Below, piece by piece: positions 1 through 64,000 of a DNA stretch of 64,000 nt; within the stretch, counting starts at the first letter, position 1, and each line of letters starts with the position of its first letter. The notes below the pieces were generated by a model that was not told the origin of the DNA, did not search any database, and worked only from the letters and a program-made list of their open reading frames with translations. The stretch comes from Halosimplex litoreum. Lineage in GTDB: Archaea; Halobacteriota; Halobacteria; Halobacteriales; Haloarculaceae. The translations under genes were made by a program, and so were the position numbers. Location of the stretch: contig NZ_CP065856.1 in the NCBI RefSeq assembly GCF_016065055.1, positions 434,001-498,000 of the forward strand. The letters are read 5' to 3'.

Positions 1-469
1 CGGCCAGGGTGCTCCCCGTCCGAGCGGAGAGGCTCCCGTCAGAGCGGATCTGCACGGTCGTCCCGTAGGAGTTGCAGTGGTCGAAGGTCTCGATCGCGTC
101 GCTGTGAGTCGCTTCGCGCCTCGGGAGGTCGACCGCGAGTTCGTAGTACGCCGGCCTGCGAAGCTCGCCCCGCACCCGCTCGCCGGGCGCCAGCGAGTAC
201 GAGCGGTTCAGGAGCGTCTCGTTCCGAACCGGAACCGCGACCGAGACGGCGACCGTTCGGATCTCGTTTCCGTCGTTCACGACGGTCACGGTGTGGGGCG
301 AAACGTCCTCGACGGGGTCGCCGATCGCGAAGGACTGGCCCGATCCGTCGACCGGAATCGGCTCGCGTTCGTCCCCCGACAGCGGCGCACCGCAGCCGCT
401 CAGCACGAGCCCGCCGACCAGTACGGCGGCCACCAGCAGGACCCGTCTGCGACCCGCTCTCGCGTTCAC
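1..469 (-). CDS. Secreted lipoprotein, 3' part outside the window
   Basis: The gene reads leftward from a GTG at 467-469 and runs off the window edge, so the C-terminus is missing. The protein begins MNARAGRRRVLL, then has a hydrophobic stretch ending in the lipobox LSGC, so it should be exported and anchored to the membrane by a lipid on the cysteine. The mature part seen here (about 130 residues) is rich in beta-strand-like sequence (HTVTVVNDGNEIRTVAVSV) and resembles haloarchaeal lipoproteins of unknown function. A TATA-like box 27 bases upstream of the GTG supports this start and a leaderless transcript. No enzyme motif is visible, so no function is assigned. Confidence 0.7.
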   Translation of the reverse strand, partial: MNARAGRRRVLLVAAVLVGGLVLSGCGAPLSGDEREPIPVDGSGQSFAIGDPVEDVSPHTVTVVNDGNEIRTVAVSVAVPVRNETLLNRSYSLAPGERVRGELRRPAYYELAVDLPRREATHSDAIETFDHCNSYGTTVQIRSDGSLSARTGSTLA

Positions 470-493
470 TGGTCTCGGTGTGTCTCTGAAACG

Positions 494-502
494 GATAAAC
501 GG
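494..502 (-). promoter_or_regulatory. TATA box for the lipoprotein gene
   Basis: Read on the minus strand, the motif CGTTTATCC lies about 28 bases before the GTG start at 469. This is the spacing expected for a leaderless haloarchaeal transcript. The call rests on motif and spacing only. Confidence 0.5.
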
Positions 503-607
503 TCGGGTCCCGACGCTCCGACCGCGGTCGTCGCCGGACCGCTCGCGGCGTGACCGTCGCCGCTCGCTCCGGTTAGTACAGCGCCGAGCGTACTCGACCG
601 AAGGACG

Positions 608-2089
608 ATGGCGCTGGAGTCCGTAGGGTCACCGATGGCAATTCACGACGCCGCCGACGGGGCCGAGGAGGCGGGCGCCGAAGCGCTCCGGGAGTCCACC
701 CCGGGGGACCGACCGCCCGGTCCCGACGGCGTTCCGGTGATCGGCAACACGCTCCAGTTCGTGCGGGACCCGGTCGCCTTCTACGCGCGTTGCGCCGCCT
801 ACGAGGACGACGTGGTCACCTACCGCGTCGCCACCAGCGACGGCGTCATGCTCACACACCCCGCGGATATCGAGCAGGTGCTCGTCACCGACGACGCCGA
901 CTACCACCGCGCCTCGATCATCCGCAACGCGCTGGGCCAGATCGCCGACGGCGGCCTGTTCCTGCTGGAAGGCGAGGCCTGGGGGGCCCATCGCACTGCA
1001 CTCCAGCCCTCCTTCTACCGCGACCGCGTCGAGACATACGCCGACATGATGGCCCGCTTCGCAGACGAGCGCGCCGCCGAGTGGGCGGACCGCGACGCCG
1101 AGGCCGGCCCGGTCGCGGTCAGCGAGGAGATGCGCACGCTCACCCTGGAGATCCTGGCGAAGACGCTGCTCGACGTGGACATCCGCGGCCGCGAGTCGGC
1201 CATCCGCGACGCCGCGGCGGTCATCTCCGACCGCTTCGACGCCGGCTCGCTCTCCGCCCTGCTCCCGCTGTGGGTCCCCACGCCCGCGAACCGCCGCTGT
1301 CGCCGCGCTGTCTCCCGGTTCGACGACGCCATCGCGGACATCGTCGCCGAGCGCCGGGCCAGCGACGAGGCGTTCGACGACCTCCTCTCGATCCTCCTCG
1401 CCGTCGACCCCGACGACGGGACCGGCGAGTCCGACGACGGCGGCGGCCTCTCCGAACGGCAGATCCGCGACCACCTCTTTACCTTCCTGTTCGCCGGCCA
1501 CGAGACGACCGCGCTCACGCTCTCGTACGCCGTGATGCTGCTCGCGAACGACCCCGAGCGGCAAGCGCGGCTCCACGAGGAACTCGATTCGGTTTTAGGC
1601 GACGGGAGCGAGGGGAGCGCGGCCGACGCCGAGCGACCGGGCGCGGCGGATCTGTTCGAACTCGACTACCTGGACAGGGTCGTCGACGAGGCGCTGCGGC
1701 TCTACCCGCCGGCCTACACCGTCTTCCGCGAACCCACGCGGGACGTGGAACTCGGCGGCTACCAGATCCCGGCAGGGTCGACCGTCTCGCTGCCCCAGTG
1801 GGTCGTCCAGCGCGACGAGCGGTGGTACGACGACCCCGACGCCTTCCGCCCGGAGCGCTGGACCGACTCGTTCCGCGAGGGGCTCCCGGAGTACGCGTAC
1901 TTCCCCTTCGGTGGCGGCCCGCGCCACTGCATCGGCATGCGCTTCGCGCTCATGGAGGCGAAGCTCGTGCTCGCGACGCTGGCCGCGCGGTTCGCGTTCG
2001 ACCCGGTCACCGAGCCGCCGATCGACCTCTCGATGCAGATCACCCTCCAGCCCCAGCGGCCGATCGAAGTCGGCCTGCGAGCGCGGTAG
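608..2089 (+). CDS. Cytochrome P450 monooxygenase
   Basis: A 493-residue haem-thiolate monooxygenase. The classic motifs are present in order: I-helix FAGHETT for oxygen activation, the K-helix ExxR as EALR, the PERW meander, and the haem loop FPFGGGPRHCIG whose cysteine, about residue 441, ligates the iron. The layout resembles bacterial CYP102/CYP4-like soluble P450s, which hydroxylate fatty acids, terpenoids or carotenoids; the substrate here is unknown. No ferredoxin or reductase gene is adjacent, so the redox partner must lie elsewhere. There is no membrane anchor. A TATA-like CGGTTAGTAC near 568-577 lies about 35 bases before the first ATG, favouring 608, although the ATG at 635 is possible. 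Confidence 0.93.
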   Translation: MALESVGSPMAIHDAADGAEEAGAEALRESTPGDRPPGPDGVPVIGNTLQFVRDPVAFYARCAAYEDDVVTYRVATSDGVMLTHPADIEQVLVTDDADYHRASIIRNALGQIADGGLFLLEGEAWGAHRTALQPSFYRDRVETYADMMARFADERAAEWADRDAEAGPVAVSEEMRTLTLEILAKTLLDVDIRGRESAIRDAAAVISDRFDAGSLSALLPLWVPTPANRRCRRAVSRFDDAIADIVAERRASDEAFDDLLSILLAVDPDDGTGESDDGGGLSERQIRDHLFTFLFAGHETTALTLSYAVMLLANDPERQARLHEELDSVLGDGSEGSAADAERPGAADLFELDYLDRVVDEALRLYPPAYTVFREPTRDVELGGYQIPAGSTVSLPQWVVQRDERWYDDPDAFRPERWTDSFREGLPEYAYFPFGGGPRHCIGMRFALMEAKLVLATLAARFAFDPVTEPPIDLSMQITLQPQRPIEVGLRAR

Positions 2090-2140
2090 TCCGGGCCCGA
2101 GAGGGAACCGTGCGCTTCCCGGCGCGTTCGGGAGGTCCGG

Positions 2141-3430
2141 TCACAGGCCGAAAATCAACGGGACGAGCAACACGCCCATCAGCGACGCCCGGCGAGCGCC
2201 GAATCTCGCCGGAACGAGCCCGACGACGGTCGATCCCCCGAGGACGGCGACGCCGAGCGGTCCGGTCAACACGGCGACCACGACCACGACGAGACACAGC
2301 ACGCTCACGGACAGCCGCGTGTAGTCTGCTCGCCCGACCAGTCGCAGGTAGCTATCGCCGAGGGTCACCACGAGCGCGAACCCGCAGGCCGCGGCGACGA
2401 GGACGCTCCCGAGCAGCAGCGGCAGGTCGAGGGGCACGCCCGCGTCGCGCATCGCGACCATGACACCGGTCCGGGGCGTCCCGAGCGCGATCAACGCCAG
2501 CAGCGCGAAGACCGTATTTGCGGTGTTCACGCCGCTGGTGGTCACGACGAATCCGCGGGCGCCGTCGGCGCCGCCACCGCTCGGGCTCCCGCTCCCATCG
2601 CCCCAGCCGTCCCCGCCGCCCGGGACGGCGAGCAACGCCACCGTCGCCGCGATGGCGCTCGACACGCCGGGGACGTACCCGACCACCGCGCCCGACAGCG
2701 TCCCCGCGAGCGCGAACCCGACCACCGACCGCCGAGAAGCGGTCACGTTCGCGTCGTCCTGGGGTGGCACGCCCTCGCCGGTCAGCGCGTCCAGCAGGAC
2801 CGGCGCGCCGAACAACCCGGTGAAGATCGGCGCGAGCATGCCGCCCGACTCCACGAGTCCGCCCGGGGGCAGGTCCAGCGCGACCGCGCCCAGCGCGCCG
2901 CTGGCCGCGACCGACAGCGCGGCGCCCACTCGTCCGACGGTCGTCGACTCCGTGACGACGAGGACGACGACCACCACCCCCAGCAGGAGCGGCAGGTGCG
3001 CTCGCAGCGTCGGGTAGACCGCCGTCATCGCACTGGTCATCGGGACCGCCAGTGGCACCGCGAACGCGACGGCGCCCGCGCTCCCGAGCGCGGACAGCCG
3101 GAGCGCCTCGCGACCCCGACCGGCGAGGACCAGCCGATGCCCGGGCAGCGCCGAGCTGGCCATCGCCGGGTCCGGGACGCCGAGTGCGAGCGCCGGTACC
3201 ACGTCGAGGAACGTGTGGACGACGCCGGCGGCCAGCATCGCCGCGCCGACGTACCGGACCGGGCCCGGGATCGAGGGTGCGACGCCGGCGAGCAGCAGGG
3301 CGAACGTGTTGGCGTGGATCCCCGGCGTCAGCCCGCTGACGGTCCCGAGCGCGACGCCGCCGCCCACGAACCCACAGAACAACAGCGTCGCGTCCGGGTC
3401 GACGGCGAGGCCGGGGCCCAGTGGGTCCAT
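2141..3430 (-). CDS. TctA-like (tripartite tricarboxylate transporter family) membrane permease
   Basis: A 429-residue integral membrane protein with about ten to twelve hydrophobic segments. The N-terminal stretch GTVSGLTPGIHANTFALLL and the later GYVPGVSSAIAATVALL are the paired glycine/proline-rich repeats characteristic of the TctA/DUF112 permease family. Bacterial TctA works with TctB and a periplasmic TctC to import carboxylates. No tctB or tctC is adjacent, so this is a stand-alone archaeal member with unknown substrate. A glycine/serine-rich insert sits near residue 280. A TATA box about 27 bases upstream fixes the start and predicts a leaderless transcript. The gene is convergent with the P450. 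Confidence 0.8.
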   Translation of the reverse strand: MDPLGPGLAVDPDATLLFCGFVGGGVALGTVSGLTPGIHANTFALLLAGVAPSIPGPVRYVGAAMLAAGVVHTFLDVVPALALGVPDPAMASSALPGHRLVLAGRGREALRLSALGSAGAVAFAVPLAVPMTSAMTAVYPTLRAHLPLLLGVVVVVLVVTESTTVGRVGAALSVAASGALGAVALDLPPGGLVESGGMLAPIFTGLFGAPVLLDALTGEGVPPQDDANVTASRRSVVGFALAGTLSGAVVGYVPGVSSAIAATVALLAVPGGGDGWGDGSGSPSGGGADGARGFVVTTSGVNTANTVFALLALIALGTPRTGVMVAMRDAGVPLDLPLLLGSVLVAAACGFALVVTLGDSYLRLVGRADYTRLSVSVLCLVVVVVAVLTGPLGVAVLGGSTVVGLVPARFGARRASLMGVLLVPLIFGL

Positions 3431-3452
3431 CGCGCCGAAGTGGTCCCGCGAT

Positions 3453-3460
3453 GGCGGATA
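3453..3460 (-). promoter_or_regulatory. TATA box for the TctA-like permease gene
   Basis: On the minus strand the motif GAGTTTATCC is centred about 27 bases before the ATG at 3430, the classic haloarchaeal spacing for leaderless initiation. Between this promoter and the next gene, about 200 bases show no convincing coding or structural signal. Confidence 0.5.
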
Positions 3461-3662
3461 AACTCTCGGAGGCCGTGTCTCTCGGGGGGCGCCTACCCCG
3501 ACGAACTACCGACGAACCCCGCGTCCGTCCGGAAGGCCGTGGACGCGGGCGTCCGGAACCGCCACCTCTCGCGTGCCAGCGGTGTCGAAGCGGTCCAGTG
3601 GACACTCCGGTGTCTTCGAGGGGCCGCCCAGCGACCGGCGGCGGTCGGTCCGGGGTTTCCGG

Positions 3663-3998
3663 TCAGTCTGCGCGGTAGGCGTCGTCGAACGCGCGGGCGG
3701 CGTCGAGCAGGTCGCTGTCGGCGGCGACGCGGTACTGCGGCTCGCTCTCGTCGTCGGCCTCGTCGTCGGCGCGAACGAGCGCGCCCAGGTCGACGAACTC
3801 GTCGAGCAGTCCGTCGAGGTACAGCGTCTTCAGCGGGACGCCGGACCGCTCGGAGAGGTCCGAGCGCGTGTACGCTCGCTCGGCGTTGAGTTCGGTGAGC
3901 GTCTCGAGGAGGTCCGCGGCGCCGTCGCTCGCGGCGACGAACGCCCAGCCGCCGTCGGGGGGGCCGTCCGATCCGTCCGACGGGTCCGTATCGAGCAT
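3663..3998 (-). CDS. Small acidic helix-turn-helix-like protein
   Basis: A 111-residue acidic protein conserved in character with haloarchaeal small regulators. The central part (AERAYTRSDLSERSGVP followed by KTLYLDGLLDEFVDLGAL) reads as a winged-helix fold: a helix, a turn, a recognition helix and a wing. The N-terminal 25 residues are low-complexity and acidic. I take the ATG at 3998 rather than the in-frame ATG at 4025, because the latter lies inside the TATA-like box GGTTTTATGC that sits 28 bases before 3998. The target genes are unknown; it is divergent from the Lrp regulator. Confidence 0.6.
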   Translation of the reverse strand: MLDTDPSDGSDGPPDGGWAFVAASDGAADLLETLTELNAERAYTRSDLSERSGVPLKTLYLDGLLDEFVDLGALVRADDEADDESEPQYRVAADSDLLDAARAFDDAYRAD

Positions 3999-4153
3999 GG
4001 CGGCGTCTATGCGGGAGGTGCGCATAAAACCGCCCGTCTCGACGAGTCCCGCACCGTCGGGTCCCGGTGGGGCTCCGTCGGACGAGTGGCCAGTGTGGGA
4101 GGGCCTGTCGCGATGGAGAAACCCTTTTGGTCGCAGTGGGCTGGAGGATAGGT

Positions 4154-4642
4154 ATGAGCGACCGCGAGGAGATACTGGCGTTGCTCCGCGAGAACGCGCG
4201 GTACTCGACCGAGGACCTGGCTCGACAGACGGGCCTCGACGCCGAGGCCGTGGAGAGCGTACTGGCGGACCTCGAGTCCGAGGGCGTCGTCAAGGGCTAT
4301 CAGGCCGTCGTCGACTGGGGCGAAGTCGAGCCCCAGCCGGTCCGCGCGGCCGTCGAGCTGAACGTCACGCTCGACCGCGAGACCGGCTACGCAGACATCG
4401 CCGAGCGCCTCGCGAAGTTCCCCGAAGTTCAGGGCCTGCGACTGGTGAGCGGCGACTACGACTTCGCCATGGAGGTCGAGGGCGACTCGATGAGCGAGGT
4501 GTCCCGGTTCATCAGCGAGAAGGTGGCGCCCGTCCCCGAGATCACCCAGACGGTGACTCACTACATCATGGAGAGCTACAAGGAACGTGGCGTCGAGTTC
4601 GGGGACGGTCACGACGACGACCGACTATCCGTCTCGCCATGA
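4154..4642 (+). CDS. Lrp/AsnC family transcriptional regulator
   Basis: A 162-residue regulator. Residues 1-50 form the AsnC-type helix-turn-helix (EEILALLRENARYSTEDLA, then TGLDAEAVESVLADLESEG), and residues 65-145 form the RAM/AsnC ligand-binding domain with the FPEVQGLRLVSGDYDFAMEV core. Such proteins assemble as dimers or octamers and respond to amino acids. The stop codon overlaps the start of the aminotransferase gene by four bases, so the two are co-transcribed and the regulator probably controls its partner. A comparable lrpA1-aspB3 pair is known in Halobacterium salinarum. The ATG at 4154 is preceded by a TATA-like CCTTTTGG 26 bases upstream. Confidence 0.9.
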   Translation: MSDREEILALLRENARYSTEDLARQTGLDAEAVESVLADLESEGVVKGYQAVVDWGEVEPQPVRAAVELNVTLDRETGYADIAERLAKFPEVQGLRLVSGDYDFAMEVEGDSMSEVSRFISEKVAPVPEITQTVTHYIMESYKERGVEFGDGHDDDRLSVSP

Positions 4643-5790
4643 CGTTCGAGCCGACCGACCGTGTCGCGTCGGTCCCGCCGTCGGGCATCCGGAAGTTCTT
4701 CGAACTCGCCGAGGAGTACGACGACATCATCTCCCTGGGGGTCGGCGAGCCCGACTTCGCGCCGCCGTGGGCCGCCCGCGACGCCGCCATCGCCTCCCTG
4801 GAGCGCGGTCAGACCTCCTACACCGCAAATCGCGGGATGGCCGAGCTGCGCGATCGGATCGCCGTCGACGCCCGCGAGCGCTACGGACTGAACTACGACC
4901 CCGACGAGGAGGTCCTCGTCACCTCGGGCGCCAGCGAGGCCGTCGACCTGGCGTTCCGGGCGTTCCTCGACGAGGGCGACTCCGTGGCGATCGCCCAGCC
5001 CTGTTACGTCTCCTACGTCCCGAGCGCCCGCTTCGCCGGCGCGGACGTGGTCGACGTGCCAACGCGCGCCGAAGACGAGTTCAAACTCACCCGCGAGGTG
5101 CTCGAGGCGTCGGGCGCGGCCGACGCCGAGGCGCTGGTCATGTGCTACCCCAACAACCCGACGGGCGCGACGATGACCCGCGAGGAGCTGCGGCCGGTCG
5201 CCGAGTTCGCCCGCGAGCACGATCTCCTGGTGTTCTCCGACGAGATCTACGCCGAACTGTCCTACGAGCACGACCACGCCTCGATCGCGACGCTGCCGGG
5301 CATGCGCGAGCGGACGATCGTGTTCAACGGCTTCTCGAAGGCCTACGCGATGACCGGTCTGCGGCTGGGCTACGCGCTTGCGCCGCCCGAAGCGACGGCG
5401 GCGATGAACCGCATCCACCAGTACACGATGCTGTCGGCACCGACGACGGCGCAGTACGCCGCCGTCGAGGCGCTGAACTCCTGCGACGACGAAGTCCAGG
5501 AGATGCGCGCCCAGTACGACCGACGCCGGAACTTCGTCCTCTCCCGGTTCGAGGAGATGGGCATCGACTGTTTCCCGGCGGCGGGCGCGTTCTACGCCTT
5601 CCCCGAGTGCCCCTGGAACGACAGCGACGAATTCGCCGAGGCGCTGCTGGAGGAACAGCGCGTGGCGGTCGTCCCCGGCGACGTCTTCGGCGCCGGTGGC
5701 GAGGGCCACCTCCGGGTCTCCTACGCGACGAGCCTCGGCGATCTCAAAGAAGCACTGAACAGAATAGAAACATTTATCGAACAACATTAG
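4639..5790 (+). CDS. Pyridoxal-phosphate aminotransferase, class I/II (aspartate aminotransferase-like)
   Basis: A 383-residue fold-type I PLP enzyme. Diagnostic features are GVGEPDF near the N-terminus, YTANRGMAELR, the cofactor/substrate motif NNPTGATM, SDEIYAEL with the aspartate that contacts the pyridine nitrogen, and NGFSKAYAMTGLRLGY with the Schiff-base lysine at about residue 234. The C-terminal arginine motif (HLRVSYATS) binds the substrate alpha-carboxylate. It transfers amino groups between an amino acid and 2-oxoglutarate or a related oxo acid; the exact amino acid cannot be told. It overlaps the Lrp gene (ATGA), which points to amino-acid-responsive control. Confidence 0.92.
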   Translation: MTFEPTDRVASVPPSGIRKFFELAEEYDDIISLGVGEPDFAPPWAARDAAIASLERGQTSYTANRGMAELRDRIAVDARERYGLNYDPDEEVLVTSGASEAVDLAFRAFLDEGDSVAIAQPCYVSYVPSARFAGADVVDVPTRAEDEFKLTREVLEASGAADAEALVMCYPNNPTGATMTREELRPVAEFAREHDLLVFSDEIYAELSYEHDHASIATLPGMRERTIVFNGFSKAYAMTGLRLGYALAPPEATAAMNRIHQYTMLSAPTTAQYAAVEALNSCDDEVQEMRAQYDRRRNFVLSRFEEMGIDCFPAAGAFYAFPECPWNDSDEFAEALLEEQRVAVVPGDVFGAGGEGHLRVSYATSLGDLKEALNRIETFIEQH

Positions 5791-5881
5791 CGTCGAACAG
5801 TTTCAGCTAAACATACAGTAGCAACCCCTTACCGGCTACGAACGGCGGAACGGCGTAATTATCGGGTCGAGTAAGCAGGGC

Positions 5882-5892
5882 GTAAAGCTTTT
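5882..5892 (+). promoter_or_regulatory. Probable TATA element for the pilB-pilC operon
   Basis: The 128-base gap before the pilus ATPase is unusually A+T-rich for this genome. GTAAAGCTTTT at 5882-5892 is the best TATA candidate, putting transcription start near 5910-5918, just before the ATG at 5919. This is a motif and spacing call only. Confidence 0.4.
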
Positions 5893-5918
5893 TCCGTCTT
5901 ACTAGCAGTTAGCCTGTA

Positions 5919-8474
5919 ATGGCAATTGATGGCACGGGGGGCAACGAGTCAGACCAGGTCGCGACGGGGGGCGAGCGGCTCTCGGGGGACGGTGCGACCG
6001 TGGGCGAGTACACGTGGAACGACCTGCGCCGGGACGTACACACGGGGGGACGCTTCGACCGCAGCGAGTACCTCGGGTTCGACCCGCTCGACGTCGAGGA
6101 CCGCCTACAGGCGGGCGCGAGCGCCGCCAAGACGCTCGAACGGGCGTGGGGGGAGCGCATCGAAGCCGAGCGCTCGTTCGTCGTCAAGGACCGCTACACC
6201 TGGGAGCACTTCAAACAGGAGTACTACTACGACGAGGACGGCGAGATCCCGCGGGACAGCGACGGCGAGAAGGTCCCGTTCGAGCCCGAGGAGTACCTCG
6301 GGTTCGACCCGGACGAGACGGAGGACCGACTGAGTCAGGCCGGGGGAGCCGCCGAGCGGCTCGCGTCGGTCGTCGACGAGCGCACTATCGACGTCAACCC
6401 CGACCTCGACGAGGACGCCTTCTTCTCGACGGTCGACGGCCACTCGACGGTCGTCAACCGCTACGACCTGGAGAAGGCGGTCCCGCTGGAGAAGAAGGCC
6501 CACTTCGTCGAGGTCGAGCGCTACTGGGTGAACAAACCGTACGCCTGCGTGATCATCTTCCACTCGCGCAAGGAAAACGAGAAGAAGTACTACGCCATCG
6601 AGCCCTACCAGAACGACATCGAGTCCCAGCTGGTCGGCTTCCTCTCGGGCAAGCTCAAATCGGCTATCAAGTACTCCGAGGACGAGATCGTCGTCGAGGG
6701 GAGCGACGCCGACCGCGCCGGCGTCATCCAGCGCGAGACCGAGCGCCTGCTCGAACGCTACGACCTGTACACGCCCGGCCAGCAGGGCGAGTTAGGGGTA
6801 CTGGACCAGCTCAAAGGGGCGCTGGGCATGGACGTCGCGGTCGAGACCCAGGGGGGTGAACTGGACGGCATCGAGGCCCGGCCCGAGCCGGCGGTCGTCG
6901 GCGACGACCCGAAGACGCTCAACGAGTACCAGGTCGAGAAGCTTCTCTACCGGCTGAAACGGGACTTCATCGGGTACGCGCGCATCGACCCGATCAAACA
7001 CGACATCAACGTCGAGGACATCTCCTGCGACGGCTACAACTCCCGGGTGTTCGTCTACCATACGGAGTACGAGAACATCATCACGAACGTCGAACACGGG
7101 CGCCAGGAGCTCGACGACTTCGTCGTCAAACTCGCCCAGCGCTCGGGGAAGGGGATCAGCAAGCGTCAACCGCAGGTCGACGCCACCCTCCCCGACGGGT
7201 CGCGCTCACAGCTGACGCTGGGCGAGGAAGTGTCCGACCACGGGACCAACTACACCATCCGTCAGTTCAAGGACGTCCCGTTCACGCCGGTCGACCTCAT
7301 CAACTGGAACACGTTCTCGCTGGACGAGATGGCGTTCCTCTGGCTCTGTATCGAGAACAACAAGTCGATGATCTTCGCGGGCGGTACGGCCTCGGGGAAG
7401 ACCACCTCGCTGAACGCCATCTCCCTGTTCATCCCGTCCAACGCGAAGATCGTCTCCATCGAGGACACGCGCGAGGTCGAACTCCCCCAGCGCAACTGGG
7501 TCGCGTCGGTCACCCGCCCCTCCTTCGGCGAGGACGACAAGGGCGACGTCGACGAGTTCGACCTGCTGGAAGCCGCGCTCCGACAGCGCCCCGACTACAT
7601 CGTGATGGGCGAGGTCCGTGGTGAGGAGGGTCGCGACCTCTTCCAGGTCATGTCGACCGGGCACACCGCCTACTCTACCTTCCACGCCGACACCGTGGGC
7701 GAGGTCATCAAGCGGTTCACGACCGAGCCGATCAACGTCTCGAAGACCCTGTTCACGGCGCTGGACCTGGTCTCCATCCAGACCCAGACCCGCGTCGACG
7801 GCAACAAGGTGCGCCGGAACAAGAACCTCACCGAGATCAACGAGTACTCCGCCGAACACGACGAGATCAACGTCCGCGACGTCTACGAGTGGCAGGCCGA
7901 GACCGACGAGTTCCTCCAGATGGGCAACTCCAACACGCTGGAGGAGCTGAAGTTCGACCGCGGGTGGACCCAGGAACGGCTCGACGAGGAGCTGTTCATG
8001 CGGAAGGTCGTCCTCGCGTATCTCATCGAACAGAACCTCAACACCTACACGGAGGTCGCGGCCGCGGTTCAGGCCTTCATCAACGACCCGGACACGATCA
8101 TGGCGCTCGTCGCCGAGGACAAACTGGAGCGCTCGCTGGAAGACCTGCGGGACATGGAGTCGGTCAAGATCGACATCGACCCCGAGAAAGAGGAGATGGT
8201 CCCGCGGCCGGACCCGCCGGCGGAGATGCTCGACGAGGCCGAGGACATCCTCGAGAACGCCCAGCCGCTGTTCCAGCGCTTCCGCGAGAAGGAGACCTCG
8301 GACATCGTCGACGCCCTGACGGGGTCGGGCGTCGACGAGGAGGAGGCCGATATCACGCCGATAGAGAGCGAGGCCGAGACCGACATCACGCCGGTCGAGA
8401 GCGAGGACGACGACGACGATATCGACTTCAGCGAGTTCGTCCCGGCCGCCGGTGCGGAGGCTGACGAGGCATGA
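5919..8474 (+). CDS. pilB3: Type IV pilus assembly/secretion ATPase, PilB3-like
   Basis: An 851-residue cytoplasmic hexameric ATPase of the GspE/PilB/VirB11 superfamily that powers pilin extrusion. The Walker A motif AGGTASGKTT has its lysine at about residue 494; the Asp box is SIEDTREVELP, the Walker B region YIVMGEVRGEE, and the His box STGHTAYSTFHAD. The N-terminal 350 residues are the family-specific extension, here with an internal duplication of a YTW...EYLGFDP...EDRL module. The C-terminus is an acidic tail with a repeated DITP(I/V)ESE. It overlaps pilC by four bases. The size, order and PilC fusion type match the haloarchaeal PilB3/PilC3 machine that makes adhesive pili, rather than the archaellum motor FlaI (about 550 residues). 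Confidence 0.92.
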   Translation: MAIDGTGGNESDQVATGGERLSGDGATVGEYTWNDLRRDVHTGGRFDRSEYLGFDPLDVEDRLQAGASAAKTLERAWGERIEAERSFVVKDRYTWEHFKQEYYYDEDGEIPRDSDGEKVPFEPEEYLGFDPDETEDRLSQAGGAAERLASVVDERTIDVNPDLDEDAFFSTVDGHSTVVNRYDLEKAVPLEKKAHFVEVERYWVNKPYACVIIFHSRKENEKKYYAIEPYQNDIESQLVGFLSGKLKSAIKYSEDEIVVEGSDADRAGVIQRETERLLERYDLYTPGQQGELGVLDQLKGALGMDVAVETQGGELDGIEARPEPAVVGDDPKTLNEYQVEKLLYRLKRDFIGYARIDPIKHDINVEDISCDGYNSRVFVYHTEYENIITNVEHGRQELDDFVVKLAQRSGKGISKRQPQVDATLPDGSRSQLTLGEEVSDHGTNYTIRQFKDVPFTPVDLINWNTFSLDEMAFLWLCIENNKSMIFAGGTASGKTTSLNAISLFIPSNAKIVSIEDTREVELPQRNWVASVTRPSFGEDDKGDVDEFDLLEAALRQRPDYIVMGEVRGEEGRDLFQVMSTGHTAYSTFHADTVGEVIKRFTTEPINVSKTLFTALDLVSIQTQTRVDGNKVRRNKNLTEINEYSAEHDEINVRDVYEWQAETDEFLQMGNSNTLEELKFDRGWTQERLDEELFMRKVVLAYLIEQNLNTYTEVAAAVQAFINDPDTIMALVAEDKLERSLEDLRDMESVKIDIDPEKEEMVPRPDPPAEMLDEAEDILENAQPLFQRFREKETSDIVDALTGSGVDEEEADITPIESEAETDITPVESEDDDDDIDFSEFVPAAGAEADEA

Positions 8475-10564
8475 GCCTCGGGCGGTCCTCCCAGCAACTC
8501 GGCGGGTCGAACACGGTCGGGGACACGTTCTACCCCCTCTACCAGGCGCTGTTCGACGAGGACGGCGACTTCGTCTCGGGCATCGAGGCCAAACTCGCCG
8601 AGGCTCGGATGGGCGACAACGTCGAGATGTACATCTCGCGGGCGCTGGCGGTCGGGACTCTCGCCGGACTGACCCTCTGGCTGCTCGGCATGCTCCTCGG
8701 GTTCCTCCTCGTTCAGTTGCTCGGCCTCGCCGAGGGACCGCTGCTCGGCTTGCGCATCCCCGAGGCCATCGAACCGGTCGTGCTGGCGTTGAAAGTGCCT
8801 GCGATCGTGTTCGTCTCCGGGATCGTCTTCGGCGCCGTCGGCTTCGGCATCGGCTTCGGCTCGCTGCTGTCGATCCCCTACTTCCGGTCGAACGCGCGCA
8901 AACGCGAGATCAACGTCCTCCTCTCCGATTCGGTCGCGTTCATGTACGCCCTCTCGGTGGGCGGGCTGAACCAGCTGGAGATCCTGCAGGCGATGGCACA
9001 GGCCGACGACACCTACGGCGAGGTGGCCAAAGAGTTCCAGTCGATCGTCCTCGAGACGGAGTACTTCGACACCGACTACCGGACCGCGATCCGCAACCAG
9101 TCCATCGAGACGCCCAGCGAGGAACTGAGCCAGTTCCTCACCGACATGCTGTCGATCGTCGACTCCGGCGGTGACATGACGTCGTTCCTCGAGGACCAGA
9201 AGGACAAGCAGATGCGGACGGCAAAGCAGGAACAGAAGAAGATGCTGGACACGCTGGAGCTGTTCGGCGAGATGTACATGACCCTCTCGCTGTTCCCGCT
9301 CCTGCTCATCATCATCACCGTCATCATGAGCATGATGTCCTCGGGGTCGCGCATGGACATGATGGTCGGCACCGTCTACGGGCTCATCCCGCTGACGGGC
9401 GTCGGGTTCCTCGTGCTCACCTCCACCGTGACCCAGGACTCCATCGGTGACGGCTACCTCCACCCCGACCGCGGCGCCGAGACCTACAACGAGGCCGACG
9501 ACGGACTGTTGAGCCTCGGCCTCGTCGAGGGGTACACAGGGACCTACGGCGTCTTCGACCGGGTCAAGAGCCGGGAGGGGACCTACCGCGCCACCCAGAT
9601 CCTCAAACAGCCACACATCTTCTTCCGCAACAACCCGCTGTACGTGCTGGGGATCACGATCCCGATCACGATCGCCTTCTTCGCCGTCGTGGTCATCTTC
9701 CACATGGCCCCGATGACGATCTCGGAGCTGGTGGTCCCCCAGGGCGGGGACGTGCCCGAGGGGCTCAACGACCCGAGCAAGCGCTGGGTGTACCCCGTCA
9801 TCACGGGGACGTTCATGTGGGTGTACGTCCCGATCTATCTGAACTTCCTCCCGCTGGCTATCTTCTACGAGTGGAACCTCCGGACCCGGCGCAGTGTCGT
9901 CGGCAACCTCTCGGAGAACCTCCGCAAGCTCGCCAGCGCGAACGACACCGGGATGACCCTGTTGGAGTCGATCCGGGTCGTCGCCGACACCTCCTCGGGG
10001 CGGATGGCCGACGAGCTGGAGACGATGCACGCCAAGGTCAACTACGGAACCAGCCTCAAGGACGCGCTCCGGGAGTTCAACAACCGCTATCACATCCCCC
10101 GGCTCGCCCGGACGGTCAAGCTCATCAGCGAGGCCCAGGAGGCCTCCAGCCAGATTCAGGACGTGCTCTCGACCGCCGCCCAGGCCTCCGAGAATCAGGA
10201 CGACATCGATCTGGAACGCAAGTCCCGCGCCCGGATGCAGATGGTCATCATCATCATGACCTACCTCACGCTGCTGGGCGTGATGGCGCTGCTGAAGGTC
10301 CGGTTCCTGACCGTCATGGCCGATCTCGCGACCCAGACGACCTCCAGCGGGTCCTCGGGCGGCGTCCCCGGTGGCAGCTTCAGCGGCGTCAACACGCAGA
10401 TCCTCTCGGTGCTGTTCTTCCACGCCGTCGTCCTCCAGGCGCTGCTGTCGTCGTTCATCGCCGGCTACATCCGCGACGTGAGCCTCCTGTCGGGCGTCAA
10501 GTTCGCCGTCGTCCTGCCGACGATCGCGCTGATCGTCTGGTACGTCGTCACGCTGATATCCTGA
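8471..10564 (+). CDS. pilC3: Type IV pilus membrane platform protein, PilC3-like
   Basis: A 697-residue polytopic membrane protein. It contains two T2SF/GspF-type cytoplasmic domains, one in each half (around residues 150-260 with ALSVGGLNQLEILQAMA, and 470-590 with LRKLASANDTGMTLLESI), separated by membrane segments near 60-95, 110-135, 275-330, 400-425 and 445-465, and followed by about three near the C-terminus. PilC/TadC platforms couple the PilB motor to pilin subunits in the membrane. The start overlaps the pilB stop (ATGA), so the two are translationally coupled. The duplicated T2SF architecture is usual for haloarchaeal PilC3. No prepilin peptidase lies nearby. Confidence 0.9.
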   Translation: MSLGRSSQQLGGSNTVGDTFYPLYQALFDEDGDFVSGIEAKLAEARMGDNVEMYISRALAVGTLAGLTLWLLGMLLGFLLVQLLGLAEGPLLGLRIPEAIEPVVLALKVPAIVFVSGIVFGAVGFGIGFGSLLSIPYFRSNARKREINVLLSDSVAFMYALSVGGLNQLEILQAMAQADDTYGEVAKEFQSIVLETEYFDTDYRTAIRNQSIETPSEELSQFLTDMLSIVDSGGDMTSFLEDQKDKQMRTAKQEQKKMLDTLELFGEMYMTLSLFPLLLIIITVIMSMMSSGSRMDMMVGTVYGLIPLTGVGFLVLTSTVTQDSIGDGYLHPDRGAETYNEADDGLLSLGLVEGYTGTYGVFDRVKSREGTYRATQILKQPHIFFRNNPLYVLGITIPITIAFFAVVVIFHMAPMTISELVVPQGGDVPEGLNDPSKRWVYPVITGTFMWVYVPIYLNFLPLAIFYEWNLRTRRSVVGNLSENLRKLASANDTGMTLLESIRVVADTSSGRMADELETMHAKVNYGTSLKDALREFNNRYHIPRLARTVKLISEAQEASSQIQDVLSTAAQASENQDDIDLERKSRARMQMVIIIMTYLTLLGVMALLKVRFLTVMADLATQTTSSGSSGGVPGGSFSGVNTQILSVLFFHAVVLQALLSSFIAGYIRDVSLLSGVKFAVVLPTIALIVWYVVTLIS

Positions 10565-10640
10565 TTCGGCCCGGTTTTCGATTCGGCCGCTCGGGGCGCC
10601 CGGTTCGTCCGTCTCTCTCGACGACCGTCGAAGCCGACGG

Positions 10641-11558
10641 TCAGTCGTCCGCGGTGGCGGTCGACTCGTCGAGTTCGTCGGTTGCCGTGGCGGTGGCGTC
10701 GGGCGTTCCAGGCTCGCCGGCGGTCGCGGTCCGTTCGGGCGTCGCGTCCGGGTCGACGGGGGTCGGGGTCGACCGTCGGGTGACGTTGCCGACCCAGTCG
10801 GGCGGGCTCACCGTCGACTCGCCGAGTCGGCTGTAGTCGTAGCGTATCGAGACGCGTGAGCTGTCGCCGTCGACGATGCGGTCGTACTCGGCCGCCAACG
10901 ACCGGACGAACCCCTCCTGAGTGACGTAGGCGGTGGCGCTGAAGTCGCTGATGGTCGCCTCGGCGGGCCCCAGCGCCCCCGGCGACGGGCCGCCGGCAGT
11001 GTAGAGCCGGTAGTAGGTTCGGTCGCGTCGGTCGACCGTCGACACCGCGACCGTCCGTCCGTCGAAGAACTGCCGGATCGACACGGTCGCGAAGACGTAG
11101 TCGGCGGCTCGCCCGGGGAGTTTGATCAGGTCGTACCGAGTCCGGTCGGCCTCGGCGACTCGTATGAATCCGCCGGTCTCGTTGACGTACAGCGAGACGT
11201 TCCGTCTGGGTTCTCCCTGGGCCTGCGAAATGGAGAACGTCTCGGGCCCGACGACGACTCGCCGGAGGAACCCCTCACCGGGCTCGTCGGAGTTCTCTCT
11301 GATCGACCACGTGTACGTTCGGTTCTCCAGATAGGCGGTGTGGGCGCTCGTGAGTGCCTCGGCGTCGATCGTCCCGTTGGCGCTCACACCCGGCGGTCGC
11401 TCGCCGCCGATCGTCGGCGCCGGCGTGGAGCTGTCGGTGACGGGCACGGGTGTCACGGTGTCCGTCGGCCCGGCTCCAGGCCTGTCGCCGCCGAACGAAA
11501 CCGCGCTACACCCGGCTACGAGGACGACGACCACGACGGCCACGAGACCCCAGCGCAT
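10641..11558 (-). CDS. Secreted lipoprotein of unknown function
   Basis: About 305 residues. The N-terminus MRWGLVAVVVVVLVAGC is a lipoprotein signal with lipobox VAGC, followed by a Ser/Thr/Pro-rich linker. The globular part contains repeated beta-rich segments (ALTSAHTAYLENRTYTWSIR, RTYYRLYTAGG, EGFVRSLAAEYDRI), which resemble a widespread haloarchaeal lipoprotein family (DUF7537 type, from memory). The C-terminal 50 residues are Thr/Ala/Pro-rich and probably lie at the cell surface. An in-frame ATG at 11585 would add nine residues; I prefer 11558 because the signal peptide then starts properly. It is convergent with pilC and may be surface-related, but there is no direct evidence of a pilus role. 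Confidence 0.75.
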   Translation of the reverse strand: MRWGLVAVVVVVLVAGCSAVSFGGDRPGAGPTDTVTPVPVTDSSTPAPTIGGERPPGVSANGTIDAEALTSAHTAYLENRTYTWSIRENSDEPGEGFLRRVVVGPETFSISQAQGEPRRNVSLYVNETGGFIRVAEADRTRYDLIKLPGRAADYVFATVSIRQFFDGRTVAVSTVDRRDRTYYRLYTAGGPSPGALGPAEATISDFSATAYVTQEGFVRSLAAEYDRIVDGDSSRVSIRYDYSRLGESTVSPPDWVGNVTRRSTPTPVDPDATPERTATAGEPGTPDATATATDELDESTATADD

Positions 11559-11645
11559 CACCTGCGCTACGGCCCTGTGACACAATACGCCTTCGACGGG
11601 AGATGCGAGGGGTAAAGCCGATCCGACGCCTACGACCGCCGAATC

Positions 11646-11894
11646 ATGGCCGACGACCTCGATTTGCGGGTGTACAGACGCGCGCCCGACCGCTACATGC
11701 TCTGGTCGACGCGGGTCTCGGACGCGCTGCTCGACGATGCGAGCCGCGAGGAACTCGTGGAGTGGTACCTGTACAAGCGACCGGACGGCGCGCGCGCCGA
11801 CATCGAGGCGCTCGTCGACGCCGCCGACGAGCGCGCCGCCACCGACGCCACCGAGACGTACGAGGAGTCGCCCGACTGGCTGTCCGGGAACTGA
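11646..11894 (+). CDS. Conserved-looking small acidic protein
   Basis: An 82-residue protein, acidic and without membrane segments or cysteines. The sequence LRVYRRAPDRYMLWSTRVS followed by a helix-rich half looks like a compact alpha/beta protein and has normal haloarchaeal codon and charge bias, so it is probably real. I do not recognise a characterised family. The next gene on the same strand is the pilin-like operon almost 600 bases away, so it is likely monocistronic. Confidence 0.55.
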   Translation: MADDLDLRVYRRAPDRYMLWSTRVSDALLDDASREELVEWYLYKRPDGARADIEALVDAADERAATDATETYEESPDWLSGN

Positions 11895-12004
11895 CCCCTC
11901 GTCACCGAGCGGGAGTCAGAGAACAGCGGCGCCGTGCTGGGCTGTTGCGGCCCGAGCGCTCGCGCGGCGCTGGCACGCGAGACGTTTTCTGCTGCTGTGG
12001 TAAC

Positions 12005-12095
12005 GGACTCGCGGGGACTTGAGCCCGGAGGCAGACGGTCGCACGCTTCGGTCGCGGATTTGCTCGCGACGCGAGAATCGTGGACTCGCCGGGAC
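12005..12095 (-). repeat. Partial copies of the tRNA-Ala 3' end (possible attachment-site scars)
   Basis: Downstream of tRNA-Ala, in tRNA orientation, are two further pieces resembling its 3' end. 12005-12029 reads like a diverged T-arm plus 3' acceptor strand (ending in CGCGAGTCC). 12080-12094 is an exact 15-base copy of the tRNA end (GTGGACTCGCCGGGA on the plus strand, again at 12172-12186). Repeated tRNA 3' ends are the usual trace of integrative elements that target tRNA genes. No integrase or cargo remains between the copies, so these are scars at best. Confidence 0.5.
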
Positions 12096-12172
12096 CGAGC
12101 GAACGCGAAGCGTTCGCGAGGGTCGGCGAACTCACGAACGACTGACGGAGCGAAGCGACGGAAGGAAGTGAG

Positions 12173-12244
12173 TGGACTCGCCGGGATTTGAACCCGGGGC
12201 CTTCCCCGTGCCAGGGGGATGATCTACCACTGATCTACGAGCCC
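12173..12244 (-). tRNA. tRNA-Ala (anticodon GGC)
   Basis: A 72-nucleotide cloverleaf on the minus strand. The acceptor strands GGGCTCG and CGAGTCC pair with a G3:U70 wobble, the universal alanine identity element, followed by discriminator A. The D-arm is GATCAGTGGTAGATC. The anticodon stem TCCCC/GGGGA encloses the loop CTGGCAC with anticodon GGC. The T-arm is CCGGGTTCAAATCCCGG. CCA is not encoded beyond the discriminator, as is usual in archaea. No intron is seen. Confidence 0.97.
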
Positions 12245-12270
12245 GCACGCAAATACCGGTAGCCGGGTCT

Positions 12271-12283
12271 GTTTCATAAACCC
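12271..12283 (-). promoter_or_regulatory. TATA box for tRNA-Ala
   Basis: On the minus strand GGGTTTATGAAAC is centred about 33 bases before the first nucleotide of the tRNA, a normal place for an archaeal tRNA promoter. It is the only A+T-rich patch upstream. Confidence 0.5.
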
Positions 12284-12376
12284 ATCGAAGCGTCGGAGCT
12301 CCGTCAGCGACTACCACGCGGATGGTGTCAACACACCGACGCCGCGAGTATCAAATCGTGTAACGACGGGCCAACG

Positions 12377-12385
12377 GCTATAACC
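12377..12385 (+). promoter_or_regulatory. TATA box for the pilin-like operon
   Basis: GCTATAACC at 12377-12385 is the best TATA match upstream of the five-gene operon. It would place transcription start near 12408 and leave about 70 bases of 5' leader before the first ATG at 12478. This is a motif call only. Confidence 0.4.
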
Positions 12386-12477
12386 GGGAGTCCCGTTGTC
12401 CGCGACAGACGCGGACGGGTCCGGGCGTCGTTCGGGGGACGACGGCGACGCCCGCGGCCACCGTCAGGGGCACGCGA

Positions 12478-13094
12478 TGTCAACATTCGGAGATAGCGAC
12501 AGGTCCGCGACACACGGCGCGGACGTACGGCGAGTCGAGCGTGACGAGCGACTGCGACGCCGCGAGCGGGGGCAGACGACGCTGGATTTCGCGCTCGGGA
12601 TGAGCATCTTCCTGCTATCGCTCGTCTTCGTGGTGGCGTTCGTCCCGGGGATGTTAGAGCCGTTCTCCGGGGGTGCCCAGTCGGAGACGCCGGCGGTCAA
12701 CCGCGTCGCCGACGACCTGACCCAGGGGACGCTCGGCAACGCGAGCGCGCCGTACGTGCTCGACGAGACCTGTACGGTCGAGCTGTTCACGGCGGGCGTG
12801 CCCGGGGAGTGTCGTTACGACGGCACGGAACTGTCCGACCGGGTCGGGGTCCTCGAACGGTCGCCGGTGAACGTGACGATCCGCGGCGATCTGGACGGGT
12901 CCGGCGCGGACGACATCCTCTGTTGGGACACCAGCGTCGTCGGGGGGCAACTGGCCGAACGGGGCGCGAGCGGGTGCGGGCCGTTGCTGACCGGTGGGTC
13001 CAACCCCGCGGGCAGCGGCGGGAAGACCGTCAGCGCGCAGCGGGTCGCGCTGCTCGACGGCCAGGACGTGACCGTCGAGGTGGTGATGTGGTGA
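12478..13094 (+). CDS. Pilin-like secreted protein, first gene of a five-gene operon
   Basis: 205 residues. A charged N-terminus (residues 1-33) ends in RRRERGQTTLDFALGMSIFLLSL, a type III signal-like arrangement: basic patch, short motif, then one hydrophobic helix, with the rest outside the cell. The exterior part is acidic with several N-x-S/T sequons and a few cysteines (DETCTVELF, PGECRY, ILCWD, SGCGPL) that could form disulfides. The RGQTTLDFA...FVPG signature matches a haloarchaeal family that I recall as DUF7287. It overlaps the next gene by four bases (GTGA). Its place downstream of pilB/pilC suggests an extracellular filament component or minor pilin, which is inference. Confidence 0.72.
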
Positions 13095-13738
13095 CGCCGC
13101 GTCGACCGCCGGGCGACGGCGGCGACCCGGGGCGGACGGACGCGGTGTCCGCCGACGCGCGCGGACAGGCCCACACGCTCGAAGGAGTGGTAGCGAGCCT
13201 GATACTGCTGTCGGCGGTGGTGTTCGCGCTGGAGATGACGGCGGTGACGCCGCTGTCGGCGAGCACGTCCAGCCAGCACATCGAGAACCAGCAGGAGGCG
13301 ACGGCGCGGGGCGTGCTCGCGTCGGCGGCGGAGACTGGCGCGCTGGAGCGGGCGGTGCTGTCGTGGAACGCGACGAGCGAGGAATTCTACGCCACGACCG
13401 ATCGGGGCTACTTCGCGTCGGCTCCGCCGAACCGCTTCGGTGAGCTGCTCGAACGGTCGTTCGATCGTAACGGCATCGCGTACAACGTTCGCCTGCAGTA
13501 CCAGGACGCCGACGGTACGCGCGACAGCCGGCGCTTCGTCTACCAGGGGCGTCCGAGCGACAACGCCGTCCAGGCGACGTGGTCGCTGGTGCTGTTCGAG
13601 AACGACCGAATACGCGACCGAGACGGGGATCCGACGGCGACGACTGTCGCCGACGAGTCGACGCTGTTCGCACCGCCGGCGTCGGACGGCGCGGTGTACA
13701 ACGTCGTCCGCGTGGAGGTGGTCGTGTGGCGGATCTGA
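13091..13738 (+). CDS. Pilin-like secreted protein, second gene of the operon
   Basis: 215 residues from a GTG overlapping the previous stop codon. After a polar 25-residue leader comes ARGQAHTLEGVVASLILLSAVVFALEMTAVTPL, one transmembrane helix with the QAHTLEG motif that I recall from the haloarchaeal family DUF7288. The external domain has YFASAPPNRFGELLERSF and a beta-rich end (VYNVVRVEVVVW). The conserved gene order with its neighbours suggests these single-helix proteins form one surface complex handled by the archaeal pilus or secretion pathway. No prepilin-peptidase cleavage site of the canonical A/G-x-x-F type is obvious, so processing is uncertain. Confidence 0.7.
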   Translation: MTPRRPPGDGGDPGRTDAVSADARGQAHTLEGVVASLILLSAVVFALEMTAVTPLSASTSSQHIENQQEATARGVLASAAETGALERAVLSWNATSEEFYATTDRGYFASAPPNRFGELLERSFDRNGIAYNVRLQYQDADGTRDSRRFVYQGRPSDNAVQATWSLVLFENDRIRDRDGDPTATTVADESTLFAPPASDGAVYNVVRVEVVVWRI

Positions 13739-14664
13739 ACGCCGGCGAGCGAGCGCGGGACGAAGACGGACACGCGACCGGTCGCTCCGGTCGCGGCCGC
13801 GGGCAGATAATCCTCGTCGGGGCGTTCGCGCTGGCGGTCGTGTTCGTCGCGCTGGCGCTGGTCATGAACGCGGCGATCTACACGGAGAACCTGGCGACTC
13901 GCAGCGAGTCCGCGGGGACTGCCGATGCCCACGTGTTCGAGCGCACGACGACGAAGGCCGCCGAGGAGGCGTTCCGCTACGCCCACGAGGTCAACGCCAG
14001 CGACCACGAGGGGCTCAGACGGAACGTCACGCAGGCGATGGACGCCTACCACAACGTGACTCGAACCCAGCAGGCGGCGGGCGGCCAACTCGTCGACGTG
14101 GCGGTCGTGCCGACGCCGCCGGCGGGGACGAACGTGACGGAGACGAACACCGTGTTCGAGAGTCCCGGAGGGACCGGTGACTGGACCGTGGCGAGCGGCG
14201 TGAGCGGCACCCGGTCGTTCCGACTCGACGTGGAGAACTGGCTGGGCGACTCGGACGACGAGCTGTGGGTCGTCGCCGGCGACGCCGACGACTGGTATCT
14301 CAACGTCTCCTACGACGGCAGCCTGTGGGAGGTCGGCGTCAACGACTCCGGGACGTACACGACCTGCGCGACGACGGCTGCCAGCGACGTGACGATCGAC
14401 GTCTCCGATGGAACGGTCGACGGCGACGAGTGTGCGGCGCTGACCCTCGGCGACGTGGGCGGGAGTTACGCCCTGAAGATACGGAACGGGTCGGTCGCCG
14501 ATGGAGATTACACGATGATCGCCGACGTGGAGCCGACGGCGGTCGCCGCGGGCGTCCCGACCGAGGAGGTGCTCTACGCGATGACGGTCGACCTGACCTA
14601 CCGGACGCCGGAACTGCGCTATCGGACGACGATCCGGGTCGCCCCGGGTGAGACCGGTGGGTGA
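13726..14664 (+). CDS. Pilin-like secreted protein, third gene of the operon
   Basis: 312 residues from a GTG at 13726, overlapping the preceding gene by 13 bases. The N-terminus has GRGQIILVGAFALAVVFVALALVMNAAIYTENLATR, a single membrane helix followed by the YTENLATR motif typical of the haloarchaeal family I recall as DUF7261. The large external part is Asn/Thr/Asp-rich with many N-x-S/T sequons and likely glycosylation, and contains one pair of cysteines (TTCATT, DECAALTL). The overlap argues for tight co-translation with its neighbours. Confidence 0.7.
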   Translation: MADLNAGERARDEDGHATGRSGRGRGQIILVGAFALAVVFVALALVMNAAIYTENLATRSESAGTADAHVFERTTTKAAEEAFRYAHEVNASDHEGLRRNVTQAMDAYHNVTRTQQAAGGQLVDVAVVPTPPAGTNVTETNTVFESPGGTGDWTVASGVSGTRSFRLDVENWLGDSDDELWVVAGDADDWYLNVSYDGSLWEVGVNDSGTYTTCATTAASDVTIDVSDGTVDGDECAALTLGDVGGSYALKIRNGSVADGDYTMIADVEPTAVAAGVPTEEVLYAMTVDLTYRTPELRYRTTIRVAPGETGG

Positions 14665-15184
14665 TCCGCCGCCGCGGCGTCGCAGTCGCGAGCGTCGCGC
14701 ATCGAGGGGCGCCAGTGGCGGGCAAAAGCGTAGCGTCGGTTTCGGCGGCCTGCGGGGCCAGTCCACCGCGCTGGACTACACACTCTCGCTCGCGGTGGCG
14801 TCGCTCGTCATCACCGGTCTCCTCGTCGCGGCGGGAGATTTCGTCACACACCAGCGTGAGGAAGTCGTCCGGACGGAGCTGGGCGTCGTCGGGGAGCAGT
14901 TGGCCGGCGAAGTCGACGCGGCCGACCGGCTGGTTCGGGCCAGCGACACCGAGTCGCTATCGCTGAACGCGTCGCTCCCAGAGACGGTCGCCGGAGCGAG
15001 CTACACGATCGCGGTCGACGATACGGCCACCGGAGAGTGGCTCAACCTCACCGCCCAGGACCCGGATATCACGGTCTCCGTCCGACTGGAGACGGAGACG
15101 CCCCTCGATCCCGATACCGTCGGTGGCGGACGGATTCGGGTGGTCTACGACCCGGTAGCGGAGCATCTGGAGGTGCGCGGATGA
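14648..15184 (+). CDS. Pilin-like secreted protein, fourth gene of the operon
   Basis: About 178 residues; the start is a GTG at 14648, with an alternative GTG at 14657. A basic 37-residue N-terminus precedes RGQSTALDYTLSLAVASLVITGLLVAAGDFV, one hydrophobic helix similar to the haloarchaeal family I recall as DUF7266. The external domain is short and beta-rich (ASYTIAVDDTATGEWLNLT, DITVSVRLETETPL), fitting a small pilin-like fold. It overlaps both flanking genes (17 bases upstream, 4 bases downstream). Confidence 0.68.
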   Translation: MRPVGDPPPRRRSRERRASRGASGGQKRSVGFGGLRGQSTALDYTLSLAVASLVITGLLVAAGDFVTHQREEVVRTELGVVGEQLAGEVDAADRLVRASDTESLSLNASLPETVAGASYTIAVDDTATGEWLNLTAQDPDITVSVRLETETPLDPDTVGGGRIRVVYDPVAEHLEVRG

Positions 15185-16017
15185 CGCGGCGTCGACCACC
15201 AGCGACCGTCGTTCGGGGGACCGAAGACCGCAGCAAGCCGGCTGGAGCAGTCGGTCGTGGGTCCGACCGACGGGGAGTCAGCGACCTGATCGGGTTCGTG
15301 CTGGTGTTCTCGCTGGTCGCGGCGGTCGTCGCGATCGTGTCCCTGGCGGGACTGGCCTCGCTGGAGGACGCACGCGACGCCCAGCAGACGGACAACGCAG
15401 AGCTTGCGATGGAGGTCCTCTCCGACAACGTGGCGGACATCACCGAGCGGGGCGCACCGAGTCGCGCGACCGAGATCAGTCTGTCGGACGCGTCGCTCAC
15501 GCTCGCCGACCCGATCCAGATCGAGGTCCGCGACCCGACCGGCCCGCCGGACGAGTCGTTCTTGACGACCCGGACGTTCAACGTCCGACCGATCGTCTAC
15601 GACGATGGAGGCACGGAGCTCGTGTACGTGATGGGAGCGATCTTCCGCGCCGAACGGCAGGGGGGAACGGTCGTGCAGCCGTGGTCGCCGGTCGTCAGCG
15701 CGGACCGGACGATGGTCCAGGTCGTCAACACGGGGTCGGCGACCGACGGGGTGCAGCTGATCGAGAGCTCGACGGTACTGGTGCGGACCAATAGCAACCA
15801 ACGCGTCGTCGCTGCAGAGGACGACACGAGCGCGTACGACGATATCTGGATCAACGTGACGTCCCCCCGACGCGACCTCTGGGAGCGGATGCTCGACGAT
15901 CACCCAGCGATGGACTGCTCGACGACCGGTCCCGAGACGGTCGAGTGCGAGGTCACCGTCGACCCGCGCGATCTCTACGTCGTCGAACACCGGATCGCGG
16001 TCGACTTCGAGCGGTGA
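15181..16017 (+). CDS. Pilin-like secreted protein, fifth gene of the operon
   Basis: 278 residues. DRRGVSDLIGFVLVFSLVAAVVAIVSLAGLA is the type IV pilin-like helix, followed by a helical stalk (LEDARDAQQTDNAELAMEVLSDNVADI) as in true pilins, then a beta-rich head. It resembles the haloarchaeal family I recall as DUF7289, also represented by the convergent gene at 16050-17441. It starts with an ATGA overlap and is the last gene of the operon. The RGVSxxxGFxLxF motif is the closest of the five to class III signal sequences recognised by archaeal prepilin peptidase, which is inference from the motif. Confidence 0.72.
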   Translation: MTRRRPPATVVRGTEDRSKPAGAVGRGSDRRGVSDLIGFVLVFSLVAAVVAIVSLAGLASLEDARDAQQTDNAELAMEVLSDNVADITERGAPSRATEISLSDASLTLADPIQIEVRDPTGPPDESFLTTRTFNVRPIVYDDGGTELVYVMGAIFRAERQGGTVVQPWSPVVSADRTMVQVVNTGSATDGVQLIESSTVLVRTNSNQRVVAAEDDTSAYDDIWINVTSPRRDLWERMLDDHPAMDCSTTGPETVECEVTVDPRDLYVVEHRIAVDFER

Positions 16018-16049
16018 GGCGCCAGCCGGGGGCGGATCGCGAGACTCGA

Positions 16050-17441
16050 CTACCGGCTCGTGACGTTGATCGAGTTGACCGTCACGTGGAGGTACGTGAG
16101 CTTGGTCACGTCGCCGGTCAGGTCGAGGTCGATATCCTCGATCGACTCGTCGTAGTGGAAATCGTTGGGCTTGCCGCTGATGTGGATGCTCTCGCAGTTC
16201 GCGCCGCCCTCGAAGTACCCCTTGCCGCTGAGGTGGCAGTGCGAGTCCGGTGCGTAGATGAAGCCCGTGAACGCCCGGTTCCCGGTGACGTGCATGTCGC
16301 CGTCGGAGTGGACGACGACACGGAACGCGCTCGGATCGCCACCGCCGTTGAGGTCGGACCCGATCGTGAAGTCGTTCCTGACGAGGACGGTGGTCGCGTT
16401 GTCGCCGGTGACGGAGACGGAACTCGGTGCGAACGTTCCGTCGACGACGACGGTGACGTTCCCTTCCGACGTATCTACGTCCAGTGCCCCGCTGAACCCG
16501 GTGTCGGAGTAGTACGTCCCCGCGGTGTCGATATCGTCGAAGTCGGTCGTAGTGTCACAACCCCCCGTCTCGCATTCCTCGATCCGGTCTTCGATCTTCG
16601 AGTCCGCCGACGGGAAGGTCACGCCGGTCTCGTGTGGTTCGGGGTCGGACCGACCGCTGCTTTTGATCCCCGCGGCGTTGCTCGTGGCCAGGAGATCGTC
16701 GAACTCCTCGTCGAACGGGACCACCAGTTCGGTTCGCGCGGTCTCGTTGGGGTGGTCGTAGTAGACGGTCCCGTCGGTGCGTTGCTCGAAGTAGCGCCCC
16801 CAGGCCTGGTAGAAATCACTGTGGACGGTGACGTTGACCCGCCCCTGGTCCAACGGGTTGACGAAGTCGTTGCTCCCGGTCGTGTTCGGGTACCTGATCG
16901 ACGGCGGACCGTCTTTGGTCACTCTGGCGCCCGATCCGAGGGTCCGGGAGCTGTTGACGCGGATGATCGGGAGCGTCAGCGTCTGCTGGCGGAAGTGGAA
17001 CTCGGGAGGCGAAACCATCGATACGCCACCGTCCGTCCGTTTCCAGACACCCCCGCCCTGGTAAGCGATCGTCGTCCGGTCGCCCTCGTACGACACCGCA
17101 CCCATAGTCACGTTGGCGACCGTCCGAGTGGTTCCGGTGGACTGGTTCGTGACGGATACGTTCATCCACCCGCGGTCGTCGTCGACGTAGTACCCCGACT
17201 CCCGCTCGGTCGCCAGTTCGATCCCCTGTGAACTGGTACCGCCCAACGCGACCATCGCGCTCCGCGAGTCGAACTGTGTCAGTGCCTTCTCCGCCCGGTT
17301 CGTGTCCAGTTGCTGGCGCGTATCGTCCAGTCCCGCCGCACCGACCGTGACGACGACTGCCGTTCCCCCGATAACGATCGCGAACAGCAGCGTAATCCCC
17401 AGTACGCTACTCACGCCCCTACCGTCGTGACTCGTCGGCAT
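16050..17441 (-). CDS. Large pilin-like surface protein
   Basis: 463 residues, convergent with the pilin-like operon. The N-terminus SHDGRGVSSVLGITLLFAIVIGGTAVVVTVG is a pilin-type signal/helix followed by a coiled stalk (DDTRQQLDTNRAEKALTQFD). The middle holds repeated beta segments with many sequons. The C-terminal 120 residues (TVVVDGTFAPSSVSVTG, ... RVVVHSDGDMHVTGNRAFTG) look like a right-handed beta-helix/bactofilin-like stack as in haloarchaeal DUF7305-type domains, and contain three cysteines. The ATG at 17441 is chosen because the signal begins there; an extended reading would add 130 unrelated residues. Likely a cell-surface or filament-tip protein. Confidence 0.7.
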   Translation of the reverse strand: MPTSHDGRGVSSVLGITLLFAIVIGGTAVVVTVGAAGLDDTRQQLDTNRAEKALTQFDSRSAMVALGGTSSQGIELATERESGYYVDDDRGWMNVSVTNQSTGTTRTVANVTMGAVSYEGDRTTIAYQGGGVWKRTDGGVSMVSPPEFHFRQQTLTLPIIRVNSSRTLGSGARVTKDGPPSIRYPNTTGSNDFVNPLDQGRVNVTVHSDFYQAWGRYFEQRTDGTVYYDHPNETARTELVVPFDEEFDDLLATSNAAGIKSSGRSDPEPHETGVTFPSADSKIEDRIEECETGGCDTTTDFDDIDTAGTYYSDTGFSGALDVDTSEGNVTVVVDGTFAPSSVSVTGDNATTVLVRNDFTIGSDLNGGGDPSAFRVVVHSDGDMHVTGNRAFTGFIYAPDSHCHLSGKGYFEGGANCESIHISGKPNDFHYDESIEDIDLDLTGDVTKLTYLHVTVNSINVTSR

Positions 17442-17836
17442 CTGTGTACGGTTCCGTTCCGCGCTCAATAAGCGCGCGGACCCAGATATCATATTTGAAA
17501 ACTGGGGGGGCGAATCGGCCGAACCGTCTCGCAGGGGTCGAGTCGGCGAACCCCCCGATTCTCCCGTATCGAACTGCGATCCAGCCGTGTTCGTGATTCC
17601 GGCTCGGTGCTTCCGGAGAGTCGGTCGGGGCCGATGGAAACCGTTTAGTGTCGCAAGCGGAACTCTCCGGTGGGAACGCACGACCGCAAATCTGACTCGC
17701 TGTGCGCTTGCACAGCTCGGGATTGCGGCCGTGTTCGCGCCGAACGCCGCTTCGCACTCGCGGAGCGCGCGGCGCACACACGCACGAGGCGATCGAGAGA
17801 CCGCCCGACAGCGGCTCGTCGCGTTCCAATCTACCA
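17442..17836 (+). promoter_or_regulatory. 395-base divergent intergenic region with promoters and a perfect hairpin
   Basis: This gap separates the divergent pilin-like gene and the rps15 operon. A patch near 17490-17500 (ATATCATATTTGAAAA) could hold the promoter for the leftward gene. GTTTAGTG near 17643-17650 is a TATA candidate for the rightward operon, which would give rps15 a leader of about 160 bases. Within that leader, 17699-17716 is a perfect 7-bp hairpin (GCTGTGC, loop GCTT, GCACAGC). I see no convincing ORF here. Confidence 0.4.
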
Positions 17837-18301
17837 ATGGCACGAATGCACACCCGCCGTCGCGGCTCGTCCAGTTCGGACAAGCCGGCGGCAGACGAAC
17901 CCCCGGAGTGGAGCGACGTAGACGAATCGGCGATCGAAGAGCGCGTCGTCGAGCTGGCCGAGCAGGGCCACAGCCCCAGCCAGATCGGCCTGAAGCTGCG
18001 CGACGAGGGCGTCAACGGGACCCCGGTCCCGGACGTCTCCCTCGCGACCGGCAAGAAGGTCACCGAGATCTTAGAAGAGAACGACGCCGACCCCGAGCTG
18101 CCCGAGGACCTGCGTAACCTCTTCGAGCGGGCCGTCCGCCTGCACGAGCACATGGACGAGAACCCGACCGACCACCAGAACAAGCGCGCGCTCCAGAACA
18201 CCGAATCGAAGATCCGCCGCCTGGTCGACTACTACCGCGGCGACGAGCTCGACGAGGAGTTCACCTACAGCGCAGACGAAGTCGCCGAACTCCTCGAATA
18301 G
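17837..18301 (+). CDS. rps15: 30S ribosomal protein S15
   Basis: 154 residues, the archaeal/eukaryotic S15 (uS15) length. The N-terminal MARMHTRRRGSSSSDKP, the linker EEPPEWSDV-like segment, EQGHSPSQIGLKLRDEGVNG and the C-terminal HMDENPTDHQNKRALQNTES with KIRRLVDYYR are diagnostic. It binds 16S rRNA in the central domain of the small subunit. It heads the operon rps15-recJ-like-pcc1-rps3ae, an arrangement common in archaea. The next gene begins immediately after its stop codon. Confidence 0.97.
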   Translation: MARMHTRRRGSSSSDKPAADEPPEWSDVDESAIEERVVELAEQGHSPSQIGLKLRDEGVNGTPVPDVSLATGKKVTEILEENDADPELPEDLRNLFERAVRLHEHMDENPTDHQNKRALQNTESKIRRLVDYYRGDELDEEFTYSADEVAELLE

Positions 18302-19471
18302 ATGTCCGCCACCGCCCGCTCCGAGGACGCCCCCGCCGCCGGCGAGATCGCCGACCGGCTCCGCGAGGCCGACTTCGTCCGCCTCGTCGGTGCCGCGACC
18401 GGCGACGCGCTGGCCGCCAGCGGCGTCCTCGCGCGGGCGCTCTCCGACCGCGACCGGCCGTTCCAGGTCTCGGTCGCAGACCTTCCCGCCGACACCGAGC
18501 GGTCGACCGACGCCGACCTGACCGTCGCCGTCGGGCGAACGGACCCCGTCGCAGACTGCTCGGTAGCCGGCGCCGCGGAGCCGGCCAGCGAGACGGCCTT
18601 CGTCGTCGCGCGCGAACTCGACACCGGACCCGACGTCGCGCTCGCGCTCGCCGGCTGCGTCGCCGACGGGCGCGCCGCGGCCGGTGCGGTCGCCGAGGCC
18701 GCCGAGGCCGCGGGGCTCGAACGCCGACCCGGCGTGGCAGTCCCGACGGCCGACCTAATCGACGGGCTCGCCCACTCGACGCTGGTTCGCGGCCCGTTCT
18801 CGGGCGATCCCGAGGCGGCTGCCGCGGCGCTGGACGACGCGGGCTTCGACGTCGACGGACCGGCCGACGGCTCCGGCCTCGTCGTCGACGCGACGATCCT
18901 CGACGAGACGGCGCGGCGACGCGTCGCCTCGCTGGTCGCGCTGCGGACCGTCGGCGACGACTCCGTGCCGTCGCGGGGCGGTCACGCCGTCGAGCGGGCG
19001 CTGCGCCCCTTCGACGGCGGCCCCTTCGAGACGGTCGGTGGCTACGCCGACGTGCTCGACGCCGTCGCCAGGGAGCGACCCGGCACCGGCGTCGCGCTCG
19101 CGCTCGGTCACGACGTGGCCGAGGCCGCGCTCGACGCGTGGCGCGCCCACGCCCGGCGCGCTCACGACGCGGTCGCCGACGCGACGACCGGCCGGTACGA
19201 CGGGCTGTTCGTCGCCCGCGCGGAGACGGACGCCGCGCCGGTCGCCACGCTGGCGCGGCTCGTCCACGCCTACCGCTCGCCCGAGCCGGTGACCCTCGCG
19301 GTCACCGACGGCGCGGCGGCGGCCCGCGCCGACGACCGGGCCCTCGAATCGGTCCTGTCGACGGCCGCCGAGGGCGTCGACGGGACTGCGGCCGCGACCG
19401 GGACGACCGGCCGCGCCCGCTTCGACGTCGAGACGGGCGCGTTCATCACCGCGTTCAGGGAGGCGCTATGA
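18302..19471 (+). CDS. RecJ/DHH-superfamily-like protein, probably without nuclease activity
   Basis: 389 residues, starting directly after the rps15 stop. By position, size and fold cues (FVRLVGAATGDALAASGVLARAL at the N-terminus, HDVAEAALDAWRAH in the C-terminal half) it corresponds to the RecJ-like gene usually found between rps15 and pcc1 in haloarchaea. The DHH phosphoesterase signature with its metal-binding aspartates and histidines is absent: the expected DHDD-type site reads as AATGDALAASG. It may therefore be a structural, Cdc45-like member rather than a nuclease. Overlap with pcc1 (ATGA) indicates operon coupling. Confidence 0.65.
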   Translation: MSATARSEDAPAAGEIADRLREADFVRLVGAATGDALAASGVLARALSDRDRPFQVSVADLPADTERSTDADLTVAVGRTDPVADCSVAGAAEPASETAFVVARELDTGPDVALALAGCVADGRAAAGAVAEAAEAAGLERRPGVAVPTADLIDGLAHSTLVRGPFSGDPEAAAAALDDAGFDVDGPADGSGLVVDATILDETARRRVASLVALRTVGDDSVPSRGGHAVERALRPFDGGPFETVGGYADVLDAVARERPGTGVALALGHDVAEAALDAWRAHARRAHDAVADATTGRYDGLFVARAETDAAPVATLARLVHAYRSPEPVTLAVTDGAAAARADDRALESVLSTAAEGVDGTAAATGTTGRARFDVETGAFITAFREAL

Positions 19472-19767
19472 GGCGGGCGACGATCAGGACGACCCACGGC
19501 GCAGACGAGGCCGCCGAACGCGTTGCGGCCGCGCTCGCCCCGGACGACACCGCGGAGATGGCGACGCGAGTCGAGGGCGAGGCGGTCGTGACGACGGTCA
19601 CCCGCGAGGGGACGAGCGGTCTGCGGTCGACGGTCGACGACTACGTGGTCAACTGCCGGGTCGCGGACCGACTCGGCGGTGCGGACCACGAGACGGACGA
19701 CGCGACGCGGACGACGGACGGCACAGACACGACGAACGACACACCAGACACAGACACCAACACATGA
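19468..19767 (+). CDS. pcc1: KEOPS complex subunit Pcc1
   Basis: 99 residues. The first 75 residues (MRRATIRTTHGADEAAERVA, ... GLRSTVDDYVVNCRVAD) match Pcc1, the small dimerising subunit of the KEOPS complex that makes the t6A modification on ANN-decoding tRNAs. The last 25 residues are a Thr/Asp-rich low-complexity tail (DTTNDTPDTDTNT). It overlaps the RecJ-like gene by four bases and rps3ae by four bases, linking tRNA modification to ribosomal protein synthesis in one transcript. Confidence 0.88.
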   Translation: MRRATIRTTHGADEAAERVAAALAPDDTAEMATRVEGEAVVTTVTREGTSGLRSTVDDYVVNCRVADRLGGADHETDDATRTTDGTDTTNDTPDTDTNT

Positions 19768-20414
19768 GCGAACGATCAGTTTCACGACGCAAGCAAGAGA
19801 AGCGGTGGTACACCCTGATAGCGCCCGAGCAGTTCGACCGGGAGGAGCTGGGTGAGACCGTCGCGGACGAACCGGACAAGGTGCTCGGCCGCACCATCGA
19901 GACCACGCTGGGCGACCTGCGCAACGAGGCCAGCGAGAACAACACCAAGCTGACGTTCAAGGTCAACGAGGTCGCGTCGGACTCGGCGTACACCGAGTTC
20001 ATCAAACACGAGCTGACGCGGGACTACCTCCGCTCGCTCGTCCGCCGCGGCTCCTCGAAGATCGAGGCCTACATCACGGTGCTGACCGAGGACGACTACC
20101 GCGTCCAGATCCAGCCCGTCGCGCTCACCACCAAGAGCGCCGACGAGAGCCAGGAGAAGGCCATCCGCCGCCAGATGATCGATATCGTCGAGGAGAACGC
20201 CCGCGAGCGCACCTACGCGGAACTCGTCGACAGTATCGTCGAGGGCCGGCTCTCCTCGGCGATCTACAACGAGGCCAAGACGATCTACCCGCTGCGCCGC
20301 GTGGAGACCCAGAAGCTGACCCTCGAGGCCCGTCCCGAGGAAGTCGCCGCCGAGGAGGAGACCTCCGTCGACGTCGAGGAAGACGAGGTCGCCGTGGACG
20401 GCGAGGCCGAGTGA
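19764..20414 (+). CDS. rps3ae: 30S ribosomal protein S3Ae (eS1)
   Basis: 216 residues. MSERSVSRRKQEKRWYTL, GRTIETTLGDL and RRGSSKIEAYITVLTEDDYRVQIQPVALT are characteristic of S3Ae/eS1, an archaeal and eukaryotic small-subunit protein near the mRNA exit site. The C-terminal 25 residues are an acidic tail (EEVAAEEETSVDVEEDEV), usual in halophiles. It is the last gene of the operon; 126 non-coding bases follow, with a short T-rich patch near 20516-20521. Confidence 0.97.
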   Translation: MSERSVSRRKQEKRWYTLIAPEQFDREELGETVADEPDKVLGRTIETTLGDLRNEASENNTKLTFKVNEVASDSAYTEFIKHELTRDYLRSLVRRGSSKIEAYITVLTEDDYRVQIQPVALTTKSADESQEKAIRRQMIDIVEENARERTYAELVDSIVEGRLSSAIYNEAKTIYPLRRVETQKLTLEARPEEVAAEEETSVDVEEDEVAVDGEAE

Positions 20415-20540
20415 ACGCAGCGAGCGAGGCCTCGCGGCGGAGCGGTGAGCCCGAAGGGCGAGCCGCGTAGCCCGACGGGTCCGCCGACTGAGACGGTTCG
20501 CGTTCGACGCTCGATTTCTTTCGCCGACCGGACCCGTCAG

Positions 20541-20999
20541 CTACGCGTCGGTGGCCGCGTCCGTTCCGTCGGTGGCCGCGTCCTCGCTGACGACGACGTT
20601 TCCGACCATCCCGCTGGCCTCGTGTGGGATACAGAAGTAGGCGTGCGTGCCGACGGTTTCGAAGGTGTGTTCGTAGGTCTGGTCCTCGTAGATCGCCCCC
20701 TCGTTGCCGCCCAGCCAGCCGTCCTCGGCGGCGGCCTGGGAGTCGAAATCGCCGGTCGACCAGAACGCGGCCTCGTCGGGGATCTCGTCCTCGTAGGCTG
20801 TGACGGTGTGGGCGTGCGAACTGGTGTTCTTCCAGCGGACGGTAGTCCCGGGCGGCACCTCGATCCGAGCCGGGTCGAACTTCCGCGTGGTCATCCCCAC
20901 GTCGTAGTTCCCGGTGTCGCCGCTAGTCTGCCCGCAACCGGCCAGCCCGACCGCGACTGCGACGCCGCCCAGGCTCCCGAGGAACGCCCGTCTGTCCAT
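20541..20999 (-). CDS. Halocyanin/plastocyanin-type blue copper lipoprotein
   Basis: 152 residues. The N-terminus MDRRAFLGSLGGVAVAVGLAGC combines a twin-arginine motif with a lipobox, so it is exported folded and lipid-anchored. The cupredoxin domain carries the type 1 copper ligands: histidine in SSHAHTV, then cysteine, histidine and methionine in YFCIPHEASGM. Such proteins carry single electrons on the outer face of the membrane, probably in respiration. A TATA box (CTCTATTTGC, about 28 bases upstream) supports the ATG at 20999. It is divergent from htpX. Confidence 0.93.
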   Translation of the reverse strand: MDRRAFLGSLGGVAVAVGLAGCGQTSGDTGNYDVGMTTRKFDPARIEVPPGTTVRWKNTSSHAHTVTAYEDEIPDEAAFWSTGDFDSQAAAEDGWLGGNEGAIYEDQTYEHTFETVGTHAYFCIPHEASGMVGNVVVSEDAATDGTDAATDA

Positions 21000-21032
21000 A
21001 TCTCGACCTCGGGACTCCGGGCAAATAGAGGG

Positions 21033-21064
21033 CTCGATATCGAGTGAACCGTTACCGGAGTAAC
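21033..21064. promoter_or_regulatory. Palindromes between divergent halocyanin and htpX genes
   Basis: The 96-base divergent gap holds a perfect 12-base palindrome, CTCGATATCGAG (21033-21044), and a 5-bp inverted repeat GTTAC-CGGA-GTAAC (21051-21064). They lie beside the leftward TATA box, where a dimeric regulator could bind and affect both promoters. There is no direct evidence of binding. Confidence 0.35.
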
Positions 21065-21095
21065 GTCTTTGGGGAAACGGCCCGTACGTCCGAGT

Positions 21096-22007
21096 ATGCA
21101 GCCAAAGCCCGACTGGTCCCTCCGGGTTCGCATGCTCGCGGCGATGGCCGGGATGGCCGCCCTCTACGCCGCGTTCGTCGGCGTCGCCGTGTGGTGGGCG
21201 ACCGACGCCCTCGGGAGCACGGGCCTGTTCCTCGTCGTCGGCGTCGCGGGCGTGCTCGTCGCCCTCCAGTACAGGTACGCGCCCGACGCCGCGCTCCGGG
21301 CACTCGGCGCCGATCGGGTCTCGCGAGCCGAATACCCCGATTTGCACGCGCGCGTGAACCGACTCTCCAGCCAGGCCGGCGTGCCGAAACCCGACGTGGC
21401 GGTCTCGCCACAGACCCAGCCCAACGCATTCGCGACCGCGAAGGGCCGTGACGACGCCGTCGTCGCGGTCACCGAGGGACTGCTCGACACCCTCCAGGGC
21501 GACGAACTCGACGCGGTGCTCGCTCACGAGATCGCCCACGTCAAACACCGCGACGCGCTGGTCATGTCCGTGGTCACGTTCCTCGTGACCGTCGCCGCGA
21601 TGGTGGTGCGGAACTTCTGGTGGTTCGGCGACGGGGGCGGCGACGGTGGCGGTGGCGACGGCGGGATGCCCTGGCTGTGGGCGTTCGTCGCCGTCTCGGC
21701 GGTCGCGTGGCTCGGCGGCTACCTCGTCTCGCGAGCGATCTCCCGCCACCGCGAGTACGCCGCCGACCGGGGCGCCGCCGTCGTCACCGGCAAGCCCGCG
21801 GCGATGGCCAGCGCCATCGAGACGATCACCGCCGAGATGGCCGCGACGCCCGAGCGAGACCTTCGCGACCACGCCGAGCTGAACGCGCTGTTCATCGTCC
21901 CTGCCGACGCGAAATCGCGGGTCGTGAAGCTGATGGAGACTCACCCCGACCCCGAGAAGCGGGTCGAACGGCTCTCTGAGTTGGCCGGGGAGTTCGAGGG
22001 TCGCTGA
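21096..22007 (+). CDS. htpX: HtpX-like membrane zinc metalloprotease (M48)
   Basis: 303 residues. Two N-terminal membrane helices (residues 11-35 and 40-60), the zinc motif HEIAHVKH and a third-ligand glutamate in SRHREYAADRGAA identify the M48B HtpX family. Further membrane segments lie around residues 150-170 and 190-215, separated by a glycine/aspartate-rich loop. HtpX degrades damaged membrane proteins with its active site on the cytoplasmic side. The ATG at 21096 is chosen because the start at 21069 would lie inside the promoter region. Haloarchaea often carry several htpX paralogues. Confidence 0.93.
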   Translation: MQPKPDWSLRVRMLAAMAGMAALYAAFVGVAVWWATDALGSTGLFLVVGVAGVLVALQYRYAPDAALRALGADRVSRAEYPDLHARVNRLSSQAGVPKPDVAVSPQTQPNAFATAKGRDDAVVAVTEGLLDTLQGDELDAVLAHEIAHVKHRDALVMSVVTFLVTVAAMVVRNFWWFGDGGGDGGGGDGGMPWLWAFVAVSAVAWLGGYLVSRAISRHREYAADRGAAVVTGKPAAMASAIETITAEMAATPERDLRDHAELNALFIVPADAKSRVVKLMETHPDPEKRVERLSELAGEFEGR

Positions 22008-22090
22008 CCGAGGCCGCACGCGAACGAGCGACCGGGGCTCCGAGTCGCCGAATGGAAACGCCTTTGGCCCGGACAGTCGCATTTCGGGGT

Positions 22091-23341
22091 ATGAGCAACG
22101 GGGACGACGAAGCGGCCGACGAGGCCGAAGAGACGGCGCTGTCGGCCGACACGCTCGACCAGCGCCTCGACGACGCCGAGGAGGCCCTCGACGCCGCGGA
22201 GACCGAGGCCGACCTCGACGACGTCGAGGCGGACCTGAACGAGATCGAGTCAGATCTGGACGCCGCGGACCTGCCCGAGCCCGACGAAGACGACGAAGAC
22301 GCCGAGGACCCGGCCGCGGAACTGGAAGACCGCGTCGCCGACCTGCGCGACCAGCTCGAGGACCAGCGCGGTCCCTACGCAGACGACGTGGTCGCCGTCC
22401 TCGAGGAGGCCCAGTCGACGATCACCGACACCCGCTGGACGGAGGACGGCCGGCCCGACGTGGTCGCCGCCGTCGAGTCGTATCTCGACAGCGTGAGCGA
22501 CGAACTCGACACCGAGCTGTCGGCCGAGAGCGACGATCCCGACGAGCTGGCCGACGCCGTCGACCAGGCCGCACAGGTCGTCGAGGGCAGCGCGCTCGAC
22601 CCCGACGAGGACGAGGAGACGATCGCCGCGCTCCTCGAAGCGGCCGAGACGCTGCAGGACGACCTGGAGGCCGCCGAGGAGTGGGACGACCTGACCGTCC
22701 GCGAGCAGCTCGACGCCGAGGGCTTCTACGACGTGCTCGAATCGGAGAACCGCAAGGACTTCCCGGCCGAGTGGAACGCGGTGAAGGTCTACGAGGAACT
22801 CGGCGAGGTCGAACCCATCGTGAAGGCCCTGGAGACGTTCGACTCCGATTTCATGGAGGAGAACGTCCTCGACGCGCTCTGGCGGATGGGGCCGGAGGAG
22901 GCCTACGACGCGGTCCACCAGCGCGCACAGAAGCGCAACGTGCGCCCCGTCCAGATTCTCGGGAAGATCGGTAACGACGACGCGACGGAGACGCTCCACG
23001 ACTTCATCGACGGCGACGGCGACGCCGCTCTCCAGAAGGTCACCCTGCGCGCACTCGGCGAGATCGGCAGCGAGACGTCGGTCGAGCCGGTCGCCCAGCG
23101 CCTCGACGCCGACAACTACGAGATCCGCTCGGCGGCCGCTCGCTCGCTGGGCCTGCTCGGCGACACCCGCGCCGTCGAACCGCTCGCCGACGTGCTCGAC
23201 GGCGACGAGGCGAACGAAGTGCGAGCCAGCGCCGCCTGGGCCCTCAATCAGATCGGCACCCGGCGCGCGCTCGACGTGCTCGAAGGCTACACCGACGACC
23301 GCGCCTACCTCGTCCAGTCCGAGGCCGAGAAGGCCGTCTGA
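22091..23341 (+). CDS. HEAT-repeat protein with acidic helical N-terminus
   Basis: 416 residues. The N-terminal 130 residues are very acidic and helical (LDQRLDDAEEALDAAETEAD) and probably coiled coil. From about residue 255 onward are HEAT-like repeats: ILGKIGNDDATETLHDFI, TLRALGEIGSETSVEPVAQ, AARSLGLLGDTRAVEPLAD and AAWALNQIGTRRALDVLEG. Each is a helix pair with the usual alanine/leucine/aspartate spacing. HEAT arrays act as protein-binding scaffolds. The partner is unknown and no enzymatic motif is present. An upstream in-frame ATG at 22052 is less likely, since it precedes the likely promoter. Confidence 0.85.
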   Translation: MSNGDDEAADEAEETALSADTLDQRLDDAEEALDAAETEADLDDVEADLNEIESDLDAADLPEPDEDDEDAEDPAAELEDRVADLRDQLEDQRGPYADDVVAVLEEAQSTITDTRWTEDGRPDVVAAVESYLDSVSDELDTELSAESDDPDELADAVDQAAQVVEGSALDPDEDEETIAALLEAAETLQDDLEAAEEWDDLTVREQLDAEGFYDVLESENRKDFPAEWNAVKVYEELGEVEPIVKALETFDSDFMEENVLDALWRMGPEEAYDAVHQRAQKRNVRPVQILGKIGNDDATETLHDFIDGDGDAALQKVTLRALGEIGSETSVEPVAQRLDADNYEIRSAAARSLGLLGDTRAVEPLADVLDGDEANEVRASAAWALNQIGTRRALDVLEGYTDDRAYLVQSEAEKAV

Positions 23342-23418
23342 GTTCGGTCTTCGACCTCTTTTCCGGTGCCGCCCCGCTCGGCCGTGGATTCAAGCGTTCG
23401 CCGCTCCGAGTCGGGGGT

Positions 23419-24273
23419 ATGGTACGCCGGAGCGTCCTGTTCTCCCCGGGGGATCGGCCCGAACTGCTGCGGACGGCACCGACGACCGGCGCCGATACCG
23501 TCGTCTTCGACCTCGAGGACGCGGTCGCACCGGGACGGAAAGCCGAGGCCGGCGCGTCCGTGCGGGAGGTGCTCGCGGACCTCGACGCCGACTGCGAGGT
23601 GTGCGTGCGCGTCCGGCAGCCGGGGCGGGGCGCGGCCGACGACCTCGACGCGGTGCTGGACGACGACGCCCGGTCCGGACTCGACGCGCTCGTCCTCCCG
23701 AAGGCCGAGTCGGCCGACGACGTGGCCGACCTGGCGGGTCTGGCTGCCGAGCGCGACGCCGACCTCCCGATCCTCGCGCTCGTCGAGACTGCCGCGGGCG
23801 TCCTGCACGCCGAGGAGATCGCCGCTGCCGACGCGACCGACGCGCTGATATTCGGCGCCGAGGATCTTGCGGCCGACATCGGGGCGACCCGGACTGCGGA
23901 GGGGACGGAGGTGCTGCACGCGCGCGAACACGTCGTCCTCGCGGCGGCCGCGGCGGGGATCGACGCCGTCGACACGCTCCACACCGACTTCGAGGACGAG
24001 GGGGGTCTCCGCGCGGAGACGCAGTTCGCGCTCGAACTCGGCTACGACGGCAAGCTGGCGATCCACCCCTCGCAGGTCGGCCCGATCAACGAGACGTTCA
24101 CGCCGGCCTCCGACCGGATCGAGTGGGCCGAGCGGGTGCTGGCCGCGAAGGCCGACGCCGACGCGGAGGGGCGGGGCGTCTTCGCGGTCGACGGCGAGAT
24201 GGTCGACGCGCCGCTGGTCACGCAGGCCCGGCGAGTGATGGAGCGCGCGCGGGCGGCCGGCGTCGATGAGTGA
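23419..24273 (+). CDS. HpcH/HpaI aldolase / CitE-like lyase
   Basis: 284 residues in the HpcH/HpaI-CitE family. RRSVLFSPGDRPELL at the N-terminus, FDLEDAVAPGRK, LPILALVETAAGVLHAEEI (metal-binding glutamate), IFGAEDLAADIG (metal-binding aspartate region) and KLAIHPSQVGPINE are all family motifs. Members cleave or form C-C or thioester bonds of malyl-, methylmalyl- or citramalyl-CoA using magnesium. In haloarchaea, related proteins act as malyl-CoA thioesterase or beta-methylmalyl-CoA lyase in the methylaspartate cycle. The glutamate dehydrogenase gene 51 bases downstream fits such a link but does not prove it. Confidence 0.85.
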   Translation: MVRRSVLFSPGDRPELLRTAPTTGADTVVFDLEDAVAPGRKAEAGASVREVLADLDADCEVCVRVRQPGRGAADDLDAVLDDDARSGLDALVLPKAESADDVADLAGLAAERDADLPILALVETAAGVLHAEEIAAADATDALIFGAEDLAADIGATRTAEGTEVLHAREHVVLAAAAAGIDAVDTLHTDFEDEGGLRAETQFALELGYDGKLAIHPSQVGPINETFTPASDRIEWAERVLAAKADADAEGRGVFAVDGEMVDAPLVTQARRVMERARAAGVDE

Positions 24274-24324
24274 GCACCGCCGGTCGCCAGAATCCTTTTG
24301 GCCGCGCTAGCCCATATAAACGGC

Positions 24325-25578
24325 ATGTCCGAGGAGATCAACCCCTTCGAGAGTCTCCGGGAGCAGGTCGAGGACGCCGGGGCCCACCTCGACGTCGAAC
24401 CCGGGACGCTCGAGCGGCTCGAGCGGCCCGAGCGTGTCCTGGAAGCGAACCTCTCGGTCGAGATGGACGACGGGTCGATCGAGGTGTTTCGCGCCTATCG
24501 CTCGCAGTTCAACGGGGCCCGCGGCCCGTACAAGGGCGGCATCCGCTATCACCCGCAGGTCTCCCGCGACGAGGTCAAGGCGCTATCGGGCTGGATGGCC
24601 TACAAGTGCGCCGTGGTCGACATCCCCTACGGCGGCGGCAAGGGCGGGATCGTCGTCGACCCCGACGACTACTCCGAAGACGAACTCGAACGGCTCACGC
24701 GCGCCTTCGCGACGGAGTTGCGTCCCATTATCGGCGAGGACAGGGACATCCCGGCGCCCGACGTGAACACGGGTCGCCGGGAGATGAACTGGATCAAAGA
24801 CACCTACGAGACGCTGGAGAACACCACGGAACCGGGCGTCGTCACCGGCAAGGCGCCCGACAGCGGCGGCTCGGCGGGTCGCGTCGAGGCGACCGGCCGC
24901 TCGGTGATGCTGACGGCTCGCGAGGCGTTCGACTACCTCGACGAGGATATCGAGGGGGCGACGGTCGCCGTCCAGGGGTACGGGAACGCGGGGTCGGTGG
25001 CGGCGAGGCTGCTGTCGGACCTCGGCGCCAGCGTCGTGGCCGTCTCGGACTCCTCGGGCGCCGCCTACGACCCCGACGGCCTCGACGTGCGAGCGGTCAA
25101 AGAGCGCAAGGACGAGACCGGCGACGTGGTCGACTACGACGCGCCCGAGACCATCTCGAACGAGGAGCTGCTGACGCTGGACGTGGATCTCCTGGTTCCG
25201 GCGGCGCTGGAGAACGCCATCGACGGCGACCTCGCCGCGGACGTTCGGGCGGACGTGATCGTCGAGGCCGCCAACGGCCCGCTGACGCCCGACGCCGACG
25301 ACGTGCTCACCGAGCGTGACGTGGCCGTCTTCCCGGACATCCTCGCCAACGCCGGCGGCGTCACGGTCTCATACTTCGAGTGGGTGCAGAATCGCCAGCG
25401 CTTCTACTGGTCCGAAGAGCGCGTCGACGACGAACTGGAGACGGTCATCGTGGACGCGTTCGACCGACTGACTTCGACCTACGAGGACCGGGGCCTCCCG
25501 AACTTCCGGACCGCCGCCTACGTCGTCGCCATCGAGCGCGTGCTGCGAGCGAGCGAGCAGGGCGGCGTCTGGCCCTGA
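24325..25578 (+). CDS. gdhA: Glutamate dehydrogenase (Glu/Leu/Phe/Val family)
   Basis: 417 residues. [25 protein letters not shown] and [16 protein letters not shown] contain the two lysines that bind substrate and catalyse, [12 protein letters not shown] follows in the substrate domain, and [17 protein letters not shown] is the Rossmann nucleotide-binding motif. [14 protein letters not shown] lies near the C-terminus. It interconverts glutamate and 2-oxoglutarate plus ammonia. The ATG at 24325 has a TATA-like CCTTTTGG 28 bases upstream. The neighbouring CitE-like gene suggests a link with acetate or methylaspartate metabolism, where glutamate is an intermediate. Confidence 0.95.
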
Positions 25579-25653
25579 ACGGTCGGCCCGCGCGCCGCCG
25601 TACCACACTCGTTGGACACGCCGGTTTTACGCGTCGAGACCCAACCCGAGTAT

Positions 25654-26127
25654 ATGCCGGTCTACGAGCGAGAAGTCGTCGTCGACGCGCCGTTCGAGGA
25701 CGTGTGGGAGTTTCACTCCGGCGCGTCGGGACTGGAAGCGCTGACCCCCGACTGGATGAACCTCCGGGTCGAGTCGACGGTCGGTCCCGACGGCGAGCCA
25801 GATCCGGACGTGCTGGAGGCGGGGTCGAGCGTCGAGTCGACGATCGCTCCCTTCGGCGTCGCGCCGCGCCAGCGCTGGGTCTCCGCCATCACCGCCCGCG
25901 AAGAGGGCGACGGCCAGGCATTCTTCCGCGACGAGATGCGAGCGGGCCCGTTTCCGAAGTGGGTCCACACCCACTCCTTCGAGGCCGTCGACGGCGGGAC
26001 CCGCGTCCACGACCACGTCGAGTACGAACTTCCGGTCGTCGGGGGGCTGTTCGGTCCGCTCGGGTGGGTCGGCTTCGAGCCGATGTTCCGCCACCGCCAC
26101 CGGACGACCAAGGAACTGCTGGAGTGA
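25654..26127 (+). CDS. SRPBCC (START/Bet v1-like) family protein
   Basis: 157 residues. MPVYEREVVVDAPFEDVWEFH is the typical first strand and helix of the SRPBCC fold, a deep hydrophobic ligand-binding barrel. The remaining strands (WVHTHSFEAVDGGTRVHDHVEY) end with a helix and FRHRHRTTKELLE. Members bind lipids, polyketides or aromatic compounds, or act as cyclases; the function here is unknown. The last 80 bases are duplicated at 26860-26944. A second, unrelated SRPBCC gene occurs at 29520-30032. Confidence 0.85.
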   Translation: MPVYEREVVVDAPFEDVWEFHSGASGLEALTPDWMNLRVESTVGPDGEPDPDVLEAGSSVESTIAPFGVAPRQRWVSAITAREEGDGQAFFRDEMRAGPFPKWVHTHSFEAVDGGTRVHDHVEYELPVVGGLFGPLGWVGFEPMFRHRHRTTKELLE

Positions 26128-26276
26128 CCGTCCGACCCCGCGACCGGTCCGACCGAATTCACCGACGTATCCGCACTTGCCGGTCGGTATCGTTCCCGAC
26201 GTGAGGCGGCAGAGACTCGCCGGCCGCGAACTTTTGCACGGTCGGGCCGAACGACGTGACAGGACGGTCACAGAGA

Positions 26277-26711
26277 ATGCACCACGGTCAACTCACGCGC
26301 GTCCTGGAGTTTTTCGTCGTCGGGATCGTCTTCGGCGTGACCGAAGACGTGCTCGCCGTTCTGATCGCGACCGACGCGGAACTCTCGGCCGAGATCGTCG
26401 GCGTCGTGGTCGTGATCGCCATCCCGTTCGCCGTGCTCTCGGAACTGATCGTCGACCACCCGAAATTCCTGACGTTCGAGCGGCTATCGACGACGATACG
26501 CTCGCTGGTCTCCGGGCGACCCGCTCACCGACCCGACGACGCGCCCGGGAACCTGCACGTCGAGACCGCGCCGCGGCCGCATCATCAGTACTTCTGTGAC
26601 AGCTGCGCCATCGAGTTCGAAACGGGAGCGATCCTCCAGGAACACCTCGACCGTCGACACCCGGACGTGGAGATCCGCTGGTCGATCCACGCGGCCGAAC
26701 GGTCCCGGTAG
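26277..26711 (+). CDS. Membrane protein with a C-terminal C2H2 zinc finger
   Basis: 144 residues. Two hydrophobic helices (residues 9-31, LEFFVVGIVFGVTEDVLAVL, and 36-60, IVGVVVVIAIPFAVLSELI) are followed by a cytoplasmic part. That part ends in FCDSCAIEFETGAILQEHL and its sequel DRRHPD, where C-x2-C-x12-H-x4-H is a classical C2H2 zinc-finger spacing. The combination suggests a membrane-tethered nucleic-acid- or protein-binding domain, of unknown role. I take the ATG at 26277 over 26256 because it begins the hydrophobic N-terminus. Confidence 0.75.
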   Translation: MHHGQLTRVLEFFVVGIVFGVTEDVLAVLIATDAELSAEIVGVVVVIAIPFAVLSELIVDHPKFLTFERLSTTIRSLVSGRPAHRPDDAPGNLHVETAPRPHHQYFCDSCAIEFETGAILQEHLDRRHPDVEIRWSIHAAERSR

Positions 26712-26764
26712 CGCGGCCATCGCTCGATTCGGGAGTCGCCGTCCGAACCCACTCCGGAGCGATT

Positions 26765-26950
26765 CCCGGAAATAGATCCCCGGGAACCGAGCCGGGGGAA
26801 GCCAACGACCTTCACCCTCGTTGACGAACGATGCCACACGACAGACGTAGCTGTCGGCGGCGGCCTGTTCGGTCCGCTCGGGTGGGTCGGCTTCGAGCCG
26901 ATGTTCCGCTATCGCCACCGGACGACGAAGGAACTGCTCGAAGGGGAGCG
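26765..26950 (+). pseudogene. Chimeric fragment: leader and first codons of the FAD-binding gene fused to the 3' end of the SRPBCC gene
   Basis: 26765-26860 aligns without gaps in the last 40 bases to the leader and first codons of the gene at 27605 (shared GCCAACGAC, TTCAC and ACAGACGTAGCTGTCG), but its start codon position reads ACG instead of ATG. From about 26860 the sequence switches, in frame, to the last 84 bases of the SRPBCC gene (LFGPLGWVGFEPMFR then RHRTTKELLE). The stop codon is lost, so the reading frame runs on to 27226. It is a decayed product of recombination between two neighbouring genes, joined in a GGCGG stretch both share. Confidence 0.75.
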
Positions 26951-27042
26951 GGCCGTTCTCCCCGCCGCGCCGTCGAGGAGGACCCGATCGCCCGCTTCCG
27001 ACGTGCCAGAAAGCCTTTCACTCCGAGCGGCGACCCGCTCGT

Positions 27043-27486
27043 ATGTCATCGAAGCGACGGTACGCGGTCGCCGGCCTCCTGGCGCTCTGTGCGGTCGGCG
27101 GCTGTCTCTCCGCCACCCCGTTCGGTCAGTCGTCGACGCCGACGGCCGAGCCCGGCGGCTTTCAGGGCCAGTTGGACGAGCCGAGCCCACAGACGGTCAG
27201 TCTGGAGAATCGGTGGAACCGTGACGTCACCACGCAGTTACGGGTCCTCCGGGTGGCGACCAACGGGACGGTCCACGAGGAAGCGCACGAACTCTCTCCC
27301 GGGAGCGAGCGAACCGTCTACAACACCAGCGCGGCCGACCCCGACGGCGTCGAGTCGTTCCGGCTCACGCTGACCGCTCGGAACACGACGGAGCGCGTGA
27401 CCATCGAGAACGACGCGTGCCACGGTGGCGCGCATGGCGGGATCGAGGACGACGGCACCGTCTTCCTCACGTACGCGATCTGTTGA
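27043..27486 (+). CDS. Small secreted lipoprotein
   Basis: 147 residues. MSSKRRYAVAGLLALCAVGGC is a lipoprotein signal with lipobox VGGC. The mature domain is a compact beta-rich unit (SLENRWNRDVTTQLRVLRVA, RLTLTARNTTERVTIEND) with two late cysteines (NDACHGG and the final YAIC) that may form a disulfide, and one His-rich turn (CHGGAHGG). I do not recognise the family. A TATA-like AAAGCCTTTCA near 27012-27022 lies about 27 bases before the ATG. Confidence 0.7.
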   Translation: MSSKRRYAVAGLLALCAVGGCLSATPFGQSSTPTAEPGGFQGQLDEPSPQTVSLENRWNRDVTTQLRVLRVATNGTVHEEAHELSPGSERTVYNTSAADPDGVESFRLTLTARNTTERVTIENDACHGGAHGGIEDDGTVFLTYAIC

Positions 27487-27604
27487 CCGCAGCGAGGATT
27501 GGTTCGCCCGGTGTCGACCCGCCGGCCTCACCTCCTCGCGGTGAACCCGGAGATCGACTCCGGAGAGGCCAACGACTTTCACGCTGCCCATACAGTGTTC
27601 ACGT

Positions 27605-28162
27605 ATGACAGACGTAGCTGTCGTCGGCGGCGGTCCCGCCGGCCTGAGCGCCGCACTGTTCACCGCCAAGAACGGCCTCGACACCGTCGTCTTCGACACG
27701 GACGAGACGTGGATGCACAAGGCCCACCTGTTCAACTACCTCGGCATCGAGAGCGAGGACGGAACGGCGTTCTTGGAGGACTCGCGCGAGCAGGCCGATA
27801 GCTTCGGCGTCGACCGCCGCCAGGGCGAGGAGGTCCAGACCGTCGAGCAGGACGGCGACGGCTTCCGCGTCGTCACCGGCGAAGGCGACCTCGCAGCGGA
27901 CTACCTCGTCCTCGCGACGGGTGCGAACCGCGGTCTGGCCGAGGAGTTAGGTTGCGAGTTCACCGACGAGGACGTCGTCGACGTGGACGTGACCATGGAA
28001 ACGTCGGTCGCGGACGCCTACGCCACCGGCGCGATGGTCCGCGCCGAGGAGTGGCAGGCAGTGATTTCGGCGGGGGACGGTGCGGCGGCGGCGCTGAACG
28101 TCCTCACCAAGGAGAAAGGCGAGCACTTCCACGACTTCGACACGCCCGCAGACGCCGAATAA
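27605..28162 (+). CDS. Short FAD-dependent oxidoreductase, thioredoxin-reductase-like
   Basis: 185 residues. TDVAVVGGGPAGLSAALFTA is the Rossmann dinucleotide-binding motif, and the C-terminal DVDVTMETSVADAYATGAMV corresponds to the second FAD motif (with the AYA-G-D type end) seen in thioredoxin reductases. The NADPH-binding domain and the CxxC redox pair are missing, so the protein is about half of a normal thioredoxin reductase. Comparable short proteins occur in haloarchaea. It may use an unusual partner, or bind FAD without thiol chemistry. A hairpin (28172-28186) directly follows the stop. Confidence 0.8.
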   Translation: MTDVAVVGGGPAGLSAALFTAKNGLDTVVFDTDETWMHKAHLFNYLGIESEDGTAFLEDSREQADSFGVDRRQGEEVQTVEQDGDGFRVVTGEGDLAADYLVLATGANRGLAEELGCEFTDEDVVDVDVTMETSVADAYATGAMVRAEEWQAVISAGDGAAAALNVLTKEKGEHFHDFDTPADAE

Positions 28163-28171
28163 TTCCGTCTG

Positions 28172-28186
28172 GTGGGAGCTTCCCAC
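28172..28186 (+). terminator. Hairpin after the FAD-binding protein gene
   Basis: GTGGGA-GCT-TCCCAC forms a perfect 6-bp stem with a 3-base loop, nine bases after the stop codon. It lacks a following T-run, so a termination role is only suggested. A related GTGGGAGC stem occurs inside the repeat element at 47135-47153. Confidence 0.3.
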
Positions 28187-28202
28187 GAGATCGACGGCGA
28201 GC

Positions 28203-28518
28203 GCTGAAAGCCCTTGCCCCGCTCGGTAACAGTTGCAGTGATCACGACTGACAGCAAGCGCTGAAAGCCCTCGACCCGCTCGCGGTCGCTGCAGCGAGAT
28301 ATCCGCGCTCTCCGCACGACCCGCGCGGATAGTGCTCGCTCAGGCGACCGGGCGAACGCGAGCGCGTCTCGCCCTTTCAATCCACCAGGGAACGCACAGC
28401 ACCGCAGACGGCCACACACCTCCCCAGCCGATTCGCTCGTTCGTTACACTCTCTCCCTCATCCCTCGCGCGATGCTGTCGCGAGACGAGACTCGCGACAG
28501 CGCGCGCCGACCGCACCG
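28203..28518 (+). repeat. Dispersed structured element, copy A
   Basis: One of four related non-coding elements in this window. In order it contains two copies of a CTGAAAGCCCT motif (28204 and 28261, spacing 57), the inverted repeat TATCCGCGC...GCGCGGATA, TCCACCAGGGA, GCAGACGGCCACACACCTCC-like blocks, CTCATCCCTCGCGCG, and a GCGACAGCGCGCGCC end. It fills most of the 436-base gap between the FAD-binding gene and the EamA permease. No conserved reading frame runs through it. Confidence 0.75.
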
Positions 28519-28598
28519 CTAACCGACTCGTCTCGAACCGACCTCGAACCGCTTCGCCCACCGCAAGACGAAAGGGACCGCTCCCGAAAGGGTCGCCA

Positions 28599-29510
28599 AT
28601 GGCCGGCGAGACGCTGTCGCGACGGCTGGAGGCGCGTGTCCCGCCGGTGGCGGCGCTGGTCGTGGCCATCCTCGCGGTGTCGACCAGCGCCATCCTGGTC
28701 CGCTGGAGCGGTGCGCCGCCGACGGTCGCGGCGTTCTACCGGGTCCTCTTTACGGTCTGGTTGCTCGCGCCGCTGGCCGCCTCCCGCCACGGCGAGGCTC
28801 TGCGGTCGCTGGGACGGCGGGACGCGCTGGCGGCGGGGGCGACGGGCGTGGCGCTGGCGATTCACTTCGCGGCGTGGTTCCAGTCTATCGAGTGGACCAG
28901 CGTCGCCGCGTCGGTGACGCTCGTGCAGGCCCAGCCGCTGTTCGTCGCCGTCGGCGCGGCGCTGTACCTCGACGAGCGACTGACGCTCCCGAAGGTCGTC
29001 GGGATCCTGATCGCGCTCGGCGGCGCGACGGTCATGTCGGTCGGCGAGTTCCTCGCGGGGACCGCGGTCGGCCCGCACCCGCTGGCGGGCAACGCGCTGG
29101 CCCTGGCGGGCGCGGTGACGATGGCGGTCTACGTCCTCGCCGGGCGGTCGCTCCGCGCGCGGGTCGCGCTCGTCCCGTACGTCACCGTCGTCTACGCGGT
29201 CTGCGCCGCCGTTCTCGGCGCCGTCGTCGTCGCACAGGGCGACCCGCTGGTCGGCTACGCCGGGCGGGAGTGGCTCCTCTTCCTCGCGATGGCGGTCGGC
29301 CCCGGGATCTTCGGCCACACGGTCATCAACTGGGCGCTCGAACACGTCCAGTCCTCGGTCGTGAGCGTCTCGCTGCTGGGCGAACCCGTCGGGAGTACCG
29401 TGCTGGCGCTGCTGTTACTCGCGGAGGTGCCGGGGCGCTGGACCGTGGCCGGCGGCGCGGTCGTGCTCGGGGGCATCTACCTGACCGCGCGAACCCGAAG
29501 CGAGTCCTGA
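28599..29510 (+). CDS. EamA/DMT-family membrane transporter
   Basis: 303 residues with ten predicted membrane helices in two five-helix EamA halves. VSTSAILVRWSGAPPTVAAFYR opens the first half; AASVTLVQAQPLFVAVGAALYL-like and SVVSVSLLGEPVGSTVLALLLL close the two halves, with the usual small-residue and glutamate/proline features of drug/metabolite exporters. The substrate cannot be inferred. The ATG at 28599 is taken because the in-frame extension to 28332 would lie inside repeat element A. Confidence 0.88.
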   Translation: MAGETLSRRLEARVPPVAALVVAILAVSTSAILVRWSGAPPTVAAFYRVLFTVWLLAPLAASRHGEALRSLGRRDALAAGATGVALAIHFAAWFQSIEWTSVAASVTLVQAQPLFVAVGAALYLDERLTLPKVVGILIALGGATVMSVGEFLAGTAVGPHPLAGNALALAGAVTMAVYVLAGRSLRARVALVPYVTVVYAVCAAVLGAVVVAQGDPLVGYAGREWLLFLAMAVGPGIFGHTVINWALEHVQSSVVSVSLLGEPVGSTVLALLLLAEVPGRWTVAGGAVVLGGIYLTARTRSES

Positions 29511-29519
29511 CGGACCCGC

Positions 29520-30032
29520 TCACCCGCTCAGGGGGACCTCGGTGTCGGCGCTGTGTCCGTCCCCCTCGACCCGGATCTCCGGCCGTCCGTCACCCGCCCG
29601 GCCGTCGATCTCCTCGGCGCGCGCCTTCAGGGCAGCGTTGACGGCCTCGAAGCCCGCTTCGGTGTCGTCACCGTACAGCCGGAGCAGCGGGCGAACGAGG
29701 ACGCCGCCGAAGCGCTCGGACTGCGTGAACCGCGTCCGTCCGTCGTCCAGCTCCTCGATCGCGAAGACGTGTTCGCCGTCGAACAGTCCGCGGACGTAGA
29801 GGTGACCGAGCCACCGGAGTTCGGTGGGCTCGTCAGCTCGGAGGACGCGCGGCCTGAACGTCGGCATCCCCTCGGCGTCCGGCCCGGGCGCGACGACGAG
29901 GCGCTCGCCCGCCTCGGCCCGTCCGGTGATGCGGGTCCGCGGGTTCCAGTCGTCGTAGGCGTCGAAGTCGGTGAGGACCGACCAGACCGTCTCGGGCGAC
30001 GCGTCGATGTCGATGGCGGTGAAAATCTCCAT
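29520..30032 (-). CDS. SRPBCC (polyketide cyclase/dehydrase-like) family protein
   Basis: 170 residues. MEIFTAIDIDASPETVWSVLTDFDAYDDWNP is the classic opening of the SRPBCC domain (strand, helix, then the D-YxxWNP signature). The rest forms the sheet and C-terminal helix (RPLLRLYGDDTEAGFEAVNA). The C-terminal tail of about 25 residues is polar. It resembles the many haloarchaeal SRPBCC genes annotated as polyketide cyclase or CoxG-like, with unknown ligands. It is convergent with the EamA permease, nine bases apart. Confidence 0.85.
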   Translation of the reverse strand: MEIFTAIDIDASPETVWSVLTDFDAYDDWNPRTRITGRAEAGERLVVAPGPDAEGMPTFRPRVLRADEPTELRWLGHLYVRGLFDGEHVFAIEELDDGRTRFTQSERFGGVLVRPLLRLYGDDTEAGFEAVNAALKARAEEIDGRAGDGRPEIRVEGDGHSADTEVPLSG

Positions 30033-30113
30033 GGGAGACAGTACGTGCGCCCACAGCTTAAGCCGCGCGGTAAGCCGCGTACGTGCTTCTCACGGTGGTC
30101 TCGCCGTGATCGG

Positions 30114-30323
30114 TCACACTCGCTCGTCGGGTTCGACGGGTGGCTCCGACCCGTCGTCCCCGCCCTCGCGCTCGTCCCCGTCCCCGTCGAGAGCGAGACC
30201 GAGGGCGAGAAAGACGGTCCCCAGGGTGAGGAACGTCGTCCCGATGGCGGTGTCACCGAGGACGGCGAACGTCACGCCGATAACGAGAAACGGCGTTCCC
30301 ACGGCGAGAAACGTCGAATGCAT
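30114..30323 (-). CDS. Small two-helix membrane protein
   Basis: 69 residues. Two hydrophobic segments (residues 2-22, TFLAVGTPFLVIGVTFAVLG, and 25-47, TAIGTTFLTLGTVFLALG) are followed by an acidic cytoplasmic tail (DGDGDEREGGDDGSEPP). It lacks cysteines or catalytic motifs. The composition is typical of short haloarchaeal membrane proteins, and the tail bias argues against a chance frame. The function is unknown. Confidence 0.55.
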   Translation of the reverse strand: MHSTFLAVGTPFLVIGVTFAVLGDTAIGTTFLTLGTVFLALGLALDGDGDEREGGDDGSEPPVEPDERV

Positions 30324-30391
30324 ACGGTACCGACACTCGCGGCCGAGATAACTGTATCGGCGGGGTCGTCGACGGGCGCCACGGCGGCCGC

Positions 30392-31189
30392 CTACGCGGC
30401 GTGTTTCTCGATCTCGCCTTTGACGGCGGCGCCGTCGAAGTCGTGTTCGGGGCGGATGTTGACGAAGTCGAGGAACTCCCGAGCGGCCATGAGTTCGTCG
30501 GGGTCGTGGACTTCCAGGGCGGCGGCGACGGCGTCGCGGGCGCCGATCAGCGGTTCGAGCGCGCCCAGCGCGCAGGCGGTATCGTAGGCGCGGGCGTCCT
30601 CGATGGCCTCCTCGTCGACCTTCGTCGCGTCGATGAAGTAGAGTTCGCCGCCGGAGACGAGGACGTTCTCCCGCTGTAGGTCGCCGTGGGCGAGGTTGTT
30701 GTCGTGCATCCGGTCGAGATTCCCGAACAGGTCGACCGCGTGGTCACGCACCTCCTCGGGGGGGAGGTCGTCGAGCGCCCGGAAATCGGAGAGGTACTCC
30801 AGCACCATCACGGCCACGTCGTCGTACTCGAAGGCCTCCTTCGGTTCGGGCGCGCTGACGCCGATCTCGCGCATCCGCTCGTTGGCCTCCAGTTCGTGCT
30901 CGGCCATCTCGATCGGCGTGTCGAAGCGCTCGAAGAAGCCCTCGGTCCCCGAGGAGAAGGCACCCAGGTTGCGTCCCGCGGTCAGCAGCGCGTGGACCAG
31001 CGAGTTCTGCTCGGTGACGACCTTGACGAAGAGATCGTCGTTGACGACGCAGGGCGTCGACAGCCAGTTGTCGGCCTCGAGGAAGACGACCCTGGCCGTC
31101 TCCAGGTCGTAGCGGTCCATCACCTCCCGGACCGCCCCCTCGAGCGTCGGCCAGGGGACCGTCCCCCGGAGAAATCGCCGGAACGCCAT
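30392..31189 (-). CDS. Protein kinase-like (RIO/Bud32-like) protein
   Basis: 265 residues with a protein-kinase-like core. LFVKVVTEQ provides the ATP lysine, FERFDTPIEMAEHELEANERM the helix-C glutamates, HGDLQRENVLV the catalytic aspartate and asparagine, and YFIDATKVDEE the metal-binding IDAT motif in place of DFG. This arrangement is that of RIO, Bud32 and ABC1-like atypical kinases. The C-terminal half is helical. The substrate is unknown. A TATA box (CGAATAAACC) about 28 bases upstream supports the ATG at 31189. Confidence 0.8.
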   Translation of the reverse strand: MAFRRFLRGTVPWPTLEGAVREVMDRYDLETARVVFLEADNWLSTPCVVNDDLFVKVVTEQNSLVHALLTAGRNLGAFSSGTEGFFERFDTPIEMAEHELEANERMREIGVSAPEPKEAFEYDDVAVMVLEYLSDFRALDDLPPEEVRDHAVDLFGNLDRMHDNNLAHGDLQRENVLVSGGELYFIDATKVDEEAIEDARAYDTACALGALEPLIGARDAVAAALEVHDPDELMAAREFLDFVNIRPEHDFDGAAVKGEIEKHAA

Positions 31190-31330
31190 CTGTCCGTCGA
31201 GTCACGTTCCACGGGTTTATTCGTTCGGTCCCAGTGTCGGCTCGCGGTCGGTTCGTCTCTCTGGCGTCTCGGTGCTTTTCGGTTGCGTCGGCGTCGAAGG
31301 GTGTCGAGCGGCGGCTGCACGCGATGGTAC

Positions 31331-31652
31331 GCGCTGAACGCCCTCGAGTTGCTACCTGGAGTCGTGCGCGCAGAGGACGGCACCCCCTGAACGCCCTCGA
31401 CTCGCTCGGCCACGCTGTGCGGGATATCCTCGCTCGCTGCGGTGGCTCGGATAGTGGCCAGCGCAGCGTGCCCGACCGCGCCTCGCCCGTTCAGTCCGCC
31501 AGGGGTCAGCGACCGCACAGCAACCGCAACCACCACGGGCCTCCCCAACCGACTGCGGTGCTCGCTAGCGCTGCGCTCCTCATCCCTCGCACGGCTCTCT
31601 CCCGGCCGCTCGTCCGAATTGGACTCGCGGCCGCGACAGCGCGCGCCACCGC
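31331..31652 (+). repeat. Dispersed structured element, copy B
   Basis: Second member of the repeat family. Here the doubled motif is GCTGAACGCCCTCGA/CTGAACGCCCTCGA (31333 and 31387, spacing 53), then TATCCTCGC...GCTCGGATA with a T-T mismatch, CGCCTCGCCCGTTCAGTCC, the CCTCCCCAACCGACTGCGG block, CTCATCCCTCGCACG, and the GCGACAGCGCGCGCC end. It lies upstream of the gene at 31880 and is followed at once by a 19-base tandem repeat. Confidence 0.72.
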
Positions 31653-31655
31653 ACC

Positions 31656-31764
31656 CACTCCGCACCACCGCACCGATTCCGCACCACCGCACCGATTCCG
31701 CACCACCGCACCCACTCCGTACCATCGCATCTATTCCGCACCTCCGCACCCACACCACACACTC
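31656..31764 (+). repeat. Tandem repeat of a 19-base unit
   Basis: Six consecutive units, the last of them partial, start at 31656, 31675, 31694, 31713, 31732 and 31751, each resembling GATTCCGCACCACCGCACC with one to a few changes. The spacing of exactly 19 bases is kept throughout. Since 19 is not a multiple of three, the array is not part of a coding repeat. It lies between repeat element B and the start of the next gene. Confidence 0.8.
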
Positions 31765-31879
31765 CATGCCGCCGCGACCGCTCGGCGAGATCCTGTTTCT
31801 TCCGGGGGTCGGCGCCATCGGCGCTCGCTCGTGGGAAAGATGGCTCAGTTATTTCCGGGCCCTGGCCCAACGGTCGGTC

Positions 31880-32773
31880 ATGGGACGAACGCTGCTGGGG
31901 ATCGACCTCGACGAGTCGCCCGTCGGTGGGCTCATCGAGGGACTCCTCTCCGACGAGGACCTGGAGAAGCTCACCGACGGCGGCCGCGATCCGGGCGACG
32001 AGCCCGCCGCGGACGACGACGAACCGACCGGGGAGGTCGAGGAGTCGACCGGCGACGGTGCGACCGACGACGACGCGACCGCAGTGGGGACGGATCTGGT
32101 CGACGACGCGGTGGGGTCCGACGACGCCGACAGCTCCGGGTCGTCGAACGCCGAGTCGATCCCGGTCGGGACGAGCGGAGACACCGGTGGTGCCCCGTGG
32201 GACACGCCGAGCCCGGAGGGGCCGGAGCCGGTCCCGTCGCCGGGCGAGGAGCACGTCGACGACGAGGACGGCGGCTGGCGGGCGAACCTCCGGCCGTTGC
32301 TGTTGAAGGCGGCCGCCGCGCTGGTCGTCCTCGCGGTGGTCGCGTTCGCCGCCTACCGTCTGCTCGGGCGGGCGAAGTCGGCCGCCGGCGACAGGTTCGG
32401 GGGCGACGAGGAGGAGGCCGACTCGGTGCCGACCGCCGACGCGGCCGACGCCGACGTGCCCGAGGCGCGCCGCCGAGCGAAGCCCTCGGAGCGCGACGAC
32501 CGCGCGGAGTTCGGCGACCGCCCCGTCGACGAGACGGTCGGCCACGCCGAGCACGCCGAGGCGACCGGTGACGCCGCCGGCGACGTGGACGACGAGACCG
32601 ACGACGGCGAGGAGCCCGACAGCGTCGGACGGCCGACCGCCGATTCGGACGTGGGGGCGCTGGTCGGTTTGGCCGCGCTCGCGCTGATCGCCGCGCTGGT
32701 CCGAAAGTTCGGCGAGGGCCGCGAGTACGACCCGCTCGTCGACGGACCGGCCGACGACGCCGACGATGAGTGA
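31880..32773 (+). CDS. Acidic two-helix membrane protein of unknown function
   Basis: About 297 residues. MGRTLLGIDLDESPVGGLI begins a 30-residue amphipathic segment, followed by a very acidic Ser/Thr/Asp-rich linker, a membrane helix (PLLLKAAAALVVLAVVAFAAY), another charged stretch (ARRRAKPSERDDRAEFGDR), and a short hydrophobic segment near the C-terminus (GALVGLAALALIAALVRKF). I prefer the ATG at 31880; a longer start at 31766 would begin at the edge of the tandem repeat. It overlaps the next gene by eight bases. No family is recognised. Confidence 0.55.
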   Translation: MGRTLLGIDLDESPVGGLIEGLLSDEDLEKLTDGGRDPGDEPAADDDEPTGEVEESTGDGATDDDATAVGTDLVDDAVGSDDADSSGSSNAESIPVGTSGDTGGAPWDTPSPEGPEPVPSPGEEHVDDEDGGWRANLRPLLLKAAAALVVLAVVAFAAYRLLGRAKSAAGDRFGGDEEEADSVPTADAADADVPEARRRAKPSERDDRAEFGDRPVDETVGHAEHAEATGDAAGDVDDETDDGEEPDSVGRPTADSDVGALVGLAALALIAALVRKFGEGREYDPLVDGPADDADDE

Positions 32774-33086
32774 CGGCGGCGGGAGCGAGTCGGGAGCGCC
32801 CACCGACGACCCCGAGAGGTCGCTCGGCGGCCTCGCCGACCGGGAGGGGTGGCGCGTCGACGGAGCGGCCGCCCGGGTCCACTACGAGGGCGAGGGCGAC
32901 CGCTACAGCGTCGAGTACTACGCGCCGAGCGACTGCGTGGTCTACTGGAAGGTCCCGCCGGAGGGCAGCGGCGAGACGGCGGTGCCGGTGGGTCGCGAGA
33001 CGGTGCCGACGCCGCTGCGCGAGCGGATCCGGATGGACCTCGACGCGACGGGTATCGACCCCGCAGTCGAGCGACGAGAGCTGTAG
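32766..33086 (+). CDS. Small soluble protein overlapping the upstream membrane protein gene
   Basis: 106 residues, starting eight bases before the end of the gene upstream, so the two are co-translated. After an acidic N-terminal 25 residues it has the segment RVDGAAARVHYEGEGDRYSVEYYA with beta-strand periodicity, then VVYWKVPPEGSGETAVPVGRET and a short C-terminal helix (PLRERIRMDLDATGIDP). It resembles haloarchaeal small proteins but I do not recognise a named family. The operon partner suggests a role with the membrane protein. Confidence 0.55.
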   Translation: MSDGGGSESGAPTDDPERSLGGLADREGWRVDGAAARVHYEGEGDRYSVEYYAPSDCVVYWKVPPEGSGETAVPVGRETVPTPLRERIRMDLDATGIDPAVERREL

Positions 33087-33224
33087 GACAGTCGAGCGTC
33101 GGTCGCTGTAAGACGACGGTTCGCGCGCTCGCGTCCGGCGGTTCCGTGTCGACCGTGTCGACGGTCACGAGCGGAGACTTCGCAGTCCGTCAGGCTAAAG
33201 CGCACCCGTCCGGAACCGGGAGGC

Positions 33225-35747
33225 ATGGAGTTTCACGAGGCGGCGGACTTTCTCTTCGATCTGCGACGGTTCGCGCCGCGGCCGGGCCTGGACCCGACGC
33301 GGGACCTGCTCGGTCACCTCGGCGACCCCCACGAGCGGCTCGCGTGCGTCCAGATCGCGGGGTCGAACGGCAAGGGCAGCACCGCCCGGATGGTCGAGCG
33401 GGCGCTGCGGGAGGCCGGGCTGTCGGTCGGGCTGTACACTTCGCCCCACCTCGACGACGTGCGCGAGCGGGTCCGCGTCGACGGGCGGCCGATGACCGAG
33501 TCGGCGGTGACGGCGTTCGTCGAGTCGTTTCGCGAGTACGCGACCGAGCGGGCGACCGACGGCGACTCGCCCACCTTCTTCGAGACGCTCACCGCGATGG
33601 CGCTGTGGGAGTTCGACCGACGGGACGTCGACGTGGCCGTCCTCGAAGTCGGCATCGGCGGGACGCTGGACGCCACGAGCGTCGTCGACCCGATCGCCAG
33701 CGCCGTCACCGCGGTGACGCTGGAACACACCGACCTGCTCGGCGACACCGAGGCGGAGATCGCTCGCGACAAGTCCGGGGTCGCGCCCGCGGACGCGCCC
33801 CTCGTGACCGCGACGACCGGCGACGCGCTCGCGGCTATCCGCGAGGAGGTCGACGACGTCGTGACGGTGGCCGACGCCGCGTGGAACGACCCCGACGACC
33901 CGGACGTGCTCGTCGAGTACGGCGGTCGCGAGGGGCTGGAGGGAGCAGTGACGGTCGAGGGGGGCGCCGAAGACTGGACCGTCGACACGTATCTCCCGCT
34001 GCTGGGCGCCCACCAGGCGCGCAACGCGGGCGTCGCGGCGGCGCTCGTCCGGCAGGTGGCCGACCGGCTGGGGGCGGAAGTGGACACGGAGGCCGTCGAG
34101 CGCGGGTTCCGCAACGCCCACTGGCCGGGGCGGTTCGAGGTGATGGACCGCGAGCCGCTGGTCGTCCTCGACGGCGCGCACAACCCGGGCGGCTGTGAGA
34201 CGACCGCCGAGGTGCTCGGGACCTTCGACTACGACGAGGCCCACCTCGTCGTCGGTGCGATGACCGACAAGGACCACCGCGGGATCGCCGCGGCGTTCGC
34301 CGACGCCGACCTCGGCCGCGTCGTCGCCTGCCGGCCCGACCACGACCGCGCCGAGTCGGCCGACGTGGTCGCCCGAGCCTTCGAGACGGAGACGGAAGCC
34401 GACGTGACGACACACGAGCCGGTCGCCGGCGCGCTCGACCGGGTGCTCGACGCCGCCGAACCCGACGACGCCGTCGTCGTCACGGGGTCGCTGTACGCCG
34501 TCGCCGAGGGGCGTACTCGCTGGTCCCGGCCCACCGTCCCGCTCGACGTGGACTCGGCGGCCGACGCCGAGGCGGCACTCGAACGGGCACACGTCGCGGA
34601 CGACGAGGCCGCTTCGGCGGCCGGCGACGCCGTCCACAGGGTCATGCGGACCAGGCTTCGGCCACGCCGCGCCCGTCGTCTGCAGTCCGAGCTTCGGGCG
34701 CTGGGCGGGGAGGTCGCGCTGTCGGCGCTGGCCGACCAGGACGAGGAGCGCGTCGCGGCCGTCCTGACGGGGACTCGCGACCAGTTCGACCGCCTCGCCG
34801 ACGCGCTCGCCGAGCGTGAGGACGACCTCGCGCCGCTGGCCGACGAGCTGCGACCGACTCTCGGCGCCTCGCCGACACCGAACGCGGCGACGCCGACGCC
34901 CGACAGCGACCGGAGCGCGGCCGAACGGGACTACCCGTGGGCCGACGGCACCGCCGTGATGGGCATCCTCAACATCACGCCCGACAGCTTCCACGACGGC
35001 GGCGAGTACAACACCGTCGAGGCGGCCCGCGAGCGCGCCGAGCGGATGGTCGACGCGGGCGTCGAGATCCTCGACATCGGCGGCGAGTCGACCCGCCCCG
35101 GCGGCGAGGTCGTCCCCGCCGAGGAGGAGACGGCGCGCGTTGTCCCGGTGATCGAAGCGATATCCGACCTCGACGCGACGATCTCGATCGACACGCGCAA
35201 AGCCGAGGTGGCCCGCGCCGCCCTCGAAGCCGGCGCGGACCTGCTCAACGACGTGTCCGGGCTGGAAGACCCGGAGATGCGCCTGGTCGCCGCCGAGCAC
35301 GACGTGCCCGTGGTCGTCATGCACAGCATCGAGGCGCCGGTCGACCCGTCGACCGAGGTCGAGTACGACGACGTGGTCGACGACGTGATCGACTACCTCT
35401 CCGAGCGCGTCCTCCTGGCCGAGAAGGCCGGACTCGACCGCTCGCAGATCCTCGTCGATCCCGGGCTGGGCTTCGGCAAGTCCGCGGCCGAGAGCTTCGA
35501 ACTCCTGGGTCGGCTGGACGAACTCGCGGCGCTGGGCTGTCCGGTCCTCGTCGGCCACTCCCGCAAGTCGATGTTCGAACTCACCGAGGGCGGGCGCGAG
35601 GGCGCGCTCGACGAGACCGTCGCCGGGACGGCGCTGGCCGCCGAGCGCGGCGCGGACGTGATCAGGGTCCACGACGCCCACGAGAACGTCGCCGCCGTCC
35701 GCGTCGCCAAGGCCGCCGCCGACCCCGAGCGGTTGGCGGACGAATGA
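33225..35747 (+). CDS. folCP: Bifunctional folylpolyglutamate synthase / dihydropteroate synthase (FolC-FolP fusion)
   Basis: 840 residues. Residues 1-430 are a Mur-ligase-type FolC: CVQIAGSNGKGSTARMVE is the ATP loop, GLYTSPHLDDVRERVRVDG follows, and VLDGAHNPGG is the C-domain signature. A 130-residue acidic linker leads to FolP at about 570-840: GILNITPDSFHDGGEY, DIGGESTRPGGEVVPAEEE (pterin/sulfonamide site), SIDTRKAEVARAALEAGADL, NDVSGLEDP, GLGFGKSAAES and VGHSRKS. It joins pteroate formation with glutamylation. The fusion is known in haloarchaea. TATA-like GGCTAAAGCGC 28 bases upstream supports the ATG at 33225. Confidence 0.95.
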   Translation: MEFHEAADFLFDLRRFAPRPGLDPTRDLLGHLGDPHERLACVQIAGSNGKGSTARMVERALREAGLSVGLYTSPHLDDVRERVRVDGRPMTESAVTAFVESFREYATERATDGDSPTFFETLTAMALWEFDRRDVDVAVLEVGIGGTLDATSVVDPIASAVTAVTLEHTDLLGDTEAEIARDKSGVAPADAPLVTATTGDALAAIREEVDDVVTVADAAWNDPDDPDVLVEYGGREGLEGAVTVEGGAEDWTVDTYLPLLGAHQARNAGVAAALVRQVADRLGAEVDTEAVERGFRNAHWPGRFEVMDREPLVVLDGAHNPGGCETTAEVLGTFDYDEAHLVVGAMTDKDHRGIAAAFADADLGRVVACRPDHDRAESADVVARAFETETEADVTTHEPVAGALDRVLDAAEPDDAVVVTGSLYAVAEGRTRWSRPTVPLDVDSAADAEAALERAHVADDEAASAAGDAVHRVMRTRLRPRRARRLQSELRALGGEVALSALADQDEERVAAVLTGTRDQFDRLADALAEREDDLAPLADELRPTLGASPTPNAATPTPDSDRSAAERDYPWADGTAVMGILNITPDSFHDGGEYNTVEAARERAERMVDAGVEILDIGGESTRPGGEVVPAEEETARVVPVIEAISDLDATISIDTRKAEVARAALEAGADLLNDVSGLEDPEMRLVAAEHDVPVVVMHSIEAPVDPSTEVEYDDVVDDVIDYLSERVLLAEKAGLDRSQILVDPGLGFGKSAAESFELLGRLDELAALGCPVLVGHSRKSMFELTEGGREGALDETVAGTALAAERGADVIRVHDAHENVAAVRVAKAAADPERLADE

Positions 35748-36375
35748 GCGACGAACGCGACCTCGACGAGTGGGCGAGCGCGGTCATGTCGGGCTACGAC
35801 GGCGTGGCCGAGGCCTACGACGCCGACCGCGACCCCGAGCACGAGGCGACCCTCGTCGAGTCGCTCGCGGCGGACCTCCCCGAGGACGCCCGCGTCCTCG
35901 ACGCCGGCTGCGGCGGCGGGCGGTGCTGGAGACGCTCGCCGACGAGTGCGACGCCCTCGGCGTCGACCTCTCGGACGAACAGCTGGCGCTGGCCCGCGAG
36001 CGGGCGCCCGCAGCGACGCTCGCCCGCGGCGACCTGACGCGACTCCCCGTCGCCGACGACGCCGTCGACGCGGTGACGGCGCTGCACTCGGTGATCCACG
36101 TCCCGCGCGAGCACCACGGGCGCGCGTTCGCGGAGTTCGCCCGCGTCCTCCGGCCCGGTGGTCACCTGTTACTCACGACCGGCGTCGGCGAGTGGGAAGG
36201 CGAAAACGACGACTGGCTCGACAGCGGCGCGGCGATGCAGTGGAGCTTCCACGGCCGCGAGCGGAGCCTGGAACTGCTCGATTCGGCAGGGTTCGACGTG
36301 ACCGAGGAGGCCGTCCGCGACGACGAACTCGGCGGCGGCGAGTGGCTGTTCGTCCGGGCTCGACTGCGGGGGTGA
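35744..36375 (+). pseudogene. SAM-dependent methyltransferase interrupted by a frameshift
   Basis: The gene starts with ATGA overlapping the end of folCP. The first frame encodes YDGVAEAYDADRDPEHEATLV and the SAM motif VLDAGCGGG; after about position 35920 the homologous sequence continues only in the -1 frame (AVLETLADECDALGVDLS, DAVTALHSVIHVPREHHGR, RVLRPGGHLLLTTGVGE). The pattern fits loss of one G in the run GGCGGCGGG. The restored product would be a 210-residue class I methyltransferase resembling UbiE/COQ5-type enzymes. It is either a real mutation or a sequencing or assembly error. Confidence 0.8.
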
Positions 36376-36409
36376 CGCAGCAGAGTCGGCGGGTCGGTGT
36401 CCCGCACTC

Positions 36410-36562
36410 TCAGTTCAGCGTCGGCCGGTCGACGACCCGGAACCGGTGGCCACAGCGCGGGCACTCGACGAGTCCGTCTCCCCCGGCCTCGACGGTCTCG
36501 AACGAGCGGGCGAGTCCGGTCTTCCCGCAGTCGGGACAGCGGCGGACGAGCGGTGGGATCAT
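36410..36562 (-). CDS. Small zinc-ribbon protein
   Basis: 50 residues. RRCPDCGKTG and VECPRCGHRF are two CxxC pairs 20-25 residues apart, a classical zinc ribbon. The rest is short and basic to neutral. Such micro zinc-ribbon proteins are common in haloarchaea, with unknown or regulatory roles. The reading frame is convergent with the methyltransferase and ends 35 bases from it. The ATG follows an A+T-rich patch (TCGGATAGGTAC) on the opposite strand. Confidence 0.7.
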   Translation of the reverse strand: MIPPLVRRCPDCGKTGLARSFETVEAGGDGLVECPRCGHRFRVVDRPTLN

Positions 36563-36644
36563 CTGCGATCGATTCGGATAGGTACTCGGGAGTCAAGGGT
36601 GCGTCGCCCGAACGGTTTTGGTCCGGCGCGACGACCGATGGGAC

Positions 36645-36998
36645 GTGAGCGGGATCGTGTTCTTCCGGACCGAAGACGAGGCGCGCGTCGTCGAGTTCTA
36701 CCGCGAACGGGTCGGCGCCGAGACGTGGCTCGAACAGGACGGCTGTACGATCCTCCGCCACGGTGACCTGAAGCTCGGGTTCTGCGGCCGCGAGGAGACC
36801 GACGACTGCGGGATCGTGACCTTCTACTACGACGACCGCGAGCGCGTCGACGAGCTGTACGAACGCCTGGAAGACCGTGCGCGGGGCCCGCCCGAAGTCG
36901 ACGAGCAGTACGAGATCTACCGCTTTTTCGCCGACGACCCCGACGGCCGTACCGTCGAGTTCCAGACGTTCCTGCACCCGCTGCCTGGCGACGAGTAG
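36645..36998 (+). CDS. VOC (glyoxalase/dioxygenase-fold) family protein
   Basis: 117 residues. GIVFFRTEDEARVVEFYRERVGAET is the first beta-alpha-beta unit, and DGCTILRHGDLKLGFCGRE, GIVTFYYDDRERVDELYERL and EIYRFFADDPDGRTVEFQTFL are the remaining modules of the vicinal oxygen chelate fold, ending in the usual glutamate (VEFQ). I chose the GTG at 36645 because a TATA-like TTTTGG lies 27 bases upstream. Members include glyoxalases, dioxygenases and resistance proteins; the activity is unknown. Confidence 0.8.
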   Translation: MSGIVFFRTEDEARVVEFYRERVGAETWLEQDGCTILRHGDLKLGFCGREETDDCGIVTFYYDDRERVDELYERLEDRARGPPEVDEQYEIYRFFADDPDGRTVEFQTFLHPLPGDE

Positions 36999-37022
36999 AC
37001 CGGGGACCGGTTGCGACCGAAG

Positions 37023-38081
37023 CTACAGCAGCCCGTACTCGGACTGCAGATCCCGATACGTCTGGAGGTAGCGTTCGAGGACGGCGTCGTGGTCGTAGTC
37101 GGCGTAGTCCTCGTCGACGGTCAGGCGGTCGAACTCGCCGGCGTCGACGATGGCGTCGGCGATCTGCTCGGGGTCGGTCGCCCGGAAGCTGCGTTCGACC
37201 TCCTCGATGAGTTCGTGGGCGCTGGACTCGGCCTGGTACTCGACGATGCCGACGCAGCCGCAGGCCAGCGCCCACAGCAGCTCGGTCGCGAAGTACTCCC
37301 GATAGGCCGTCTGGACGAACGCGTGGGCGCCCTTGTAGTACGCCACCCGCTCGGTGCGGTCGCAGGCGCCGACGAACTCGACCCGGTCGTCGATACGCAG
37401 GTCCCGGACCTGCCGTTCGTAGCCCTCGCGCTCGGGGCCGTCGCCGACGATCGTCGCCGACCAGTCGCGGTCGCGTAGTTCGGCGAGCCCGAGCAGGAAA
37501 CTCTCCAGGTTGGCGCTCCCGTCGAGGGGGTGGGCGTAGACGACGTCGACCTCCTCGGCGGGGTCGGTCTCCCTGACCGTCGTCATGTCGACGCTCTCGG
37601 GGACGACCTGGGTGGTGTCGGCGGTCGCGCCGCGCTCGCGGACTCGCGTGCGGACCATCTCGGACGGTGTATCGACCATGTCGGGGAGCGTGGCGGCGCG
37701 GTCGGCGAACCGCGAGTCGTCGACCGACTCGTCGCCGAACCACTCGACGACGAGTGGGACGCGAGCCAGCGTCCCGCCGAGGCTCGCGGCGAGGACGCCC
37801 ACCGGCGGCTCGGGCCGGGCGTGGACGATATCGGGGTCGGAGATAGCGAGCAGGGCGGGCAGGCGGACGGCGAAGGAGGTGAGCGTCGGGGAGATGGTGA
37901 CCCCGCGGTAGACGACGCCGTCGCGCTCGACGGTCTCGTCGGTCCCTTCCCAGAACTGCGTGCAGAAGACGGTCACGTCGTGGCCGCGGGCGGCGAGGGT
38001 TCGTGCGACGCGTTCGAGCCGGCGGGCGCCTTCGGTGTCGCGATAGTGAGTCGTCTCCATCGAGACGAACGCGACGCGCAT
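37023..38081 (-). CDS. Glycosyltransferase, GT4-like
   Basis: 352 residues. The N-terminal Rossmann half (MRVAFVSMETTHYRDTEGAR, ARTLAARGHDVTVFC) binds the acceptor, and the C-terminal half carries VGDGPEREGYERQ and EYFATELLWALACGCVGIVEY, corresponding to the GT-B donor-binding GPGTxE-like region with its glutamate. It probably transfers a sugar from a nucleotide donor to a lipid, S-layer glycan or other surface glycan. It stands alone, without other glycosylation genes. The ATG at 38081 gives a compact start; an upstream ATG at 38108 is possible. Confidence 0.85.
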   Translation of the reverse strand: MRVAFVSMETTHYRDTEGARRLERVARTLAARGHDVTVFCTQFWEGTDETVERDGVVYRGVTISPTLTSFAVRLPALLAISDPDIVHARPEPPVGVLAASLGGTLARVPLVVEWFGDESVDDSRFADRAATLPDMVDTPSEMVRTRVRERGATADTTQVVPESVDMTTVRETDPAEEVDVVYAHPLDGSANLESFLLGLAELRDRDWSATIVGDGPEREGYERQVRDLRIDDRVEFVGACDRTERVAYYKGAHAFVQTAYREYFATELLWALACGCVGIVEYQAESSAHELIEEVERSFRATDPEQIADAIVDAGEFDRLTVDEDYADYDHDAVLERYLQTYRDLQSEYGLL

Positions 38082-38237
38082 ACCGCCGACGACGAGGTGG
38101 GATGTCAAAAATCCCCGCCATCCCGTGGGAATCCGGTAAGGCCACCGTACCGCGGCGGCTCGACCTGGCCGCCGCCGAAGTAAGTCGCACCTACCGCGCA
38201 GGAACGTTTATGTTGAGATGCGAGAGTCCGGGCGGTA

Positions 38238-38969
38238 GTGAACCGACGGGCGTTCCTCGGGGGTGCCGGCGTGGCGCTGTCGCTGGGGGTGGCTGGACGC
38301 CGCGTCACGAGCCCGCCGGACCCGGTCGTCGTCCGCGTCTGGTTCAGCGAGTCCGCGGCCACGCACGACGCGCTCGCCGACAGGGTTCAGGGATACCTCG
38401 GCGCGGCCCTCCGGTCGGCGCTCGACGCCGTCGAGATCGAGCTGGCGCCGTCGACTGTCACGCTCGCCCACGAGGGCGGGAAGGCGGCGCTCGGGTTCGA
38501 CTGGCCCGTGACGGTCGCCGAGGGGCTGGTCGGGATGGCCGAGGTCGACCCCGTCGGCGACGCGAACCTGCTCGTCACCGACGGCGACCCACGGCGCCAG
38601 CCCGCCGGGTACGCTCGCCCGCGCGTCGCCGCCACGACCGGTGGGGCCTACATCGCACGAATGGCCCCCGCCGGGGAGACGCCGTCGGTCGTCCCGTACT
38701 CGATCCCCGCGGCGGCGACGCAGTTGCTCCTCCACGAGTGTGGCCACGCGCTCGGGGCCACCCACGGCCACGGGACGGCGCGACGCGAGGGCGACGCCCT
38801 CGTCGCGAGCCCGATGGTCGGGAGCTACCTCTGGGCGTCCGAGCGCGTCCGCGAGCGACACCTCGACGACGAGAGCGCCTGCGGCGGCGCGTACCCGGAC
38901 GCCAGAGACGCTCCCGAGCGGCGACTCGGGCTTCGCTACACCGACTGCGCCGCTGGTGCGCTGGGATGA
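38238..38969 (+). CDS. Tat-exported metzincin-type zinc protease-like protein
   Basis: 243 residues from a GTG preceded by the TATA-like CGTTTATG. MNRRAFLGGAGVALSLGVAG is a twin-arginine signal without lipobox. Residues 166-176, HECGHALGATH, match the metzincin zinc motif HExxHxxGxxH, followed by a possible Met-turn at SPMVGSYLW. The N-terminal half has normal alpha/beta composition with VVVRVWFSESAATHDALADR. The C-terminus holds two cysteines (DESACGG and YTDCAAG). It may be an extracellular peptidase or a related binding protein; the family is not otherwise recognised. Confidence 0.75.
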   Translation: MNRRAFLGGAGVALSLGVAGRRVTSPPDPVVVRVWFSESAATHDALADRVQGYLGAALRSALDAVEIELAPSTVTLAHEGGKAALGFDWPVTVAEGLVGMAEVDPVGDANLLVTDGDPRRQPAGYARPRVAATTGGAYIARMAPAGETPSVVPYSIPAAATQLLLHECGHALGATHGHGTARREGDALVASPMVGSYLWASERVRERHLDDESACGGAYPDARDAPERRLGLRYTDCAAGALG

Positions 38970-39005
38970 CGGGAAAAAAGTCCGAACGGTCCTCGACTGG
39001 AAGCG

Positions 39006-39434
39006 TCAGCCCGCGGCGTCCGTCTCGGTCTCGTCGCCGAAGACGCCCGTGTCCGTCTCGGTCTCGGTCTCGTTCCCCATGACGCCGCCCTCATCGGTCT
39101 CGTCGCCGAACCCGTCGTCCGTCTCGGTCTCCATCGTGTCGTCTCCGTCCGTCTCGGTCTCCATCGTGTCGTCCTCCTCCGTCTCGGTCGCGGGTTCCAT
39201 CACGTCGTCCTCCTCCGTCTCGGTCGCGGGTTCCATCACGTCGTCCTCCTCCGTCTCGGTCGCGGGTTCCATCACGTCGTCCTCCTCCGTCTCGGTCTCG
39301 TCACCGATAGCGGGGGAGGTGTCGCCGTCGTCACCGACGGCTTCCGTCTCGGTTCCGGCGCCCGGTCCGGGGCCGCCACAGCCGGCGAGAGCGACCAGGG
39401 CGACGATGCAGACTGTCGCGAGTGCGCGGTACAT
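39006..39434 (-). CDS. Small lipoprotein with tandem acidic repeats
   Basis: 142 residues. MYRALATVCIVALVALAGC is a lipoprotein signal peptide. The mature part is almost wholly Glu/Asp/Thr repeats: a 12-residue unit TETEEDDVMEPA occurs three times in a row, preserved as 36-base DNA repeats, followed by variants (DDTMETETDG, DGFGDETDEGG). It is likely disordered and highly acidic at the surface. Its length probably varies among strains by slippage. No function is known. It resembles short haloarchaeal surface lipoproteins. Confidence 0.7.
   Translation of the reverse strand: MYRALATVCIVALVALAGCGGPGPGAGTETEAVGDDGDTSPAIGDETETEEDDVMEPATETEEDDVMEPATETEEDDVMEPATETEEDDTMETETDGDDTMETETDDGFGDETDEGGVMGNETETETDTGVFGDETETDAAG
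39195..39302 (-). repeat. 36-base tandem repeats inside the lipoprotein gene
   Basis: Within the coding sequence, a 36-base unit (plus-strand form CATCACGTCGTCCTCCTCCG followed by TCTCGGTCGCGGGTTC) is repeated nearly identically about three times. It encodes TETEEDDVMEPA in the minus-strand reading. The near identity at the DNA level, beyond what the protein needs, indicates recent duplication. Confidence 0.7.
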
Positions 39435-39670
39435 GCGTTCTCGTCCAGGGGAGCCCGCCGTTTCGTTATTGACGGGCATTCGGGGGAGAGACGCAACGTT
39501 TCCCCCGTTGTCTCCGTCCCGGGGGCGCAAAACGTCGGCCTACTGTGCCCGTCTCTCACGCCTACCACCGCACCACCGCTCCCGGTTGCCACCCGTCCGC
39601 TCGCTGCCGGTCGCGAACCGACGCTCGCACGCCCGGAAGGCCTTTCTCCGTTCCGTGGCTTGCCCGGGGT

Positions 39671-41500
39671 ATGTACGACCTCGACCGGTATCTCAACGTC
39701 AGGAGCGCCTACGGCGCTTCGTTCGGCCCCGAGGGCACGCTGTCCTTCCTGCTCGACGCCACGGGCACCCCGCAGCTCTGGACGCTCGACGGATCCGGTG
39801 AGTGGCCGGTCCAGCGAACCTTCTTCGACGAGCGGGTCACCTTCGGCTCGTGGTCGCCCGAGCGCCGCGAACTCGCGTTCGGTATGGACGAGGGCGGCGA
39901 CGAGCGCGCCCAGCTCTACCGCCTCGACGCCGACGACGGCACCATCACGAACCTCACCGCGCGTCCCGACGCCAAACACCGCTGGGGCGGCTGGTCTCAC
40001 GACGGCGACCGCTTCGCCTTCGCTTCCAACCGCCGCGACGAGTCCGTCTTCGACGTGTACGTCCAGGGCCGGACCGAGACCGGCGCCGACGCCACGCTCG
40101 TCCACGAGGGCGACGGCTGGCTTTCGGTCGGCGGCTGGGCGCCCGCCGACGACCGCCTGCTCGTCTCCCAGGCCCACTGGAACTTCGACCAGGACCTCTA
40201 CGTCCTCGACGCCGAGTCGGGCGAGCGCCGGCACCTCACGCCCCACGACGGCGACGTGCGCTTCACGAGCGCCCAGTGGAGCCCCGAGGGCGACGCGCTG
40301 TACCTGACCACCGACTACGAGTCCGACACGAAGTTCCTCGCCCGGCTCGACCTCGAGGCGCTCGGCGAGGACCCCGACGAGTCCGACCTGACGGCGGCGC
40401 TCGACACCGTCGCCGACGGCGGCGAGTGGAACGTGGGCGGCGTGGCCGTCGACGACGAGACCGGTCGGCTCGTCTACTCCCGGAACGTCGACGGCTACAC
40501 CGACCTCACCGTGGGCGAACTCGCCGGGCCCACCGAGATCGACGAGTTCCCCGCGCCGGACCTGCCGGGTGGGATCGCCGGCGGCGTCGCCTTCGACGGG
40601 GACGCCGAGCGGTTCGCTCTATCGGCGACCGGCCGGACGGAGAACACGAACGTCTACGTCGTCGAGACCGAGACCGGAGACGTCGAGCGCTGGACCGACG
40701 CCTCGACCGCGGGCATCCCGAAGTCGTCGTTCGTCGAGCCCGAACTGGTCCGTTATCCCACCTTCGACGACCGCGATATTCCGGGGTACTTCTCGCTGCC
40801 CGACGACTGGGAAACCGGCGAGACGCCCGTGATCGTCGACATCCACGGCGGGCCGGAGAGCCAGCGCCGTCCCTCCTTCGCGGGGCTGACCCAGTACTTC
40901 TGCTCGCGCGGGTACGCCGTCTTCGAGCCGAACGTCCGCGGCTCGACGGGCTACGGCCGCGAGTACACCCACCTCGACGACGTCGAGAAGCGGATGGACT
41001 CCGTGGCGGACGTCGAGGCGGCGGTCGAGTGGCTCACCGACCACGAGGCGATCGACTCCGACCGCGTGGTCGCGATGGGCGGGTCTTACGGCGGATTCAT
41101 GATACTGGCGGCGCTGACGGAGTACCCCGACCTGTGGGCCGCCGGCGTCGACGTGGTTGGGATCGCCAACTTCGTCACGTTTCTGGAGAACACCGGTTCC
41201 TGGCGCCGCGAGCTGCGCGAGGCCGAGTACGGGTCGCTCGCCGACGATCGGGCGTTCCTCGAATCCGTCTCGCCGATCAACAACGTCGAGTCGATCGCGG
41301 CGCCGCTGTTCGTCCTCCACGGCGCCAACGACCCGCGCGTCCCGCTCGGCGAGGCCGAGCAGATCGCCGAGGAGGCCGCCGCCCAGGGCGTCCCCGTCGA
41401 GAAACTCGTCTTCGACGACGAGGGCCACGGGATCACCAAACGCGAGAACCGCATCGAGGCCTACACCGCCGTCGTCGACTTCCTCGACGAACACGTCTGA
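39671..41500 (+). CDS. S9-family (prolyl-oligopeptidase-type) serine peptidase
   Basis: 609 residues. The N-terminal 370 residues form a seven-bladed propeller with WD-like tetrads (WSPERRELAFGMDEG, WSHDGDRFAFASNR, WSPEGDALYLTTDY). The C-terminal alpha/beta-hydrolase domain has the nucleophile elbow GGSYGGFM, acid HGANDPRVP and base DEGHGI. Such enzymes cleave short peptides, often after proline or at acylated N-termini. There is no signal peptide, so it is cytoplasmic. A TATA-like GCCTTTCTCC 27 bases upstream supports the ATG at 39671. It lies divergently from the acidic lipoprotein. Confidence 0.93.
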   Translation: MYDLDRYLNVRSAYGASFGPEGTLSFLLDATGTPQLWTLDGSGEWPVQRTFFDERVTFGSWSPERRELAFGMDEGGDERAQLYRLDADDGTITNLTARPDAKHRWGGWSHDGDRFAFASNRRDESVFDVYVQGRTETGADATLVHEGDGWLSVGGWAPADDRLLVSQAHWNFDQDLYVLDAESGERRHLTPHDGDVRFTSAQWSPEGDALYLTTDYESDTKFLARLDLEALGEDPDESDLTAALDTVADGGEWNVGGVAVDDETGRLVYSRNVDGYTDLTVGELAGPTEIDEFPAPDLPGGIAGGVAFDGDAERFALSATGRTENTNVYVVETETGDVERWTDASTAGIPKSSFVEPELVRYPTFDDRDIPGYFSLPDDWETGETPVIVDIHGGPESQRRPSFAGLTQYFCSRGYAVFEPNVRGSTGYGREYTHLDDVEKRMDSVADVEAAVEWLTDHEAIDSDRVVAMGGSYGGFMILAALTEYPDLWAAGVDVVGIANFVTFLENTGSWRRELREAEYGSLADDRAFLESVSPINNVESIAAPLFVLHGANDPRVPLGEAEQIAEEAAAQGVPVEKLVFDDEGHGITKRENRIEAYTAVVDFLDEHV

Positions 41501-41547
41501 GCGATGGCGGGGACACCGCCTGTGGCCGACGCCGAGAGGTGCCGTCG

Positions 41548-42096
41548 GTGACCGACGCCGACCTCCCGGCGCGCTCGCGCGAGCGCGTCGCCGACTGGCT
41601 GGCCGAGGTGCGCGAGCGATACGACTGTTTCGAGCGCGTCGAGAAGCGATGGGAGCTCGCGCCCGAGGCGTACGAGCGCGACCGGGACCGGATCGCCGCA
41701 GGCGAGAACGGGGGTGCGGGAATCTGGGTCACGAACGACGGCGGCGAGGTCCTGCTCGTCCGCAACGAGGGCGACGAGGGGTGGGGCGACCCCGGCGGCA
41801 AGCGCGAAGCCGGCGAGTCCTTCGAGACGGCCGCGCGCCGCGAGGTCCGCGAGGAGACGGCCGTCGAGGCGACGATCACGGGCGTCCGCGAAGTGCACGT
41901 CCTCGAACTCGCCGACGAGAGCGACCCCGACCGGCCGGCGCTGGCCAGCCTCATCGTGATCTTCGACGGCCGGTGCACGGGCGGCGACCCGCGGCCGCGC
42001 GAGGGCGAGATCCGCGCGGTCGAGTGGTTCGCGTCACCGCCCGAGCGCGTCCTGTATCCCGAGGTCGCCGATCGCCCGTATCCGGCCAGCGAGTGA
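41548..42096 (+). CDS. Nudix hydrolase
   Basis: 182 residues; the GTG at 41548 is chosen, with another at 41539. The N-terminal 60 residues are helical. The Nudix domain carries GGKREAGESFETAARREVREE, in which the G-x5-E-x7-REUxEE part of the Nudix box is intact, except that the final xGU reads TAV. It should hydrolyse a nucleoside diphosphate linked to another group, using magnesium or manganese. It follows the S9 peptidase after about 45 bases and may be co-transcribed. A relative with a lost box is located at 42377. Confidence 0.88.
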   Translation: MTDADLPARSRERVADWLAEVRERYDCFERVEKRWELAPEAYERDRDRIAAGENGGAGIWVTNDGGEVLLVRNEGDEGWGDPGGKREAGESFETAARREVREETAVEATITGVREVHVLELADESDPDRPALASLIVIFDGRCTGGDPRPREGEIRAVEWFASPPERVLYPEVADRPYPASE

Positions 42097-42097
42097 C

Positions 42098-42275
42098 CGG
42101 TACCGACGAGCGAGCGACCGTTACCCGTCATCGAACGTCCGCTACCGGCAGTCGCTCGACTGCGACCCGCACCCGAACGGCGGTTACCGGTGACCGAACG
42201 ACACATACTGGGCGGCGACCGTCCGGCTACCGGTGACCGAGCGACCGGTACCGGCGAGCGAACGGTAATCGTCGG
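42098..42275 (+). repeat. Degenerate short repeats in the gap before the second Nudix-like gene
   Basis: The gap contains several degenerate copies of a unit like CTACCGGTGACCGAGCGAC (near 42099, 42181 and 42230), mixed with CGAGCGAACGGT-type stretches. There is no clear period and no reading frame. The pattern may reflect slippage or a decayed array. Low confidence. Confidence 0.35.
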
Positions 42276-42346
42276 GCGTGAACGCGAACCGATTCGGCCA
42301 CCGACCGGGTCGCGCCCTGTTCGCAAGGTCTGAACGAAGGGACGGG

Positions 42347-42352
42347 TTTATG
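42347..42352 (+). promoter_or_regulatory. TATA box deciding the start of the second Nudix-like gene
   Basis: GGTTTATG around 42345-42352 lies about 27 bases before the ATG at 42377, the spacing for leaderless transcription. It overlaps an alternative in-frame ATG at 42350, which is therefore unlikely to be the true start. Confidence 0.45.
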
Positions 42353-42376
42353 CCGGTGCCGGCGCAGGTGCGGACG

Positions 42377-42997
42377 ATGTCTGTCGCCGAGGTCTCCCGG
42401 GACAGGGTGGAGGAGCGCCTGGTCGCGCTGGAAGACGAGTACAGCGGGTTCCCGATCAACCAGACGACGCTCGCCGTGCCCAGCGACGCCTACGAGCGGG
42501 CCGGCGAGCGCTGCGAGCGCGGCATCGTCGACGCGTACGTCCAGGTGTACAACGACAGCGAGGACGTGCTGCTGGTCGAGCGCGACGGCGAGTGGGTCGT
42601 TCCCCACGGCGAACCGGCGACCGACGAGCGCGTCGTGTCCGGGACCGAGGCCGCGATCCGGGCGGCCACCGGCGTCCGTTGCTCGCTGACCGACCTCACT
42701 CGCGTGACGATCCTCGGCGTCCGCGACGAGGACGATCCCGACCGCCCGCCGGTCTACCGATTGATCGCCGTCTTCGTCGCCGAGACCGACGGATCGGACG
42801 CGACCGCCCGCGCGGCGGCGGCCGAAGTCGGGGCGGGAGGGACGAACGACGACGCGACCGAGGGGAACGGCCGAGTCGACGCGACCGAAGCGGTCGGCAC
42901 GACCGCCGACCCGACGGCTGACGAGACCGGCGATTCGCCGCCGGAGGGCGTCCGCTGGCACCCCACCCTTCCCGAGTCGGCCGTCCCCTCGCACTGA
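42377..42997 (+). CDS. Nudix-fold protein lacking the catalytic box
   Basis: 206 residues. The N-terminal part has RVEERLVALEDEYSGFPINQ and the first Nudix strands (VDAYVQVYNDSEDVLLVERDG). Where the Nudix box should lie it reads PHGEPATDERVVSGTEAAIR followed by AATGV: the REUxEE catalytic glutamates are replaced. It thus keeps the fold but cannot hydrolyse in the usual way, and may be a regulator or ligand-binding protein. The C-terminal part is an acidic linker (NDDATEGNGRVDATEAVG) ending in SPPEGVRWHP. It is similar in layout to the active neighbour at 41548. Confidence 0.75.
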   Translation: MSVAEVSRDRVEERLVALEDEYSGFPINQTTLAVPSDAYERAGERCERGIVDAYVQVYNDSEDVLLVERDGEWVVPHGEPATDERVVSGTEAAIRAATGVRCSLTDLTRVTILGVRDEDDPDRPPVYRLIAVFVAETDGSDATARAAAAEVGAGGTNDDATEGNGRVDATEAVGTTADPTADETGDSPPEGVRWHPTLPESAVPSH

Positions 42998-43067
42998 CGC
43001 CGTCCGCTCGCGGCGAAACCCCTGTCCACCGGAACACTTACCGCGGCGCTGTCCCCTACACCTGTCA

Positions 43068-43813
<746 letters not shown>

Positions 43814-43817
<4 letters not shown>

Positions 43818-45403
43818 CCGGCCCGTCGGTCGTCGTCGCGCGGACGGCGCTCCGTCAGACCTACCGGCGGGTCCGCGAGTCCAGGCGGATGACCGCCTTC
43901 TTCCTGTTGATCCCCGGCTTCTTCGCACTACAGGTCTCCGGCGCGGTCGGACCGGGCGCCCACGACGTGGGGCGACGGTTCGCCGCCGGCGAGGTCGCGC
44001 CGGTCGTAGCGGAGATCCGGGGGGTGGTGCTGTCGGGCGTCGTCCTGCTCGCCCTGATGGGGGTGCTGGGCGCCGCCGGCGGCAACAGCGAGTTCAAAGA
44101 CCGCTACGTGGCTTTCCTGACGGCGACGAGCACCCGGGCGGTCGCCGTCGGGAGCGTCGCCCGCCAGACGGCCGTCTGGACGGCGCTGTTCTGGCCGGTC
44201 GCGCTCGCCGGCGCGGTCGCGTTCGCGCTGGGCGCCGGGGAACCGGTCGCCGCCGTGTCGCTGGTCGCCGGCAGCCTCTGGCTGTTCGTCGTCGCCGGGG
44301 TCGCGACGGCGCCCGTCGGCTTCGGCGCCCGCTGGCTGCTCGACGGCTACGGGCTCTCGAAGAACGCCAGGTTCGGCCTCGGCGTCGGCATGCTCGGCCT
44401 GTTCTATCTCGTCCTGTTCACCAGGCGAACCGTCGGCGCCGCGCTGGACGCGACCCCGTTGTCGTGGGCCGGCGACCTGCTGTTGCTGACCGTCCCCGGT
44501 GCGGGCGCCTCGACGCTCCGGGCCGCCGGCTTCCTCCTCGCCTCCGTCGGGGTCGTCCTCGCCTCGCTGGTCGCCTCGGTCCGTCTGGCCGAGGCCCTCT
44601 GGTACGACGACCGCGCGCTCGCCGACGACGGCGCCGAGTCCGACGACGCGCCGGTGACGGCGACGCCGGTCAGGGACGTGCTCGCGTCGGTCGTCCCGCG
44701 ACCGACCGCCGCGCTCGTCGAGACGACCTGGCGACGCACCAAGCGCACGCCGAAGACGCTGTGGTACGTCTACCCCGCTATCTTCGTCGGTCTCGTCATG
44801 GGCGAACAGCTGGTCTACAGCGGCCCATTCTCCGCGGCGATGTACGCGCCGATCGTCGCCTTCACCGGCGCGCTCGCAGCCGGTAGCGGCTTCACGCTCA
44901 ACCCGCTGGGCACCGAGGGCGACGCCCTACCCGGGCTGCTCACCGCGGGCGTCTCCGGCGAGACGTTCGTCCGCGCGAAGGCCTACGCCGTCGTCCTCCC
45001 CGCGATGCCGCTGCTGGTCGGCGCCTCGCTGGGCACCGCCATCGGCGCCGGCGTCGGCTCCCCGCTGGTCGTCGCCGCAGTCGGCGTCTTCGCCGTTACC
45101 CTCGCCGTCCTCGCGCCGCTTCTCTCGCTGGCGCTCGGGGTCCACTACCCGCCCGGCGACGAGGGGCTGCTCGGCGAGGACGTACAGATCCCCAACAAGT
45201 CCGCCTCCGCGGCCTACACGCTGGGGATGGTCGCCGTCGGCGCGCCCGGGTTCGGCGCGCTCGGCGCCTACGCCCTGTCGGGAGCGGTCGACCCGGCGAC
45301 CGTCGTCGTCGGCGTCGGCGCCACGGTCGTCCTCGCCGCCCTCGTCGCCTGGCGGAGCTATCGCCACGCTGTCGCGAAAGTGGACGCGTATTCGGTCGAA
45401 TGA
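43814..45403 (+). CDS. ABC-2-type transporter permease
   Basis: 529 residues and about twelve hydrophobic segments, with start overlapping the ATPase gene (ATGA). The N-terminal VVVARTALRQTYRRVRESRRM is a short cytoplasmic leader. Helices follow at residues 30-50, 70-95, 120-170 and onward (ESRRMTAFFLLIPGFFALQ, AGSLWLFVVAGVATAPVG, GLGVGMLGLFYLVLFT). A larger, partly cytoplasmic middle (residues 265-320) contains LVETTWRRTKRTPKTLWYVYP, a possible coupling region. Typical of large archaeal exporters; the substrate cannot be inferred. Confidence 0.85.
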
Positions 45404-45454
45404 CCGCACGGCGGCGGTAGACGCAGGTTCGGATCCCACCCAGTCCGACTAACC

Positions 45455-45505
45455 CACGTGCGGAGGTGCCCACGTGCGGAGGAGTTCGCGTGCGGAGGAG
45501 TTCGC
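45455..45505 (+). repeat. Three tandem CGTGCGGAGG-containing units upstream of the SDR gene
   Basis: CACGTGCGGAGG occurs at 45455 and 45471, and a CGCGTGCGGAGG variant at 45487, at spacings of 16 and 16-17 bases. They lie about 55-100 bases before the ATG of the SDR gene. They could be a regulator-binding array or a slippage product; there is no evidence for either. Confidence 0.4.
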
Positions 45506-45558
45506 GAATCGGGGGCGAACCGAAAACGTATCCCGGGGCGCGCACCGTCGGTCCAATC

Positions 45559-46323
45559 ATGTCGGAAACAGACGGAATCAGCATCGAGGGGCAGAACGCG
45601 GTGGTCATCGGCGGCACGAGCGGGATCGGTCTGGAGATCGCCCGTGCGTTCGCCCGCAACGGCGCCGACGTGGTCGCTACCAGCCGCTCCGAAGAGTCGG
45701 TGGCCGAGGCCGCCGCGGAACTGCGCGACCTGGGAGCCGAGACCGTCGAAGTGACCTGCAACGTCCGCGACCCCGACTCGATCGCGACCCTCCGGGAGAC
45801 CGCCGAGGACGCCCTGGGCGACACCGACACGCTCGTCACCTCCCAGGGGTCGGTCGCGACGACGCCCGTCACCGAGATGACCGAAGAGGAGTGGGGCCAG
45901 GACATCGACGTGCTGCTGACCGGTGCCTTCCGCGCGATCAAGGAGTTCGGCGCCGCCATGGACGAGGGGAGCATCGTCAACATCTCCTCGATGTCGGCCG
46001 AGCAGTCCCGCGAGGCCCGCCCCAGCTACGTCTCGGCGAAGGCCGGACTGAACGGGCTCACTCGCGCGACCGCGGCGGATCTGGGTCCCGAGGTCCGGGT
46101 CAACGCCATCGCGCCCGGCTTCGTCAAGACCGAACTCGCGGGGCCGAAACTCGAAGACGGCTCGGCGTTCCGCGAGGGCGTCGACGAGCGCACGCCCATG
46201 GAGCGAGTCGCCACGCCCGACGAGATCAGCGGCGCCGCGCTGTACCTCGCGAGCGACGCCGCCTCCTTCACCACGGGCGAGATCATCACCATCGACGGTG
46301 GCTACGACCGTTCGTCGGTCTGA
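45559..46323 (+). CDS. Short-chain dehydrogenase/reductase (SDR)
   Basis: 254 residues. GGTSGIGLEIARAFARNGAD is the cofactor-binding TGxxxGxG-type motif, TCNVRDPDSIATL the adenine loop region, and LVTSQGSVATTPV stands in for the NNAG motif. SIVNISSMSAEQS provides the catalytic serine, YVSAKAGLNGL the YxxxK pair, and EVRVNAIAPGFVKTELAG the PG motif. It is likely an NAD(P)-dependent oxidoreductase of 3-oxoacyl-reductase type. The ATG at 45559 follows AAAACGTATCCCGG, a likely TATA element. No operon partner is visible. Confidence 0.9.
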   Translation: MSETDGISIEGQNAVVIGGTSGIGLEIARAFARNGADVVATSRSEESVAEAAAELRDLGAETVEVTCNVRDPDSIATLRETAEDALGDTDTLVTSQGSVATTPVTEMTEEEWGQDIDVLLTGAFRAIKEFGAAMDEGSIVNISSMSAEQSREARPSYVSAKAGLNGLTRATAADLGPEVRVNAIAPGFVKTELAGPKLEDGSAFREGVDERTPMERVATPDEISGAALYLASDAASFTTGEIITIDGGYDRSSV

Positions 46324-46474
46324 GGGGGTCGCTCGCCCGCCCGTCGCGGTCGATCCGCCGGGTGGCACCGCCGTCGCGGCCGAACGCGGCCGAGCGCGGC
46401 CGAACGCGCCACCGACGTGCGACGCTATTCCTTTAGGCGCAGGCGCTATACCCGGACGTAGCCGAAGGGGAGGT

Positions 46475-46798
46475 ATGGGCCCCACGGACGGAATGGTACG
46501 ATACGGCGACAGATCGCTCGTGTACGACGCGCTGGCGGACGAACGGCGGCGCAGAGTGGTCCACCTGCTCGCGGACGCCGACGCGGCGCTGACGATCGAG
46601 GACATCGCAGAGCGACTGACCGACGACGACCGCCCCGGCGACGCCGAGGACGAGGTCGTGCGCCTCCGAACGTCGCCGTATCACGTCCACGTTCCGAAAC
46701 TCTCCGAGGCAGGTATCGTCCGGTTCTCGCCCGATCGCCAGCGCGTCCGACTGACCGAATCGGTCTCGCCCGACGCACTCGACGCCCTCGAATCGTAG
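46475..46798 (+). CDS. Winged-helix transcriptional regulator (DUF7344-like)
   Basis: 107 residues. VYDALADERRRRVVHLLADA is the first helix pair, LTIEDIAERLTDD the helix-turn-helix and VVRLRTSPYHVHVPKLSEAG the recognition helix and wing. The order (short N-terminal segment, wHTH, a His-rich segment YHVHVPKLSEAGIV, then strands) is typical of the haloarchaeal family I recall as DUF7344. Target genes are unknown. The ATG at 46475 is used, with 46493 as an alternative. A repeat element follows downstream. Confidence 0.75.
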   Translation: MGPTDGMVRYGDRSLVYDALADERRRRVVHLLADADAALTIEDIAERLTDDDRPGDAEDEVVRLRTSPYHVHVPKLSEAGIVRFSPDRQRVRLTESVSPDALDALES

Positions 46799-46900
46799 CG
46801 AGTCCGTTCGGTACACCTGCGAAGTTATCGGTTGTTTCCGGTTGTACTGGAGCGAAACGAAGTCGAGCGACAGCGACCGCACTCACCGGGGACAGCAGGC

Positions 46901-47419
46901 GATGAACGCCCTCGGCGCGCTCGCTCACGGGTCGCTTCGCTCGCCGGAAGACTCGCTCCGCTCGTCTTCCGAGCCTGCGCTCACTTCGTTCGCGCAGACC
47001 CCGTTCGCGTTGACGAGGTCTCCCTGCGGTCGACCTCGCTCTCGCGGTCGCTGACCGGGATATCCGCGCTCTCGGCACCGCCCGCTCACGGCAGGGCCGT
47101 CTGCTCGCGGGCCACTGGCCCGCTCGCACGGTCCGTGGGAGCTTCGCTCCCACGCTATTCGCTTCGAGGCGCTGCGCGCCTCGCACCGCGCGGATAGTGC
47201 CCGCTCAGCCGACTCACGGCGCGAGCGCGCCTCGCCCGTTCGGTCCACCAGGACCGCACAGCACCACGACCGCCCCGCACAGCACCGCAGACGGCCACGC
47301 ACCTCCCCAGCCGACTGCGATGCTCGCAGGCTGCGCTTCTCATCCCTCGCGCGACTAGTTCGAGCGGCCCGCCAAGAGGCGGGCACGCTCGACAGCGCAC
47401 GCCAACCGCACCGCTCACT
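46901..47419 (+). repeat. Dispersed structured element, copy C (longest)
   Basis: Third member of the family and the longest (about 520 bases). It starts with ATGAACGCCCTCG (single copy here). It carries the inverted repeat TATCCGCGC...GCGCGGATA with a large insert of several short hairpins in its loop, including GTGGGAGC-TTC-GCTCCCAC (47135-47153). Then come CGCCTCGCCCGTTCGGTCCACC, GCAGACGGCCACGCACCTCC, the hairpin CTGCG-ATGCT-CGCAG, CTTCTCATCCCTCGCGCG and a TCGACAGCGCACGCC end. It fills most of the 757-base gap before the gene at 47556. Confidence 0.75.
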
Positions 47420-47555
47420 CCCGTACCTCCACTGAGCGGCCGTCGAACCGCGCTCGGGCGGGCTCCACAACTCGCGGAGGGCGTGGTGGATCGCCCGACC
47501 GGACGGGTGGGCGTCCACCCCCGGATTTATACACCAGGACGGGTACACCTCAGGC

Positions 47556-49115
47556 ATGGACATCCCGGACCTCGTCGAGGGGGCACTCGACGGCGAGGAG
47601 ATACAGGCCGGCGTCTCGCTCGGCGACGAGGACGCGGTCTGTCTCACACCGACGCGAACGCTCGTCTACCGCGGCGAAGGGCTGCTCAGCGACGAAGCGG
47701 TCGAGGAGTACTCCCACGACATCGAACAGCTCGCGGTCTCGGAGGGCCGTCGCAAGACGAAGTTCACCATGCAGTACATCGACGGCACGCAGTCGTTCAC
47801 CGTCCCGGCCAGCCGCGGCGACAAGGTGCTCGAACTGTTCCTCGAAGGCGTCCTCAAACTCGACGGCGTCATCGACGACCGCGAGTCGCTCGCCGGCGTC
47901 TACCGGTTCAGCGAACTCACGCTCATCATCGCCGAGGGGCGACTGATCAAGCACATCGGCAGCCAGGTCTGGTCCGAGGACTTCGAGGTGTACGCCTACG
48001 ACGACGTGACCGGCCTCGAGTTCGAACGCGCCAGCGTCGCGACCAGCATCGCCCTCTCGATCGGCGGTCGCCCCCAGCGAGTCAAGGTGCCCAACGACAA
48101 GGCACCCGTCGTCCGCCAGACGCTCGAAGAAGCGCTGTTCGGCTACTACGACGTGGCCAACGTCGACGAACTCAACCGCGTCGTCGGCCCGGAGACGGAC
48201 ACCGGCGGCGTCGATACCGCGTCCGACGACGGCGGCGGCGACGACTTCGCGTTCGGCGACGACTTCGACCCGCTCGTCAGCGAGGAGGCCGACCTGACCG
48301 AGTCCGTCGACGCCGACGAGCGACTCGCCGAGAGCGACTCCTCGACCGGACAGCCGTCGCGAGAGCCGGACCGACAGCCCAGTGGACAGTCGACCGATCC
48401 CGCGGCGGGGCAACCCACCGATACGAACGCGGGCGGGGGCGCCGACCCAGCTCCCCGCGGGACGGACGCGGAGACTGCGACGGAACCCGGCCGTCCGGAC
48501 GACGGCCGGCCGTCGAACGCGAACGGCGGTGGACGGGCGGCGGCCGACTCCCACGACCGAGCCGACCAGCGCGCCCAGTCTGCGTCCACGGAATCTGAAC
48601 CGGAACCGACCGAAACCGGCGACGCGGACGCCGGTGACGGCGACGTTCGACACGGTGAGGGGGCTCCGGGAGTGTCCGAACGAGCCGACACCACTCCGGA
48701 GGACACCGGCCAGAGAGACACCCAGCATACGCCCTCTCGACGGGCCGATACCCAACGGACGCAGTCGCAGCGAGCCGATACTCGACAGACGCAGTCGCGA
48801 CCGACGCCGTCCCGGGACGCTGACTCGACAGGTGGGACGAGTGAGTCGGTCCAGCGCGCCGAGGCGTCGGCCGACCCCACCGAGGAGGCTGCCGCGGCGC
48901 CGGACGACCCATCGGAGACGGGGACAGCAACGGAGTCGACGACCGCCGCCAGTTCCGCCGAGACCGACGAGTCGGAGCCGGCACCGGTCAGTCGCGAGGA
49001 GTTCGAGGCGATGGCCGAGCGACTGGACGAGCTGACCGACGCGGTCGACCGCCAGAACGAACTGCTCAAACGGCAACATCGCGCGCTGAAGCAGCTGGTC
49101 CAACAGCGCGACTGA
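47556..49115 (+). CDS. Large protein: N-terminal globular domain, disordered middle, C-terminal coiled coil
   Basis: 519 residues. Residues 1-205 are globular and mostly beta (EEIQAGVSLGDEDAVCLTPT, VYRGEGLLSDEAVEEYSHDI, FEVYAYDDVTGLEFERASVA), resembling two PH-like subdomains of a haloarchaeal family (DUF7115 type, from memory). Residues 215-470 are a very polar, repetitive Asp/Ser/Thr/Gln region with short repeats (ADTQRTQSQ, ADTRQTQSR). The last 45 residues are a heptad coiled coil (EEFEAMAERLDELTDAVDRQ). A scaffold or surface-associated protein is likely; no catalytic motif is present. Confidence 0.7.
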   Translation: MDIPDLVEGALDGEEIQAGVSLGDEDAVCLTPTRTLVYRGEGLLSDEAVEEYSHDIEQLAVSEGRRKTKFTMQYIDGTQSFTVPASRGDKVLELFLEGVLKLDGVIDDRESLAGVYRFSELTLIIAEGRLIKHIGSQVWSEDFEVYAYDDVTGLEFERASVATSIALSIGGRPQRVKVPNDKAPVVRQTLEEALFGYYDVANVDELNRVVGPETDTGGVDTASDDGGGDDFAFGDDFDPLVSEEADLTESVDADERLAESDSSTGQPSREPDRQPSGQSTDPAAGQPTDTNAGGGADPAPRGTDAETATEPGRPDDGRPSNANGGGRAAADSHDRADQRAQSASTESEPEPTETGDADAGDGDVRHGEGAPGVSERADTTPEDTGQRDTQHTPSRRADTQRTQSQRADTRQTQSRPTPSRDADSTGGTSESVQRAEASADPTEEAAAAPDDPSETGTATESTTAASSAETDESEPAPVSREEFEAMAERLDELTDAVDRQNELLKRQHRALKQLVQQRD

Positions 49116-49146
49116 GTGGGACCGGGCGCTCGGACCAGCCGGGTGT

Positions 49147-49509
49147 TCAGTCCTCGTCGCGGCCGGTGACTTTCCTGATACACGAGGAGCCGAACGGCCC
49201 GTGATCGCCGGCGTCGAACTCGATGAAATAGCCCGTCGTGATGCCGGCGCCGCAGCGCTGGCAGGTGAACTCCCCCTCTTTGCTCACCACGTCGCCGCCC
49301 TCGAAACCGACGTAGTCGCCGGTCGTCGGGACGACGGTGTCGCCCTCGCGGTCGATGACGCCGCGTTTCTCGGCGGTTTCGAGGATCTCGCGGGTGACCG
49401 CCGGGTCGCTGGTCACGGTCTCGATGCGGTCGACGGCCTCGGCCAGTGACAGCTCGGCGTGTTCGAGGTGGGCGAGCAGTTCGACGCCGAGTTCGACGCG
49501 GTCGTCCAC
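49147..49509 (-). CDS. Haloarchaeal zinc-binding protein with helical N-terminus
   Basis: 120 residues from a GTG, with a longer but unlikely start at 49599. The N-terminal half is helical (LGVELLAHLEHAELSLAEAV, AVTREILETAEKRGVI). The C-terminal half has EFTCQRCGAGITTGYFIEFD and GPFGSSCIRKVTG: CxxC and a third cysteine, plausibly a zinc site. A TATA-like GCTTAATCC lies 27-30 bases upstream of the GTG, strongly supporting this start. It resembles a haloarchaeal family of unknown function. Confidence 0.75.
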   Translation of the reverse strand: MDDRVELGVELLAHLEHAELSLAEAVDRIETVTSDPAVTREILETAEKRGVIDREGDTVVPTTGDYVGFEGGDVVSKEGEFTCQRCGAGITTGYFIEFDAGDHGPFGSSCIRKVTGRDED

Positions 49510-49532
49510 GCTCTTCGGTGGGGTCGCCCCCG

Positions 49533-49541
49533 GATTAAGCG
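49533..49541 (-). promoter_or_regulatory. TATA box deciding the GTG start at 49509
   Basis: On the minus strand ACGCTTAATCC is centred about 28 bases before the GTG at 49509. It lies inside the longer alternative frame from 49599, so the shorter protein is more likely. Confidence 0.5.
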
Positions 49542-49633
49542 TTTCCGGGTTCGCGGTGTCCGTCGCCACCGGCCGGCCCGGGCGGTCCGCGGCGACCACA
49601 AGACTTGTGCCGGCGGCGGCGAGACGACGGGTG

Positions 49634-50308
49634 ATGGCAGTGAGTCGGGCGACGCGCCGACAGCTCGCCGGTCTCGGGGCGCTCGCCCTCGCGCTCGCGG
49701 CCGGAGCGGTGGTCTTCTCCCCGGCCGCGGTGCTGGAGTCGCTGGTCGCGCTCTCTGGAGACCCCTGGCGCTTTCTCGCCGTGCTCGTCGTCCTCTACGT
49801 CGTCCGACCGTTCGTCCTGTGGCCGGTCAGCCTGCTGTCGCTGACGGTCGGATACGTCTACGGCGCGGCGGTCGGGATCCCGATCGCCGCGGCGGGCGTC
49901 GCCGTCTCCACGGCGCCGCCGTTCCTCCTCGCCCGCCGGTTCCGGACCGACGAGGGAGTCCTCGGCCGGACCGCGGGCGTCGGCGACCGGATCGTGACGG
50001 CGACCGGTGGCTTCCGAGGGCTCGTGGCCGCGCGGCTCGCGCCGATCCCCTCGGACGTGACCTCCTCGGCCGCCGGGCTCTCGGACCTGTCACCGCGGAC
50101 GTATCTGGCCGGGACGCTCGTCGGCGAGACGCCGTGGATCGTCGGCGCCGTCGTCGCCGGCGCGTCGATGCACACGCTGTCGGTCGACGGGCTCGACCAG
50201 GGGATCGCCCTGGTCGCCGCCGCGACCGCCGTCTCGGGACTCCTGCTGGCCGGACCGACCTACCGGCTGGTCCGCGAGCGCTACGACCTCGGAGTCGACG
50301 CTCGGTAG
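49634..50308 (+). CDS. TVP38/TMEM64 (VTT/DedA-like) membrane protein
   Basis: 224 residues. The VTT domain is clear: VVRPFVLWPVSLLSLTVGYV, a reentrant segment GAAVGIPIAAAGVAVSTAPP, and GGFRGLVAARLAPIPSDVTS, the conserved R-x-x-P-x-P-type motif. Membrane helices lie near residues 10-35, 48-75, 80-100, 155-175 and 190-210. Family members act in membrane lipid or polyprenyl-phosphate movement, or related envelope processes. It is divergent from the zinc-binding gene with 125 bases between them. Confidence 0.88.
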   Translation: MAVSRATRRQLAGLGALALALAAGAVVFSPAAVLESLVALSGDPWRFLAVLVVLYVVRPFVLWPVSLLSLTVGYVYGAAVGIPIAAAGVAVSTAPPFLLARRFRTDEGVLGRTAGVGDRIVTATGGFRGLVAARLAPIPSDVTSSAAGLSDLSPRTYLAGTLVGETPWIVGAVVAGASMHTLSVDGLDQGIALVAAATAVSGLLLAGPTYRLVRERYDLGVDAR

Positions 50309-50324
50309 CGCCCTCGTGCGGCGT

Positions 50325-50444
50325 TCAGTAGAACGTGTCCGCGCAGTCGTAGACGACGCCGTGTTCGGGGCAGACGTACTTGCAGTGGCGGTGGGTCATC
50401 GGCCGCTCACAGATCGGACAGGGTCGACCGCCGGCGTCGCTCAT
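50325..50444 (-). CDS. Micro zinc-finger protein (HVO_2523-like)
   Basis: 39 residues. PCPICERPM and KYVCPEHGVVYDCADTFY give a CxxC plus C and C/H residues suited to one zinc ion; the spaced RHCKYVCPEHG motif is highly characteristic of the small haloarchaeal zinc-finger family I recall as HVO_2523. Such very short zinc proteins often affect biofilm or motility in haloarchaea; the role here is unknown. It is convergent with the membrane protein at 49634, with 16 bases between. Confidence 0.8.
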   Translation of the reverse strand: MSDAGGRPCPICERPMTHRHCKYVCPEHGVVYDCADTFY

Positions 50445-50600
50445 ATCTCCGCCTCGGACCGGCGGCGCTTGAGCCTTGTTCTCCGGTCGGTCCCCGTCGG
50501 CGGTTTCGACCGCCTGGCGCGGCCAACCCGAACGAATTCTAGAGAGAGTCCGAGCGGTTTTCGAACAACGCCTATCCGTCGGTAGTGGCCAGTGTAACCC

Positions 50601-52238
50601 ATGACAGGAGACACGCCGCTCGCGGACCGCTACCCGCCCGGCCTCCCCACCGCGGTCGTCGCCGTCTCGGCGGGGGTAGCGGGCCTGCTCGGCTCGTTCG
50701 CCGCCGCCGGGTTCGCGCCCGGGTTCGTCGTCGCACCGGTCGAGAGCACGCTCTCCCGGCGGATGCCCGGCGCGGTCGTCGCCTTCGCGATCACCGCGCT
50801 CGGCGACCTGGGTCAGCAACTCAACCTCGCGACCGCGGGCGCGCTCGTGGTCGCGCTGTTCGCCGCGCTGGTCGCCCTCTCGGTCGCAGTCGGGCGGCGC
50901 CTCGACACGCGCCTGGCGCCGCTGCTCTGCGCTCCGGCGGCCGTCTGGGCCGCGACGGCGCTGCTGACCGGCCGCCCGGTCCTCTCGGTCGGCGCCGCCG
51001 TCGGCGTCGGCCTCGTCGTCTGGGTGACCGACCTCTCCTACTCGGGCGAACTCGCCGCCGGTCGGTCGACCCCGTCGTCGGACGGGCGGCGCCGCGTCCT
51101 CGCGGCGCTCGGTGCCGCCCTCGGCGCCAGCGTGCTCGGGTACGCAGTCGGTCGCGACGGTCCGTCGACGGGCGACGGCTCCAGCGCCACGAACGCGGGG
51201 AGTGCGGGCACCGGAGGGAGCGCCGACGGCGACCGCCCGCGGGGCGATCCCGAGATCTACGGGAGCGCCGACGTGCCGACCTTCGACGCCGACGACCAGC
51301 TCGCAGCGGCGGCCGACAGGGAGTTCGACCTCGACGGGACGGAACCGCTGGTCAGCGAGCGCTTTTACAACGTCTCCTACAGTTCGATCTCGCCGACGCC
51401 CGACGCCGCCGAGTGGTCGCTGTCGGTCACCGGCGAGGTCGGCCAGGAGGTGTCCGCCGACTACGCCGACCTCGCCGAGCGCGAGTTCCAGCACCGGTTC
51501 GTCACGCTGCGCTGCGTCGGCGAGTCGCTCAACGGGCAGAAGATGGACACCGCGGTCTGGAGCGGCGTCCCCATCGCACCCCTGATCGAGGACGCGAAGC
51601 CGAACTCCGACTGCGACTGTGTCATGGTCAGGGCGGCCGACGACTACTACGAGGAGTTCCCGCTGGAGGCGCTGGAGAGCGGCTTCCTCGCCCTGGGGAT
51701 GAACGGCGAGCCGCTGCCGCGGAGCCACGGCGCGCCCGTCCGCCTGCTCGTCCCCGGCCACTGGGGCGAGATCAACGTCAAGTGGATCACCGAGATCGAG
51801 TTCCTCGAACGCGAGGCGGACGGCTACTGGGAGCAGAAGGGCTGGCACGGTACCGGTCCCGTCGAGACGGTCGCCAAGCTCCACGCGACGAACCGTACCG
51901 ACGACGGGCAGCTCGAGGTCGGCGGCCACGCCTACGCGGGGACGCGGGGCATCGAGCGCGTCGAGGTGTCGACCGACGGCGGCGACACGTGGACCGACGC
52001 GGAACTCACCGAGCGGTTGCCCGGCGCGACGGGCGCAGTCGAGGAGCCACCCGACCACGCGGCGGACGCCTGGCGACAGTGGCGCCACGTGTACGACCCG
52101 CCCGCGGGCAGTCACGACGTCGTCGTCCGCGCCACGGACGGGACGGGGACGGTCCAGTCGAGCGAAGAACGAGACGCCTACCCCAGCGGGGCGACCGGCT
52201 GGGTGAGCGAGACGGTCGCTCCGGGGAGCGTGGGGTGA
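50601..52238 (+). CDS. Sulfite-oxidase-like molybdopterin enzyme fused to a membrane domain
   Basis: 545 residues. The first 180 residues are a membrane domain with about five helices (AVVAVSAGVAGLLGSFAAAG, ALVVALFAALVALSVAV, VLSVGAAVGVGLVVWVTDL). After a Ser/Gly linker the molybdopterin domain follows: FVTLRCVGESLNGQ carries the molybdenum-ligating cysteine, residue 305. SHGAPVRLLVPGHWGEINVK binds cofactor, and a C-terminal Mo-co dimerisation-type domain (GGHAYAGTRGIERVEVSTDG) closes the protein. The topology probably puts the enzyme domain outside the cell. The donor oxidised or reduced is unknown. Confidence 0.9.
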   Translation: MTGDTPLADRYPPGLPTAVVAVSAGVAGLLGSFAAAGFAPGFVVAPVESTLSRRMPGAVVAFAITALGDLGQQLNLATAGALVVALFAALVALSVAVGRRLDTRLAPLLCAPAAVWAATALLTGRPVLSVGAAVGVGLVVWVTDLSYSGELAAGRSTPSSDGRRRVLAALGAALGASVLGYAVGRDGPSTGDGSSATNAGSAGTGGSADGDRPRGDPEIYGSADVPTFDADDQLAAAADREFDLDGTEPLVSERFYNVSYSSISPTPDAAEWSLSVTGEVGQEVSADYADLAEREFQHRFVTLRCVGESLNGQKMDTAVWSGVPIAPLIEDAKPNSDCDCVMVRAADDYYEEFPLEALESGFLALGMNGEPLPRSHGAPVRLLVPGHWGEINVKWITEIEFLEREADGYWEQKGWHGTGPVETVAKLHATNRTDDGQLEVGGHAYAGTRGIERVEVSTDGGDTWTDAELTERLPGATGAVEEPPDHAADAWRQWRHVYDPPAGSHDVVVRATDGTGTVQSSEERDAYPSGATGWVSETVAPGSVG

Positions 52239-52320
52239 AGTGTCGGACGGCAGTGCGGGGATCGTGGGAGGAACCAGCACGCCTAAACCACAGGCGGGGG
52301 ACAGGACGGAACGAGCGTCG

Positions 52321-52596
52321 ATGGAGAAGGCACTCTGGTATCTGCTCGCCGGCACGCGCGGCGGCGAGAACCGCGCCCGGATCATCCGGTTGCTCGACGA
52401 CCGGCCGCGCAACGCCAACCAGCTGGCCGAGGAACTCGACGTGGACTACAACACCGTGCGCCACCATCTCGACGTCCTGCTGGACCACGACGTGGTCGAG
52501 CGCGGCGGCGACGACTACGGCGCGATGTACTTCCTCACGGACCGGTTCGACCGTCACCGCGAGGAGTTCGAGACCATAACCGACCAAATCGAGTGA
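52321..52596 (+). CDS. ArsR-type winged-helix regulator
   Basis: 91 residues. ALWYLLAGTRGGENRARIIR, then LLDDRPRNANQLAEELDVDY and NTVRHHLDVLLDHDVVERGG make a complete wHTH of ArsR type, with the recognition helix NTVRHHLDVL. No metal-binding cysteines are present. It is four bases before a gene for a small membrane protein, and this pairing recurs at 63313-64000. The ATG at 52321 is used. An earlier in-frame start at 52240 would lie in the likely promoter. Confidence 0.85.
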   Translation: MEKALWYLLAGTRGGENRARIIRLLDDRPRNANQLAEELDVDYNTVRHHLDVLLDHDVVERGGDDYGAMYFLTDRFDRHREEFETITDQIE

Positions 52597-52600
52597 TACG

Positions 52601-52897
52601 ATGGCGATGGAACCCTGGCTCACCGTTGCGACCGCCCTCGCGGGGCTCAACGCCCTGTTACTGGTGGCGCTCGGCGTCGTCTGGCTGCGTAACTACCGAA
52701 CGTTCGGCACCAACCTCATCCTCGGCCTGCTCGCCTTCGCCGGCGTCATGCTGCTCGAGAACCTCGTCGCGATCTACTACTTCTTCAGCATGCAGATGCT
52801 CTACGCCAGCGACCCCGTCGCCCAGCAGGCCGTCGTCGTCCTCCGCGCCCTGCAGTTCCTCGCGCTGCTGTTCCTGACGTACGTCACGATGCAGTGA
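52601..52897 (+). CDS. Small three-helix membrane protein paired with a wHTH regulator
   Basis: 98 residues. Three helices: residues 6-29 (LTVATALAGLNALLLVALGV), 37-63 (NLILGLLAFAGVMLLENLVA) and 75-98 (AVVVLRALQFLALLFLTYVT). It lacks charged motifs, cysteines or catalytic residues. The four-base spacing from the wHTH gene shows co-transcription. Proteins of this layout partner HTH regulators across haloarchaea, perhaps as membrane sensors; the role is unproven. Confidence 0.75.
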   Translation: MAMEPWLTVATALAGLNALLLVALGVVWLRNYRTFGTNLILGLLAFAGVMLLENLVAIYYFFSMQMLYASDPVAQQAVVVLRALQFLALLFLTYVTMQ

Positions 52898-52935
52898 TCC
52901 GAGTTCGTTCCGATTTCTGCTATTCGACGGTCTCA

Positions 52936-53311
52936 CTGGCGCGTGCTGTCGCGCGCTCTCGTGCGCGCGACGGTTGCCGCGCGAGGGATGAGCATCGCAG
53001 CTTGCGAGAAGCGCAAGCGGCTGGGGAGGTGTGAGGCCGTCTGCGGTCGCTGTGGGGTGCGGTGGTGGTCCTGGTGGACTGAACGGGCGAGGCGCGCGTG
53101 GCGGCGCAGCCGCCACGGCCTGCGGCGGTCCGCGGAGCCGACCGCCCTGCTCGCGCCCGTAGTCGTCTGATCGGGCACTATCCGCGCGGCCGGTGCCGAG
53201 AGCGCGGATATCTCGCTCAGCGACCGCGAGCGCGTCGAGGGCTTTCGTCGCCTGGTGTCAGTCGCGATCGTCACTCCAGCTAGCGAGCGCGTCGAGGGCT
53301 TTCGCTCTCTG
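52936..53311 (-). repeat. Dispersed structured element, copy D (inverted)
   Basis: Fourth member of the family, in opposite orientation. Read on the minus strand: a doubled CGAAAGCCCTCGACGCGCTCGC motif (spacing 57, as in copy A), ATATCCGCGC...GCGCGGATAGTGCCC, an insert with the hairpin GTGGCGGC-TGC-GCCGCCAC, CGCCTCGCCCGTTCAGTCCA, GCAGACGGCCTCACACCTCC, the hairpin GCTTGCG-CTTCT-CGCAAGC, GCTCATCCCTCGCGCGGC and a GCGACAGCACGCGCC end. It fills most of the 490-base gap between the membrane protein and the isomerase-like gene. Confidence 0.75.
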
Positions 53312-53388
53312 TCGTCGACTGGGGAGTCGCAGCCGGAGAGTCGCGCCCCGACCCGTGGACTGAAAGCCCGCCCGGACGATCGACCGTC

Positions 53389-54111
53389 ATGGTACGCACC
53401 GCGATCAACCTCTATTCGGTTCGCGAGTTGGACCTGCCGATGGCCGAGATCCTCGAGCGCTGCGCGGCGGCCGGCTACGACGGCGTGCAGTTCTCCGGGG
53501 GCTTCGGTGGCCGCTCGGCCGAGGAACTCGCCGACCACCTCGACGATCTGGACCTGGCCGTGACGGCGTCGCACGTCGACGTGGACGACCTGGAGTCCGA
53601 CCCCGCCCGAGTCGTCGACTTCCACGAGACGATCGGTGCCGACGGCGCGGTCGTCCCGTGGCTCGGGCCCGAACAGTTCGAGTCCCGCGCGGCGACGCTG
53701 GAGACGGCCGACCGCGTCGACGGGATGGCGGCGGACCTCCTCGACTACGGCTTCGCCCTGCACTACCACAACCACGACCACGAGTTCGCCGCCTTCGACG
53801 ACACGACGGGCTTCGAGGTGTTCGCCGACCACACCGACGCCCTGCTGGAACCCGACGTGGGCTGGATCGAGACGGCGGGCCACGACCCCGTCGAGATCGT
53901 CGAGCGCTACGGCGAACGCGTCGAGATCGTCCACATGAAGGACATGGACGACGGCGAGTTCTGCGAGATCGGCGACGGCGACGTGGACATGCAGGCGTGT
54001 GCCGACGCCGCCCGCGAGGTCGACGCCGAGTGGCTCGTCTACGAACACGACGAACCCGAGGACCCCGCGGCCTCGATCGACGCCGGAGCGGAGTTCCTCG
54101 CCGGGCTGTAG
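53389..54111 (+). CDS. Xylose isomerase-like TIM-barrel protein
   Basis: 240 residues. MVRTAINLYSVRELDLPMAE and AAGYDGVQFSGGFGG open the barrel; VTASHVDVDDLESDP, DYGFALHYHNHDHEFAAFDD, LLEPDVGWIETAGHDPVEIV and RVEIVHMKDMDDGEF contribute the metal-binding Glu/His/Asp residues typical of the xylose isomerase-like (AP endonuclease family 2) fold. Members isomerise or epimerise sugars, or dehydrate inositol derivatives. The substrate is unknown. The ATG at 53389 has CTGAAAGCCC about 28 bases upstream, which could serve as the TATA element. Confidence 0.88.
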   Translation: MVRTAINLYSVRELDLPMAEILERCAAAGYDGVQFSGGFGGRSAEELADHLDDLDLAVTASHVDVDDLESDPARVVDFHETIGADGAVVPWLGPEQFESRAATLETADRVDGMAADLLDYGFALHYHNHDHEFAAFDDTTGFEVFADHTDALLEPDVGWIETAGHDPVEIVERYGERVEIVHMKDMDDGEFCEIGDGDVDMQACADAAREVDAEWLVYEHDEPEDPAASIDAGAEFLAGL

Positions 54112-54204
54112 CGCCGGTCGAGAGCGGGTGCCCGTGGTCGTCGCTCGCGGACCCGGGTCCGCCGGGCGCCGAACCATTAAGTCGAGTGTTTCCCAACCGA
54201 AGGT

Positions 54205-56397
54205 ATGTCACGGGCTGGCGGTCGTCGAGTCGTCGTCGCGGCGGTCGCGGTGGTGCTTCTCGCGAGCGCGGTCACCGGCGGCGGACTCGCGGCCGCCTCG
54301 CCGACCGAGAACGGAGCCGCTTCGTCGGCCGCGGACGCGCCAGCGCCCGACCGGGTCGGATTCGGGGCAGACATTGCGTCGTCGACCGAACTCGGGGAGC
54401 CCGCCGAGCGGGTGACGAAGTCGGTCACGGCGTCGGGCGGGTCGGCCTCGGCGGCGGGGACCGACGCGGTGTTGGCGGGCGCGCCGGCGAACGTCACGGC
54501 GGTGCAGGAACTCCGGTTGACGCCCGATGTGCCCGGTGAGGTGACCGTCGTCCAGCGCTACCGGGTGCCCGACCGGGTGTCCTCGCTGAAGCCGGAACTG
54601 CCCGCGAACGCGACCGTCACCGCGACGGCGGGCTTCTCGCGGGGCAACGGGACCGTCTACGAGTGGGACGGCAACACGTCGAGCCCGTCGGTGACGTTCG
54701 CGATGGAAGTCAACGAGACGGTGGACCTCTCCGGACCGGAGGGCGCTCAGGGGCGGTACCTCTTCGTCGACGCCGGCGAGTGGGCGCTCTTCCAGCGGCC
54801 GGCCGTGCCGACGAGCTGGTCGTGGTCGGGGGCGGCACCGGTCGGTATCACGCGCGAGACGCGGGCCGCGGGCGAGGGGTACGTCGGCGAGTGGATGGCC
54901 TACCTCGGCGCGGTCGAGACGCGCGAGCGGACGGCCCACGGCCAGCGGTTCGAGCTGGTGCTCCCCGAACGAGCGTCGTTGAGGGAGTCGCCCGCGGCGA
55001 TCCTCGACTCGCTGGCGGCGGCGGGCGACCGCCTGCGCGTCGGCGACCGCGACGACGTCGTGAACGTCTTCGCCGCGCCGACGACGACCGTCGGCTGGGG
55101 CGTGCGCGGCCTGCAGTACGGCGACCGCGACATGTGGGTGCGCGACGCCGAGCCGCTGGCGACCGCCGAGAACACCTGGCTGCACGAGTACGTCCACACC
55201 CGTCAGGGCTACGAGACGGCGCCGTCGGCGCGGTGGACCAACGAGGGCTTCGCCACCTACTACGCCGCCCTGCTCGCGCTCGAACAGGACCGCGTCGACT
55301 TCGCGGCGTTCCGCGAGGCGCTGCGCCCCGGGACCGTCCGCCCGCAGTCCGACGCGGTCCTGACCGAACCGCGGTCGTGGGTCAACACCGCGAACTACCT
55401 GAAAGGCAGCCTCGTCGCCGGCGACACCGACCTGCGGATCCGGCTGGCGACCGACGGCACGCGGTCGCTCCAGGCGGTCTTCTCCGCGATGAACGCTCAC
55501 CCGGGACCGGTCGACGCGCGGACGGTCTTCGAGAGCGTCGGGACGGTCGCCGGACCGGAGGTTCGCAGAGCCGCGGTCACCTACGCGGGGACCGAGCGAG
55601 CGCCGGACCTGTGGTCGGTCCGCACCCACACCGAGGCGTTCGCGTCGACGCCCGCGCTGGTCGAGGTCGGGATCGCCACCGAATCCGACGCGCTCGCGGT
55701 GAACGGTCCCTACCGCAACGTGACCCGCTCGGGCTCGGAGCTGACCCTCTACGCGGGCGAGACGCTGACGATGACCGGGGCGGTGAGCAACGCCGGCGGC
55801 GCGGCCGGCGGCTACGAGGCGCGGTTCGTCGTCGACGGTGCGGTCACCACCTCGGAGAGCGGGACCGTCGCTCCCGGCGAGCGGGTGACCTACCGGTTCG
55901 AACGGACGTTCGACGAGGCGGGGGACCACACCCTCGCCGTCGGCGGCGACCGGGTGACCGTCGAGGTGTACGACCCGGCGCCGGCGACCGTGACCGCCCT
56001 CTCGGCCAACCGCACCGACCTGTCCGAGCCCGGCGCGGTGGCGTTCACCGCGACCGTCTCCAGCACCCACGGTGTGCCGGCGCGCGGGAACGTCACCCTC
56101 CGCGGTCCCGAGGGCCCGATCATCGACCGTCGGGTCGCCCTCGGCGCCGGAGAGAACCGGACCGTGAGCGGCGTCGCACGCCTCGACCGCGGCGAGTACG
56201 AGTTCACGCTCGGCGACGCCGACACGCTGGTCGTGACCGTCGGAGACGTCGGCGACGGCGGGAACGGCGGCGAGGGTGCCGACGGGACCGAGGGTGGCGA
56301 CGGCGGGATATCCGGGCTCGGTCCCGGCTTCGGCCCCGTCACTGCGCTCGCCGGACTTCTGGGCGCGCTGGCGCTGCTCGTTCGGCGACGGGAGTGA
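54205..56397 (+). CDS. Secreted PGF-CTERM gluzincin-like metallopeptidase
   Basis: 730 residues. RVVVAAVAVVLLASAVTGGG is a signal peptide. A beta-rich region is followed by HEYVHTRQGYETAPSARW and NEGFATYYAALLALE: the histidines at about 327 and 331 with the glutamate at about 347 form a gluzincin-type zinc site. Next are CARDB-like beta domains (ESGTVAPGERVTYRFERTF, NVTLRGPEGPIIDRRVAL). The C-terminus, GPGFGPVTALAGLLGALALL then VRRRE, is a PGF-CTERM sorting signal, processed by archaeosortase A and lipid-anchored. It is thus a surface-exposed peptidase of unknown target. Confidence 0.88.
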   Translation: MSRAGGRRVVVAAVAVVLLASAVTGGGLAAASPTENGAASSAADAPAPDRVGFGADIASSTELGEPAERVTKSVTASGGSASAAGTDAVLAGAPANVTAVQELRLTPDVPGEVTVVQRYRVPDRVSSLKPELPANATVTATAGFSRGNGTVYEWDGNTSSPSVTFAMEVNETVDLSGPEGAQGRYLFVDAGEWALFQRPAVPTSWSWSGAAPVGITRETRAAGEGYVGEWMAYLGAVETRERTAHGQRFELVLPERASLRESPAAILDSLAAAGDRLRVGDRDDVVNVFAAPTTTVGWGVRGLQYGDRDMWVRDAEPLATAENTWLHEYVHTRQGYETAPSARWTNEGFATYYAALLALEQDRVDFAAFREALRPGTVRPQSDAVLTEPRSWVNTANYLKGSLVAGDTDLRIRLATDGTRSLQAVFSAMNAHPGPVDARTVFESVGTVAGPEVRRAAVTYAGTERAPDLWSVRTHTEAFASTPALVEVGIATESDALAVNGPYRNVTRSGSELTLYAGETLTMTGAVSNAGGAAGGYEARFVVDGAVTTSESGTVAPGERVTYRFERTFDEAGDHTLAVGGDRVTVEVYDPAPATVTALSANRTDLSEPGAVAFTATVSSTHGVPARGNVTLRGPEGPIIDRRVALGAGENRTVSGVARLDRGEYEFTLGDADTLVVTVGDVGDGGNGGEGADGTEGGDGGISGLGPGFGPVTALAGLLGALALLVRRRE

Positions 56398-56445
56398 CGA
56401 CCCCGCCGGCTCGTTGCGGTTGGGTCAGTCTTCGACCTCACTGCG

Positions 56446-57804
56446 TCAGTCCTCGATTTCGACCGCGTCGAGCACTGCCAGCGTCCGGTCGACCAGCGCG
56501 TCGGGGGTCCGCGCGAGGACGAAGGCGACGGCCTCGTCGCCGTGGCTGCCCCGGTCGACGACCGCCGCGGGCGTTCCGTCGATGGCGTCGAAGGCCGTCT
56601 CGACACCCCACTCGACCGAATCTGGGCGGTCGTCGGCTGGGTCGTACTCGGCGACCGGTCCGTCGAGGTCGCCGAACGCCTCGGCGACCGCGTCGTCGTA
56701 GCGTAGGTTCGCGGCGAACCGGAGGTCGGGGTCGTGCTCGCGCGTCGCCAGGAGGAGGCGAGCGACGTGGGCCGACGCGCCGAAGCGGACGCCGCGGGTC
56801 GGTGCTGCCCCCGAGCGCGTTCGGGTGATCCGTCCCTCGACGGCGGCGGTCTCGTCCGGTCGCTCCGCGTACGGGGTCGCGCCGGCGACGTTCGTCCCGA
56901 CCTCGGGGACCAGCGGACCGATATCGCGGTCGACGAACGCGCGGACGATCCCCTCGACCGCCTCGGCGGTGTCGTCACGAGCGGCGCGGTCCCGCAACTC
57001 GACCGCGTGGTGGACCGCGCCCGGCCCCTCGCCCATGTCGAGGTTGTACCGGACCGCGCGGGCGAGCAGGTCGACGCCGGCGGCGACCGCCGCCTCGACG
57101 TCGTCGCCGTGGGCCAGCCGCGTCGCGATCGCCGACGAGAGCGTACAGCCCGAGCCGTGGGTGGCGTCGGTGTCGACCCGCGGATGCCGGAACGTCTCGA
57201 CGCCGTCTGCAGTGACGAGCACGTCGAGCACGTCCGCCGACTCGCCGTCCGCGATGTGGCCGCCCTTGACGAGCGCGGCGTCTGCGCCCAGCTCGACGAG
57301 GCGTTCGCCCGCCTCGCGTGCCTCGGACTCGCTGTCGGGGTCGATCCCGGTCAGGACGGCCGCCTCGTCTGCGTTAGGTGTGACCAGCGTCGCCTCGGCG
57401 ATCAGGGCCTCGTAGGCGCTCTCGGCCTCGCTGGCGAGCAGGCGGTCGCCGGAGGCGGCGACCATCACCGGGTCGACGACGGCCGGCGCCGCGACCGCCC
57501 GGACGCGGTCGGCGACGAGCTCGACCACCTCGGCCGTGGCGAGCATCCCCGTCTTGACGGCGGCCACGTCGAAGTCCGAGACGACGGCGTCGCACTGGGC
57601 GTCGATTTCGTCGGTCGGGAGGACGTGCGTGGACTCGACACCTGTCGTGTTCTGGGCGGTGACGCTGGTGATCGCGGTCGTCCCGAAGGCGCCGCCGGCC
57701 TCGATCGTCTTCAGGTCCGCCTGGATGCCGGCGCCGCCGCCGGAGTCGCTCCCCGCGATGGTCAGGACGACCGGCGGCGAGACCGGCGCGTCGCGTCGTG
57801 TCAT
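56446..57804 (-). CDS. thiDN: Bifunctional HMP/HMP-P kinase and thiamine-phosphate synthase (ThiD-ThiN)
   Basis: 452 residues. Residues 1-265 are Thi[62 protein letters not shown] and [17 protein letters not shown] with the anion hole and catalytic aspartate region. It phosphorylates 4-amino-5-hydroxymethyl-2-methylpyrimidine twice. Residues 280-452 are ThiN ([38 protein letters not shown]), the archaeal replacement for ThiE that joins pyrimidine and thiazole phosphates. The fusion is usual in archaea. Confidence 0.95.
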
Positions 57805-57983
57805 GTCCGGGTGTTACCCTGCCGACACCAAATGCGTGACGAGAGCCGACGCGGATCGGGTGAGCAGGGGCGGACGGCGGGGTCGCGTGACCGTCGACCG
57901 ACGACCGTCGGGCGGCGACGGGGAACGCTCCCCGCAGGCGTCTGGTAACTACGCACAAACGCCTGCCGGCCGTGGACTCGGGT

Positions 57984-58238
57984 ATGGAGCTAGAACTGGC
58001 CGAACTGGGGGAGTACCTCGAACAGTTCGACTACCCCACCGAGCGCGACGAGCTGGCGGCCGCCTGTGGCGGTGTCGAACTCCGACTCGCCGAGGGCGAA
58101 CGGAACCTCGGGGACCTGCTGGCCGGCGCGCACACCGACCGCTTCGACTCGGCCGACGACGCCTACACGGCCGTTCAGAACGACCTCCCGCGCGAGGCGG
58201 TCGGTGAACCCTACCAGTCCGAGGGCGAAGGCGACTGA
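57984..58238 (+). CDS. Small acidic haloarchaeal protein (DUF5789-like)
   Basis: 84 residues. [40 protein letters not shown] and [20 protein letters not shown] with a final SEGEGD match a haloarchaeal family that I recall as DUF5789. The sequence is acidic and helical, with one cysteine and no membrane segment. The role is unknown. The ATG at 57984 is taken rather than the in-frame ATG at 57972. It is convergent with the phosphotriesterase-like gene and divergent from thiDN. Confidence 0.75.
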
Positions 58239-58289
58239 CCCGACCGGCTGGCTCCGCGTTCACGTCGCCTCGCCGGCGTCGGGCCACCC

Positions 58290-59213
58290 TCAGCGGGCGT
58301 ACGCCTCGAACGGGTTGTCGTGCGTGAGCTGCCGGACCGTCGCTTCGTCGACGCCGGCCTCACGGAGCGTCGGGAGGAACCGCTCGGTGAGATAGGTGTA
58401 GGGCTTCTGTTCGCCGCCGTCGGGCTCCGAGGGGTCGTACCACCCGCGGTCCTGACTCAGGAGGACCCGGTCGGTGTCCCCCGCGTCGACGAGTCGTCGG
58501 ACCCGGTCGACGTAGTCGCCGTCGTCCTGGTCGTCGCCGCCGATCCAGTCGAATTCGACGTAGGCGCCGCGCTCGGCGACCGCCCGATGGAAGCGCTCGT
58601 CGCCGGCCTGGGCGTGGATCCAGACGAACCGCTCGGGGTCGTAGCCGACGTCCTCGATCGTGTCGAGCTGTTCGTGGACGACCTCGCCGTGGAGCGTGTG
58701 GCTGCCGATGGCCGCGCCGGTCCGCTCGCCCGCGCGGGCCGCGGCCCGCAGGATCTTCCGTTCGTCGGGCGAGAGCCCGGTCGGGTCGTCGTCGTCGGTG
58801 CTGACCTTGATCCACGCCGCGCGGACGCCCGTGTCCTCGACCCCGTCGGTGAGGTCTTCGACGAGCCACTCGGTCAGTTCGTCCTCGCTCGCCTCGCGGG
58901 CCCACTCGGGGATCGACGGCTCCTGGTAGATCCCGGTCGGGACGACGATGGGGAAGTCGGTCGCCTCGGAAACCGCCAGATCGACGTCCACGCGGCGGCC
59001 GACGCCCTCGGGGGTGGCCTCGACGAGCGCCGTGACGCCCGACTCGCGGGCGCGCTCTATCTCCGGTGCCATCACCTCGACCACGTCGTCGGGATCGGCG
59101 TCGCGCCAGTTCTCCGCCGCCATCGGCCCCAGATCGACGAAGACGTGCTCGTGCGGGAGTATCAGTCCCAGGTCCTCTCGAGCCAGCGACCCCCGTGTCG
59201 TGTGGAGTTCCAT
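58290..59213 (-). CDS. Phosphotriesterase (PTE/PHP-like) family amidohydrolase
   Basis: 307 residues. GLILPHEHVFVDLG is the first metal-binding HxH; AAWIKVSTDDDDPTGLS contains a lysine at the position usually carboxylated, AIGSHTLHG and VWIHAQAGDERFHRA give further histidines, and VLLSQDRGWYDPSEPDGG the aspartate. This is the arrangement of the phosphotriesterase/quorum-quenching lactonase family within the amidohydrolase superfamily. It probably acts on lactones or phosphoesters; the substrate is unknown. I chose the ATG at 59213 because the upstream in-frame region lacks protein-like composition. Confidence 0.85.
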   Translation of the reverse strand: MELHTTRGSLAREDLGLILPHEHVFVDLGPMAAENWRDADPDDVVEVMAPEIERARESGVTALVEATPEGVGRRVDVDLAVSEATDFPIVVPTGIYQEPSIPEWAREASEDELTEWLVEDLTDGVEDTGVRAAWIKVSTDDDDPTGLSPDERKILRAAARAGERTGAAIGSHTLHGEVVHEQLDTIEDVGYDPERFVWIHAQAGDERFHRAVAERGAYVEFDWIGGDDQDDGDYVDRVRRLVDAGDTDRVLLSQDRGWYDPSEPDGGEQKPYTYLTERFLPTLREAGVDEATVRQLTHDNPFEAYAR

Positions 59214-59374
59214 GCGGCTCGACAGGAACGCGAGCGCCCTAATCCCTCGCCCACCGGCGAGTCCGGCCACGACCGCGCGAGCGGCCACTCGACTGCTGGA
59301 CTCCCCACCCCGGGAAGCCACTGCGACTAGACGTCCTAATACAGTATCGAGAATGAGTACCACACCCACGACAA

Positions 59375-59384
59375 CGCTTAACTT
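59375..59384 (+). promoter_or_regulatory. TATA box for the small gene at 59412
   Basis: The gap holds GACAACGCTTAACTTGG, with CGCTTAACTT centred about 32 bases before the ATG at 59412. The rest of the 198-base divergent gap is slightly A+T-rich and shows no other clear structure. Confidence 0.4.
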
Positions 59385-59411
59385 GGTGAACGACTGCGAT
59401 CGAAGCGAGCG

Positions 59412-59579
59412 ATGTCCGAGACGCAGCGGCCAACCGAGCGCGGGGCGGAACAGTGCGGGACCTTCGAGACCATCGACGGCGACCTGGTGCTCTACGACCG
59501 GGAGAACGCCAAGGCCTGGATCCAGGCCAGCTACGCGATCGACTTCGAGGACGTGCGCGCCACCGGACCGGCCGAATAG
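59412..59579 (+). CDS. Micro-protein of the DUF7331 type
   Basis: 55 residues. CGTFETIDGDLVLYDRENAK followed by AWIQASYAIDFEDV is the diagnostic part of a very small haloarchaeal family recalled as DUF7331 (YDRENxxAWIQS). It has one cysteine and no membrane segment. It overlaps no other gene and is convergent with the DMT permease. The function is unknown, but the motif makes a chance frame unlikely. Confidence 0.7.
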   Translation: MSETQRPTERGAEQCGTFETIDGDLVLYDRENAKAWIQASYAIDFEDVRATGPAE

Positions 59580-59586
59580 CCCCTTC

Positions 59587-60480
59587 TCACCCGACCGTTA
59601 TCATCGTCACGCCGCCGATCGCGAACGCCGCGGCCACCAGCCGGACGCGGAAGTTCTCCTCGCCGAGGACGACCCCGCCGAGTAGCACCGCGACGACCGC
59701 CTGCGTGTTGACGACCGGCGACGCCAGGCTCGCCGACAGCGTCGAGAACGCGAGCATCACGAAGTGCTCCGCGACGGCCAGCAACAGCCCGGCGCCGGCG
59801 AACAGATGCAGGTCCGAACGGACCCCGCCGTTCTCCCACTCGGGCCAGCGCCGGACCGCGAGCGGCGCCAGCGCCAGCGGGACCACCGCGAACAGCACGA
59901 GGTTGAACGTCTCCGGCGGCACCCGCAGCTCCTGGGTGAGCACGCGCTTGCCCACGTCGACGACGCCGAAGATCGCGGCGCTGGCCAGCGCCAGCTGGGC
60001 CGGCCGGGAGTGGACTGCCCGGACGAACGGGTCGAGGAGCTTCCCCGGCTCGTAGTTGGCGACGTACACTGCGGCGGTCGCGACGAGGACGCCCGCGATC
60101 TGGACCGCCGAGAGCCGTTCGTTCAGGAAGACGAGTTCGATCGGGAGCACGAACACCGCGACGATCTTGCTGATCGGCGCGACGTAGGACACGTCGCCGA
60201 CCGCGATCGCCCGGAACGAGGCCAGGAAAGCCAGGATCGACCCGCCGACGGTGAGGACGAACATCCCGACCCCGGGTGCACCGAAGCCGACGGGCAGGAG
60301 GCCACCGTCGCTCGCCACCGCCGCGATCGGCAGGTACCACAACAGCGACATCGCGAAGGTGACCGCGACGTACACCGTCGAGGGGTAGTCGTCGAAGTAC
60401 CGCTTGATGCAAAACAGGTAGACGCCGAGGATCAGCGAGGCCGCGGCGGCGTACACCAGTCCCGATTCGAGCCCGAACAC
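59587..60480 (-). CDS. EamA/DMT-family transporter
   Basis: 297 residues from a GTG. Ten hydrophobic helices in two EamA repeats (SGLVYAAAASLILGVYLFCI; VGMFVLTVGGSILAFLASFR; FGVVDVGKRVLTQELRVPPE). The motif VSYVAPISKIVAVFVLPIEL and the later SASLASPVVNTQAVVAVLLG are EamA-like. The substrate is unknown. I take the GTG at 60480 rather than an upstream ATG at 60549 because a TATA-like TTCTTTAGC lies 26 bases before it; the extension would encode a poorly conserved segment with no signal features. Confidence 0.85.
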   Translation of the reverse strand: MFGLESGLVYAAAASLILGVYLFCIKRYFDDYPSTVYVAVTFAMSLLWYLPIAAVASDGGLLPVGFGAPGVGMFVLTVGGSILAFLASFRAIAVGDVSYVAPISKIVAVFVLPIELVFLNERLSAVQIAGVLVATAAVYVANYEPGKLLDPFVRAVHSRPAQLALASAAIFGVVDVGKRVLTQELRVPPETFNLVLFAVVPLALAPLAVRRWPEWENGGVRSDLHLFAGAGLLLAVAEHFVMLAFSTLSASLASPVVNTQAVVAVLLGGVVLGEENFRVRLVAAAFAIGGVTMITVG

Positions 60481-60586
60481 GACCCCACCGTTCGTGCGGG
60501 CGCTAAAGAACGTTCCCGTCTGTTCTCGCTCGTGATAGCGAACCGGCACGCCGTCGGCCGCCCCGGCGTGCCGAGGGCGCCGACGG

Positions 60587-60946
60587 CTACACGCCGGGGA
60601 CGCCGACGCCGGAGAAGACCCCGAGACCGAGCGGCCCGAGCAGCGTGAACACGACGACGAGCGTCAGCCACGCGACCACGGCGATGGCCGCGGCCTCGAC
60701 CCAGCCACCCTCGTACATGACGTTCAGGACACCCAGATACGCGAGGAACGTCAGTATCGGACCCAACAGCGGGACCCAGCCGAAGAAGGTCCCGACCAGC
60801 GCCCAGACGAGCGAGCCGAAGATCGCCGTCGTGACCGCCTTCTCGTAACTCCCGCCGTCGCCGACCAGTTCCGCGCCGACGTAGATACCGACGCCGCCGA
60901 CCAGTACCCCGACGACGAACGTGATCAGCCCAGTGACGAGTCCCAT
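60587..60946 (-). CDS. Small four-helix membrane protein
   Basis: 119 residues. Helices near residues 1-20 (TGLITFVVGVLVGGVGIYVG), 37-57 (AVTTAIFGSLVWALVGTFFG), 60-78 (PLLGPILTFLAYLGVLNVMY) and 83-105 (EAAAIAVVAWLTLVVVFTLL), with glycines throughout. No motif of known function. The same layout occurs in many haloarchaeal small membrane proteins. It lies 106 bases from the EamA gene on the same strand and could share a transcript. Confidence 0.7.
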   Translation of the reverse strand: MGLVTGLITFVVGVLVGGVGIYVGAELVGDGGSYEKAVTTAIFGSLVWALVGTFFGWVPLLGPILTFLAYLGVLNVMYEGGWVEAAAIAVVAWLTLVVVFTLLGPLGLGVFSGVGVPGV

Positions 60947-61047
60947 GCGCGAGGACACGATCCGCTCGCTGAAAAAGGTAAGTGTCGGGAGATGTTCGGC
61001 AGGCGCTCCCATCGCCGGGGTCCGTGGAACCGACCGCGAGCGGCACC

Positions 61048-61812
61048 TCACCCGAGGAACGGCAGCGATCCCTGCGTCATGTACACCATGTCGAGGATGA
61101 GAACCAGCTGCAGGACGCCCTGGACGGCGCCGAGCATGGCGTTTTGCGTGCCGATGGAAGCGATGACCGAGGCGTCGGGGTCGGCGGAGATCATCTCCAG
61201 GTACATGCGCACCTCCCCGGGCATGAGGAAGCCAAAGCCCTGCACCGTGAGGATCGTGACGATGACCAGCGCGACCACGACCGTCGGCTGGGTCATCTGG
61301 AACTCGCCGATCGTGGTGGCGACCCAGGCCAGCGAGCCGACGGTGGCGACGGCGAAGACGGCCTGCCAGCGACGGTCGCGGTAGCAGTCGAGCCGCTTGC
61401 CGATCAGCAACAGCGTCGGGATCAGGTTCGCGGCGGTAAACAGCGCGAGCCACGGCTCGGCGTGGGTGAACACGCCGATCCGCTGGGCCAGCGCCAGGCC
61501 CGAGGCGATGGTGACGGTCGCGATCGACGGGAGGAAGAAGGCGGTCTTGGGCGTCAGCCGCCGGAACACGGCGGCGCTCTGCTCGTCGTCGAGGCCGCCG
61601 ACGACCGGTCCGAGAACGGCGCCGATGAAGACGTCCGTCCCGGTCCAGAGCACCCCCGCCATGACGTGGACGTAGGTGTGTTCCTGGACCGATGCGACCG
61701 TGAGCGCGTATCCGAGGGCGGCGAGCGGCAGGAAGACGACCGCGACCGCGAACGCCGGGTTCGCTCGCCGCCCGAGACCGCCCACCGTACCCCTGATCGT
61801 CGTCGTCGACAT
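61048..61812 (-). CDS. Multi-spanning membrane protein (DUF2269/CopD-like)
   Basis: 254 residues and about seven helices. HTYVHVMAGVLWTGTDVFIG is the recognisable H-x-x-x-G-x-x-W-x-G signature seen in DUF2269/CopD-like proteins, where a histidine may bind haem or copper. The rest includes FLPSIATVTIASGLALAQRI and AVFAVATVGSLAWVATTIGE. A TATA-like TTAAATTTGG region lies near 61838-61848 on the opposite strand. The function is uncertain; a possible role in metal or electron handling is suggested only by the signature. Confidence 0.72.
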   Translation of the reverse strand: MSTTTIRGTVGGLGRRANPAFAVAVVFLPLAALGYALTVASVQEHTYVHVMAGVLWTGTDVFIGAVLGPVVGGLDDEQSAAVFRRLTPKTAFFLPSIATVTIASGLALAQRIGVFTHAEPWLALFTAANLIPTLLLIGKRLDCYRDRRWQAVFAVATVGSLAWVATTIGEFQMTQPTVVVALVIVTILTVQGFGFLMPGEVRMYLEMISADPDASVIASIGTQNAMLGAVQGVLQLVLILDMVYMTQGSLPFLG

Positions 61813-61970
61813 ATCACCCACAATATCGAATCTCCCTGTTAAATTTGGCCATGACCGCAACGACGGCCGAGAACGGGGGTTGGCGGCGCGTCCGGGGCGA
61901 CGGCCGGGTCGCCGCGCGGTGACGCCGGTGTCACCGGTCGTTTTTCCCCGTCCGGTCGCAACCGAAGGGT

Positions 61971-62624
61971 ATGAGCGACACCGACGCCGGCGCCGACAGC
62001 GAGACCGCCCGACCGATCGGGATCTACTCGGACTACGTCTGCCCGTTCTGCTATCTCGGTCGCGAGTCACTCGCCCAGTACCAGGCCGAACGCGACGAAC
62101 GCCTGGAGATCGACTGGTACCCCTTCGACCTGCGGGCGGACAAGCGCCGGCCCGACGGCTCGATCGACCACGACGTCGACGACGGCAAAGACGAGGACTA
62201 CTTCGAGCAGGCGAAAGAGAACGTCGAGCGTCTGCAAGAGGAGTACGGCGTCGAGATGAGCCTCGACCTCTCGCGGGAGGTCGACTCGCTGCCCGCACAG
62301 GTCGCCTCGTTCTACGTCGAGGAGACGTATCCCTACGAGCGGTGGCTCGCCTTCGACGAGGCGATCCTCGACGCGCTCTGGCAGGACGAGCGGGACATCG
62401 GCGACCCGGACGTGCTCGCGGACCTGGCGAGCGACGTCGACCTCGACCCATCGGAGGTCCGGGACGTACTCGACGGCGAACAGTGGCGCGAACGAGTCAC
62501 CGAGCGGTTCGACGCGGCGCGGCGCGAGGGCGTGACGGGCGTGCCGACGTTCACCTACGGCGAGTACGCCGCTCGCGGTGCCGTCCCGCCGGAACACCTC
62601 CGACGGTTGGTCGAGGGGACGTGA
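61971..62624 (+). CDS. DsbA-family (FrnE-like) thioredoxin-fold oxidoreductase
   Basis: 217 residues. GIYSDYVCPFCYLGRESLAQ carries the CPFC redox pair of DsbA-like enzymes, and GVTGVPTFTYGEYAARGAVP the cis-proline loop. The large helical insert (residues 60-170, including PAQVASFYVEETYPYERWLA) is typical of FrnE-type cytoplasmic DsbA relatives. There is no signal peptide. It is likely a dithiol-disulfide isomerase or 2-hydroxychromene isomerase-like enzyme. The ATG at 61971 follows a TATA-like GTTTTTCCCC. Confidence 0.9.
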   Translation: MSDTDAGADSETARPIGIYSDYVCPFCYLGRESLAQYQAERDERLEIDWYPFDLRADKRRPDGSIDHDVDDGKDEDYFEQAKENVERLQEEYGVEMSLDLSREVDSLPAQVASFYVEETYPYERWLAFDEAILDALWQDERDIGDPDVLADLASDVDLDPSEVRDVLDGEQWRERVTERFDAARREGVTGVPTFTYGEYAARGAVPPEHLRRLVEGT

Positions 62625-62896
62625 GGCCACTTCCCTCCTGACCGGTTTGCGGACTCACCGACTGCGGACGCCCACTCGCGACCGACCCGTCGCAGACATC
62701 GGGCCCGAACGTCCGATCTGTGGGGACTGGCCCGAACGACACCACGGAGGATCTGTCGGTTCCGGTGTACGTCGCGTTCGTGGCCGAAGACGGCGATGAG
62801 GCCGGAGAGATCCGGGCGGCCGTGGACCACCGATTCGAGCGAGAAACTGACCGACCGGACCGGTACCTTCATGTAGACGAGCGGACGGGATCGGGT

Positions 62897-63214
62897 ATGG
62901 CGACCGCCCTCTCCAGCCCTCTCAGCGACCGGATCCGACGCGTCGACGTGCTCGCCTACGTGTTCGGTCTCATGGGCGCCGCGTACGTCGGCGAGTTCAC
63001 ACTGGCGACCCTCGCCGCCACCGCGACGACCTACGAGGCCGGTATGGCCGCCCTCGGTGGGTTCGCGCTCCTCGGGAGCGCACAGATGTACCGGAACCCG
63101 GAGACGCTCCGGAACGGGACCGAACCCGCGCCCGCCTACCTGTACGTCCTCCCCGTCGTCTCGACCGGCGCCGCCCTCGCGCTAGCCGTCGGCTGGGTCG
63201 CGGCCCTTCCGTAG
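62897..63214 (+). CDS. Small three-helix membrane protein
   Basis: 105 residues. Three hydrophobic segments: VLAYVFGLMGAAYVGEFTLA, AGMAALGGFALLGSAQMY and APAYLYVLPVVSTGAALALA with AVGWVAAL. No known motif. I take the ATG at 62897 (MATALSSPLSD); a longer frame from 62720 would add a polar N-terminal domain of uncertain reality and put the start in the middle of the 272-base gap. Its role is unknown. Confidence 0.6.
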   Translation: MATALSSPLSDRIRRVDVLAYVFGLMGAAYVGEFTLATLAATATTYEAGMAALGGFALLGSAQMYRNPETLRNGTEPAPAYLYVLPVVSTGAALALAVGWVAALP

Positions 63215-63312
63215 TCCGTCGGCCGACCCACCGGCTCGCGCGCCGGGCCGCAGTTTCCGAGTCGGAAAGCGTGTGGCGGCTTTTATAGTCTCGCCGGGGG
63301 AACCGTGGACCG

Positions 63313-63672
63313 ATGGCAGCCGGTCAGGATCCCGAGGAGTCGGGGGTGATCTCGTTGCTCGACGACGAGTACGCCCGTGCGATCCTGGTCGAGTCGAGCC
63401 GGGAGGCGCTGTCGGCCTCGGCGCTGGCCGATCGGTGTGACGCCTCCGAGCCGACGATCTACCGGCGCATCGAACAGCTCCGCGAGTACGACCTCATCGT
63501 CGAACAGCAGCAGCTGGACCCCGACGGCCACCACTTCAAGACGTACCAGACACGCGTCGAACGGGTCACCGTCGAGATCGAGGACGGCGAGTGCTCGATC
63601 GACGTGTCCCGACGCGAGGTGGACGCCGCCGACCGGTTCACGCGGCTGTTCGAGGGACTCTCAGAACCATGA
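63313..63672 (+). CDS. ArsR-type winged-helix regulator, second pair
   Basis: 119 residues. VISLLDDEYARAILVESSRE, ALSASALADRCDASEPTIYR and RIEQLREYDLIVEQQQLD make the wHTH, followed by strands (HHFKTYQTRVERVTVEIEDG) and a C-terminal helix. The last four bases overlap the start of the next gene (ATGA). Together the two form the same regulator-membrane-protein unit as at 52321-52897. No cysteines for metal sensing are visible. Confidence 0.85.
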   Translation: MAAGQDPEESGVISLLDDEYARAILVESSREALSASALADRCDASEPTIYRRIEQLREYDLIVEQQQLDPDGHHFKTYQTRVERVTVEIEDGECSIDVSRREVDAADRFTRLFEGLSEP

Positions 63673-64000
63673 CACCCGCGATCCCCCACCCCGCGCTCGC
63701 CCCCGTCCCCGCTCTGCAGGCCTCCGCGACCGGCGGCTCTGTCGTGATCGCGGTACTCGTCCTGCTCGGGCTGGCGGTCGCCGCCGGCCTGTCGCTGCTG
63801 ATCGCCTACGAGGCGCTGAAGGGCTACCGGGGCACCCACGACCGGGCGATGCTGTTGTTGGCGGTCGGGATCGTCCTCCTGACCGGCGGCCCCATCGCCC
63901 TCCGGATCGCCCTCCCGACGCTCACCGACACGCCCGAGTCCGTCCGCCTCCTGTCGACGACCGTCAGCGAACTGCTCGGGCTCGGGTGCATCCTCTACGC
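63669..64000 (+). CDS. Membrane protein paired with the wHTH regulator, 3' end outside the window
   Basis: At least 110 residues, continuing beyond the window. After a short N-terminal stretch (MTPAIPHPALAPVPALQASA) come hydrophobic helices: VVIAVLVLLGLAVAAGLSLL, AMLLLAVGIVLLTGGPIALR, and a third beginning at LLSTTVSELLGLGCILY. It resembles haloarchaeal membrane partners of HTH regulators (DUF7521 type, from memory). Overlap with the regulator gene indicates one transcript. Full topology cannot be judged. Confidence 0.75.
   Translation, partial: MTPAIPHPALAPVPALQASATGGSVVIAVLVLLGLAVAAGLSLLIAYEALKGYRGTHDRAMLLLAVGIVLLTGGPIALRIALPTLTDTPESVRLLSTTVSELLGLGCILY

Follow-up and report, generated by a model that had tools for sequence, protein, structure and literature searches.

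A PilB4-type pilin cassette in Halosimplex litoreum and a candidate tip pilin with an exchangeable head

Organization of the locus

The window, the whole stretch of 64,000 nucleotides of Halosimplex litoreum DNA analyzed here, contains six pilin genes, five of which overlap one another on the plus strand (positions 12477 to 16017) while the sixth converges on them from the minus strand (17441-16050), as the first-pass annotation of this DNA had described. In order, the five encode pilin A (DUF7287; 12477..13094; Pfam match, 7.1e-37), pilin B (DUF7288; 13091..13738; 4e-66), pilin C (DUF7261; 13726..14664; 3.1e-10), pilin D, the smallest (DUF7266; 14648..15184; 1.4e-23), and pilin E, a short form of DUF7289 (15181..16017; 7.6e-58). 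The convergent pilin F (16050..17441) combines DUF7289 with DUF7305 (6.5e-28 and 5.1e-34) and, being on the opposite strand, can be expressed separately. All six proteins therefore match DUF families, but not each a different one, as had been proposed: E and F share DUF7289, to which F adds DUF7305. Upstream on the plus strand lie pilB (5919..8474; T2SSE, 1.4e-31), encoding a PilB4-type, VirB11-like assembly ATPase with long N- and C-terminal extensions, and pilC (8471..10564; T2SSF, 1.7e-27), encoding a TadC-like platform membrane protein; the two genes overlap by 4 nt. An opposite-strand DUF7537 gene and a tRNA-Ala gene separate pilC from pilin A, and beyond F lie the genes for ribosomal proteins S15 and S3Ae, with that of a protein matching no family in between.

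Consecutive genes overlap by 4 nt (A/B), 13 nt (B/C), 17 nt (C/D), and 4 nt (D/E), the values given earlier, of which the 17 nt hinge on a GTG start of pilin D at 14648; an in-frame GTG at 14657 would reduce this overlap to 8 nt. Across relatives, A to E are likewise tightly packed, with a median distance of 20 to 33 nt from each stop to the next cleavage codon. This conserved packing suggests an operon and possibly coupled synthesis, but the “strictly” coupled synthesis claimed at first exceeds the data. Scans of the locus with bacterial-type promoter and terminator models gave no signal over chance. Each of the six proteins has one N-terminal hydrophobic helix, and calculated pI values range from 4.0 to 4.7, which bears out the single helix and acidic exterior noted before. 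The sequon richness ascribed to all of them was recovered for C and F (excess over shuffles, p about 0.001) and weakly for D (p 0.024), but not for A, B, and E. Taken as a whole, the arrangement is far beyond chance expectation, and these are real type IV pilin genes.

Prepilin cleavage sites

In archaea, prepilin processing requires G, A, or S at position -1 and a charged residue at -2 (PMC4371748). All six pilins have an archaeal prepilin site of the form R-[G/A]↓[Q/V] (the arrow marks the cleavage point) ahead of an uncharged helix. In this genome the sites read R-G↓Q or R-G↓V, directly before the hydrophobic stretch: RERG↓QTTLDF in A, with Asp at +5, ARG↓QAHTLE in B, GRG↓QIILVG in C, LRG↓QSTALD in D, and RRG↓VSDLIG in E. 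They are near-invariant in comparisons over about 20 genera and, later, over more than 100 loci, so that the initial statement that most members lack a prepilin cleavage motif was wrong. Among distinct sequences, [KR][GAS] occupies -2/-1 in 92/93 of the B, 91/95 of the C, and 99/100 of the D proteins, in 146/151 scored as E (short and long forms together), and in 26/29 scored as F. The lower figure for A (55/65) comes from a set that includes spurious frames overlapping pilC. In pilin B, 92 of 93 sequences have both R[G/A]↓Q and a Glu +6, Gln +1 and this Glu being invariant columns. Pilin C has no acidic residue near +5; an acidic +5 residue is present in only a subset of archaeal pilins (PMC4371748). 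The leader peptides of A to E span 25 to 37 amino acids, a length that depends on the choice of start codon, and those of relatives are often short. Judged from their sequences, the six proteins are class III prepilins and predicted substrates of the archaeal prepilin peptidase.

The linked motor is of the PilB4 type

The neighboring pilB and pilC had at first been taken for pilB3 and pilC3, an assignment that does not hold. The PilB of the locus (851 amino acids; T2SSE match at 413-626) scores 20.6 bits with PilB3_N and 24.0 bits with PilB3_C and misses the cut-off of 27 with both, whereas another PilB gene in this genome, located at 3.678 Mb, clears the two cut-offs with 46.2 and 82.3 bits; this true PilB3 lies 3.2 Mb from the locus. 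Given that a Haloferax PilB4-type protein slightly exceeds the PilB3_C cut-off (29.3 bits), we also used identity values and operon content. The locus PilB is 64-78% identical to PilB4-type proteins elsewhere versus 48% to the PilB3 of its own genome. PilB4 has been described as having additional N- and C-terminal regions and a pilin set of its own (PMC4858521), and in Haloferax orthologues of the locus PilB these extensions are longer still. The PilB3-PilC3/PilA adhesion pili of Haloferax volcanii share with the locus the ATPase and platform superfamilies and the type of prepilin site, but the PilB3 operon is free of pilin genes (PMC6491452), whereas here pilins are linked to a PilB below the PilB3 cut-offs.

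The same PilB-PilC pair followed by the same cassette was found in Haloferax marisrubri and eleven more Haloferax loci, the arrangement being judged as far as the contig reaches in the two of the 12 that are cut by contig ends. A putative link to HVO_1160, the PilB4 of H. volcanii DS2, runs through these 12 Haloferax loci and through the account in the literature. We conclude that the six genes are the predicted pilin set of a PilB4-PilC4 system and not of PilB3.

A PilB3-PilC3 identity of the locus itself is ruled out by the missed domain cut-offs, the separate PilB3 in the genome, and the linked pilin cassette.

Conservation and distribution of the cassette

The ATPase alone served to pick 80 named haloarchaeal loci, 75 of which were assessable and 5 cut by contig ends. 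The order pilB-pilC-DUF7287-DUF7288-DUF7261-DUF7266-DUF7289, that is, A-B-C-D-E after the motor genes, is present in 73 of the 75: 68 match exactly, 3 have C duplicated, 1 is without C, and in 1 A falls under the score filter. Most of the cassette is missing from the other two (L102 and L152). C is absent from 4 of 41 compared loci (L060, L065, L072, and L074), which marks it as accessory. A phylum-wide sample of 148 genomes showed DUF7288 in 97 of them, and all 16 distant loci from other lineages of the phylum, selected only for DUF7288 (B), have the order A-B-(C)-D-E, with some of their A, C, and D matches being weak (15-40 bits) and leaning on position. Several of these loci have a long E/F-type pilin after E. 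A tree of DUF7288 yielded no placement for the origin of a second cassette. These comparisons indicate that the gene set and its order are ancient and that the pilins are inherited with a PilB4-type ATPase and PilC as a fixed-order cassette.

Next to gene order, we compared 30 genomes for PilB; as negatives were deliberately included in this sample, it serves as a consistency test and gives no unbiased rate. A PilB4-type protein together with the DUF7287/DUF7288 cassette was found in 15 of the 30, and neither in 10, with absence of the cassette in order-level negatives judged by DUF7288 at E <= 1e-40. Two genomes (G104 and G141) have PilB3 and lack both PilB4 and the cassette, two others (G011 and G195) have PilB4 and the cassette and no PilB3 at the threshold used, and G148, with only a broken PilB4-type gene, lacks the cassette. 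The remaining four genomes, all of one genus, seem to break this pattern: two keep PilB4-PilC4 with just one E-type pilin behind it and lack A to D, another has both pilB and pilC broken, and the last has a broken pilB. Since PilB4-PilC4 is kept with a lone E-type pilin in this genus, A to D are not always needed; the E-type pilin of one locus from the genus (L184) carries a bacterial Ig-like Big_1 head. Except in this genus, DUF7287 and DUF7288 track intact PilB4 among the 30 genomes and not PilB3, the partner whose co-occurrence with the families had been proposed as a check. DUF7266 is also found in another pilus system and is therefore no marker for the PilB4 system.

Predicted structures of the pilins

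The AlphaFold2 model of F (pLDDT 87) predicts a 55-residue N-terminal helix, a beta domain, and a beta-solenoid head at about residues 243-442, after which comes a constant C-terminal strand. In structural alignments of the solenoid, ice-binding proteins reach Z 14-15 (157-164 residues, 2.6-3.0 A) and ComZ of Thermus thermophilus (6QVI) reaches Z 10.9 (170 residues, 3.2 A), everything else being at Z 7 or below. A Foldseek search with the same model gave no E under 0.001, so these matches rest on the structural aligner. Protein and profile searches of F against PDB chains found no match at E <= 1; having no detectable sequence homology to ComZ, F is described here as possibly working like ComZ and not as a member of its family.

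Of 43 long DUF7289 pilins, 19 carry a DUF7305 head and 24 a DUF7308 head, and all 43 share a nearly invariant C-terminal strand, TYLHV[TS]. An HMM built from short-form C-termini scored a mean of 4.5 bits on long-form C-termini versus 1.0 bits on control windows; the last strands of the two forms match weakly, with 8 of 72 scoring beyond the controls' 99th percentile. The constancy of the strand across two heads is the better argument that F looks like a modular DUF7289 pilin, in whose predicted fold an exchangeable head is inserted before the last strand. One relative matches the Pfam “ice-binding-like adhesive domain”, which points to adhesion.

ComZ, which its authors matched to an ice-binding protein, is a proposed DNA-receptor tip pilin that they placed at the tip on steric grounds (PMC6561018). 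As predicted for F, it carries an ice-binding-like solenoid on a pilin scaffold before the last strand, and as for F, other pilins are encoded alongside. However, the two share no detectable sequence similarity, the head of F comprises about 190 residues against 380 in ComZ, and, unlike that of ComZ, it is exchangeable with DUF7308.

For pilin B, the AlphaFold2 model (pLDDT 89) had no match at E <= 0.001 in a fold search, and its best VIA-align hits (Z 5.7) were ribosomal and sensor domains, a result that is uninformative, missing pilins proving nothing. In sequence searches, B, E, and F had no similar protein among the solved structures. The bacterial tip sets PilH-I-J-K and GspH-I-J-K (PMC10191384) likewise consist of several distinct minor pilins served by one ATPase, but family-level similarity to the cassette is absent. 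With no convincing fold match for B, pilins A to E are not assignable to GspH/I/J/K-like positions.

A possible tip complex of the PilB4 pilus

We consider it likely that the six genes form a dedicated PilB4-PilC4 pilin set in which minor pilins start and cap the filament and F acts as a tip adhesin or receptor. The precursors of A to F would be cleaved by the archaeal prepilin peptidase, after which PilC4 and PilB4 would assemble the pilins into a filament. A to E represent distinct families whose residues around +5 vary, and we read them mostly as minor pilins, which would prime assembly and form the tip; the shaft would be built from one small pilin (D or A) or from a pilin encoded elsewhere. 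The most plausible place for the bulky head of F is at or close to the tip; from there it might attach to a surface or to another cell, or bind a ligand, for example DNA. Grafting adhesive heads on minor pilins is a known strategy (PMC10191384). On a broader scale, it is tempting to speculate, though we lean slightly against it ourselves, that Halobacteriota possess an ancient counterpart to the core minor-pilin set of bacteria, composed of a five-gene priming/tip cassette and a tip pilin whose receptor head, the beta-solenoid DUF7305 or DUF7308, is swapped from lineage to lineage.

Alternatively, A to F might all be structural and spread along a heteropolymeric shaft that lacks a dedicated tip complex. 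A structural role in the filament for all extra pilins was put forward as a possibility by Makarova et al. (PMC4858521), archaeal filaments of alternating subunits are known (PMC8821640), and the model of F has a typical pilin helix. We nevertheless regard this as unlikely: fitting a solenoid head of ~190 residues into a shaft would be difficult, an argument also made for ComZ (PMC6561018), and the five families are unequal in size and in the charge around +5, like minor pilins. More improbable still is a DNA-uptake pilus with F as the DNA receptor in the manner proposed for ComZ; the predicted solenoid fold that the F head shares with ComZ and the requirement of type IV pili for natural transformation in two methanogens (PMC11267900) speak for it, but F is strongly acidic on the outside, and the fold is also common to ice-binding and adhesive domains. 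The replacement of the head by DUF7308 in half of the relatives suggests variable ligands and not a single constant one, as DNA would be, and family searches around the locus identified no uptake genes.

A short pseudopilus that exports proteins in the style of type II secretion seems very improbable to us. Although a five-pilin operon recalls gspG-H-I-J-K, none of the type II pseudopilin families (GspG/H/I/J/K) was matched at E <= 1 in Pfam or NCBIfam, which also leaves the secretion apparatus of the first-pass annotation unsupported, and family searches around the locus found no gene for a secreted enzyme. To our knowledge, archaea with a single membrane and an S-layer also lack the outer membrane secretin that would be its partner. 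The other half of that suggestion, a surface filament built of unstudied parts, is supported by what the sequences predict, as a filament of the type IV class.

The proposed assembly of a PilB4 pilus with F at or near its tip builds on a system that Makarova et al. predicted in outline in 2016 as the haloarchaeal PilB4-type (Clade 2) pilus, leaving unexplained what its extra pilins do (PMC4858521). As in their description, the locus combines an extended ATPase, a PilC/TadC partner, and its own pilins, and their duplicated minor pilin (arCOG02911, 250-550 amino acids) fits the DUF7289 pair E and F. Unlike there, a DUF7537 gene and a tRNA gene here separate pilBC from the pilins, and the variable-length pilin, read as Ig-like in that study, has a predicted beta-solenoid head in its long form. 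No literature was found on these DUF families by name, and a search that was not exhaustive returned no description of the five-family cassette or of a ComZ-like head on a variable-length pilin. Here the PilB4 pilus is predicted from its genes. In the model haloarchaeon Haloferax volcanii PilB4 is a pilus motor of unknown role, yet it is expressed, having been detected by proteomics in cells grown in GMM medium (PMC7305310). That it travels with five fixed pilins and a modular, tip-like pilin makes the tip hypothesis testable, through concrete tests of the tip pilins and of the ligand of the head. If true, the idea of grafted tip adhesins would extend from bacteria to archaea.

Further pilus loci in the same genome

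The genome of Halosimplex litoreum holds another six-gene pilin cassette (L031, at 1.836-1.842 Mb), which has diverged from that of the window and has its own convergent pilin bearing DUF7305. Because no pilB-pilC was found around this cassette within the 20 kb read, the arrangement suggests that one motor may serve two pilin sets, that of the window and that of L031. At 0.819-0.823 Mb of the same genome lies a further pilus locus (L032) with DUF7266 and DUF7289 pilins, which adjoin a PilB-PilC pair different from the window's; this locus is possibly a PilB1-like system.

Reduced systems and a possible cassette gene of Haloferax volcanii

In one genus (loci L184, L185, and L186), PilB4-PilC4 is kept with a single E-type (DUF7289) pilin, pilin genes A to D having been lost. 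In L184 this sole pilin carries a Big_1 head, and in the third member of the genus both pilB and pilC are broken. Together, these states look like a stepwise decay of the PilB4 system.

A proline auxotroph has been reported from a transposon insertion in HVO_1153 of Haloferax volcanii (PMC4300041). This gene, which lies outside the window, may be part of the PilB4 cassette, judged by its gene number, which is near that of HVO_1160 (PilB4). If so, proline auxotrophy would be hard to square with a pilin role.

Stretch between pilC and the pilin cassette

The 3' end of a tRNA-Ala gene is repeated here as an exact 15-base direct repeat (window positions 12080-12094 and 12172-12186), with the two copies 92 bases apart, possibly an old integration scar. 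Also between pilC and the cassette lies an antisense gene (10641-11585, minus strand) for a DUF7537 protein, which scores 28.9 bits, lower than the Pfam cut-off of 31.7 bits. A DUF7537 gene is placed likewise in L033, a relative of the same genus.
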